Shown in pieces: positions 1 to 46,887 of a DNA stretch of 46,887 nucleotides. This DNA comes from Gammaproteobacteria bacterium (GTDB taxonomy: Bacteria > Pseudomonadota > Gammaproteobacteria > Steroidobacterales > Steroidobacteraceae), in assembly GCA_009692285.1 (NCBI GenBank), contig SHZO01000002.1:1-46887 (forward strand), in the 5' to 3' direction. The translations under genes were made by a program, and so were the position numbers. Within the stretch, counting starts at the first letter, position 1. Each line of letters starts with the position of its first letter. A model generated the notes under the pieces. That model had not been told where the DNA came from. It ran no database searches and saw only the letters and a list, made by a program, of their open reading frames with translations.

Positions 1-1
1 T

Positions 2-250
2 TATGCGCAGGTTTTTGATGCGAGTGGTAGCAAAGTCATCGCAACGGCCTCCACAGTTCAACAGGCTGTGGTGGGTGAGTTGAAGGGCACGGGCAACGTC
101 GAAGCAGCAAAGGCTGTGGGTCACGCAATTGCTGAGCGTGCAAAAGCTGCTGGCGTCACTAAGGTCGCTTTTGACCGCGCTGGTTTTATGTTCCATGGCC
201 GCATCAAAGCGTTGGCTGAGGCTGCGCGTGAAGCGGGTCTCGAGTTCTAG
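2..250 (+). CDS. rplR: 50S ribosomal protein L18, C-terminal part (truncated by window start)
   Basis: Open frame from base 2 reads [18 protein letters not shown]...[26 protein letters not shown], the L18 C-terminus; directly upstream of rpsE. Confidence 0.95.
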
Positions 251-264
251 AGCAGGAATTACTT

Positions 265-771
265 ATGGCACGTGTCGAAAGATCGCAATCAACGGACGAG
301 TTTCTCGAGAAACTTGTTGCAGTGAACCGTACGGCAAAAACCGTAAAGGGTGGCCGCCAATTTGGCTTTACTGCATTGACCGTGGTGGGTGATGGCGCTG
401 GCCGCGTTGGTTTTGGTTTCGGTAAAGCCCGCGAAGTTCCATTGGCAATCTCTAAAGCAATGGCTGCAGCTCGCAAAAATATGGTGCATGTTGCTTTGCG
501 CAAAGAAACTTTGCATTACTCAGTTAAAGGTACTCACGGCGCGACTCGTGTTTTGATGCAACCAGCCTCTGATGGTACGGGTGTTATCGCCGGCGGCGGC
601 ATGCGCGCAGTTCTCGAATGTGCAGGTGTACGTAATGTCTTGGCAAAGAGCTACGGCTCGCGTAACCCAATTAATGTGGTGCGCGCAACAGTGAAGGCGC
701 TTGCTTCAGTGCGCTCGCCTAACGAGATTGCAGCCAAGCGCGGCAAGTCACTTGCAGAGATCATGGGCTAA
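265..771 (+). CDS. rpsE: 30S ribosomal protein S5
   Basis: 168 aa ORF with S5 motifs ([36 protein letters not shown]); spc operon position. Confidence 0.98.
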
Positions 772-962
772 TGGTCATGACTGCCAAACAAATGAAAATT
801 ACGCTTAAGAAAAGCATCTACGGACAGCTTGCCAATGTTGCTCAGTCAGTTCGAGGCTTGGGTTTGCGCAAGCCTCATCAGACAGTTGTCGTAGTTGATA
901 CGCCTGAGAACCGAGGTCTGATTCGCACAGCGCGTCACTTGCTGGCAGTGGTTGAAAGCTAA
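771..962 (+). CDS. rpmD: 50S ribosomal protein L30
   Basis: L30-like ITLKKSIYGQ...VRGLGLRKPHQTVVVVDTPENRGLI; start could be 771 (TAATG overlap with rpsE) or the second ATG at 777. Confidence 0.95.
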   Translation: MVMTAKQMKITLKKSIYGQLANVAQSVRGLGLRKPHQTVVVVDTPENRGLIRTARHLLAVVES

Positions 963-1000
963 GGGCCTTAAAGGCACCGTAAGAATTTTGGAGAATTTTA

Positions 1001-1435
1001 ATGCGCATTAATACTATTAAACCCTCACCAGGCTCCAAGCGCCTGCGTTTGCGCGTGGGTCGTGGTGCTTCAGCTGGGCAAGGTAAAACTTGTGGTCGCG
1101 GCGTTAAAGGCCAGCGTGCTCGCAAGGGTGGCTACCATAAAGTTGGTTTTGAAGGCGGCCAAATGCCGTTGCAACGCCGGATGCCCAAAGTGGGGTTCCG
1201 GTCGGCTATGAAAGCCTCTCGTGCAGAAGTGCGTTTAGATGAGCTCGCAAAAGTAACAGTCGACCTAATCGATCTAGCCGCTTTGAAAGCCGCAAATATA
1301 GTACCGGCGCATACGGAGGTCGCCAAAGTAGTGTTATCTGGTGAAATTAAAAAAGCTGTGAAACTTAAGGGCTTGGGTGTGACTAAGGGCGCGAAACTTG
1401 CGATTGAAGCCGCTGGCGGCACGATCGAAATTTAG
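1001..1435 (+). CDS. rplO: 50S ribosomal protein L15
   Basis: [42 protein letters not shown]15 N-terminal signature. Confidence 0.98.
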
Positions 1436-1460
1436 GATTTAATTAGGACTCTATAAAACA

Positions 1461-2807
1461 ATGGCATCGAGCATCGGAAATCCAGCAAGCACACTCGCAG
1501 ACGCAGGCCGTTTCGGCGAAGTTCGTGCGCGCCTGGTATTCTTATTTGGTGCGCTGATTGTCTACCGAATTGGAACGTTTATTCCTGTACCAGGCATTAA
1601 TCCTGCTGAAGTCGCTCGTTTCTTTGAAGAAAGTCAAGGCACAATTCTAGGTATTGTTAACATGTTCTCCGGCGGTGCTTTAGAGCGTTTATCTATCTTT
1701 GCTATGGGTGTAATGCCCTATATTTCTGCTTCAATTATTGTGCAGATGGTCTCGATGGTACATCCTGCTTGGGAAGAATATCGTAAAGAAGGCGAAGCAG
1801 GTCGTCGCAAGCTCACACAAATCACGCGTTACTTTACAGTGGTGCTGGGTTTGTTCCAATCTTTGGGCGCTTCGGTAGCGTTGCAAAATGGCGGCATGGT
1901 CAATAACCCCGGCTGGTCGTTTCTATTTATAGGTACGATCACCATGACTACTGGAACTATGTTTCTTATGTGGCTTGGCGAGCAAGTCACCGAACGTGGC
2001 ATTGGCAATGGCATTTCTATGATTATTTTGTCTGGGATCGTAGCTGGTTTGCCAAGCGCGATTGGTCGTACTGTCGAGTCTGTGAACACCGGTGAAATGT
2101 CAGGCTTGTTTGCTTTGGTTTTGTTGGCGCTTGTATTGGGCGTAACTGCTTTATGCGTCTATGTAGAGCGTGCTCAACGCCGCATTACTGTTAACTATGC
2201 TAAGCGCCAAGTCGGTCGTCGTGTGATGGCTGGTCAAACCAGTCATTTACCGTTTAAGCTAAATATGGCGGGTGTAATTCCTCCTATTTTTGCATCAAGC
2301 TTGTTGCTCTTTCCCGCGACCATCGCGCAATTTTTTGGCACAGGCGAAGGAAAATTTGCTGAAGTACTGCAAGGGATTGCAGCTTCACTTGGTTACGGGC
2401 AGCCTTTGCATTTAGTGCTTTATACAGCGCTTATTTTATTCTTTTGCTTCTTCTATACTGCGCTCGTTTTTAACGCTCGAGAGACTTCAGATAATCTTAA
2501 AAAATCCGGTGCTTTTATACCTGGTATTCGTCCCGGACAGCAGACTGGCGAATACATCGATAAGGTATTGACTCGGTTGACGCTGTGGGGTGCTGTGTAT
2601 GTCGCAAGCGTTTGCTTGGTACCCGAAATTATGATTTCACAGGGTGGCGTTCCGTTTCAGTTCGGCGGCACCTCTTTATTGATCGTCGTAGTGGTAGCTA
2701 TGGATTTCATGGCTCAGCTGCAGGCGCACATGATGTCCCACCAGTACCCCGGCTTACTGAAGCAGGCAAATCTGATGGGTTACGGACGCGGCGGCGCGCC
2801 GCAGTGA
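1461..2807 (+). CDS. secY: Preprotein translocase subunit SecY
   Basis: 448 aa multi-TM protein with SecY motifs ([36 protein letters not shown]). Confidence 0.98.
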
Positions 2808-2823
2808 GCAAAGGGTATTTGAA

Positions 2824-2937
2824 ATGAAAGTTCGTCCATCCGTTAAGAAAATTTGCAAAGACTGCAAGATTGTACGTCGACGTGGTGTTGTCTACGTTAT
2901 TTGTAAAGAAGTTCGACATAAGCAAAGGCAAGGTTAG
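2824..2937 (+). CDS. rpmJ: 50S ribosomal protein L36 (zinc-type, C+)
   Basis: Manually translated [37 protein letters not shown], 37 aa, with CxxC...C...H; below the ORF track cutoff. Confidence 0.97.
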
Positions 2938-2981
2938 TTGGTTGTTATATTTTCAGATAGTTTTTTAAGGTTTTTAAGTAG

Positions 2982-3004
2982 GATGCCGCATTTTTAGCGG
3001 CATC
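2982..3004 (+). promoter_or_regulatory. Perfect hairpin directly upstream of the rpsM ribosome-binding site
   Basis: GATGCCGC (2982-2989) / GCGGCATC (2997-3004), loop ATTTTTA; GAGG follows at 3005-3008 and ATG at 3017. Confidence 0.6.
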
Positions 3005-3016
3005 GAGGCAGTAAAA

Positions 3017-3397
3017 ATGGCACGTATAGCCGGAATAAATATCCCGATGAACAAACATGTTGTTATCGGACTTACGCACATTTACGGTGTAGGACGTAAT
3101 CGTGCCCGCACCGTTTGCGCTGCGGCAGGCGTAGATCCGACAACTAAGGTTAAGGACCTTACGGATCCTGAGGTCACATCGCTACGCACGCAAATTGCGC
3201 GTGGATTAGTAGAAGGTGATTTACGTCGAGAAGTATCGATGAATATTAAACGTCTTATGGATCTCGGAACGTATCGCGGCCTGCGGCATCGCAAAGGGCT
3301 GCCGCTTCGTGGTCAGCGTACGCGTACTAACGCGCGGACGCGAAAAGGCCCGCGCAAGCAGGCAGTGAAGCTCAACGCGCCTCCGGGCAAGGCATAA
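3017..3397 (+). CDS. rpsM: 30S ribosomal protein S13
   Basis: [27 protein letters not shown]...[21 protein letters not shown]. Confidence 0.98.
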
Positions 3398-3418
3398 AGG
3401 TTCAGACGGGCATAGCAC

Positions 3419-3826
3419 ATGGCAGAACAAAAACAGTCAAACGCCTCGGGCGCAAAGAAACCAAAGAAAGCACGCAAAAATGTGCTTGATGGCATTGCGC
3501 ATATCCATGCGTCATTTAACAACACGATCATCACAATCACAGATCGACAAGGCAACGCGTTGTCTTGGGCAACTTCCGGTGGTAGTGGTTTCCGTGGGTC
3601 ACGTAAGTCCACGCCTTTTGCTGCGCAAGTCGCAGCAGAAAAGGCAGGCAACGCTGCGCAGGAGCATGGTCTGCGCAATGTTGAGGTTCGTGTCACGGGC
3701 CCTGGCCCGGGTCGTGAATCTGCAGTTCGTGCCCTGAACAACTGTGGCTTAAAGATCACTAACATCTCCGACGTCACGCCGATTCCGCACAACGGCTGTC
3801 GTCCTCCCAAGAAGCGTCGCGTTTAA
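3419..3826 (+). CDS. rpsK: 30S ribosomal protein S11
   Basis: [46 protein letters not shown]...PPKKRRV. Confidence 0.98.
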
Positions 3827-3850
3827 AGTGCAGCGCAAGAGGAATATCTG

Positions 3851-4474
3851 ATGGCTCGTTATATTGGTCCAAAGTGTAAACTCGCTCGTCGCGAAGGCAC
3901 TGATCTTTTTCTCAAAAGTGGTATTAAACCGCTAGAGAGCAAATGTAAATTTCAAGTACCCCCTGGTGGCGTAAAAAGTGAGCGTAAGACGCGCTTATCT
4001 GAATACGGTACGCAGCTGCGCGAGAAACAAAAGCTGCGTCGTATGTACGGCGTACTCGAGCGCCAGTTTGCTAATTACTACGAAGAGGCTGCTCGTCGTT
4101 CCGGCGCTACGGGTGAGAACCTTTTAAAGTTGCTTGAATGTCGTCTCGACAATGTCGTTTATCGTATGGGTTTTGCCTGTACACGATCAGAAGCTCGGCA
4201 GCTTGTAAGTCATAAGGGGGTTGAAGTGAATGGAGCGGTTGTTACCATAGCTTCCTACCAAGTGCGTGCAGGAGATTCCGTTTCTATTCGCGAAAAAGCA
4301 CGCAAGCAACTACGGATTCAAAGCGCATTGCAGATTGCTTCGCAGGTCGGTCTGCCCGAGTGGGTTGAAGTAAATGACAAAGAAATGAAAGGTGTTTTTA
4401 AGCAGGTTCCCGCACGGGATGAGATCCTGCCGGATATCAACGAGAACCTTGTCGTCGAGTTGTATTCGAAGTAA
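3851..4474 (+). CDS. rpsD: 30S ribosomal protein S4
   Basis: [24 protein letters not shown]...[18 protein letters not shown]...[11 protein letters not shown]. Confidence 0.98.
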
Positions 4475-4493
4475 GAGGAGAGGAATCTAAATT

Positions 4494-5513
4494 ATGGAAA
4501 GATCTATCAACGAATTTCTCAAACCGCGCGTGGTTAAAGTGAGTCCGCTCGCTCCGCGTCAAGCTCGTGTGGTCATTGAACCGTTCGAGCGCGGTTTTGG
4601 CCATACTCTTGGCAACGCCCTACGGCGTGTACTGCTGTCATCTATGCCGGGCGCAGCTATTACGGAAGTAGAAATAGAGGGCGTTCTGCATGAGTACACT
4701 AGTATTGAAGGGGTTCAAGAAGACATTGTCGATATGCTTTTGAATTTGAAACAAGTAGCTATTCGTATGCATAGTCGCACTTCAGCAGAACTGCGTCTTT
4801 CTAAGAAGGGACCGGGACCAGTGACTGCAGGTGACATTCAAACTGATCACGACGTTGAAATCGTGAATCCAGAGTTAGTCATTGCAAATCTAACTAAAGC
4901 CGGCGAACTCACCATGATTATACGGGTTGAGTCTGGTCGTGGTTATAGCCCTGCTGCCAATCGTACGGTCTTTGAAGAAGTTTCGCGTCCTATTGGGCGC
5001 TTGCAACTTGATGCGTCTTTCAGCCCTGTTCGTCGTGTGACCTATTCTGTTGATGCTGCCCGTGTTGAGAAGCGTACCGATCTAGATAAGTTAGTGCTTG
5101 ATATCGAGACTAATGGCACAATCGATGCTGAAGAGGCCATCCGTCGTGCTGGCAGCATCCTTAAAGATCAACTATCCGTATTCGTTGATTTAGAGGGCGA
5201 AGAAGACGGTAGTCACAAGACCGAATCAACCCAGTTTGAGCCGCTTTTGTTGCGCCCCGTTGATGAGCTTGAGCTTACTGTCCGCAGCGCAAATTGCTTG
5301 AAGGCTGAAAATATTCATTACATTGGTGATTTAGTGCAACGGACAGAAGTTGAATTGCTCCGCACTCCAAATTTAGGCAAGAAGTCTCTCACCGAGATTA
5401 AAGAGGTTTTGCAGAGCCATGGGCTCATGCTGGGCATGCGTCTCGATGGCTGGCCGCCCACGGGTCTGCGGCAAGAGGAAGATCGCGGTGTTACCGGTAT
5501 TAGTTTGATGTGA
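4494..5513 (+). CDS. rpoA: DNA-directed RNA polymerase subunit alpha
   Basis: [23 protein letters not shown] and C-terminal domain [32 protein letters not shown]. Confidence 0.98.
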
Positions 5514-5567
5514 TGCCTATGCGCGGCTTTTTGCCACGCAGTTTGGTTGATTTATTGAGGTTTTTTT

Positions 5568-6050
5568 ATGCGTCATAAACTTTCTGGCCGACAACTGTCG
5601 CGCAATGCTCCGCACCGTCATGCGTTAATGCGTAATATGAGTGTAGCTTTGCTACGCCATGAAACTATTCGGACTACTTTGCCCAAAGCCAAAGAATTAC
5701 GTCGTGTTGTTGAGCCTCTCATTACTCTAGGCAAAAGCGATAGCGAAGCCCATCGTCGTTTGGCTTTTTCGCGACTGCGCGACAAAGCCATTGTCGATAA
5801 GTTATTTGTAGATCTCGGACCGCGTTTTAAAGTACGTGCTGGTGGTTACACTCGAATTTTACGCATGATGCCACGTGCTGGTGACTCAGCGCCCATGGCT
5901 CTGATGCAGTTAGTGGACCGTGCTGTCACCGAACTGCTCGTAGCTGAAGTGCCTGCTAAGAAGGCGCGCGCTCGCTCTAAGAAAATGGGTGAGGTAAGCG
6001 AAGTTGTGGCATCGAAGAAAGCGACTCGTCGTAAAACTGCAGTAGCTTAA
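5568..6050 (+). CDS. rplQ: 50S ribosomal protein L17 with Lys/Arg-rich C-terminal tail
   Basis: [54 protein letters not shown]; tail [30 protein letters not shown]. Confidence 0.97.
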
Positions 6051-6111
6051 TTAATAAGCTAGCGGTAAGTGAATTTAAAAAGTTTCCTTATATAGTAGTT
6101 TTATAAAAAAA

Positions 6112-7449
6112 TTATTTAGGATGTAGTAGTGCTTGTGCATTACGCGTGAGATTTTCGCAGCCCTGAGCTGTAATCACTAAGTTATCTTCAATACGAATGC
6201 CGCCAAATGGGCTTAAAGAGTCCACACGCTTCCAGTTGATCTTTAAGGCATATGGACCCATGCGTACAGGATCTAATAACGAGTCAATAAAATAAACTCC
6301 TGGCTCCATCGTTACCACAAAATTTGGCTCTAAAACACGCGTAAGGCGAAGTGTATAGTCCAAGGTCGGACGTGGTAGGTGTATGCCGTAAGAGCCTGAC
6401 ATTCTGCCTCCTACATCATGTACCTGTAAGCCTAAGAGATGCCCAATGCCGTGCGGGAAGAACAGACGAGCGATGCCGTTATCTATAGCTTCGGCAGCGC
6501 TGCAATTTACAATATTTGACTCGACCAATAAATTGGCAATATATGCGACTGCAGATTGGTGTATTTCTCGCCAATCTTTACCTGGTTTTGCCTGATCACA
6601 TAAGCGCTGTTGCAATTGATGCATAGCAGCAATTAAAGCGGAAAAATCAGGATCGTTGTATGAGTAAGTTCGGGTGATGTCACTACCATAGCCAGCAAAG
6701 TTAGCGCCGGCATCTATCAATAAAGAGTTTATTTTTATTGGGGCGCAACGTTGTAGCACTTGGTAATGCAGAACCGCCCCTCCTTTGTTAAGGGCAACGA
6801 TAGAGTTGTAAGGCAGTTCTTGTTCGCGCTGGCCGCAGGATGAGGCAAAGGCATTATGAATTTCATATTCGCTGCCACCTGCGCGGAATGCTCGTTCAGC
6901 AGCAGCATGACCTTGTACACCAAGCCAGTTAGCCTCGCGGAGGCAGGCTATTTCATAGGCTGTTTTGCGTGCTCGTGCAAAGTCTAGTTGCCAAAGTAAT
7001 TCTGAGGAGTTGATAGCTGCTAAACCCCAATTGGTAAGTTCGGGAAGGAGGTCTCCGATCCAAGCAGTTCTGGCAAGAGACTTAGGTAGTGCGGCCCGCG
7101 CTTGGGCGCGTGAATGTACCGTCATAATCTTGAATGAGCTCGGCCACCAGGATTCTGGTAATTGAGCAGCTTGATGCCAAAAGTCTGTGGCAACGTAGAA
7201 AATTAAAGTAGGTTGGTTGCCGGGCTCAAAAAAGATGAGTGAGCCGGGAGCATTTAATAAGGGCGCCCAGAGCTTAAAGGGCGGATGTACTTTGTAGGGG
7301 TAGTTTTGGTCGTCCAAGAAGAGTTGCAGCGGTTCACCAGCCTGAATCACTAGGGAATCAAACCCGGTAGCTTCCAAGGCCGCACTTGTACGGCTCGAAA
7401 TCTCAGCTAGATGTAGAGCGAAGAGTGGCGATAAAAGATGATTTTGCAT
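6112..7449 (-). CDS. pepQ: Xaa-Pro dipeptidase (M24 family)
   Basis: M24 metal motifs: LLIDAGANFAGYGSDITRTY, FFPHGIGHLLGLQVHDVGG, VVTMEPGVYF, GGIRIEDNLVIT. Confidence 0.9.
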   Translation of the reverse strand: MQNHLLSPLFALHLAEISSRTSAALEATGFDSLVIQAGEPLQLFLDDQNYPYKVHPPFKLWAPLLNAPGSLIFFEPGNQPTLIFYVATDFWHQAAQLPESWWPSSFKIMTVHSRAQARAALPKSLARTAWIGDLLPELTNWGLAAINSSELLWQLDFARARKTAYEIACLREANWLGVQGHAAAERAFRAGGSEYEIHNAFASSCGQREQELPYNSIVALNKGGAVLHYQVLQRCAPIKINSLLIDAGANFAGYGSDITRTYSYNDPDFSALIAAMHQLQQRLCDQAKPGKDWREIHQSAVAYIANLLVESNIVNCSAAEAIDNGIARLFFPHGIGHLLGLQVHDVGGRMSGSYGIHLPRPTLDYTLRLTRVLEPNFVVTMEPGVYFIDSLLDPVRMGPYALKINWKRVDSLSPFGGIRIEDNLVITAQGCENLTRNAQALLHPK

Positions 7450-7729
7450 GCTTTAGTTCTCTTAGAAATGTAGAAAAAGAAGTCCTTTTCTCACATAAAG
7501 TGTCTTTCGCTTGGCATCGACCTATAGGTAAAATAGCTACAAACTCAATTTTACCCTAGATACTCTGGATATCTGTCCATAGAGCAGATTCATAAAGGTC
7601 AATCTGGGGGGTATTCCCAATCAACCCAAAAGCCGATAGAATCTTCAGGTAATCTAACAAGGTTGCCAGACAAACTAGCTAGGTTGTTTGATTTTATCTA
7701 TGTCTATACTTTTTTTGGGGTATCACAAA

Positions 7730-7939
7730 ATGAAGACGAAACTTGCTCTCGCTGCAGTTCTTGCAGCACTTGCTTTGACCGCTTGCGCCAAGCAGCCAGA
7801 AGCTCCTGTGGCTGAAGCTGCTCCTGCTGTTGAAGCTGCTCCTGCTGTTGAAGCTGCCGCTCCGGCTGCTGATGCTGCCGCTCCGGCTGCTGATGCTGCC
7901 GCTCCTGCTGCCGCTCCGGCTGCCGAAGCCGCCAAGTAA
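7730..7939 (+). CDS. Small Ala/Pro-rich repeat lipoprotein
   Basis: ATG at 7730 gives MKTKLALAAVLAALALTACAKQPEAP...; LTAC lipobox, then low-complexity Ala/Pro/Glu/Asp repeats; followed by terminator hairpins. Confidence 0.7.
   Translation: MKTKLALAAVLAALALTACAKQPEAPVAEAAPAVEAAPAVEAAAPAADAAAPAADAAAPAAAPAAEAAK
7814..7894 (+). repeat. Two consecutive in-frame tandem duplications inside the lipoprotein ORF
   Basis: GAAGCTGCTCCTGCTGTT x2 (7814-7849) and GCTGCCGCTCCGGCTGCTGAT x2 (7853-7894), exact copies, units in multiples of 3. Confidence 0.9.
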
Positions 7940-7961
7940 TTCTTGTAAGAGAATAACTTGC

Positions 7962-7983
7962 TTGGGGGGCGTTAGCCTCCCAA
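7962..7983 (+). promoter_or_regulatory. Stem-loop downstream of the lipoprotein gene
   Basis: TTGGGGGG (7962-7969) pairs with CCTCCCAA (7976-7983) with one G-U; 6-nt loop CGTTAG. Confidence 0.6.
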
Positions 7984-7984
7984 T

Positions 7985-8027
7985 AAAAACCCGGTTTAGT
8001 GGCAGCGCCACTTTATCGGGTTTTTTT
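7985..8027 (+). terminator. Rho-independent terminator, probably bidirectional
   Basis: AAAAACCCG ... GTGGC-AGC-GCCAC ... CGGGTTTTTTT; A-tract and T-tract flank the stem between convergent lipoprotein and uvrA genes. Confidence 0.85.
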
Positions 8028-8138
8028 ATGGGCTATAAAATTTCCAGTGTTATTTAGAGCATTTACACTGCCAAAGCCTAAAATCTAGTGAAGATATGAT
8101 GTTAGGTTGATCGGCAGGTAAAGGTTGTATTCTAGAAG

Positions 8139-11021
8139 CTATATCGAACCGCGAGATTTGCTAGGCTTTGCGATTAATGGCGCTAAAAATTTTCCAGTGT
8201 ACGAGCCTGTAGTGGCAGCAATGGTTTCTGGTGTGCCAACGGCTAAGATTTGACCGCCGGCCTCACCACCTTCGGGACCTAAATCAATCAGCCAGTCCGC
8301 TGTTTTTATGACATCTAAATTGTGCTCAATGACAACTACAGTGTTACCTTCGTTTCGCAATCTTTGTAGGACCATTAATAGTTGCTCTATGTCTTGAAAA
8401 TGCAGCCCAGTGGTTGGTTCATCCAGAATATATAATGTTCGGCCTGTCGCACGCTTGGCTAATTCCCGGGACAGTTTGATCCGTTGCGCTTCACCGCCAG
8501 AGAGAGTGGTTGCATTTTGGCCCAGTTTTAAATAGCCGAGACCTACATCTAGCAGCGTTTGTAATTTAGGGTGTACGTTTGGGATATTTTGAAAAAACCG
8601 TAGAGAATCTTCAACGGTCATATTCAATACATCGTGAATGCTTTGACCGCGATATTTTATTTCTAGTGTTTCGCGGTTATAGCGTTTGCCACGACAAATA
8701 TCACAGGGTACATAGACATCAGGTAGAAAATGCATTTCGACTTTCATTACGCCATCGCCTTGACAGGCCTCGCACCGTCCGCCTTTTACATTGAAGCTAA
8801 AGCGACTGGCATCATAACCACGTATGCGTGCTTCTGGGACTTGCATGAATAATTCACGCAGCACCGTGAATAAACCGGTGTAGGTAGCCGGATTAGAGCG
8901 AGGAGTGCGTCCCAAGGGACTTTGATCTATGGCAATAACGCGATCAATATTCTGCAGGCCTTCTATGGCACGACACGGAGCGGGATTATTTGAGCTGCCG
9001 TTAAGTTGTGCAGTGGCGTGGAGTAAGAGTGTGTCATTAATTAGAGTGCTTTTGCCCGAACCCGATACTCCTGTGACACAGGTTAATAATCCAAGCGGGA
9101 TATCAACGCTGATGTCTTTTAGATTATTACCTGTCGCACCAATGATACTCAGTTGGCGGTTGGCTTGGATGGGGGTACGTTGGCTAGGCACTACAATACG
9201 CCGCGTACCGCAAAGATATTGGCCAGTTAAGGAATCTGGGTTTGCAAGGATCTCAGCTGGCGTACCTTGAGCAACCAATGCACCGCCATGTACTCCTGCG
9301 CCTGGACCCAGATCGATCACATGGTCTGCGGAGAGAATCGCATCTTCATCGTGTTCCACCATGATCACAGAGTTGCCGAGATCACGCAGTCGGTACAATG
9401 TAGCGAGGAGCCGAGCATTGTCGCGTTGATGCAAACCAATGGAAGGCTCATCTAATATATACATTACGCCTGTTAGACCTGAACCAATTTGACTTGCGAG
9501 CCGAATTCGTTGTGCTTCGCCGCCAGATAGAGTGTCGGCACCGCGATCGAGTGTGAGATATTCTAAACCAACATCGACCAAGAAATTAAGGCGTTCTTGT
9601 AACTCTCGCACAACTTTACTAGCTACTTCGCCACGCCAACCGTCGATATGTAACTGATCAAAGAATTCTGCAGTCTTAGATACAGCCATGTGCGTGACTT
9701 GCGGCAGCGAGTGCTCGCCAATAAAAACATGTCGTGCCGTGCGGTTTAAGCGACTACCAGCGCAATCCGGACATTTTCGCGTACCTTGGTATCGTGTGAG
9801 CTCTTCACGCACGGAAGCTGATTCAGTTTCACGATAACGCCGTTCAATATTCACGAGCATGCCCTCAAAGGCATGTGTGCGTTTAGTAATTCGACCACCG
9901 CCTACTGTGTATGTGAACTCTAAGGTCTCCTCGCCACTGCCATACAGTAGGATTTTTTGAACATGCACAGGAATTTCTTTCCATGGCTCTTCAATATCAA
10001 AACCATAGTGGCTGGCTAATGAGCGAATCATGTGAAGAAAAGGAGCATTGTGTCGATCCCAGCCACGGACTGCGCCCCCAGCCAGAGAGAGTTGCGGGGA
10101 AGCTACTAAGCGCGCTGGGTCGAAGAATTCTTGTACCCCCAGGCCATCGCAAGTTGGGCAGGCACCAGCGGGGCTATTGAACGAAAACATCTTAGGTTCG
10201 AGTAAAGCCGCGCTGTAACCGCACTGGGGGCAAGCATGAATATTAGAAAACAGTAGGTCAAAACCTTGTCCTGTAAGTGTTGGCCTATTCGTCGCATCAT
10301 CTGCTAAGTGATATGACACGATGCGTGCGGTGCCGCCAGAGAGCCGAAGGGCTGTTTCAAAAGATTCGGCAAGGCGCTGCATTGCATCGGGACGGACGCG
10401 AAAGCGATCGACTACTGCATCAATGCTATGGCGACGCCTAGGATCGAGCTTGGGTAGCGCATCAAGCTCATGGACTGTGCCATTGACTCGCGCACGCACA
10501 AAACCTTGAGACTGTAATTCGTTAAAGACTTCGCTGTGCTCGCCTTTGCGATCATGGATCATTGGCGAAAGCAGCAACACGGCGGAGCCCTCTTCTAGGC
10601 GTAGGACTTGGTCCACCATCTGGCTGACGGTTTGTGCCTCGAGTGTTACGTTGTGCTCCGGGCAGCGCGGTATGCCGGCCCGTGCATACAACAAGCGTAG
10701 ATAGTCTAGAATCTCAGTTACAGTGCCCACTGTTGAGCGCGGGTTGTGTGAGGCAGCTTTTTGTTCGATGGCAATAGCCGGAGAAAGTCCTTCGATGTGA
10801 TCCACATCGGGCTTATCCATCATGGATAGAAACTGCCTAGCATATGCGGATAACGATTCTACATACCGCCGCTGTCCCTCAGCATAAAGGGTATCAAAAG
10901 CAAGTGAAGATTTCCCTGAGCCTGACAGGCCAGTGACGACAACCAACTGGTTACGGGGAATATCTAGATCTAGGTTGCGCAGGTTGTGGGTACGCGCGCC
11001 TCGGATTCGAATTGGCTGCAT
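8139..11021 (-). CDS. uvrA: Excinuclease ABC subunit A
   Basis: 960 aa; [35 protein letters not shown], CPxC zinc modules, LSGGEAQRI signatures. Confidence 0.99.
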
Positions 11022-11220
11022 GCTTACAGTGCTCAGGAAAAACAGCCGGATAGTGTAACCTTCCCGTGAGCCCTTCTACTGGACTTTGTAGCCAAAATTA
11101 AAGGTTTAAGTGCTCATTCTGCGGTGCAAGGCTACGCTGTAGCCTCTAGAATGGGGCTATTGACTAAGAGTGGTTTTGCACTACTCTTAAAATTATCAAC
11201 TTTTAAGGGAAGCATTCGAT

Positions 11221-11688
11221 ATGGCACGTGGCGTAAACAAAGTCATCATCGTTGGTAACCTCGGACAAGATCCAGATACCAAAGCTATGCCATCAGGTAT
11301 GACCGTCTGTAATTTGCGGATTGCCACTAGCGAAAGCTGGAAAGACAAAACCTCTGGCGAAACCAAAGAGCAAACTGAGTGGCATAGTGTTGCGATGTTT
11401 GGCCGGTTAGCTGAGATCGCTGGCGAATATTTGCGCAAGGGCTCACAGGTCTACATTGAGGGACGTTTGCGCACTCGCAAATGGCAAGATAAAACTGGCA
11501 ATGATCGTTACACCACCGAGATCGTTGCTAATGAAATGCAAATGCTTGGAAGTGGTAGGACGATGGGTGGCGAGGGTAGTCGCGCAGCAGGTGGCGGCGC
11601 GTCTGCAGCAGCAGTTGAGGTGACCGACAGTGAGCCGCCACGCGGCTCTTCAGGTAAAGATGACTTCGACGACGATATCCCTTTCTAA
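11221..11688 (+). CDS. ssb: Single-stranded DNA-binding protein
   Basis: [21 protein letters not shown]...[44 protein letters not shown] tail. Confidence 0.98.
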
Positions 11689-11717
11689 AAGGCGCCCTTC
11701 AAAAAGGAAGGGCTGAT

Positions 11718-13061
11718 ATGACTGGACGTTATTTCATCAAGACTTTTGGCTGCCAGATGAATGAGTACGACTCAGCTCGTATGGGCGACGTACTCTCAAC
11801 TCTTGATGGTATGACTGTCACAAATGATCCTAGGCAAGCAGATGTCTTGCTCATGAATACCTGCTCGGTTCGCGAAAAAGCCCAGTCCAAAGTATTTTCG
11901 CTCTTAGGCGAATGGAAGCTTCTCAAAGATAAGAAACCTGGGTTACTCATTGGAGTAGGTGGTTGTGTCGCGAGTCAGGAGGGTGAATTGCTTGTTAAAG
12001 CAGCGCCACAAATTGATCTAGTATTTGGCCCGCAGACGCTGCACCGCTTACCTGCCATGATTACTCAGCGCCGCGCCAGTAAGCGCGCTGTTGTTGATAT
12101 TAGCTTTCCGGAAATTGAAAAATTTGATCATTTGCCTGCTCCGCGCGCTGAAGGTGCACTTGCATACGTATCGATTATGGAAGGCTGCAGTAAGTATTGT
12201 AGTTTTTGCGTAGTGCCTTATACCCGTGGTGATGAAATTAGTCGTCCACTTGAATCTGTGCTGGAGGAAATTCGTACGCTTGCAGCCCAAGGTGTACGTG
12301 AGATAACACTACTTGGTCAAAATGTGAATTCTTATCGTGGTGCGATGGCTGATGGTGTGCTAGTAGATTTGTCAACGCTGATTCACCATGTAGCCGCCTT
12401 CCAAAGAATTGAGCGTATCCGGTTTACTACTTCTCATCCATTGGAATTCAACGATAGCCTGATAGAGGCATATGCCAATGTACCTAAGCTCGCGAATCAT
12501 CTACATTTGCCAGTACAATCTGGTTCAGATCGTGTACTTTCTATGATGAAACGTGGTTATACGGCTTTGGAATTTAAAGATAAAATTCGTCGACTACGAC
12601 TTGTGCGTCCTGATATTTCTGTTACCTCAGATTTTATTGTAGGTTTTCCGGGAGAGACTGAGCGTGATTTTGAAGCTACCTATAAAATGGTAGAAGAGCT
12701 GAATATTGATCTGTCGTTTAGTTTTCTCTACAGTCGTAGACCTGGCACACCAGCTGCTGCATTGCCTGATGATGTTCCCCATGAAAAAAAGCAAGCCCGG
12801 CTCGTGCGCTTGCAAGAATTGCTCGAGTTGCAAGCACAATTGCGTAGTCAGCGTATGATTGGTACAGAGCAGCGCGTATTGGTGCAGCGACCCTCACGTA
12901 AGGATGTAAATGAATTAGCAGGTCGTACCGAGGATAATCGTTGGGTTAATTTCCCGGGGCCTGCCTCGCTTATTGGCGACTTTGCTTTAGTGCAAATTAC
13001 TGAAGCACGTAAGCATTCATTGCGCGGGCGAATTATTTCGGCTGAGATTCACGGTGGTTGA
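11718..13061 (+). CDS. miaB: tRNA-2-methylthio-N6-dimethylallyladenosine synthase (radical SAM)
   Basis: [32 protein letters not shown] cluster motif; C-terminal TRAM domain. Confidence 0.97.
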
Positions 13062-14046
13062 GACTGTTGTCATTCCCCCTTTGGCACGTGTTACTCGTAA
13101 GTTCGTTTTAGAGCCACAAGATAATGAACGTTTGGCTAATCTTTGTGGGCCATTAGATGAAAACTTACGATTAGTTGAATCGCGACTGATTGTAGAAGTA
13201 CGGCGTCGTGGTAATCACTTCCGTATTGAAGGTGTCGAAGCACAGGCTGCAGAAGCTTTGCTGCTAGAACTCTTTAACTTAACGCGTACCGAGAACGTTA
13301 CTGTTGAAACAGTACACTTGGCGCTGCGTGATCATGATGGCTTAGCCAATGCAGCGATCACCGCATGTACTGCAGGAGAAAAAGAGAACAAAGAAGATAT
13401 TGGTTTGCGGGTATTGCACGGTACCTTGCGTCCTAGAGGCGCTAATCAACGTGAATATTTGCAGCGTATTCGGCAGCATGATTTAACTTTTGGTGTAGGT
13501 CCAGCTGGCACAGGCAAAACTTATTTAGCCGTAGCCTGTGCAGTCGAAGCTCTACAATCTGATTCTGTACGGCGGATTATTTTGGTACGCCCTGCAGTAG
13601 AAGCAGGTGAGAGATTAGGTTTTTTGCCTGGTGATATGTCGCAAAAAGTTGATCCTTATTTACGTCCTATGTACGATGCCCTCTATGAAATGATGGGTTT
13701 TGATCGTGTTGCTAAATTTATAGAACGTAATGTAATTGAGGTTGCGCCACTAGCTTTCATGCGTGGTCGATCGTTAAATGATTCATTCATCCTTCTGGAT
13801 GAAGCTCAGAACACCACTATTGAACAAATGAAAATGTTCCTAACTCGTATTGGTTTTGGCTCTAAGGTGGTAGTCACGGGAGATATTACCCAAACAGATT
13901 TGCCCGCAGGTCGTCCCTCAGGATTACGACATGTCACTGAGGTTCTGCGAGACGTTCAGGGAGTAGGATTCCAATTCTTTGAAACACGGGATATAGTGAG
14001 GCATCCTTTGGTGCAACGGATTGTTCAGGCCTATGAAGCCTACTGA
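13054..14046 (+). CDS. PhoH family protein (YbeZ-type)
   Basis: [21 protein letters not shown] Walker [28 protein letters not shown]; between miaB and ybeY. Start codon uncertain. Confidence 0.95.
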
Positions 14047-14521
14047 TCATTTGCTTGTAGTTGATGTGTCTAGCAGCATTGTGTGTGGGGTGCCCCCTCG
14101 GGTGTCCTTGGTACGTTGGGCACGCACCGCAGCCGGGGCTAGAGGTCGAGGCTGGGAAATAGTGATTCGGGTTGTGGGACTTGCTGAAGGGCGCCGCTTG
14201 AATGCTGTTTGGCAAGGCAAAGATTACGCTACTAATGTATTGTCTTTTCCGGCGCATCCGTCAACTCTTATCCATCAGCACCTTACCGGATTTACCTTAA
14301 AACCCATGGGTGATTTAGTTATTTGCGCTCCTGTACTTGTGCGTGAGGCTCGTGCACAGGGTAAGCTACTTAAGGCCCACTGGGCTCATATGGTTGTGCA
14401 TGGCGTGCTACATTTATTAGGTTACGATCATGCGTATGACGCCGAGACACGGCGTATGGAGCGTCGCGAGAGACAAATTTTAAGAATCTTTGGATTACCT
14501 AACCCGTACGCTGCAATTTAA
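14033..14521 (+). CDS. ybeY: Endoribonuclease YbeY
   Basis: MVVHGVLHLLGYDHAYDAETRRME = HGxLHLxGYDH motif; ATG at 14033 overlaps the end of phoH. Confidence 0.96.
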   Translation: MKPTDHLLVVDVSSSIVCGVPPRVSLVRWARTAAGARGRGWEIVIRVVGLAEGRRLNAVWQGKDYATNVLSFPAHPSTLIHQHLTGFTLKPMGDLVICAPVLVREARAQGKLLKAHWAHMVVHGVLHLLGYDHAYDAETRRMERRERQILRIFGLPNPYAAI

Positions 14522-14533
14522 TAACGATATCCT

Positions 14534-15400
14534 ATGATTAAACTTCATGAGCGATTTAAAAGCTGCATTCAAGATTTAGGCCGTTCACTCTCAGGGAGAG
14601 TCCAAGATCGTGAGGGCTTAATGCGACAAATGCGCGAGGCGTTAGAGTGTGGGCTAATTGACTTGGATGCGTTAGAGATGCTTGAGGGCGTTTTGGGAGT
14701 AGCGGAAATCCAAGTACGCGACATCATGGTGCCTCGTTCGCAGATGGTTACTTTAGAGCGTGATGCGTCTGCTGCAACGCTGCTCCCAATTATTGTGGAA
14801 TCCGGACACTCACGTTTTCCTGTGCTCGATGGTCATCGAGATGACATTGTTGGTATTCTGCTTGCCAAAGATGTATTACGTGTTTTTGCAGCCAGTATGA
14901 AAGAAAATTTTGATATTCGCGAATGTATGCGTCCAGCAGTTATAGTGCCTGAATCTAAGCGTGTAAATGTGCTTCTTAAAGAATTTAGACGCAACCGAAA
15001 CCATATGGCAATTGTCATTGATGAATACGGCGGTGTTGCCGGATTGGTGACTATCGAAGATGCCATAGAACAAATTGTTGGAGATATCGATGATGAGTAT
15101 GATATTGAAGATGAAAAAAATATTAGGAAAGAATCTGAGCAGGAGTTTTTTGTACGAGGGGATACGCCGATAGAGGATTTTAATGAATACTTTGGCGTTG
15201 CACTTTTGGATGATGAATTTGATACAGTGGCAGGATTGGTAATGAAGCAATTGGGACATCTCCCGCGTCGTGGCGAGTCTCTGTTTCTCGGTAAGATTGA
15301 ATTCAGAGTATTGCGAGCAGATCAGCGAAAACTGCATGCTCTTAAAGTTATTCCGCCGTACGATGTAATTCCGCTAGAAGAGCGGTTGAAGCGAGATTGA
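14534..15400 (+). CDS. corC: HlyC/CorC family CBS-domain protein
   Basis: VRDIMVPRSQMVTLERD, two CBS repeats, NHMAIVIDEYGGVAGLVTIEDAIEQIVGDI, CorC_HlyC C-terminal domain. Confidence 0.95.
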   Translation: MIKLHERFKSCIQDLGRSLSGRVQDREGLMRQMREALECGLIDLDALEMLEGVLGVAEIQVRDIMVPRSQMVTLERDASAATLLPIIVESGHSRFPVLDGHRDDIVGILLAKDVLRVFAASMKENFDIRECMRPAVIVPESKRVNVLLKEFRRNRNHMAIVIDEYGGVAGLVTIEDAIEQIVGDIDDEYDIEDEKNIRKESEQEFFVRGDTPIEDFNEYFGVALLDDEFDTVAGLVMKQLGHLPRRGESLFLGKIEFRVLRADQRKLHALKVIPPYDVIPLEERLKRD

Positions 15401-15403
15401 TAG

Positions 15404-16903
15404 TTGCGTAGTTTTATAGCATTGGGCAGTGGCGCTTTACTCACACTTGCGTTTGCACCATTTGATTTTTGGTTGTTAGCTATTTTAGTTCCTGCGATAT
15501 TTTTTTACTCTATAGAAGGTGCCACCACGCGCTGCGCTGCCAAACTGGGTTTTTATTTTGGTTTGGGTACTTTCACGGCAGGTACCTATTGGCTCTATAT
15601 CAGCATTAATGGTTTTGGTGGTGCCCCAGTTTGGCTTGCTTTGCTTCTCATGTTTGGTTTGGTAATTTGGATGTCGAGTTACTATGCGTTGCTTGGATTC
15701 CTTGCCACAAGGTTTCTCCCTGCTCGTGGATTGTGTCGCTGGGTGCTTGGTTTGCCAGCCTTATGGGTATTGTTAGAGTGGTTTCGCGGTTGGTTTCTCT
15801 CTGGCTTTGGTTGGTTATCTTTAGGCTATTCTCAAACGGATACAGTGCTTGCTTCGTTCGCGCCGATTGGCGGTATTTATCTAATCACCACAATGTTAGT
15901 TTTAATGGCTGGTGCATTGCTTGCCTTCGTGCGCGGTACTTACTCAGATAAAATTTTTGCGACTGTGTTGCTCTTGCTGCCTTGGGTTATTGCCTTCAGT
16001 GTATCTAAAATTCAATGGACGCATATTGCCGGTGCACCTGTGCAAGTAGCTTTAGTTCAAGGCGCAATTCCACAAGATCAGAAATGGCTCAACGCTAATC
16101 GAGAAGTAACCTTGCGACGCTATCGTGATTTAACCATGCAGGCTTTGGGGACCCCATTAATTCTCTGGCCAGAGTCTGCGCTACCTGATTTAGCTAATAA
16201 TCTCGTTACTTTCTTAGATGAAATTCAGCGTGTCACAACCCAATCTGGATCTACGGTAGTTATGGGCATTATTCGTGCCTTACCGAATGCACAAACTAAT
16301 GTGCCTGAATATTTCAACTCTATATTGGTGCTTGGGAAACAGCTTAGTTGGTATAATAAGTCTCATTTGGTCCCTTTTGGAGAGTTTTTTCCAATACCAC
16401 TGGTCGTGAGGGACTGGTTGCGTTTAATGAGTCTGCCTTATTCGGATTTCGTTCCTGGTGAAGCGCAACAGAGTACATTGCACGTTGCCGGCTTGGTTAT
16501 CTCACCGAGTATTTGTTATGAAGATGCTTATCCTAGTGCTCAGCTAATGTCTCTGCACTCTGCCACTGTGATGGTGAATGTAACAAACGATGCCTGGTTT
16601 GGGCGCTCCAGCGCACGCTATCAGCACCTACAAATTTCGCGTATGCGCGCAATTGAGGCGCAGCGTTATTTACTTCGTGTTGCGAACGATGGCGTTTCAG
16701 CAGTTATTGGACCGCACGGCGAAATCATTGCTCGTGCAGCAGAATTTACTCCAACCGTGTTGCGTGGTGTAGTAGTCCCGCGCAGCGGTACCCCACCCTT
16801 TACAAAATTTGGCAATTGGCCAATTTTGTTACTGTGTGCTCTTGCCGCGTTCTTTAGTCTTTGGCACGCTCGTAATGAACTTATAGTGAGTTCACGAGTC
16901 TAG
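15404..16903 (+). CDS. lnt: Apolipoprotein N-acyltransferase
   Basis: Multi-TM N-terminus plus nitrilase-like catalytic residues (WPESALPD, YNKSHLVPFGEFFP, SICYEDAYP); TTG start likely. Confidence 0.95.
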   Translation: MRSFIALGSGALLTLAFAPFDFWLLAILVPAIFFYSIEGATTRCAAKLGFYFGLGTFTAGTYWLYISINGFGGAPVWLALLLMFGLVIWMSSYYALLGFLATRFLPARGLCRWVLGLPALWVLLEWFRGWFLSGFGWLSLGYSQTDTVLASFAPIGGIYLITTMLVLMAGALLAFVRGTYSDKIFATVLLLLPWVIAFSVSKIQWTHIAGAPVQVALVQGAIPQDQKWLNANREVTLRRYRDLTMQALGTPLILWPESALPDLANNLVTFLDEIQRVTTQSGSTVVMGIIRALPNAQTNVPEYFNSILVLGKQLSWYNKSHLVPFGEFFPIPLVVRDWLRLMSLPYSDFVPGEAQQSTLHVAGLVISPSICYEDAYPSAQLMSLHSATVMVNVTNDAWFGRSSARYQHLQISRMRAIEAQRYLLRVANDGVSAVIGPHGEIIARAAEFTPTVLRGVVVPRSGTPPFTKFGNWPILLLCALAAFFSLWHARNELIVSSRV

Positions 16904-16909
16904 GATTTT

Positions 16910-18436
16910 ATGTTTATGGATAGGATTTGGTATATGACCCAGCAACCGATGTTTCGCCGTACTCTAGCGGCTGTTCTAGTTCTATTTGTGTTCACGGCCT
17001 GTCAGCCGAAAACCTCCACTGCGTCCAACGCAGGAACGGTGGCTGACGCCAGCCCGCAAGGAGCTGCTGCTGTGACTAACGAATTGCGCTCTCGGTTGCC
17101 TAATTTTGCTGCTTTGGTTCAGCAGCAAGGGTCAGCTGTGGTCAATATTACTACCAAGGGTAAGAAGGTTAAAACCCGCGCGTCTGGCCTCTCCCCGGAT
17201 GACCCACTCTTCGATTTTTTTAGGCGTTTTGGTATGCCTAACTTACCACCCTCGCGCGAGTCCCCAGAAGAGGGCGATGCTCAGCGCGTCCCGGGTGGGG
17301 AGGCTTCGGGTTTTATTGTGAGCGCGGATGGCTATGTGCTGACTAATGCACATGTGGTGGATGCGGCTGCAGAGGTCATAGTAAGAATGATAGATCGTCG
17401 AGAGTTCACCGCTAAGGTCATCGGTATAGATAAGCCGACGGATGTTGCCGTGCTTAAAATTGACGCCAAGGATTTGCCTGTAGTTAATATTGGTGTGCCA
17501 GCGCGTTTGCGCCCAGGCGAATGGGTGGTTGCTATTGGCTCACCATTTGGTTTTGAAAATAGCGTGACCGCTGGCATCGTTAGTGCAACAGCACGTTTTT
17601 TGCCAGGTAGCGATAGTAACTACGTGAATTTTATTCAGACTGATGTGGCTATAAACCCTGGTAATTCAGGTGGACCTCTCTTTAATTTAGAGGGTGAAGT
17701 AATCGGTATAAATTCACAAATTTATAGCCGTTCTGGTGGTTATATGGGGATCTCATTTGCTATCCCTATAGATGTTGCAATTAATGTGAAAGACCAAATT
17801 TTAGAAAAAGGCAAAGTAAGCCGCGGAAAAATCGGTGTGAGCATCCAAGAGGTCAATGCACAGTTTGCTGAAACCTTTGGATTAGACCGGCCGCGTGGTG
17901 CTCTGGTCAGTGGTATTGTCCCTAATGGGCCAGCAGCTAAAGGGGGTATTAGAGCAGGTGATATTATTCTCTCTGCTAATGGCCAAAAGGTTGAGCGTTC
18001 GGCTGATTTGCCTGCGATTATTGGTATGCTGCGTCCAGGGGCCCAGGCTACTTTGGAATTGTGGCGTGACCGCGCAACAATATCTTTAAAAGTTCGGATT
18101 GCTGAGCTTGAGACTGAGTCCTCAAAAAAATCGGTGGAAGATTCGTCCGCACCTACCGGTTCAGCAGATCGTTTAGGGTTGTTAGTTCGTGAACTCAGCG
18201 CTGCAGAACGTCGAGAGATGCAAACTAGCGGGTTCATAGTCATTGAGCGTGCTGCAGGTGCTGCACGTGAAGCTGGTATTCAAACAGGAGATATCGTGCT
18301 TGGTGTGAATGGCCGCCCGGTCCAGTCTCTTAAAGAGTTCCGTGCCATGGTGGGGAGAGGTCAGACGACTGTTGCCTTACTCGTGCAACGCGAAGATGCA
18401 CAGATCTTTGTACCGATTAGAGTGGGTAGCGAATAA
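16910..18436 (+). CDS. Do/DegQ/MucD-like periplasmic serine protease with two PDZ domains and possible lipoprotein signal
   Basis: His TNAHVVD, Asp PTDVAVLKID, Ser NPGNSGGPL; two PDZ-like repeats; N-terminus LVLFVFTACQPK. Start may be the in-frame ATG at 16934. Confidence 0.93.
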   Translation: MFMDRIWYMTQQPMFRRTLAAVLVLFVFTACQPKTSTASNAGTVADASPQGAAAVTNELRSRLPNFAALVQQQGSAVVNITTKGKKVKTRASGLSPDDPLFDFFRRFGMPNLPPSRESPEEGDAQRVPGGEASGFIVSADGYVLTNAHVVDAAAEVIVRMIDRREFTAKVIGIDKPTDVAVLKIDAKDLPVVNIGVPARLRPGEWVVAIGSPFGFENSVTAGIVSATARFLPGSDSNYVNFIQTDVAINPGNSGGPLFNLEGEVIGINSQIYSRSGGYMGISFAIPIDVAINVKDQILEKGKVSRGKIGVSIQEVNAQFAETFGLDRPRGALVSGIVPNGPAAKGGIRAGDIILSANGQKVERSADLPAIIGMLRPGAQATLELWRDRATISLKVRIAELETESSKKSVEDSSAPTGSADRLGLLVRELSAAERREMQTSGFIVIERAAGAAREAGIQTGDIVLGVNGRPVQSLKEFRAMVGRGQTTVALLVQREDAQIFVPIRVGSE

Positions 18437-18452
18437 GTATTAAGGGTGTGCT

Positions 18453-19772
18453 TTAGGTTTGACTGGTGGGTTGCTTTTGCATAGTGCGATAGTGTTTCAT
18501 TGCGCGCCCTAGCAGTACTGCTGCTAGCGGTGCCGCTACGGCCGCTACAGCACTGACGCCTTGGCCAATTCTTTGATCGTCGTGTAGTATATAGTCTGAT
18601 ATTACTGATGCAGCAGTTGCACCAAAACCAATTCCACTAAGATTAATGATTAATAAATACAGCGCAGAAGTTCTTCCCCGAAGACGATTGGGCGTGACCA
18701 TCTGTAAAGCTGCTGAGGCAGCTGCAAAGGGGAAACTTGAAAAAAATAATGTTGGTGCAAGTAGCGCCAAAGTCCACTCGGGACGAGAGACTTGAAAGGT
18801 AGCAATGGCGAGTGGCCACAGCGCTAGGGCACTCCACATGCCCACTTGTAATTCAGCGTCTTGAATGCCGTTAGCGCGCAAGCGGTCTGCCATCAGACCT
18901 CCCCCTAAAATTCCAGCCGCTCCCGCCACAAACATGATTGGCCCATAAGTCCATGCGATTTCTGCTGGAGCAAAATCATGGGCACGAATTAGATGTGACG
19001 GCAACCAAAATGCAACTGCATTGAAGAGCAGCGTCAGCAATGAAATGCCCAAAGTAAGATTTAAATAAAATGGAGAGTGTTCGCGAACATACTTTAGGAC
19101 GCTTAAAAAAGTCTCGGTAGAATCGACAATTACCCCTTGGCGCTGAGGTTCTTTTAGGGTTAATAACCAAAGCGAGACTAAAATCCCAGGAGGGCCAAGC
19201 AGTAAAAAAGGTATTTGCCATGAGCGCACTTCACCGATCAAGGGGAGGTGGAGACTGGTAAGTGTGCCGATGTATTGCGCTAACAAGCCGGTCAGCATGA
19301 TTGCGAGTCCAATACCAAAATATACGCCCATCGAAAATACACCAAGCGCCTTGCCGCGCCGCTGCGGTGGAAAGTAATCTGACAGCATGGAATATGCTGA
19401 AGGAGCTAGAGCAGATTCTCCAACACCAACCCCAATTCGCCCTGCAAAAAGAGCTCCATAACTAGTAGCTCGGCCACATAAGGTGGTCATTAGGGACCAA
19501 AGAAATATGCCTCCCGCGATAATATTGCGGCGGCTACTGGTATCCGCCCAACGACCGATGGGCCAAACGCCAATTACGGTATAGCACACTGCAAAGGCTA
19601 GGCCGTGTAGTAAACTTAATTCAGTGTCGCTTAAACCTAGATCGGCTCTGATCGGCCCAACAAGCATTGTGAGGATTTGGCGGTCTATGTATGAGAAGAG
19701 GTAAGCGACCATTAAAACAAATACCGCGTACCATGCTTCACGGGGCTGTACCCAGTTATCAGATGATGGCAT
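18453..19772 (-). CDS. MFS transporter (Spinster-like)
   Basis: YLFSYIDRQILTMLVGPIRADLGLSDTELSLLHGLAFAVCYTVIGVWPIGRWADTSSRRNIIAGG; start taken at in-frame ATG 19772 so it does not overlap the upstream gene. Confidence 0.9.
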   Translation of the reverse strand: MPSSDNWVQPREAWYAVFVLMVAYLFSYIDRQILTMLVGPIRADLGLSDTELSLLHGLAFAVCYTVIGVWPIGRWADTSSRRNIIAGGIFLWSLMTTLCGRATSYGALFAGRIGVGVGESALAPSAYSMLSDYFPPQRRGKALGVFSMGVYFGIGLAIMLTGLLAQYIGTLTSLHLPLIGEVRSWQIPFLLLGPPGILVSLWLLTLKEPQRQGVIVDSTETFLSVLKYVREHSPFYLNLTLGISLLTLLFNAVAFWLPSHLIRAHDFAPAEIAWTYGPIMFVAGAAGILGGGLMADRLRANGIQDAELQVGMWSALALWPLAIATFQVSRPEWTLALLAPTLFFSSFPFAAASAALQMVTPNRLRGRTSALYLLIINLSGIGFGATAASVISDYILHDDQRIGQGVSAVAAVAAPLAAVLLGRAMKHYRTMQKQPTSQT

Positions 19773-19801
19773 TGATATAAACCTTGGCGATGGATTAAAT
19801 C

Positions 19802-20650
19802 TTAGTAGTTTGGCGTCGGAGGTAACGGCTGCCCGTAGGGCGCTAGTTCGAGCGGCAAAATCGGTTGATGTGTTGGATTCCAAGAGAAAGGTTTTTTAAC
19901 AGTGTCAAATGTATTTACTAAGGGGCCATTGATGGTACGTACAAACAAGTTATATCCCGTATCTGTACCGGCAGGGCCGTGATAGATGTCCTCACGCCAC
20001 CAACAATAACCACCGCGTTGCATGCGACCTAAATCGCCCCAAACATAATCACCTTCGATGGTATAGAGCTCCTCTACCATTGGATGTGTCCACTGTGGCT
20101 TGGCCATCCCAGGGGGTGTGCGATGCGGCGGGGAGGAGTATAAAAAGGATGTCTCACCTGTGTAGGGGTTGGTGCGTAGAGGCTTGATGGCAACACCGCG
20201 CGAAAGTTGTGGGTCGACTAAACCTGGATCCCATTCCATCGCCAGTGGGTTGACATACTCTACTAAAAGCTTTGGATCAAATGTTGTTGTCGTAGCAACT
20301 AGACCTAAAGTGGGCACTCCGTAGAACATAGTCAGTAAAACCGCGCCATCGTAGCTTGCAGTTCGATCACGTATGTAGCCTGCAGGTAAAAAACCATAGG
20401 AGTGTTTTTCATATAAGCGGTCATTTATTTCAATCGCACCATCGAGCACGAAAAATTCTTCGTGTGTGAGTAGATGCTCAGGTGTGCGGCGTGACCAACC
20501 AGGGCTGTAGCGTATGACGCAGGTTGAGCTGCCATCATTATCATCCTGGCTCAGCATTTTGAATTCGACGTCAGTACGGGCATTACCATAGAAGTTTTTG
20601 GACCAAGGAATCATTTGAGTTTGTACAAACATGATGTGTGGACGCGCCAT
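19802..20650 (-). CDS. Bicupin-like protein of unknown function
   Basis: Two cupin-like segments: HLLTHEEFFVLDGAIEINDRLYEKHSYGFLPAG and HPMVEELYTIEGDYVWGDLGRMQRGGYCWWREDIYHGP. Confidence 0.7.
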   Translation of the reverse strand: MARPHIMFVQTQMIPWSKNFYGNARTDVEFKMLSQDDNDGSSTCVIRYSPGWSRRTPEHLLTHEEFFVLDGAIEINDRLYEKHSYGFLPAGYIRDRTASYDGAVLLTMFYGVPTLGLVATTTTFDPKLLVEYVNPLAMEWDPGLVDPQLSRGVAIKPLRTNPYTGETSFLYSSPPHRTPPGMAKPQWTHPMVEELYTIEGDYVWGDLGRMQRGGYCWWREDIYHGPAGTDTGYNLFVRTINGPLVNTFDTVKKPFSWNPTHQPILPLELAPYGQPLPPTPNY

Positions 20651-20668
20651 AGCTGCCTCTAGAAATAG

Positions 20669-20721
20669 GGTAATAAAAAAATTTTATGTTTGGTAAGGTA
20701 TAAACATAACGCTTTATTACC
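20669..20721. promoter_or_regulatory. 53-bp nested inverted repeat in the divergent promoter region
   Basis: Outer arms GGTAATAAA (20669-20677)/TTTATTACC (20713-20721); inner arms TTATGTTT (20684-20691)/AAACATAA (20702-20709); both pairs perfect and centred within 1.5 bp of each other. Confidence 0.8.
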
Positions 20722-20756
20722 ACCTTACTCGTCTTTGATGTAAATTTACCAGCTTA

Positions 20757-21650
20757 ATGAGCACCCAGCAGATTAAACTATTCGATTCGCCGCTCTGGCT
20801 AGATCACGTGGGCTATCTCGGTGGATCACTGGAGGCGTTGCAAGGCAACTGGCAGCGCTTAGGATTTACGACAACACCGGCACAAACATTGATGCGCCAA
20901 AATAGCCACACCGGAGAGTTGGTTTCTTTAGGGCAACGCAGTGCACATGTCGTGTTACCACAGGGGTATATTGAATTCAGCGAGTTACTCATCGCTGACC
21001 CTGAGCACCATCTTGCTCCGTGGCTGCATCGGGGCACTGGGCTTCATATTTTGGCACTGGGGAGCGACGATGTGCTGGCCGCACATGAGACTACTTCTGC
21101 ATTGCCATTGAGCGCGACAGGCACTGCTTCGCGCTGTATTGAATATGGCACGAAACATGGGGCTGCACGATTTATCTGGTTCATGCTCCAGGCCGAGGCC
21201 TCACCAGAGGGTTTGCTGTGTGTGGTACAAAATCTGAACCCTGAATTAGTTTTCCAAGCGACTGTACAGACTCACCCGAATGGAGCGCAGGCGGTGTCTG
21301 AAGTAGTGGTCTACTTCGAGAAACCAGAGCTGGCTCTGGGGCGATACCGTTCTTTACTACACATGGAGCCTGTACAAATTGAAATGGATGCATGGCAATT
21401 CCAGCTCAGCCGAGGTGTCCTTACACTTTGTTCTAGTGCGACACTGAGCAGGCGCTTTGGCCCAGCACGGTTCTCCCCGGGGTTCTTACCGGCACCTTTT
21501 TTTGCGGCCTTGGTCATTGAGGTCGCCGAACTTTCTGTGGCCCGTGAGTGCTTGCAGCGGGCTGAAGTGCCCTTTAGAGAAACTATCGCAGGTTTACAGA
21601 TTAGCCCATTACAGGCCACCGGCACACATTTGCTTTTAGCGCAAGCTTGA
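20757..21650 (+). CDS. Glyoxalase-like (VOC superfamily) protein
   Basis: LDHVGYLGGSLEALQGNWQRLGFTTTP...GYIEFSELL resembles the Glyoxalase_3-type VOC fold. Confidence 0.7.
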   Translation: MSTQQIKLFDSPLWLDHVGYLGGSLEALQGNWQRLGFTTTPAQTLMRQNSHTGELVSLGQRSAHVVLPQGYIEFSELLIADPEHHLAPWLHRGTGLHILALGSDDVLAAHETTSALPLSATGTASRCIEYGTKHGAARFIWFMLQAEASPEGLLCVVQNLNPELVFQATVQTHPNGAQAVSEVVVYFEKPELALGRYRSLLHMEPVQIEMDAWQFQLSRGVLTLCSSATLSRRFGPARFSPGFLPAPFFAALVIEVAELSVARECLQRAEVPFRETIAGLQISPLQATGTHLLLAQA

Positions 21651-21707
21651 GTCGGGTCGTGTATCCTCGAGGCAACAAAATTTTAGGTAGATTCCACGGT
21701 TTTTCAT

Positions 21708-24383
21708 ATGGATGAGCGATACGAGCCCGCTGCTGTCGAACAGCTCGCACAGCAACACTGGAACGAGAATCGTAGCTTTGTTGCGCGCGAGAATTTCTCT
21801 GGACAAAGTTTAGATGCCGAGGCTCAGTTGTCTAAGGGCAAGTTCTATTGCCTTTCTATGTTTCCCTATCCCTCAGGCCGATTGCACATGGGCCATGTGC
21901 GCAACTACACCATCGGTGATGTGCTCTCGCGTTTTGCGCGCATGCAAGGCCGTAACGTGTTGCAACCAATGGGTTGGGATGCTTTTGGGTTGCCCGCTGA
22001 AAATGCTGCTATCGCTAATGGCGTCGCTCCTGCAAAGTGGACGCGCGAGAACATTGCTTATATGAAAAAACAACTGCAAGCATTGGGTCTTGCTATAGAT
22101 TGGGAACGCGAAATTGCTACTTGCGATCCGAGCTATTACCGCTGGAATCAATGGTTATTTTTGCGAATGCGTGAAAAAGGCATTGCCTATAAAAAAACTG
22201 GTATCGTGAATTGGGATCCGTTAGATCAAACTGTCCTTGCTAATGAGCAAGTCATTGATGGTCGCGGTTGGCGTACTGGCGTATTGATCGAGAAGCGCGA
22301 AATCCCAATGTATTATTTAAACATTACAGCTTACGGCGATGAGTTACTCGGTGATTTAGCAAGTCTTGAGGGTTGGCCTGAGCGTGTCAAGCTCATGCAA
22401 GCTAATTGGATTGGTCGCAGTACAGGCTGCGAAGTTAATTTCCCATATGCGCCCCAGACGCGCGAACTGATGGGCAAAGACGCAACGCTTAAAGTATTTA
22501 CTACACGCGTAGATACACTTTACGGGGCAACTTTTTTGGCAATTGCTGCAGAGCACCCGTTGGCACTCGCTGCTTCCACGCTTGATGATGGGCTAAAAAC
22601 TTTTATCGATGAATGTCGTCGTGGCAGCACTATGGAAGCTGATGTTGCCACCATGGAAAAGAAAGGTCGACCAACAGGCTATCACGTCACGCATCCTTTC
22701 ACAGGCAAACTGATGCAAGTATGGGTCGCCAATTATGTGTTGATGGGGTATGGCGAGGGTGCAGTAATGGGTGTTCCAGCCCATGATGAGCGCGATTTTG
22801 CGTTTGCAAGAAAAAACAATATCAAAATAATAAGCGTTGTACGTCCGCTGCAGGGTAATTATGAAAAGGGATCGCCCGATGCGATCAATGCGGAGTGGTG
22901 TGATACTTACGGAGAGCATGGTATAACATTCAATTCTGGAGAGTTTTCTGGTTTAGCTTTTGAAGCTGCAATGGAAGCAATTAGCATAGCGTTGGAGCAG
23001 CGTAACTTAGGCCGTAAGCGCGTCCAATTTCGGTTGCGTGATTGGGGGATTTCCAGACAAAGATATTGGGGTTGCCCAATACCCTTGATTCATTGTGAGC
23101 ACTGTGGTGAAGTGCCTGTGCCTGAGATACAACTGCCTGTAGTTCTGCCCGAAGACCTAGTGCCCGATGGCAGCGGTAATCCGCTTAATAAAACGCCTTC
23201 CTTCTGGCAAGTTCCTTGTCCTACTTGTGGTAAATCTGCACGTCGTGAAACAGACACTATGGATACCTTTGTAGATTCCTCTTGGTATTTTCTTCGATTC
23301 CCATGTGCAAATAATCTCTCGGCTATGGTTGACGATCGTGTTAACTATTGGTTGCCAGTAGATCAATATATTGGTGGAATAGAACACGCTATTTTACACT
23401 TACTTTATTCGCGTTTTTGGACTAAAGTCATGCGTGATCTGGATTTAGTCACTGTAAATGAGCCATTTTCAAAGCTGCTCACACAGGGTATGGTGCTAAA
23501 TCATATATATTCGCAGCAACCCTCAGAAGGACGCCGAGCTTATTTTAATCCTTTAGATATTACCGAAGAACAACTCGATGGGCAGAAGAATTATTTTGCC
23601 AAAGGGCTTGGCGGAGAACCGTTCAGAGTGAGCTATGATGGTTTAGGCACGATGTCTAAGTCAAAGAATAATGGAGTCGATCCGCAAATATTAGTTGAAA
23701 AATATGGTGCAGATACTGCGCGTTTATTCATGATGTTTACTGCTCCTCCAGAACAATCATTAGAATGGTCTGATGAGGGCGTGCAAGGTGCGTACCGTTT
23801 TATCCGTCGCCTCTGGAAAGTGGTATATGAGCACGTATCTTTGGGAGTTATTAGCGCGCATATTCACAATCATACTGGCTCCCTCAGCACTGCACAACAG
23901 AATTTGCGGCGAACTACGCATCAAACTTTGACTCGTGTCACGGACGACATCGGCCGGAGGCGCACCTTCAATACGGCTATTTCTGCCGTCATGGAACTGC
24001 TTAATGCTGTGATCAAATTTGATGATCGCTCGCCGCAAGGTCGTGCCGTAACGCAAGAGGCATTAGAAATAGCGACTCTTTCCCTATCACCTATTATCCC
24101 TCATGTTTGCCATACACTTTGGTACTCCCTCGGGCATTCCACACACTTGATTGATATGCCATGGCCAAAGATTGACAACGCAGCATTGATTCAAGACTCT
24201 ATAACACTGATGGTGCAAGTTAATGGCAGGTTACGTGGGCAAATAACTGTCGCTTCAGATGCTGATGAAGCGACTGTGCGTGCTACAGCGTTGGCGGAGC
24301 CTTCGGTTTGTAAATTCTTTAGCACAGCGCTTGTTAAGAAAGTGATCGTGGTGCCACGTAAACTTGTGAATGTGGTGGTGTGA
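21708..24383 (+). CDS. leuS: Leucyl-tRNA synthetase
   Basis: PYPSGRLHMGHVRNYTIGDVLSR; editing domain; GTMSKSKNNGVDP (KMSKS). Confidence 0.99.
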   Translation: MDERYEPAAVEQLAQQHWNENRSFVARENFSGQSLDAEAQLSKGKFYCLSMFPYPSGRLHMGHVRNYTIGDVLSRFARMQGRNVLQPMGWDAFGLPAENAAIANGVAPAKWTRENIAYMKKQLQALGLAIDWEREIATCDPSYYRWNQWLFLRMREKGIAYKKTGIVNWDPLDQTVLANEQVIDGRGWRTGVLIEKREIPMYYLNITAYGDELLGDLASLEGWPERVKLMQANWIGRSTGCEVNFPYAPQTRELMGKDATLKVFTTRVDTLYGATFLAIAAEHPLALAASTLDDGLKTFIDECRRGSTMEADVATMEKKGRPTGYHVTHPFTGKLMQVWVANYVLMGYGEGAVMGVPAHDERDFAFARKNNIKIISVVRPLQGNYEKGSPDAINAEWCDTYGEHGITFNSGEFSGLAFEAAMEAISIALEQRNLGRKRVQFRLRDWGISRQRYWGCPIPLIHCEHCGEVPVPEIQLPVVLPEDLVPDGSGNPLNKTPSFWQVPCPTCGKSARRETDTMDTFVDSSWYFLRFPCANNLSAMVDDRVNYWLPVDQYIGGIEHAILHLLYSRFWTKVMRDLDLVTVNEPFSKLLTQGMVLNHIYSQQPSEGRRAYFNPLDITEEQLDGQKNYFAKGLGGEPFRVSYDGLGTMSKSKNNGVDPQILVEKYGADTARLFMMFTAPPEQSLEWSDEGVQGAYRFIRRLWKVVYEHVSLGVISAHIHNHTGSLSTAQQNLRRTTHQTLTRVTDDIGRRRTFNTAISAVMELLNAVIKFDDRSPQGRAVTQEALEIATLSLSPIIPHVCHTLWYSLGHSTHLIDMPWPKIDNAALIQDSITLMVQVNGRLRGQITVASDADEATVRATALAEPSVCKFFSTALVKKVIVVPRKLVNVVV

Positions 24384-24898
24384 TGATTACGACAGACTGT
24401 AAGGGTGTCACAGCAGCACTATGGTGCACTTTGCTCGTGAGTTTTTTGATGCTTTCAGGCTGTGGCTTTCATTTGCAGACACAGACAACCCTCAGCCCTA
24501 GGATGCGGTTGATCTATGTTGAGACGAATGATACGCAGAGTGATTTTTTTCAAGCTCTGCGTCGTGCGCTACGCCTAGCTGGTGCGCAGTTAGCTACCGG
24601 CAAAGATGAGCTTGGTGTAGTCATAATACATATCGAACGTGATGAGATGCTTGAGCGAATAGCGTCTGTCTCTGTACGTAATGCGCCGCGTGAATATGAG
24701 TTGACTTATCTGCTGCAGTATTCAGTATATAGCGCTAAGAATACGTTGATACCTTCCGAAGAGGTTAGTGTGATTCGTGATTTTAGTTTTGATGAGCGTA
24801 TCGTATTGGCGAAAGAGCGTGAGAGTGAAATACTACAACAGACACTCGCTCAAGAATTAGCCAGTGTCGTTTTGCAGCGCTTGGTGAGCGTGCGCTGA
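24380..24898 (+). CDS. lptE: LPS assembly lipoprotein LptE
   Basis: MLSGCGFHLQ lipobox signature, size and position after leuS with ATGA overlap. Confidence 0.93.
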   Translation: MMITTDCKGVTAALWCTLLVSFLMLSGCGFHLQTQTTLSPRMRLIYVETNDTQSDFFQALRRALRLAGAQLATGKDELGVVIIHIERDEMLERIASVSVRNAPREYELTYLLQYSVYSAKNTLIPSEEVSVIRDFSFDERIVLAKERESEILQQTLAQELASVVLQRLVSVR

Positions 24899-24903
24899 AA
24901 CTC

Positions 24904-25380
24904 ATGGAGCCGCATGTAATGCGCATGGCGGCTGTGTTCAGTGATCGGGAAACGAGCGCTGCCTTCATTGGATTGCTTAGCCGCCAAGGCTTAAACTTGC
25001 GCTGGGTTGATCGTGGCGTTGAGATTCCAGGATCTTATTGGGGCGACTCTGAAGCTGGATTGATCGGCAACCACTTGTTTTTCCACATTGATACACCCAT
25101 GCATTCTGCTTTGCATGAAGCCGCGCATTACGTTTGCATGAGTGAAGCACGACGTACAGATCTCGTCTGTGATGCTGGTGGTGATGATGCTGAAGAAAAC
25201 GCTGTTTGCTATTTGCAGATTCTCTGGGCAGAGCAATTACCAGGAGTGGGCCGGGATCGCATGACTGCTGATATGGATGCTTGGGGTTATACTTTTCGCC
25301 TCGGCTCAGCCGCACGTTGGTTTTCCGAGGATGCGCAGGAGGCTCTTCAGTGGTTAATAGCCCGCGGGATCTACGCTTAG
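24904..25380 (+). CDS. Conserved-looking hypothetical protein with HExxH motif
   Basis: 158 aa ORF 5 nt after lptE; SALHEAAHYVCM (HEAAH at 25114-25128) followed by DDAEENAVCYLQ. Confidence 0.75.
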   Translation: MEPHVMRMAAVFSDRETSAAFIGLLSRQGLNLRWVDRGVEIPGSYWGDSEAGLIGNHLFFHIDTPMHSALHEAAHYVCMSEARRTDLVCDAGGDDAEENAVCYLQILWAEQLPGVGRDRMTADMDAWGYTFRLGSAARWFSEDAQEALQWLIARGIYA

Positions 25381-25438
25381 TTTTGGTATCATCCAGATTC
25401 TTCCCTCAAACCTGCTCCCCCATTTAGATGAGGTCATT

Positions 25439-27031
25439 ATGTCTTTAAGGATCGGTATTCCCCTTGAAACTTTTGCTGGGGAAAAACGAGTGGCTACTGT
25501 TCCTGATGTAGTTGAGAAGCTTATAAAAATGGGGTTCTCAGTAAGTTTAGAGAGTGGTGCAGGAGCTGCAGCAAATTTTAATGACGATGCTTATCGGGAT
25601 GCTGGCGCGGAAATTGTTCCAAGTGCTGTGGCGCTTATGGGCGCTTCCGATATAATTTTTAAAGTACGCGCACCGAGTAAAGAAGAAATTTCTTTAATAA
25701 AGCCAGGCGCTACGCTTATTAGTTTCTTATGGCCGGCGCAGAACTCAGAACTAATGCAGTGCTTAGCAGAACGCAAGCTCACGGTTTTGGCGATGGACAG
25801 TGTGCCACGTATCTCACGCGCACAAAAAATGGATGCTTTATCTTCGATGGCTAATATTGCTGGCTACCGTGCTGTTATCGAAGCTGCCCATCATTTTGGT
25901 CGTTTTTTTACTGGGCAAATTACGGCAGCGGGTAAAGTTCCTCCTGCTAAAGTCTTTGTTATAGGGGCTGGTGTAGCTGGTCTTGCAGCGCTGGGTACAG
26001 CAGTAGGTCTCGGCGCAATTGTGCGCGCGAATGACACGCGACCTGAGGTGGGCGATCAAGTTAAATCAATGGGCGCAGAATTTGTGCCAGTTGATTATCA
26101 AGAAGAGGGTACAGGTGTTGGTGGTTATGCTAAAGCAATGAGCGAGGGTTTTCAGAAAGCGCAGCGCAATACCTTTGCTAACCAAGCTAAAGATGTTGAT
26201 ATCATCATTACGACTGCGCTGATTCCCGGAAAGGCAGCGCCTAAGTTAATTACCGCAGAGATGGTTAAGTCGATGCGCGCAGGTAGTGTCATCGTCGATA
26301 TGGCAGCTGAGCAAGGGGGAAACTGCGAGCTGACAGTCCCCGGTGAAGTAGTGGTAACCCATGGCGTGACAATCATTGGCTATACTGATCTGCCAAGTAG
26401 ACTCTCTAAGCAAGCCTCCACGCTCTATGCGACTAACGTGTTGCGACTTGCAGAGGAACTTTGCAAGACTCTAGATGGGGTTATAAATGTAAATTTCGCA
26501 GATGAAGTGATTCGTGGAGCAACCGTTATTAAAGACGGTGTAATAACCTGGCCACCACCTCAAATTAAAATTTTAGAATTAGCAAAGAACAGCGTGATTT
26601 CTAATGTTCCAGTGGCTTTATCTAAGAAATCTATACATGGACATGGCAGTTTAAAACCAGTTTCATCTTCTCTTCTTGCACTTGTATTTTCTGGAGGCGC
26701 ATTGTTATTTTGGTTTATTGGCGCCTTTGCACCAGCTTCTTTTATTTCTCATTTTACGGTATTTGTGTTGGCCTGTTTTATTGGATACATGGTTATATGG
26801 AATGTCACACCTGCATTGCACACACCATTGATGAGCGTTACTAATGCTATTTCTAGTATTATCGCTGTTGGTGCACTAGTTCAGGTGGCGCCGCCAATAG
26901 TTAGCTCTGCACAAGATCGTCCCGATGTATTAATTCAAGTTTTGTCTGTGGCCGCATTAATGCTCACTGCAATTAACATGTTCGGTGGTTTTGCCGTCAC
27001 ACATCGCATGCTTGCGATGTTTCGCAAGTAA
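25439..27031 (+). CDS. pntA: NAD(P) transhydrogenase subunit alpha
   Basis: MRIGIP-type start, VFVIGAGVAGLAALGTAVGLGAIVRANDTRPEVGDQVKSMGAEF; C-terminal TM helices, so full-length fused PntA. Confidence 0.97.
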   Translation: MSLRIGIPLETFAGEKRVATVPDVVEKLIKMGFSVSLESGAGAAANFNDDAYRDAGAEIVPSAVALMGASDIIFKVRAPSKEEISLIKPGATLISFLWPAQNSELMQCLAERKLTVLAMDSVPRISRAQKMDALSSMANIAGYRAVIEAAHHFGRFFTGQITAAGKVPPAKVFVIGAGVAGLAALGTAVGLGAIVRANDTRPEVGDQVKSMGAEFVPVDYQEEGTGVGGYAKAMSEGFQKAQRNTFANQAKDVDIIITTALIPGKAAPKLITAEMVKSMRAGSVIVDMAAEQGGNCELTVPGEVVVTHGVTIIGYTDLPSRLSKQASTLYATNVLRLAEELCKTLDGVINVNFADEVIRGATVIKDGVITWPPPQIKILELAKNSVISNVPVALSKKSIHGHGSLKPVSSSLLALVFSGGALLFWFIGAFAPASFISHFTVFVLACFIGYMVIWNVTPALHTPLMSVTNAISSIIAVGALVQVAPPIVSSAQDRPDVLIQVLSVAALMLTAINMFGGFAVTHRMLAMFRK

Positions 27032-27043
27032 GGGTTCTCATTC

Positions 27044-28453
27044 ATGTCTGAAAATCTTGCCAATATCGCTTATATCGGCGCCACGATCTTATTTATTTTA
27101 AGTCTTGGCGGGCTCGCGAATCCAGAGAGTTCGCGGCGAGGTAATTTCTACGGCATCCTTGGAATGTCTATTGCAATACTGGCCACGGTGATGGGGCCAC
27201 AAATCACGACTGTGGGCTTTCCTTTAATCATAGGTTCTCTAGTGGTAGGTGGCGCTATTGGTTTGTATGCAGCACGGAAAATACAAATGACTCAGATGCC
27301 TGAGCTCGTAGCGTTAATGCATAGCTTGGTAGGGCTTGCTGCGGTACTAGTTGGCTTTGCCAGTTATGTTGATACAGCGATAGTGTTAATGGGTGTTGAG
27401 AAATCTATACATGAAGTTGAAATTTATATTGGTACCTTCATTGGTGCGGTCACCTTTTCCGGTTCGTTAATCGCCTTTGGCAAATTATCAGGCAAGATTG
27501 GCGGTAGGCCGCTGCTGTTGCCCGCGCGACATGGGATGAATTTAGTGGGATTACTGACTGTAATCTACTTTGGAGTCCAATTTATTGCTGCACCCGATAG
27601 CCAAACTGGATTAATGCCATTGATGGTGATGACGGTGATTGCACTGCTCTTTGGTGTGCATATGGTGATGGCCATTGGTGGTGCGGATATGCCGGTGGTC
27701 GTCTCTATGCTCAATAGCTATTCCGGTTGGGCTGCAGCAGCCACGGGTTTTATGTTATCGAATGACTTATTGATTGTGATTGGTGCGTTGGTGGGTGCTT
27801 CTGGGGGCATTCTCTCCTACATAATGTGTCGAGCAATGAATCGTAACTTCTTTAGTGTAATTGCAGGTGGTTTTGGTACGGCTAGTGGTGCTACATCTGC
27901 CTCAACTGGTATACAGACTGAAGGTGAGATCACTTCTGTGAGTGCTGCAGAGACTGCTGATCTCCTGCGCTCAGCTAAGAATGTAGTCATCGTGCCCGGT
28001 TACGGTATGGCTGTGGCGCAAGCGCAGCATACCGTGTATGAAATGACTAAAATACTGCGCGCACTGGGCGTGAATGTGCGATTTGGTATCCACCCTGTTG
28101 CTGGCCGCATGCCTGGTCATATGAATGTGCTACTTGCTGAAGCTAAAGTACCGTATGACATCGTATTTGAGATGGATGAGCTCAACGATGACTTTCCCTT
28201 GGTTGATGTCTCGATTGTGATTGGTGCTAATGATATTGTGAACCCTGCCGCTGAAGATGACCCAGCGAGTCCGATTGCGGGTATGCCAGTTTTACAAGTG
28301 TGGAAGTCAAAGACTTCCATTGTCATGAAGCGATCGATGGCCTCAGGCTACGCAGGTGTCGAAAATCCATTATTCTTTAAAGAAAATAATCGCATGTTAT
28401 TTGGTGATGCTAAGAGAATGCTAGATGAGGTTTTGGGATGTTTGAAGAGCTAA
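27044..28453 (+). CDS. pntB: NAD(P) transhydrogenase subunit beta
   Basis: [53 protein letters not shown]. Confidence 0.98.
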
Positions 28454-28471
28454 GTATTAAAGACTGCTTAA

Positions 28472-29431
28472 CTATCGGGCGAAATGATCTGTTGCTGCTA
28501 CTAACTCGCTAAGAATCCCAGGTTCAAAAGCAGAATGGCCAGCTTCACCCACAATGCGTAGGTCTGCCTCCGGCCATGCTTGGTGTAGATCCCAAGCACT
28601 TTTCATTGGGCACACTACATCATAGCGGCCCTGCACAATCACACCAGGAATATGGCGAATCTTAGGTACGTCATCGAGTAGCTGATTGGGACTACTTAGA
28701 AAGCCGCCATTCACAAAGTAATGACATTCTATACGTGCAAAAGCCTCTGAGAACTCACTTTCTTTAAACTTTAAAATATAGTCAGGGTTAAGCGCTAAAA
28801 AACTTGTTGCCCCTTCCCAGATAGACCAAGCTCGTGCAGCGTTAGCTCGAGTAGATGCATCTTCGCTAGTCAGGCGTCGATAGTAAGCACCCATAATATC
28901 CCTGCGTTCTTCTAGGGGTATAGGTTGGATGTAGTGTTCGTAGAGGTCTGGAAATAGAGCACCAGTTCCATCTGGAGTTTCATAGAACCAGCGAAATTCC
29001 CAAGGGCGTACTAAGAATATACCTCTCAATACTAATTCTGTGACCCGTTCTGGGTATTTCTGAGCGTATGCTAGAGCAAGTGTAGAACCCCATGAGCCAC
29101 CAAATACTTGCCAGCAATTAATATTTAAGTGCCCACGGATTTTTTCCATGTCTGCAACTAAATGCCAAGTGGTATTTTCGATAAGGCTGGCATGCGGACG
29201 ACTTTTGCCACAGCCCCGCTGGTCAAACAGCACAATACGGTAACGCATTGGATCAAAGAAACGGCGCATGCGAGGATCAGTACCACCCCCGGGGCCACCG
29301 TGTAAGAATACGACTGGTTTACCGTGCGGATTGCCACTTTCTTCCCAATAAATTTTGTGCAGGTCGGATACTTGCAACATTCCGCTACGATAATTCGAAA
29401 GCGCTGGGTATAAAGTGCGGAGCGCTTCCAT
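28472..29431 (-). CDS. pip: Proline iminopeptidase
   Basis: VVFLHGGPGGGTDPRMRRFFDPMRYRIVLFDQRGCGKSRPH; GGSWGSTLALAYAQ nucleophile elbow; GEAGHSAFEPG. Confidence 0.95.
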   Translation of the reverse strand: MEALRTLYPALSNYRSGMLQVSDLHKIYWEESGNPHGKPVVFLHGGPGGGTDPRMRRFFDPMRYRIVLFDQRGCGKSRPHASLIENTTWHLVADMEKIRGHLNINCWQVFGGSWGSTLALAYAQKYPERVTELVLRGIFLVRPWEFRWFYETPDGTGALFPDLYEHYIQPIPLEERRDIMGAYYRRLTSEDASTRANAARAWSIWEGATSFLALNPDYILKFKESEFSEAFARIECHYFVNGGFLSSPNQLLDDVPKIRHIPGVIVQGRYDVVCPMKSAWDLHQAWPEADLRIVGEAGHSAFEPGILSELVAATDHFAR

Positions 29432-29772
29432 TAATTAATCATCGGACCGAGTGGTGCGCCTCCGACTAAATGTAAGTGCAAGTGGTATATCTCTTGTCCT
29501 CCGTGTTTATTGCAATTAATGATGAGGCGGTAGCCATTGTCAGCAATACCTTCTTTTTTGGCAAGATCACGGGCCACTGTGAACAAATGACCGATTAATG
29601 TCTCATCAGCATCGGCGATATCATTGGCTGTCGCAATTATTTTGTTAGGGACGATCAAAATATGTGTAGGCGCACGTGGTGCTATATCTCGAAATGCAGT
29701 CACGCGAGAATCTTGGAAGACAATATCGGCAGAAACCTCACCAGAAATTATTTTTTCAAATAAAGTTGCCAT
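29431..29772 (-). CDS. hinT: HIT family protein (HinT-like)
   Basis: [44 protein letters not shown]...[16 protein letters not shown]; HxHxH triad; start corrected to ATG 29772. Confidence 0.95.
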
Positions 29773-29773
29773 A

Positions 29774-30337
29774 TTAGTATTTGTAAATCTCAACCTTATT
29801 TGCGCTAATTTGATAGGCAGAGGCACCTAAGCGGGTGGTTTTGTTGTTCACTTTTAAGTTCCCTGTGATCCAATATGCTTCATAGATCGAATCTAGCGCG
29901 ATCCCTTTTTCAATTTTCACATAGACAATTTGGTTCGGTGGTGGAGGCGGAACGTGAATACAAGCGCCAAAATAAGGTACTAAAAAAAATTCAGTAATGA
30001 GCCCGTCTTTGCCTATGTCTAAGGGTACTATAAACCCCGGTAACTTAACGGTTATACCATCAAGCTCTTTGCGTACTGAAAAATCTAGAACTTGTTGTGC
30101 GGCCATGCCGCCTTCGCCTAAGTAGTCATGTGCAGGTGCAGGTACGCCGCTTGTAGAGCGACCTTTGGTATCTTTGGGGATTAGATCCTCCCAGTCGAGT
30201 TCGCGAACGCTAGCAACTGCTACAGGGGGCGCCAATGGTTTAGTGGACGAAGTAGTATTTATTGGTGGAGCAGCTTGAGCGCTGCTAATTAGGAGATAAA
30301 GCGCCAAGGCTAGGAATTTATATTTATGTTTAGTCAT
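29774..30337 (-). CDS. DUF3299 periplasmic protein (ZrgD-like by context)
   Basis: Signal peptide; [10 protein letters not shown]...[13 protein letters not shown]...[26 protein letters not shown] is the DUF3299 pattern. Confidence 0.88.
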
Positions 30338-30339
30338 AG

Positions 30340-31602
30340 TTAAACTCTGATAGTGAGTCCGTCACTTAAAGTATTTCGATATGCGCGCCAAGCGGGAAAT
30401 ACACCCATGAGCACTGCGGTAAAAAGTATAGCGCCTAAAATTAGTAGGTCGTAACGGGTAAGACCATCCGCTTTGATAAATATTCCGAAGCGGTATTCAA
30501 GGAGAGGTTGAGCACTCCAAATTAAAGCGTAGGTTAGCCCTACGCCTGTGGTGATTCCAGCGCCAGCTAGAAATCCCGCCTCGGCGATGAGCAGGCTGAA
30601 GATGTGGCGAGGTTGCGCGCCTACCGATCGCAAAATTGCCATTTCACGCCTACGTTCATTGAGACTGGTCAAAATAGCGGTGAGCATGCCGAGTAAGCCT
30701 GCGAGTACGACAAAGGCAGCAATTATCATTAAAGCTTGATCTGCGATGCCCACTAGGTTCCATAGTTGGCTCAGCGCTACCCCAGGGATGATTGCTTGTA
30801 ATGGCTCGAGTCGGTATTCATTAATTGCGCGCTGCATCGTAAAGATCATGATTTTAGCATTCATACCCACCAAAAATGCTGTAATTGAATCGGGAGTTAG
30901 ATCATGCATAGGAGCTTTTGTTGCCTGTGCACGCACACCCAGACTCGCTTGGACGCCACTTTGCCAGTCAACATGAATGGCGGTGAGAGCCTCTAATCCT
31001 ATGTGCACAGTGCGATCTACTGGCGTGCCGGTACGCATCAGAATACCTGTCACACGAAAGGGCTTGTCTTTGTGTTCAGCAAAGCTCACATTGCCGAGGC
31101 CATGTGCAATAACAATTGCATCCCCTAATTTATAATTTAATTGCTCAGCTACTTCTGCCCCAATCACTGCTTCATACAAATCTGTAAAATATCTGCCTTG
31201 TAAAAACTGCAGTTTTTGATCTCCTGCAAATTGGTAGTGTTTGAAGTAATCGTTATTAGTCCCCATGACGCGAAAGCCACGATGTGAGTCACCCAAAGAG
31301 ATTGGAATTGTCCAAGCAACATCTGGGTGATGCACAATCTTTTGGTAACTCGTCCAACTTACATTGGCGGTGGCATCTCCCACTCTAAAGACAGAATAAA
31401 GGAGCAGATTTAATTGTCCTGAGCGCGCCCCGACAATTAAATCGACTCCTGAGATTGTATTGGCAAAACTTTCGCGTGCCGCAGTCCGCATTTTTTGTAC
31501 GCCCAACAATAATGCAACACTGACAGCAATCGCACTAATAGTGAGTAGTGCGGTAGTACGCCGGTTTCGCAGTGAACGAAATGCCAGTAAAACGGTGCTC
31601 AT
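30340..31602 (-). CDS. ABC transporter permease, FtsX/MacB-type
   Basis: N-terminal TM, extracytoplasmic domain, then FtsX-like helices (NERRREMAILRSVGAQPRHIFSLLIAEA). Confidence 0.92.
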   Translation of the reverse strand: MSTVLLAFRSLRNRRTTALLTISAIAVSVALLLGVQKMRTAARESFANTISGVDLIVGARSGQLNLLLYSVFRVGDATANVSWTSYQKIVHHPDVAWTIPISLGDSHRGFRVMGTNNDYFKHYQFAGDQKLQFLQGRYFTDLYEAVIGAEVAEQLNYKLGDAIVIAHGLGNVSFAEHKDKPFRVTGILMRTGTPVDRTVHIGLEALTAIHVDWQSGVQASLGVRAQATKAPMHDLTPDSITAFLVGMNAKIMIFTMQRAINEYRLEPLQAIIPGVALSQLWNLVGIADQALMIIAAFVVLAGLLGMLTAILTSLNERRREMAILRSVGAQPRHIFSLLIAEAGFLAGAGITTGVGLTYALIWSAQPLLEYRFGIFIKADGLTRYDLLILGAILFTAVLMGVFPAWRAYRNTLSDGLTIRV

Positions 31603-32330
31603 CGGGTGTACTCTGAATTAGCTTGCACCTGATTTATCTCTGCAAGGGATATGACTCGATCAAACATCGATCCAAGAGTAATGTCGTGACTGACAAACAG
31701 GAGGCTCGCTTGTTGCGCCGCGCATTCTTGCATTAGCAAAGTTAAGAATTCTGCTCTTGCATCAGTATCTAAAGCTGACGTAGGTTCATCAGCAATAATA
31801 ATGCCTGGTCTCCCAAGTAGAGCACGTGCAGCTGCAACGCGCTGTTGTTGGCCAATAGAGAGTTCTGTAACTGGGTTAGCTAATATTTTTGAATCTTGGA
31901 GGCCTAGTGTAGCTAACAAGCGACGAGCCTCATCTACAAGTCCAGCATGAGTATGTACGCCATTATGGATGATACGAATGGCCCGTGCTGGCGAGAACTC
32001 TGCCGGGAGCAAGACATTCTCAAGAACGCTCAGATAGGGGATCAAATTAAACATTTGAAAGATAAAACCTAAATGCTCCCCACGGAAACGGTCTCGCGCG
32101 CTCGCCGATAGGGAGGTAATATCAGTATCAAGCAGATTAACTTGTCCTGAATTTGGATTTAATACGCCACCAAGCAAACCTAATAAAGTGCTTTTACCAC
32201 TACCACTTGGGCCGCGAAGGAGAACACGCTCACCGCACCGAACCTGAAAAGCATCAATGGCTAAGAGTTCAGGCTTGCCTGGCCAAGCAAACTTTAGGTT
32301 TAAGGCTTCAATTGAGTAACGGGTGCTCAC
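31599..32330 (-). CDS. ABC transporter ATP-binding protein (LolD/MacB-type)
   Basis: [43 protein letters not shown]. Confidence 0.95.
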   Translation of the reverse strand: MSTRYSIEALNLKFAWPGKPELLAIDAFQVRCGERVLLRGPSGSGKSTLLGLLGGVLNPNSGQVNLLDTDITSLSASARDRFRGEHLGFIFQMFNLIPYLSVLENVLLPAEFSPARAIRIIHNGVHTHAGLVDEARRLLATLGLQDSKILANPVTELSIGQQQRVAAARALLGRPGIIIADEPTSALDTDARAEFLTLLMQECAAQQASLLFVSHDITLGSMFDRVISLAEINQVQANSEYTR

Positions 32331-32339
32331 TCTGATAGT

Positions 32340-32879
32340 TTAACGCAAGGGTACTCGGCTGGCTCTTTCCTTTAGGGTTAGCTGTTTTTGCAGGGTCGAA
32401 GTAATTAAATTTACAGTAGTAATTTCCACCCCGATAAGTCGCTGCAGTAAGGCCAGTTCAACCCAAGCGAGCACTAAAGGGTTACGACAGCGGTAGTTCA
32501 CGCGGGCTTTGTAGTCCACATGATCGGTGGTGCGATCAAAATTAGGTGCAGTGTAGTTCACTGACTGGAGTTGGCAGTTGGCATCTCTCGGCACATTAAG
32601 CAAGCCCTTGCCACTCTCTAGCCAAAGATTAATTGCAGCGACTTTACTCTTCTGAGTAACGCTGCGCGGGGCGTGCTCGAACCCCAGCACATGCACTGCA
32701 GGAGCCTCAAGCTCCACTACCAGAGACTGGCCTTCTAGGATCAAATTTACAATTATTCTGCCATGCTCATGCGCCACATGTTCGTCGAGTTTCTCTTCCG
32801 CAGCAGCGAACGACTCTGGGGCAGCGAGTGCTAAGCTTATAAGAAGGTAAATGAGCCAGGGTTGTTTTGCGTTGATCAT
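32340..32879 (-). CDS. DUF2796 protein (ZrgA-like zinc-binding periplasmic protein)
   Basis: HEHGRIIVNLILEGQSLVVELEAPAVHVLGFEHAP is the DUF2796 N-terminal pattern; signal peptide. Confidence 0.9.
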   Translation of the reverse strand: MINAKQPWLIYLLISLALAAPESFAAAEEKLDEHVAHEHGRIIVNLILEGQSLVVELEAPAVHVLGFEHAPRSVTQKSKVAAINLWLESGKGLLNVPRDANCQLQSVNYTAPNFDRTTDHVDYKARVNYRCRNPLVLAWVELALLQRLIGVEITTVNLITSTLQKQLTLKERASRVPLR

Positions 32880-34922
32880 TTAGAACTCTACTCTAAAGCC
32901 TGCATTGAGTGAGCGACCTGCCAAAGGGGCGTAGTCCTTAATTGGCGAGGTATGGCTACGTGCTTCGATATTTCCTAAGTTGCTAGCGCGTGCAAACAAT
33001 ATAAGGTTTTGGCGTCCTAATGGGTAGAGATAATTTAAATCGACACCAAGCAATGTGTAGCCTGAAGTTACACGCTCATTCTCTGCCACGCGCGTTTGGC
33101 GATCATGCCAAAGGGCATTTATAGCGATTCTTAAGCGCGAACCATTTAGAGAAATTTCGCTACCAAGGCGAAGTGGCGGGATCTGTGGTAGCGGAGTACC
33201 GGTGGTATCGTTGGCGCGAACAAAATCACCAAAGAATCTCAGATCTACTGCACCTAGTTTGCTATTGAAAACGTTTATATTATCTAATTCGAATTCAGTG
33301 CCTATAAATCGTGCTTCGTTGGTTTGATAGGCGACAATAGGTAGATTATCTTCAATCCCGAATAAGGGTTGTGCGCTAATGTAGTTAGCGTAGTAACTAA
33401 TAAACGCACTAATTGACCCACGCCAGGCATAGTTTTTACCGCCTATTATGAGACCCAGATCAGCAGTTTTTGAACGTTCAATACCCAGGGTAGCATCCCC
33501 AATCTCGAATCGCTGTACTGCGAGATGGGCACCATTAGCATAAAGCTCAGTCGCAGTGGGATGGCGTTCAGCCTTGTTTAGTTGTATCGTAATTTTTGCA
33601 TTAGGAGTGAGCTGCCATATTGTGCCGAGTGAAATGTTGAGAGTACTTTCATTGTTCTGTTTGTAATCTTCAGCTATCAAGGCTTTGATATTTTGGTATT
33701 CATAACGTGCTCCTGATTCTAAGGTCACAGCACCAAGACTGCGTTCTTCGAAAATAAAGAGACCTAGATTACGCGTGCTTGATTTAGGTAAAAAAGCTTC
33801 GGCACCTGTGGCATCAAATTCAATTGTTCGTGATTGCAGACCAAACGTTCCGCGCCAACCATTGAGTTCTTTGTGCTCTGCAGATAGACGTACTTCACGG
33901 CCTATTTGCGCATAGCGTGTCCCTATTCCGCCATCGCCTTCGAATTCACTATGTTCATAATCATTATGGGCTAGATGCAGGCGGAGGTTATTTACTGCGC
34001 CTTGCTCTGGACGCCATTCACCCGCCATATCGTAGCGATTTTGGTGCATATCAAGACTAACGCTGGGAGGTTCGCCTGGTTCCTCGCTTGGGCCAGGTAA
34101 GCCATAGTTTGTTGCAAAGCGGCTTGCTGAAAGTCCAAACCAGCCATTTTGGCTGATGCGTGCCACTCCAAGTGAGCCGCCTTGAGTATCGCTTGCAGAA
34201 TTTAGTAAGCGACCACTGGTTTCATCCGTGCTTTCTCCGAGCAAGGCTAGCTCTTTACGAAGGGCTTTAGACCAAGCGATACCTGGAATACGCACATCAC
34301 TAGTACGGCGTGATTGAACATCTGCATGTGCTTGCCACTGTTCAGTTATTGCAATTTCACCGCTAGCTGTCACAGCACGTTCGCTGAGTGCTGTATCGCT
34401 CCGTACCTCAATTGCAGAAGATTGGTTGTTAGTTAATTTCATCGAAGGTATGCGTTGCGTAAGTATATTGATAGCTCCTGCAGCTGCAGAGCTCCCAAAT
34501 AATAATGCTGCTGGACCGCGGATGACTTCAATACTATTTGCGATCAAAGGGTCAACGGTCACGGCGTGATCATCCGAAAGTGAGGATACATCTAGCGAAT
34601 CCCTTCCATCTTGGTAGATTTGCACGCGTAAGCCTCCTTGACCACGAATTATGGGACGGCTAGCGATGGGCCCAAAATAGCTAGCTGAGATGCCTGGGAA
34701 TTCATTTAACGTTTCGCCCAGACTCGGTGCGCGTAGACGCAATAATTCCTCTGCGCTGATCACGCGCACGGGTTGTGTTGTCTCTGAAATTCTTTGGCGC
34801 AGGGGAATTGCCGTGATGATAACTTCTTCAAGGATCATGCTGTTGGAGGGGGTAGTGCTTGCTGAGCCTATGGGAAGTAGCACTGCGCTGAAGAGCAGGG
34901 CAGGTAATAATCGAATATACAT
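32880..34922 (-). CDS. TonB-dependent outer membrane receptor, putative zinc receptor
   Basis: Plug domain (ISAEELLRLRAPSLGETLNEFPGISASYFG, PIIRGQGGLRVQIYQDGRD, IEVIRGPAALLFGSSAAAGAINI) and C-terminal AGRSLNAGFRVEF beta-strand. Confidence 0.93.
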   Translation of the reverse strand: MYIRLLPALLFSAVLLPIGSASTTPSNSMILEEVIITAIPLRQRISETTQPVRVISAEELLRLRAPSLGETLNEFPGISASYFGPIASRPIIRGQGGLRVQIYQDGRDSLDVSSLSDDHAVTVDPLIANSIEVIRGPAALLFGSSAAAGAINILTQRIPSMKLTNNQSSAIEVRSDTALSERAVTASGEIAITEQWQAHADVQSRRTSDVRIPGIAWSKALRKELALLGESTDETSGRLLNSASDTQGGSLGVARISQNGWFGLSASRFATNYGLPGPSEEPGEPPSVSLDMHQNRYDMAGEWRPEQGAVNNLRLHLAHNDYEHSEFEGDGGIGTRYAQIGREVRLSAEHKELNGWRGTFGLQSRTIEFDATGAEAFLPKSSTRNLGLFIFEERSLGAVTLESGARYEYQNIKALIAEDYKQNNESTLNISLGTIWQLTPNAKITIQLNKAERHPTATELYANGAHLAVQRFEIGDATLGIERSKTADLGLIIGGKNYAWRGSISAFISYYANYISAQPLFGIEDNLPIVAYQTNEARFIGTEFELDNINVFNSKLGAVDLRFFGDFVRANDTTGTPLPQIPPLRLGSEISLNGSRLRIAINALWHDRQTRVAENERVTSGYTLLGVDLNYLYPLGRQNLILFARASNLGNIEARSHTSPIKDYAPLAGRSLNAGFRVEF

Positions 34923-34953
34923 TTGTTTAATCCCCGAGTTTTAATTCAAAATA

Positions 34954-34968
34954 TGTTATATCATAACA
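34954..34968. promoter_or_regulatory. Zur-type operator palindrome
   Basis: TGTTATATCATAACA: perfect TGTTAT-N3-ATAACA dyad, 31 bp upstream of the TonB receptor ATG; one mismatch to TGTTATANTATAACA. Confidence 0.75.
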
Positions 34969-35007
34969 CATATAGGCCTAGCCCGTCATGGATAATCCTC
35001 GTATCAC

Positions 35008-36006
35008 ATGAAGATTACCCTTGAAAATCTTGATAGCTACCTGAAGCAAGCTCGACTCGCGCGGGCATATCTGCTTTCGGGCGATGAGGAACTGCTGGTT
35101 ATTGAAGCTGCGGATAGAGTCCGTGCTGCAGCACGTGCTGCAGGTTTCAGTGAGCGCGAAGTTTATTTTCCCGAACGTGGCAGTGATTGGTCCGATATCG
35201 TGGCCTCTTCAGGCTCTATGTCTCTCTTTGGTGATCGCCGTATTATTGAAGTGCGATTTAACGGCAAAGCCGGCAAGGAAGGTGGCGCTGCTTTGGTTAA
35301 ATTAGTTGAAACTACTGGCAGCGATGTTTTGCTATTAATTATCACCCCACGTTTAGAACCGGCGAGCCAATCAACGTCTTGGGTCAAGGCAATTGAAGCG
35401 CAGGGGGCTTGGATTCCAGTTTGGAATGTGGGTGCGCGCCAATTAGAGGCGTGGCTCGTGCAGCGATGCAAGCGCGCAGGGCTTGAACTCAACGCTGAGG
35501 CAGTGGCTTTGTTGGCCGCACGCGTAGAAGGTAATTTGCTCGCGGCGCATCAAGAAATAGAGAAACTTAAGCTTCTGGTCCCTACCGGGACAGTTGACGC
35601 AGCCGCGGTGCTCGCAGCCGTTGCGCACAGTGCGCGCTATGATGTGTTTATATTGGGTGAGGCGGTGCTCAATGGTGATGCTGCGCGCGCAGCACATGTG
35701 ATTGCAGGCTTGCGTGGTGAAGGTGTTGAGCCTACGTTGATTTTATGGTCGCTAGTCCGTGAGTTACGTAATATGTGGTCATTAAATCGCGGCGATGATC
35801 CTGCGCGCCGTCCTGGACTACGCATGTCTCCTGTTCAAATTGCAGCATTGGAGGGTGCGCGTCGGCGCTCTGTGCGCATGCCTTTTGCCCGATTATCCTC
35901 TCGTGCGCTGAGAGTTGATCGGATGATCAAAGGTAGATTAGCTGGTGACCCTTGGGATGAATTATTGCTGTTATGCTCAGAGTTTTGCGGCTTACGAGTA
36001 GTTTAA
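35008..36006 (+). CDS. holA: DNA polymerase III subunit delta
   Basis: ARLARAYLLSGDEELLVIEAADRVRAAAR; holA-type length and position before nadD. Confidence 0.95.
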   Translation: MKITLENLDSYLKQARLARAYLLSGDEELLVIEAADRVRAAARAAGFSEREVYFPERGSDWSDIVASSGSMSLFGDRRIIEVRFNGKAGKEGGAALVKLVETTGSDVLLLIITPRLEPASQSTSWVKAIEAQGAWIPVWNVGARQLEAWLVQRCKRAGLELNAEAVALLAARVEGNLLAAHQEIEKLKLLVPTGTVDAAAVLAAVAHSARYDVFILGEAVLNGDAARAAHVIAGLRGEGVEPTLILWSLVRELRNMWSLNRGDDPARRPGLRMSPVQIAALEGARRRSVRMPFARLSSRALRVDRMIKGRLAGDPWDELLLLCSEFCGLRVV

Positions 36007-36008
36007 GA

Positions 36009-36671
36009 ATGGATCCTATTGGAATTCTGGGCGGTACTTTTGATCCAATACATTACGGTCATTTGCGTACCGGTTTTGAGTTATTACAGAAACTTAAGCT
36101 TAGTGAAATACGATTCATTCCGGCAGGCAATCCGGGGCATCGTGATATCCCATTAGCTGAGCCCAGTTTGAGATTAGCGATGGTACGTGCTGCAATTGCT
36201 GATCAGCCACGATTTCTAGTGGATGATCGTGAGGTGTATCGCACGGGTGTGACCTACACAGTCGATACACTTACTGAATTACGTGCCACATTTCCTAATC
36301 GACCTCTGTGTTTGATTTTAGGTATGGATGCTTTCTTAGGCCTAACCAGCTGGCATCGATGGAGTGAGATTTTGAGCTTAGCGCACTTAATTGTGGCGCA
36401 TCGTCCTGGTTGGCAGGCTCCCACAAGCGGAGCTTTAGGGGAGTTACTCGCCACACATGCAACTCTAGTCTTTTGTGATCTCCACTTAAGTTTGGCGGGT
36501 CGTATCTATGTGCATGCTGTGACACAGTTAGAAATATCCTCCACTGGCTTGCGAGACATCATCACTTCAGGTCGTGATCCGCTGTATCTAGTGCCAGACG
36601 CAGTTCGCAGGATCATCCATGACACAGAGTGCTATGCTTCTACCCACTATGAAACCTCGAAAAACACCTAG
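36009..36671 (+). CDS. nadD: Nicotinate-nucleotide adenylyltransferase
   Basis: MDPIGILGGTFDPIHYGHLRTGFELLQKL; start corrected to ATG 36009; ISSTGLRD. Confidence 0.97.
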   Translation: MDPIGILGGTFDPIHYGHLRTGFELLQKLKLSEIRFIPAGNPGHRDIPLAEPSLRLAMVRAAIADQPRFLVDDREVYRTGVTYTVDTLTELRATFPNRPLCLILGMDAFLGLTSWHRWSEILSLAHLIVAHRPGWQAPTSGALGELLATHATLVFCDLHLSLAGRIYVHAVTQLEISSTGLRDIITSGRDPLYLVPDAVRRIIHDTECYASTHYETSKNT

Positions 36672-37281
36672 CGCTACTGGCGTACGTAAATCTGTCGCTT
36701 CGCGTGTAATCCTTGACGAACCTGCGGTACTGACCCTGACTAAAGCTGCCTTAGAAGATATGAAGGCGTTGGATGTCCGGGTAATTGATGTCCGCGGCAT
36801 CAGTGATGTGGCGGACTATATGGTGGTGGCTACCGGCACCTCAGATCGTCACTTGCGTGCTGTGGCGGGACGTGCCGTACAGATGGCAAAAGTAGCAGGT
36901 TTTCGACCACACGGTATTGAAGGTGAGCAGCAAGGTGAGTGGATATTAGTAGATTTACCTGATGTGATGTTGCATGTAATGCTCGCTTCAACGCGTGAGT
37001 TTTATCAGCTCGAACAATTATGGGAAGTAGCGCCGCGTGCCCTAGTACAAGAGCCCAAGGCCGTCCAGAAGCTAAGTCGTCAATCGATGGTTGCTAAAGG
37101 CCCCGCGCGCAAAAGAGCTGCTGTGCCGAAGCGTAGGTCTGGTGCAGCCCGTAAAGCGGTAGCACCTCGCAAGCAAACCGCACCCCGCAAAAAAACTGTA
37201 TCAGGCACAGCATCCGGCACCATGAAACGTACAAATTCAAAGAAAAAAGTTGTACGTAGACCCCCTGCCGTAGGTTTTTGA
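36619..37281 (+). CDS. rsfS: Ribosomal silencing factor RsfS with basic C-terminal extension
   Basis: DYMVVATGTSDRHLRAVAGRAVQMAK...EWILVDLPDVMLHVM...REFYQLEQLWE; basic tail after about residue 145. In-frame ATGs at 36619, 36637 and 36649 make the start uncertain. Confidence 0.93.
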   Translation: MTQSAMLLPTMKPRKTPSATGVRKSVASRVILDEPAVLTLTKAALEDMKALDVRVIDVRGISDVADYMVVATGTSDRHLRAVAGRAVQMAKVAGFRPHGIEGEQQGEWILVDLPDVMLHVMLASTREFYQLEQLWEVAPRALVQEPKAVQKLSRQSMVAKGPARKRAAVPKRRSGAARKAVAPRKQTAPRKKTVSGTASGTMKRTNSKKKVVRRPPAVGF

Positions 37282-37320
37282 GTTCTGCGCGGGCGCAAGG
37301 GAACGAGGTTAAAAAACTTT

Positions 37321-37791
37321 ATGCGCCTGCGCATCATTGCTATTGGTGCTCGGCAACCTAAATGGGTTGACTTAGCTGTAGTAGATTATTTGCGCCGAGT
37401 GCGTTTGCCGTGGCGCACTGAGTTGTGCGTAATTGAAGCTGGGTATCGAAGCGCAACACGTGGAGCCCAGCAAGCTATTGCGCGTGAGGGTGAGCGAGTG
37501 TTGGGCGCTCTGCGCGAACGCGATCGAATTGTGTTGTTAGATGAAAAAGGCAAAGCTTTAAGCACGCGTGAACTTTCAGCACGGCTATCAATGCTTGCTA
37601 GTGAAGGACCTGATGTTGCTATCTTAATCGGTGGCCCCGATGGGCATGCGCCTGCGGTCTGCGAACGCGCGGCAGAGAGCTGGGCGCTCTCGCGATTGAC
37701 ATTGCCCCATGGCATGGCACGTGTGTTACTTGCGGAACAAATTTATAGAGCTCAAAGTCTTTTATTAGGTCACCCTTATCATCGTGATTAA
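37321..37791 (+). CDS. rlmH: 23S rRNA (pseudouridine1915-N3)-methyltransferase
   Basis: MRLRIIAIGARQPKWVDLAVVDYLRR...VLLDEKGKALSTRE...ILIGGPDGHAP...LPHGMARVLLAEQIYRAQSLLLGHPYHRD. Confidence 0.98.
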   Translation: MRLRIIAIGARQPKWVDLAVVDYLRRVRLPWRTELCVIEAGYRSATRGAQQAIAREGERVLGALRERDRIVLLDEKGKALSTRELSARLSMLASEGPDVAILIGGPDGHAPAVCERAAESWALSRLTLPHGMARVLLAEQIYRAQSLLLGHPYHRD

Positions 37792-38417
37792 TGAATAACA
37801 TAGATTCTTTGGTAGATGTACTACCCGTGTTGTGCTTGGCGTCAGCCTCGCCCAGACGTCGCGAAATTCTTAGACAAATGGGGGTCCCGCATGTATTTGC
37901 ATCTGCTGACCTAGATGAAGCATTGCAGTACGGTGAGATGCCCGCTGACTATGTGCTACGTTTAGCCACTGCTAAAGCTCAGCTTATATATTCTAAATAT
38001 GAGCCGCATTCTTCTGTAGCTATGCCGGTCCTCGGTGCAGACACGAGTGTTGTGTTTGACGGCCAAATCTTAGGTAAGCCCAAAAATTTATCTGATTTAA
38101 AACATATGTTGGGATTGCTCGCGGGTCGTAAGCACGAGGTGATAACTGCTGTAGCGGTAGTAAACCCAAGCAGTTTGAGAACCTGCCTTGTGCGCAGTGA
38201 GGTAGTGTTTCGTCCTATTTCTATTGCTGAAATTGAACGATATTGGGCTAGTGGCGAACCTAGGGATAAAGCCGGTGGGTATGCGATCCAAGGTCTTGGT
38301 GGGGTATTCATTAGAAGAATTAAGGGTAGTTATTCAGGTATTGTCGGGCTACCCATATTTGAAACGGCAGAATTATTGACAGCCTCCGGTATTCCGCTGT
38401 GGCGGCCTGAGCTATGA
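37791..38417 (+). CDS. Maf family nucleotide pyrophosphatase
   Basis: LCLASASPRRREILRQMGVPHVF...VLGADTSVVFDGQILGKP...DKAGGYAIQGLGGVFI. Confidence 0.96.
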   Translation: MNNIDSLVDVLPVLCLASASPRRREILRQMGVPHVFASADLDEALQYGEMPADYVLRLATAKAQLIYSKYEPHSSVAMPVLGADTSVVFDGQILGKPKNLSDLKHMLGLLAGRKHEVITAVAVVNPSSLRTCLVRSEVVFRPISIAEIERYWASGEPRDKAGGYAIQGLGGVFIRRIKGSYSGIVGLPIFETAELLTASGIPLWRPEL

Positions 38418-39952
38418 ACTCTGAAATCTTGATTAATGTCGCCCCGCGCGAGGTACGTGCTGCCCTACTTGAAGGAGGGGTGCTGCAAGAGGTATTTATT
38501 GAACGTGTCAGTCGACGTGGTTTGGTTGGCAATGTGTATAAGGGGCGAGTGATGCGCGTCCTTCCAGGTATGCAGGCTGCCTTTGTTGATGCAGGTTTAG
38601 CGCGCACAGGTTTTTTACATGTGGAAGATATCGTTTCACCGGAATCGCAATTTGATGCGCAACTCTTTGCAAAGGCTGGCGGCTTCGGCAGCTCACCTAG
38701 TATGGGGCACACCATTCTCATGGAACCTGCACTAATTAAGCGCAGCGAGGATATTCGTCGCTTGGTTAGTCAAGGTGATGATCTGATAGTACAAGTAGTT
38801 AAAGATCCGCTTGGGACAAAAGGTGCGCGGCTAACAACTTTTATTTCTTTGCCCTCGCGTTACTTGGTTTTTATGCCTCGTAGTCACGGTCTAGGAATTT
38901 CAGCGCGTATTGAGAATGAAGTGGAGCGCTCACGCTTGCGGGAGATAATGCAGGCGCTGGTCAGTGAAGGGCATCTAGGAGGATATATTGTGCGCACTGC
39001 TGCTGAGGGCGTAGGAGTAGAAAGATTAGCGGCAGAGCTTGCATACTTGGAGAAGCTATGGATACAAGTGCGCGAGCGTAGTTTGCGTGCCTCGTTTGGC
39101 GAACTCATTCACGAAGACTTATCTCTGAGTTTGCGGATGCTGCGCGATGAGTTAGGCCGCAGTATTAATCGTGTTTTAGTCGATAGTGCTGCTGAGCAGG
39201 GGAGACTGCAGCAGTTTGTGCGCGATTTTATTCCAGATAATGCGCCGCGTATTGCATTACATACAGCGACCCTTCCAATCTTTGATATTCATGGTGTAGA
39301 TGAAGAAATAAACCGCGCGTTGGAGCGTAAGGTCTCCTTGAAATCTGGCGGATATCTAGTTATTGATCAAACTGAATCTATGACGACAATTGATATAAAT
39401 ACAGGTAGTTTTGTTGGTAATCGCAATCTTGAGGATACGATTTTTAGTATTAATCTTGAAGCTGCTGTAGCGATTGCACGACAACTTAGAATTCGTAATC
39501 TTGGTGGAATTATTATTATTGATTTTATCAATATGATTGATATCGCACATTGGGATGAAGTAATTTCTGCATTAAAGAAAGCACTAAAAGCTGATCATGC
39601 GCAGACGCAAGTCGCGCCTGCCTCAATCTTTGGTCTAGTTGAAATGACGCGTAAACGTACGCGAGAAAGTTTAGAAAATCTTCTATGCGTACCTTGTGGT
39701 GCTTGCCAAGGACAGGGTGCTGTGCGTTCATTAGAAACAATTTGCCAAGATATTTTTCGCGAGATTTTGCGTCAAGTGCACCAGTTTCATAGTCGTGAAT
39801 TATTGGTACTCGCGCATCCAGATGTCGTGGAACGTCTATTGAGTGAGGAGTCACATGTGCTGGCAGAACTCGAAGCAGAAGTAGAGCGTCCGATTCGTGT
39901 GCAGTCTGAGGTACTCTATGAGATTGACCACTACGATGTGGTGCTCATATGA
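38414..39952 (+). CDS. rng: Ribonuclease G
   Basis: EILINVAPREVRAALLEGGVLQEVFIERVSRRGLVGNVYKGRV; GGYLVIDQTESMTTIDINTGSFVG; C-P-C-G-A-C zinc link. Confidence 0.97.
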   Translation: MNSEILINVAPREVRAALLEGGVLQEVFIERVSRRGLVGNVYKGRVMRVLPGMQAAFVDAGLARTGFLHVEDIVSPESQFDAQLFAKAGGFGSSPSMGHTILMEPALIKRSEDIRRLVSQGDDLIVQVVKDPLGTKGARLTTFISLPSRYLVFMPRSHGLGISARIENEVERSRLREIMQALVSEGHLGGYIVRTAAEGVGVERLAAELAYLEKLWIQVRERSLRASFGELIHEDLSLSLRMLRDELGRSINRVLVDSAAEQGRLQQFVRDFIPDNAPRIALHTATLPIFDIHGVDEEINRALERKVSLKSGGYLVIDQTESMTTIDINTGSFVGNRNLEDTIFSINLEAAVAIARQLRIRNLGGIIIIDFINMIDIAHWDEVISALKKALKADHAQTQVAPASIFGLVEMTRKRTRESLENLLCVPCGACQGQGAVRSLETICQDIFREILRQVHQFHSRELLVLAHPDVVERLLSEESHVLAELEAEVERPIRVQSEVLYEIDHYDVVLI

Positions 39953-40782
39953 GTGTTAGCATGGTTCATCCTCTGATTAAAGTTGCTGCTATACAAATGA
40001 CCTCAGTCGCTGAAGTCGCTATGAATCTTGACAGCGCGCATCGTTTGCTAGAGCAGGCAAGCGCTCGTGGGGCTGCGGTGGCCGTATTACCCGAGAATTT
40101 TGCTTTCATGGGTTTACAGGATATAGATAAATTAGACATCGCAGAAAATTTAGGTGAAGGCCCGATACAAGCTATGCTCGCTTCCGCCGCACGGAAATTC
40201 AATCTTTGGATTATCGCTGGTACACTGCCTATTAAAGTCGTTGGCGATCAGCGTGTAGCCGCAGCTTCTTTAGTTTTTAATGAGCGTGGCGAGCAAGTGG
40301 CTCGCTATGACAAAATGCATCTATTTGATGTCAATATTCCAGGTAAGAGCGATGCTTACCGTGAATCAATTAACATGATTCCGGGCAGCTTGCCAGTGGT
40401 GGTGGATACCCCAGCGGGGCGCGTGGGTTTGTCTGTATGCTATGACTTACGCTTCCCTGAACTATTTAGAAGCTTGAGTGAGCAGGGTGCAACATGGTTT
40501 GTGGTTCCCTCTGCCTTCACTGTGCCTACCGGGCAGGCACACTGGGAAGTCTTGTTGAGGGCGCGAGCTATTGAAAATTTAGGCTATGTAGTTGCTGCGG
40601 GTCAATGCGGACTGCATCCTAATCAACGTGAAACTTATGGCGACAGTTTAATCGTTGATTATTGGGGTAAGGTTTTAACACGTTTGCCTAGTGGTGAGGG
40701 GGTCATTGAGGCAGAATTTGATCAACTTGCGCAACTTAGCGTGCGTACAAATTTCCCCGCGCTACAACATCGGCGCTTGTAG
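39949..40782 (+). CDS. Carbon-nitrogen hydrolase (nitrilase superfamily)
   Basis: VAVLPENFAFMG, YDKMHLFDV, GLSVCYDLRFPELFR catalytic Glu-Lys-Cys. Confidence 0.95.
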   Translation: MSVSMVHPLIKVAAIQMTSVAEVAMNLDSAHRLLEQASARGAAVAVLPENFAFMGLQDIDKLDIAENLGEGPIQAMLASAARKFNLWIIAGTLPIKVVGDQRVAAASLVFNERGEQVARYDKMHLFDVNIPGKSDAYRESINMIPGSLPVVVDTPAGRVGLSVCYDLRFPELFRSLSEQGATWFVVPSAFTVPTGQAHWEVLLRARAIENLGYVVAAGQCGLHPNQRETYGDSLIVDYWGKVLTRLPSGEGVIEAEFDQLAQLSVRTNFPALQHRRL

Positions 40783-40815
40783 GCTTTTAAACAAATTTTG
40801 AAGGATAGTAAGGTA

Positions 40816-42255
40816 ATGATTGATAGTTTTTCTTTAGCCCGAGAATTAATTCTGCAGCCTGCAGGGTTGGATGATTCTCATATTGAGCGTACCCTCTCTA
40901 CGGTCATGAGTGCGGCAGTAGATGCTGCTGATGTGTATTTTCAATGCTCCCGAGATGAAGCCTGGTCTTTAGAGGATGGCATCGTCAAAGAAGGTAGCGC
41001 AAGCATTGAGCAGGGCGTGGGAGTAAGGGCATTAGCAGGAGAAAAGACTGGATTCGCCTATTCTGATGAGCTTTTGCCTATTGCCCTTGATGAAGCTGCC
41101 CATGCCGCACGTGCGATTGCCTCTCTTGGTCATAATGGGCGTGTGCCGGTGTTACGCCGTAGTAGTGGGCATAATCTCTATTTACCTCAAGATCCTGTTG
41201 GTTCACTCTCAGATGACGACAAGGTTTATTGGTTAGAAAAAGTTGATCGTGAGACGCGACGGATTGACCCGCGTATTAAACAAGTAATGGCATCTGTGTC
41301 CTCTTCCTTCGATGTAGTTCTGATTGCTTCAAGCGATGGCACATATGCCGCGGATGTGCGCCCCTTGGTACGCTTTAATGTATCAGTCATTGTTGAGCAA
41401 GCGGGACGCCGCGAAACTGGATTTGCTGGCATGGGCGGGCGATATTCTTTAGCTGAATTGGTTGCTGACGATCGTCCCTTAGCACTTGGACAAGATGCTG
41501 CGCGTCAGGCTTTGATCAATCTTGATGCTGTGCCTGCACCAGCGGGCGCTATGACTGTAGTGCTTGGTTCCGGTTGGCCTGGTGTATTGCTACATGAAGC
41601 CATTGGCCACGGCTTAGAGGGTGATTTTAATCGTAAGGGGACCTCTGCCTTTAGCAACCGCATTGGCGAAAAAGTTGCTTCAGAGCACTGCACAGTAGTA
41701 GATGACGGTACGATGGCTGCTCGTCGCGGGTCACTAAATATTGATGACGAAGGCACTCCGACTAACTGCACCACGCTCATTGAGAATGGTGTGCTCAAAG
41801 GTTATCTGCAAGATAAACTGAATGCGCGTTTGATGGGGACACAATCCACCGGCAATGGTCGTCGCGAATCTTTCGCACATATGACTTTGCCTCGCATGAC
41901 TAATACTTATATGCGCCCAGGGCCACATGATCCGACTGAAATCATTGCTTCAGTTGAGCATGGAATTTATGCCGTTAACTTTGGCGGTGGGCAGGTGGAC
42001 ATCACCTCCGGCAAGTTTGTATTTTCTGCCGCCGAAGCTTATATGATCGAGAAAGGTAAGCTTGGCGCGCCGATCAAAGGTGCTACCCTGATTGGTAATG
42101 GTCCTGATGTGCTCACGCGTGTGAGTATGGTCGGAAATGATCTAAGACTTGATCCGGGTATTGGTATCTGCGGTAAAGAAGGTCAAAGCGTACCGGTAGG
42201 CGTGGGTCAACCAACGCTACGTATAGATGGGCTCACCGTCGGCGGGACAGGCTAA
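40816..42255 (+). CDS. tldD: Metalloprotease TldD
   Basis: VLLHEAIGHGLEGDFNRKGTSAFSNRIGEKVA (HExxxH); ATG 40816 preferred over TTG at 40798. Confidence 0.96.
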   Translation: MIDSFSLARELILQPAGLDDSHIERTLSTVMSAAVDAADVYFQCSRDEAWSLEDGIVKEGSASIEQGVGVRALAGEKTGFAYSDELLPIALDEAAHAARAIASLGHNGRVPVLRRSSGHNLYLPQDPVGSLSDDDKVYWLEKVDRETRRIDPRIKQVMASVSSSFDVVLIASSDGTYAADVRPLVRFNVSVIVEQAGRRETGFAGMGGRYSLAELVADDRPLALGQDAARQALINLDAVPAPAGAMTVVLGSGWPGVLLHEAIGHGLEGDFNRKGTSAFSNRIGEKVASEHCTVVDDGTMAARRGSLNIDDEGTPTNCTTLIENGVLKGYLQDKLNARLMGTQSTGNGRRESFAHMTLPRMTNTYMRPGPHDPTEIIASVEHGIYAVNFGGGQVDITSGKFVFSAAEAYMIEKGKLGAPIKGATLIGNGPDVLTRVSMVGNDLRLDPGIGICGKEGQSVPVGVGQPTLRIDGLTVGGTG

Positions 42256-43354
42256 GTGCGCTTAGGCTCGCTGGGTCTATTTCTTTAATTAGCTTGCGTG
42301 CCATTTTATCGCGTGCCGTAGCACTTTCAGCCAATAAGGTCATATGACCTACCTTACGACCAGCACGAGCGGTCTTGCCGTAATCGTGCCAATGCGCTTC
42401 AGGTATGTTTAAGATCAAAGCTCGGTTGGGCATGGCACCAATAAAATTAATCATCGCCGAGTGTCCACGTGCTGTAGTTGCACCTAACGGTAAGCCTAAG
42501 ATAGCACGCAAGTGATTTTCAAACTGACTGGTTGCAGCCCCTTCAATACTCCAGTGGCCTGAATTATGTACTCTTGGGGCAATTTCATTGGCTAATAAGC
42601 GCCCACCATGAACAAAAAATTCTATGTTCAGAATGCCTTCGTAGCGAAAATGTTCGAGCATACGGCACAAATGAATTGTAGCATTGCGCTGGAGTGCCGG
42701 GGCGCTCCATGGTGCGCGCGTGAGACGCAATACTCCATCGCGGTGTAAGTTGTGATTCAGTGGGTACACAACAATTTCACCGCGAGTACTGCGCGCGCCA
42801 ATAATTGATACTTCGTAGTCGAAGGGAATAAATTCTTCATAAATGAGGGGCGCACCCCGCAATGATTCATATGCAATGGTGGCTTGTTCTAAGTTGCGCA
42901 CAATCGCTTGACCTTTGCCATCATAGCCTAAGCGACGTGTTTTAAGTATACCAGGGGTGCCTATTAAGCGCAGGGCACGACTGAAACTGACAGGCGATTC
43001 TACTGCAGCGTAACGGGTACTTTGGATACCAAGTTTAGCAAACAAACGTTTTTCTGCTACACGATCTTGAGCTGCTGCAAGTGCAGTCAGGGGCGGGGCA
43101 ATGTGCGCTGCACGACCTAGTTTACGTAGGCTCTCAAGAGAAATATTTTCCCAGTCAAATGTGAGCACATCACTGCGGCGCGCAAGCTCCCGCAATAGTT
43201 TCTGATCAGTAAACTCACCCACTAATGAAGGTGCGATCTGGCCTGCAGGTGTATTCGCGCTACGATCTAAGAATAAAAAATCTTCACCTAGAGGGTATCC
43301 TGCCAGTGCAAGCATTCGTCCTAATTGACCACCACCGACAACACCAATGGTCAT
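42233..43354 (-). CDS. purK: N5-carboxyaminoimidazole ribonucleotide synthase
   Basis: [73 protein letters not shown]. Confidence 0.97.
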
Positions 43355-43866
43355 GATTTGCGTGGATCAAGATTCTCGAGCACTGCCGCCGTTTGATTAG
43401 TGCGAAATTTTTTCAGTGCGGTTTCTATGACTAGATTTCCTAAGGCCAGAATGGCTGCAGCGGTGAGTGCGGCATTGGTTGCTCCTCCAGGGCCAATGGC
43501 GAACGTAGCTACTGGTACGCCGGCAGGCATTTGCACAATTGAGAGCAAAGAATCTAGTCCGTTAAGTGCTTTGGAGATGACCGGTACGCCTAGTACTGGC
43601 AGCGTCGTTTTAGCAGAAATCATTCCGGGCAAATGTGCTGCACCGCCGGCTCCGGCAATAATGACCTGTAAGCCACGGGTTGCGGCGCTGCTTGCATATT
43701 CAAAGAGAAGATCTGGAGTCCTATGTGCGGAGATAACCTGGACCTCATAGGGCACACCAAGCTCGTCTAAAGTTTCGGTGGCTGCTCGCATCGTATCCCA
43801 GTCAGATCGGGAGCCCATGATAATCCCAACTAAAGGTTTAATAGGCTGATTCATAGATTCATTCAT
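43351..43866 (-). CDS. purE: N5-carboxyaminoimidazole ribonucleotide mutase
   Basis: [72 protein letters not shown]. Confidence 0.98.
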
Positions 43867-43899
43867 AACCTTATTATAGGATAATTAATATCTGCTTAT

Positions 43900-44235
43900 T
43901 CATTTTAAGCGAGTTATGCGTGCGCGTGTGGTCAAGGCTTCCTCAATGGCAATGGTGTCAATCTCGCGCATCAGTTTGCCAATGTATTGGTGCTGTCGCG
44001 CCAGGCCACCATGGGTACGTATATTCCGCGCGGCGCGAATCGCATCGGCAATATTTTCTGGTAGATTCAGGGGCGCAAAATGTGACTCTTTGAGGGCGAC
44101 TAAGCGTTCGCCAAGCTCCTGTGCCGCATGCGCAGCACGTTTGCGCGAGCTTTTGCTAGGCGGTCTGTTATCTTCCGACTGTAAAAGAGAGTCAAGTTCT
44201 GGCGCTGGGTCGATTCTGTTTTTACGGCGCGACAT
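43900..44235 (-). CDS. darP: Short DarP/YjgA (DUF615) ribosome-associated protein
   Basis: SSRKRAAHAAQELGERLVALKESHFAPLNLPENIADAIRAARNIRTHGGLARQHQYIGKLMREIDTIAIEEAL matches the YjgA N-terminal half; located next to pmbA. Confidence 0.85.
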   Translation of the reverse strand: MSRRKNRIDPAPELDSLLQSEDNRPPSKSSRKRAAHAAQELGERLVALKESHFAPLNLPENIADAIRAARNIRTHGGLARQHQYIGKLMREIDTIAIEEALTTRARITRLK

Positions 44236-44341
44236 AAATATATCTCGGTCAAGTTAAATCTAAGCGCTAATGAGCGCCGGTTAATCCGACACTGTTACAA
44301 TTCTGCCCCATCTGTCTATTTTTCGCGCGAGCGTTTTTTGC

Positions 44342-45688
44342 ATGTTGCAACAAGTTGATGCTTCTCGTATCCCGGAATTGAAGTCCGTAGTGTCCTTAGC
44401 CTTGGAGCTTGCGCGTAGCGCGGGCGCTAGCCAGTGCGAGGCCAATGCTAGCTTGCAGAAGGGTTTAAATGTCACGGTGCGCCTTGGAGAGGTGGAGACG
44501 CTGGAATATCAGCGTGATAGGGGGCTCAGTATCACGGTTTATTTTGGGCATCGCAAAGGTTCCGCTAGTACCGCTGATCTGGCTCTGAGCGCCGTGCGCA
44601 GTACAGTTGCTAAAGCCTGTGCTATTGCGCGGTACACAGCTGAGGATGAGTGCGCAGGACTGGCTGACGCTATACGTTTAGCGACTGAATTTAAGAATTT
44701 ACAGCTTGATTTTCCTTGGGACCTGCAGCCTGATGCAGCAGTTGTACTCGCGCATGAGTGTGAGTCTGCAGGTCTTGCGGTGGATAAGCGTCTGACTAAT
44801 TCTGAAGGCGCTAGCGTAAGTACACAACGAGGCGTTAGTGTTTATGGGAATAGCCATGGTTTTTTAGAAGGTGAGACTAGCTCCAGTCATTCGGTGAGTT
44901 GTGTACTGTTGGCCTCTGAAGGCCACGATATGCAGCGTGATTATTGGTACAGCTCGGCGCGTGATCCTGCTGATTTGCAGGCAGTGCAAGCTATCGGGCG
45001 TACTGCAGGCATGCGCGCTATCGCACGATTGGGTGCGCGCCGTCTGACAACTGGTAAAGCACCTGTTTTATTTGCACCAGAGGTGGCTCGAGGTTTAATT
45101 GGTCATTTTATTGGAGCAGTCAGTGGTGGCAGTCAATATAGGAAAGCTACATTTTTGTTAGATTCTATAGGACAACAAATTTTTCCTAGTTGGGTACAAA
45201 TGCATGAGCGCCCACATTTGCTGAGAGCCGCTGCAAGTAGTAACTTTGATAGTGAAGGAGTGCAGACCACTGATCGTGAATTAATTCAAGATGGTGTCCT
45301 CGAAGGATACCTATTGGGGAGTTATTCTGCTCGTAAACTGGGGCTTGTTAGTACTGGTAATGCGGGAGGCCTACATAATCTTTTAGTAGATCCAAGTGCG
45401 GGTAGACCTGATTTTAGCGCGCTACTTAAAGAAATGGGGAACGGTTTATTTGTGACTGAATTAATGGGTCAAGGGGTCAATGGTGTGACAGGCGACTATT
45501 CCCGTGGCGCTACCGGTTTTTGGGTCGAAGGGGGGGCGATTGCTTATCCGGTACATGAGATTACTATTGCTGGGAATCTCAAAAGTATGTATAAAAATTT
45601 TGTAGCAATTGGCAGCGATATTGATTTGAGAGGTGGTATTCATATGGGCTCTTTATTGCTCAGTGAGCTTACAATTGCTGGTGAATGA
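44342..45688 (+). CDS. pmbA: Metalloprotease PmbA/TldE
   Basis: ALELARSAGASQCEANASLQKGLNVTVRLGEVETLEYQRDRGLSITVYFGHRKGSAST; GVNGVTGDYSRGATGFWVEGG. Confidence 0.97.
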   Translation: MLQQVDASRIPELKSVVSLALELARSAGASQCEANASLQKGLNVTVRLGEVETLEYQRDRGLSITVYFGHRKGSASTADLALSAVRSTVAKACAIARYTAEDECAGLADAIRLATEFKNLQLDFPWDLQPDAAVVLAHECESAGLAVDKRLTNSEGASVSTQRGVSVYGNSHGFLEGETSSSHSVSCVLLASEGHDMQRDYWYSSARDPADLQAVQAIGRTAGMRAIARLGARRLTTGKAPVLFAPEVARGLIGHFIGAVSGGSQYRKATFLLDSIGQQIFPSWVQMHERPHLLRAAASSNFDSEGVQTTDRELIQDGVLEGYLLGSYSARKLGLVSTGNAGGLHNLLVDPSAGRPDFSALLKEMGNGLFVTELMGQGVNGVTGDYSRGATGFWVEGGAIAYPVHEITIAGNLKSMYKNFVAIGSDIDLRGGIHMGSLLLSELTIAGE

Positions 45689-45717
45689 GATTTTTAATCT
45701 AAGTAATTGAGTTATAA

Positions 45718-45993
45718 ATGGAAAATCAGCACAATATTGTAGTTGCAGACAACCCATCTAGGTGGGTTAGGGTGTTTCACATGGCTCTATTAATATTTCT
45801 GTTGTATGTAGCAGAATTTATTATGTGGATGTTGGTTGGTATTAGCTTGGTTGTCATGTTAGTCACTGGCAGCTCAAATGAGCGACTGAGGGATTTTGGC
45901 AAACAATTGTCAACCTACGTATACAGTTTGACGATGTTCCTCACGTATAACAATGATCAGAAACCATTCCCTTTTTCAGACTGGCCCAAGTAG
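45718..45993 (+). CDS. DUF4389 membrane protein
   Basis: 91 aa; RWVRVFHMALLIFLLYVAEFIMWMLVG...LRDFGKQLSTYVYSLTMFLTYNNDQKPFPFSDWPK. Confidence 0.85.
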   Translation: MENQHNIVVADNPSRWVRVFHMALLIFLLYVAEFIMWMLVGISLVVMLVTGSSNERLRDFGKQLSTYVYSLTMFLTYNNDQKPFPFSDWPK

Positions 45994-46111
45994 CTTAATG
46001 CTATAAAATTGGCATGAATCTTTCAGTGCGCGCGATTTAAAAAATCTCATAGAACTATAAGTTGGGCAAAAAAAATAAATAATTTAAATATGTTAAGGAA
46101 AATGGAAATCT

Positions 46112-46885
46112 TCACTCTGGGCTAGTAAGTCGGCTTAGGGCCTCGCGATATTTTTCACTAGTCTTGGTAATTATATCTGCAGGTAGTTTGGGCGCTGGTG
46201 CTCGTTTGTTCCAATCAAGCGACTCTAAATAATCCCGAACAAATTGTTTGTCAAACGAGGGCGGACTTATACCAACACGGTATGTGTCTACTGGCCAAAA
46301 GCGTGATGAGTCAGGTGTAATAGCTTCATCAATTAGTGTGAGCTGACCTGCCTCATCTAAACCAAATTCGAATTTAGTGTCTGCAATTATAATGCCGCAA
46401 GCCTGCGCATGCAGAGCCGCATAAGTATAAAGTGCGAGTGAGATTTCACAAATTTCTTTGGCAAGTGCAACACCTACGGTTTGCTCAGTTTTTACAAAAG
46501 AAATATTCTCATCGTGTTGACCTGCGGGAGCTTTATAGGCTGGTGTGAATAGGGGAGTATCAAGTTGCTGCGCTTGCCGTAAATTTTTTGGCAACTCAAT
46601 TCCACATACCATACCACTGGCTTGGTAATCCTTCCAACCAGAACCAATTAAATAACCGCGTACTACCGCTTCTATGGGCAGAGCTTTTAAACGCCGAACG
46701 ATAATTGCGCGGCCTTGTAATAATAAGCGCTCATCAGGATCCAGCGGCAAACTATCCAAAGAAATATTGGACAGTTGATTGGGTATGATATGCGTAGTGC
46801 GCTTAAACCAGAAATTTGATATTTCGGTGAGTACGCGACCTTTATGTGGAATTGGGTCTTCCAGAATAACATCGAAAGCCGAGAG
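46112..46885 (-). CDS. purC: SAICAR synthase (5' end beyond window)
   Basis: Manual extension past the ORF-track ATG reads [45 protein letters not shown]..., then [41 protein letters not shown]. Confidence 0.97.
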
Positions 46886-46887
46886 TC

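Follow-up and report, generated by a model that had tools for sequence, protein, structure and literature searches.

The question raised by this locus is whether a 53-bp inverted repeat, consisting of one pair of perfect arms nested within another, is a regulatory site for the divergent genes that flank it, or a coincidence of base composition. The genes and arms are arranged as follows in the window, which is the whole 46,887-nucleotide stretch of DNA analysed, corresponding to one 46.9-kb contig:

18453 to 19883, minus strand: MFS transporter, encoded second in the operon, with a match to MFS_1
19802 to 20650, minus strand: bicupin protein of 282 aa, with matches to Pfam Cupin_7 (two stretches) and DUF4437
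20651 to 20756, no strand: divergent intergenic spacer of 106 bp, with the cupin-MFS operon (minus) on one side and the VOC gene (plus) on the other, presumed to be a bidirectional promoter region
20669 to 20677, plus strand: left outer arm, GGTAATAAA
20684 to 20691, plus strand: left inner arm, TTATGTTT
20702 to 20709, minus strand: right inner arm, AAACATAA on the plus strand and TTATGTTT on the minus strand
20713 to 20721, minus strand: right outer arm, TTTATTACC on the plus strand and GGTAATAAA on the minus strand
20757 to 21650, plus strand: VOC (glyoxalase-like) protein of 297 aa, with a match to Pfam Glyoxalase_3

The spacer is delimited by the ATG of the cupin gene, which ends at 20650 on the minus strand, and that of the VOC gene, at 20757 on the plus strand. 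Both genes point away from it, and the sequence-only reading was therefore right to regard it as a divergent promoter context. That reading's geometry, of perfect 9-bp outer and 8-bp inner arms that are near-concentric within a 106-bp divergent spacer, is likewise exact: all nine positions of the outer arms pair, as do all eight of the inner arms, and the centres of the two pairs (20695.0 and 20696.5) are 1.5 bp apart. As regards the earlier suggestion that these may be tandem or cooperative operators, the outer and inner pairs differ in sequence, and a check of the helical phasing of the arm spacings found no consistent pattern. A third, weaker pair (GTAAGGT at 20693-20699 and ACCTTAC at 20722-20728) is off-centre and overlaps the nested repeat. 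The motif GGTAA/TTACC occurs four times in the spacer, with these copies partly being the nested repeat itself; four copies were reached in 2 of 2,000 shuffles, a count that was made post hoc, and some 5-mer with at least two G/C positions reaches at least four copies in 47 of 2,000 shuffles. The spacer has a GC content of 31%, relative to 48% across the window, and was the most AT-rich among 16 divergent spacers sampled from the same genome. The MFS gene as listed begins at a TTG and shares 82 bp with the cupin gene; a start at the ATG at 19772 is likelier.

The interpretation we tentatively prefer, at about even odds, is that the repeat, a real but weak palindrome, is an operator peculiar to this lineage. 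The repeat would lie within an AT-rich bidirectional promoter region, driving cupin-MFS leftward and VOC rightward from putative promoters; both promoters must lie where the palindrome is, and it would be bound by a regulator, dimeric or oligomeric, whose gene is at another place in the genome; once bound, this regulator may repress or modulate one or both directions. Observed directly are the palindrome, where it lies, that it occurs once and that relatives lack it; promoter positions, binding by a protein, regulation and the regulator's identity are inferred. Nearly as likely is that two short, perfect arm pairs have become concentric by chance in an AT-rich spacer full of A/T runs, and have no function. 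The probable explanations are an ordinary switch site or an AT-rich coincidence, because the repeat is missing from relatives that have this gene pair, and no second copy was found in the genome. Weighing these two accounts depends on the rarity of the repeat, the promoters it may overlap, and its distribution within and between genomes.

An operator would be expected to be a perfect or near-perfect inverted repeat within an intergenic spacer, as is the 9/8 nest. Such a nest was not generated in any of 3,000 dinucleotide shuffles of the spacer, in which a 7/7 nest appeared five times and any single arm of at least 9 bp appeared 109 times. When whole windows were shuffled in 200-bp blocks, a 9/8 nest was present in 2 of 1,000, and a nest with an arm sum of at least 17 in 8 of 1,000. 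This excess over local-composition shuffles counts for the operator, and against chance. However, single arms of at least 9 bp spanning no more than 60 bp were at background frequency (7 observed, 6.8 expected), and nests of 7/7 or longer arose in 184 of the 1,000 block-shuffled windows (18%), both of which are in keeping with coincidence. Across a 259-kb background, comprising 20 stretches of the genome and the window, there were four 7/7 nests where 1.55 were expected, and only the present one attains 9/8. Hence the nested repeat is rarer than chance under a narrow definition, yet this class of feature was picked post hoc, after 47 kb had been read.

Position is the second argument for the operator, and against chance. 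Operators are to be expected in spacers between divergent genes, such as that in which the nest falls, and these 106 bp must hold two promoters; weakly, the case is also served by hexamers that overlap the arms:

20681 to 20709, minus strand: weak candidate promoter of the cupin-MFS operon, TTATGT (20709-20704), 17 bp, TAAAAT (20686-20681)
20690 to 20718, plus strand: weak candidate promoter of the VOC gene, TTGGTA (20690-20695), 17 bp, TTTATT (20713-20718)

The former candidate, approximately 31 bp upstream of the cupin ATG, would overlap both inner arms, while the latter would overlap the right outer arm. Both placements are guesses, as none of the promoter hexamer scores in the spacer exceeds those of shuffled sequence, which counts against the operator.

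Also against it is the single-copy state of the repeat, which is as expected of a coincidence. The available genome (1.39 Mb, 83% complete) has one copy of the spacer, and one match each to the outer-arm pattern and to the inner-arm pattern without mismatches. The genome-wide motif scan that had been proposed as a check returned a single site in 1.39 Mb, with no sign of a regulon. Allowing up to three mismatches, the inner-arm pattern had 9 matches, compared with 22 for a reversed control pattern. A site with two mismatches, on another contig (C53), was considered as a second operator and rejected as not credible; it coincides in part with the end of a transporter gene. The single site is nevertheless compatible with an operator, because single-site operators exist.

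A further observation against the operator comes from relatives. The back-to-back VOC/cupin pair is kept, with a short divergent spacer, in nine other genomes, eight of the genus (G003, G006, G009, G010, G011, G013, G016 and G019) and one of the family (G047), and the order leuS-VOC/cupin-MFS-degQ-lnt is common to several relatives. Neither arm pair is present in any of these nine divergent spacers, the outcome that the sequence-only reading had itself named as contrary to its proposal, and one that fits a chance origin. The nearest single arms differ by 2-4 mismatches for the outer arm and 2-3 for the inner, the spacer regions are GC-rich (56-71%), and aligning them reveals no conserved block at the site of the repeat. 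Arm absence is not a final test, as the relatives compared are all distant from the window's species, with cupin orthologues in the genus being 76-79% identical (VOC homologues are 37-50% identical), and a true operator could have turned over. The original interpretation of the site is partly supported, an operator being about as likely as not.

Other short palindromes are present in some of the sister genomes, among them CCGCGG/CCGCGG in G003 and G013, and AGCCTAGCG/CGCTAGGCT in G016, to which one in G011 is related. Spacer sequence is therefore each lineage's own. In G016 (L076) and G011 (L067), a GC-rich palindrome around AGCCTAGCGTGTTTCGCTAGGCT lies in the divergent spacer upstream of the cupin gene, and is partly retained in G010; it is possibly a promoter or operator of the G016/G011 lineage.

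Control of divergent pairs from a shared palindromic region has precedents. PecS, a MarR-type regulator, controls a divergent gene pair from palindromes in the shared intergenic region (PMC6391409). The pecS-pecM locus resembles that in the window in having divergent genes, intergenic palindromes and a transporter gene on one side. However, its regulator gene is part of the pair, and its two 18-bp pseudo-palindromes are separate, with sites found across relatives (PMC6391409), whereas the window's locus has no adjacent regulator gene, and its arm pairs are concentric and not conserved. The original statement that no regulator gene is adjacent is true for the immediate neighbours within the window.

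The second precedent is the Lrp/AsnC protein PA2577, which exerts palindrome-based control of a divergent pair (PMC8707732). PA2577/PA2576 shares with our locus an AT-rich divergent intergenic region, an inverted repeat and a transporter gene (PMC8707732), and the likeness extends to an Lrp/AsnC gene at the cupin/VOC locus in some relatives. In G001 (L072), G012 (L064), G017 (L078) and L075 (assembly Ww125), this gene separates the VOC gene from a TonB-receptor or cupin gene, with the G012 and G017 proteins being 66% identical to that of G001. Given a regulator gene at this position in relatives, a local regulator can control transcription of the cupin/VOC locus, which counts for the operator. 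One narrower and improbable version of the operator reading would make the repeat a remnant, or a site bound in trans, of an Lrp/AsnC-type regulator lost from this lineage. In favour both of this version and of the operator in general, G001 has an AT-rich 40-bp inverted repeat, CTGTAAAT...ATTTACAG, in the Lrp-TonB spacer (L072:2547-2586), directly upstream of the Lrp/AsnC gene, for which it is a candidate autoregulatory site; moreover, binding of a protein of the Lrp type to a divergent spacer that is AT-rich and contains a pseudo-palindrome has been described (PMC8707732). Against it, the G001 and window repeats are different sequences, the Lrp spacers of G012 and G017 lack a similar repeat, and relatives with the divergent pair that have no Lrp gene also lack the repeat. 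Unlike PA2577/PA2576, the window's locus has no Lrp/AsnC gene, and the best match of the E. coli 15-bp Lrp consensus to the spacer (13/15) is hardly above shuffles, being equalled by 19 of 500 one-strand shuffles. Nor did the window's genome yield an orthologue of the locus-specific type: the one Lrp/AsnC match detected, on another contig (C21), is 37% identical to the G001 protein, and no similar repeat lies in its upstream region. These findings also weigh against the operator in general. The Lrp link is a lead, not a result. Separately, a TonB-dependent receptor gene precedes the cupin gene in G001, G012 and L075, which suggests a TonB receptor-cupin-MFS uptake operon in these lineages.

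A more elaborate form of the operator reading, to which we likewise attach a low probability, would treat the arm pairs as two concentric operators with a shared centre, at which a single oligomer, or else two competing regulators, encoded elsewhere, would set both directions; this lineage may have been rewired in this way once it lost the local Lrp gene. A search of the literature for nested operators found nothing specific.

It is very improbable that the repeat works by folding, as a cruciform or as an RNA structural element such as an attenuator or riboswitch. A 62-nt stretch is predicted to form a DNA hairpin of about -8 kcal/mol, slightly more stable than shuffled sequence (z about -2.1 to -2.5), but interrupted by a 6/3 internal loop and closed by a 10-nt end loop. 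The best 62-nt fold of the spacer ranks only 22nd among 42 intergenic regions, a middling stability that leaves the earlier suggestion of a cruciform unsupported, and is in line with a chance origin of the arms. An Rfam scan placed no family on the repeat, with a sub-threshold xanthine riboswitch match falling off-site, inside the cupin gene; no terminator-like site was found in the spacer, and both start codons are too near for a long leader. The notion that a small mobile element, with terminal repeats like those of a MITE, has entered the spacer can be dismissed almost outright, as, although the inverted repeat is confined to one lineage, neither a sequence search nor the outer-arm pattern found a further copy in its own genome, and the flanks have no target duplication.

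Should the repeat be an operator, as we tentatively favour, it would offer one handle on the control of an uncharacterised cupin-MFS/VOC set that uncultured gammaproteobacteria of the Steroidobacteraceae type have conserved. If it is not, it exemplifies a striking single-genome palindrome that is missing from all relatives possessing these genes. Most of the relatives in which the cupin gene is present are metagenome assemblies under the label Steroidobacteraceae or Gammaproteobacteria, and no relative of the cupin was found among viral contigs. In two loci from assemblies labelled Rhodospirillaceae (L083 and L089), three cupin paralogues are clustered in mixed orientation, and therefore the family has expanded there.
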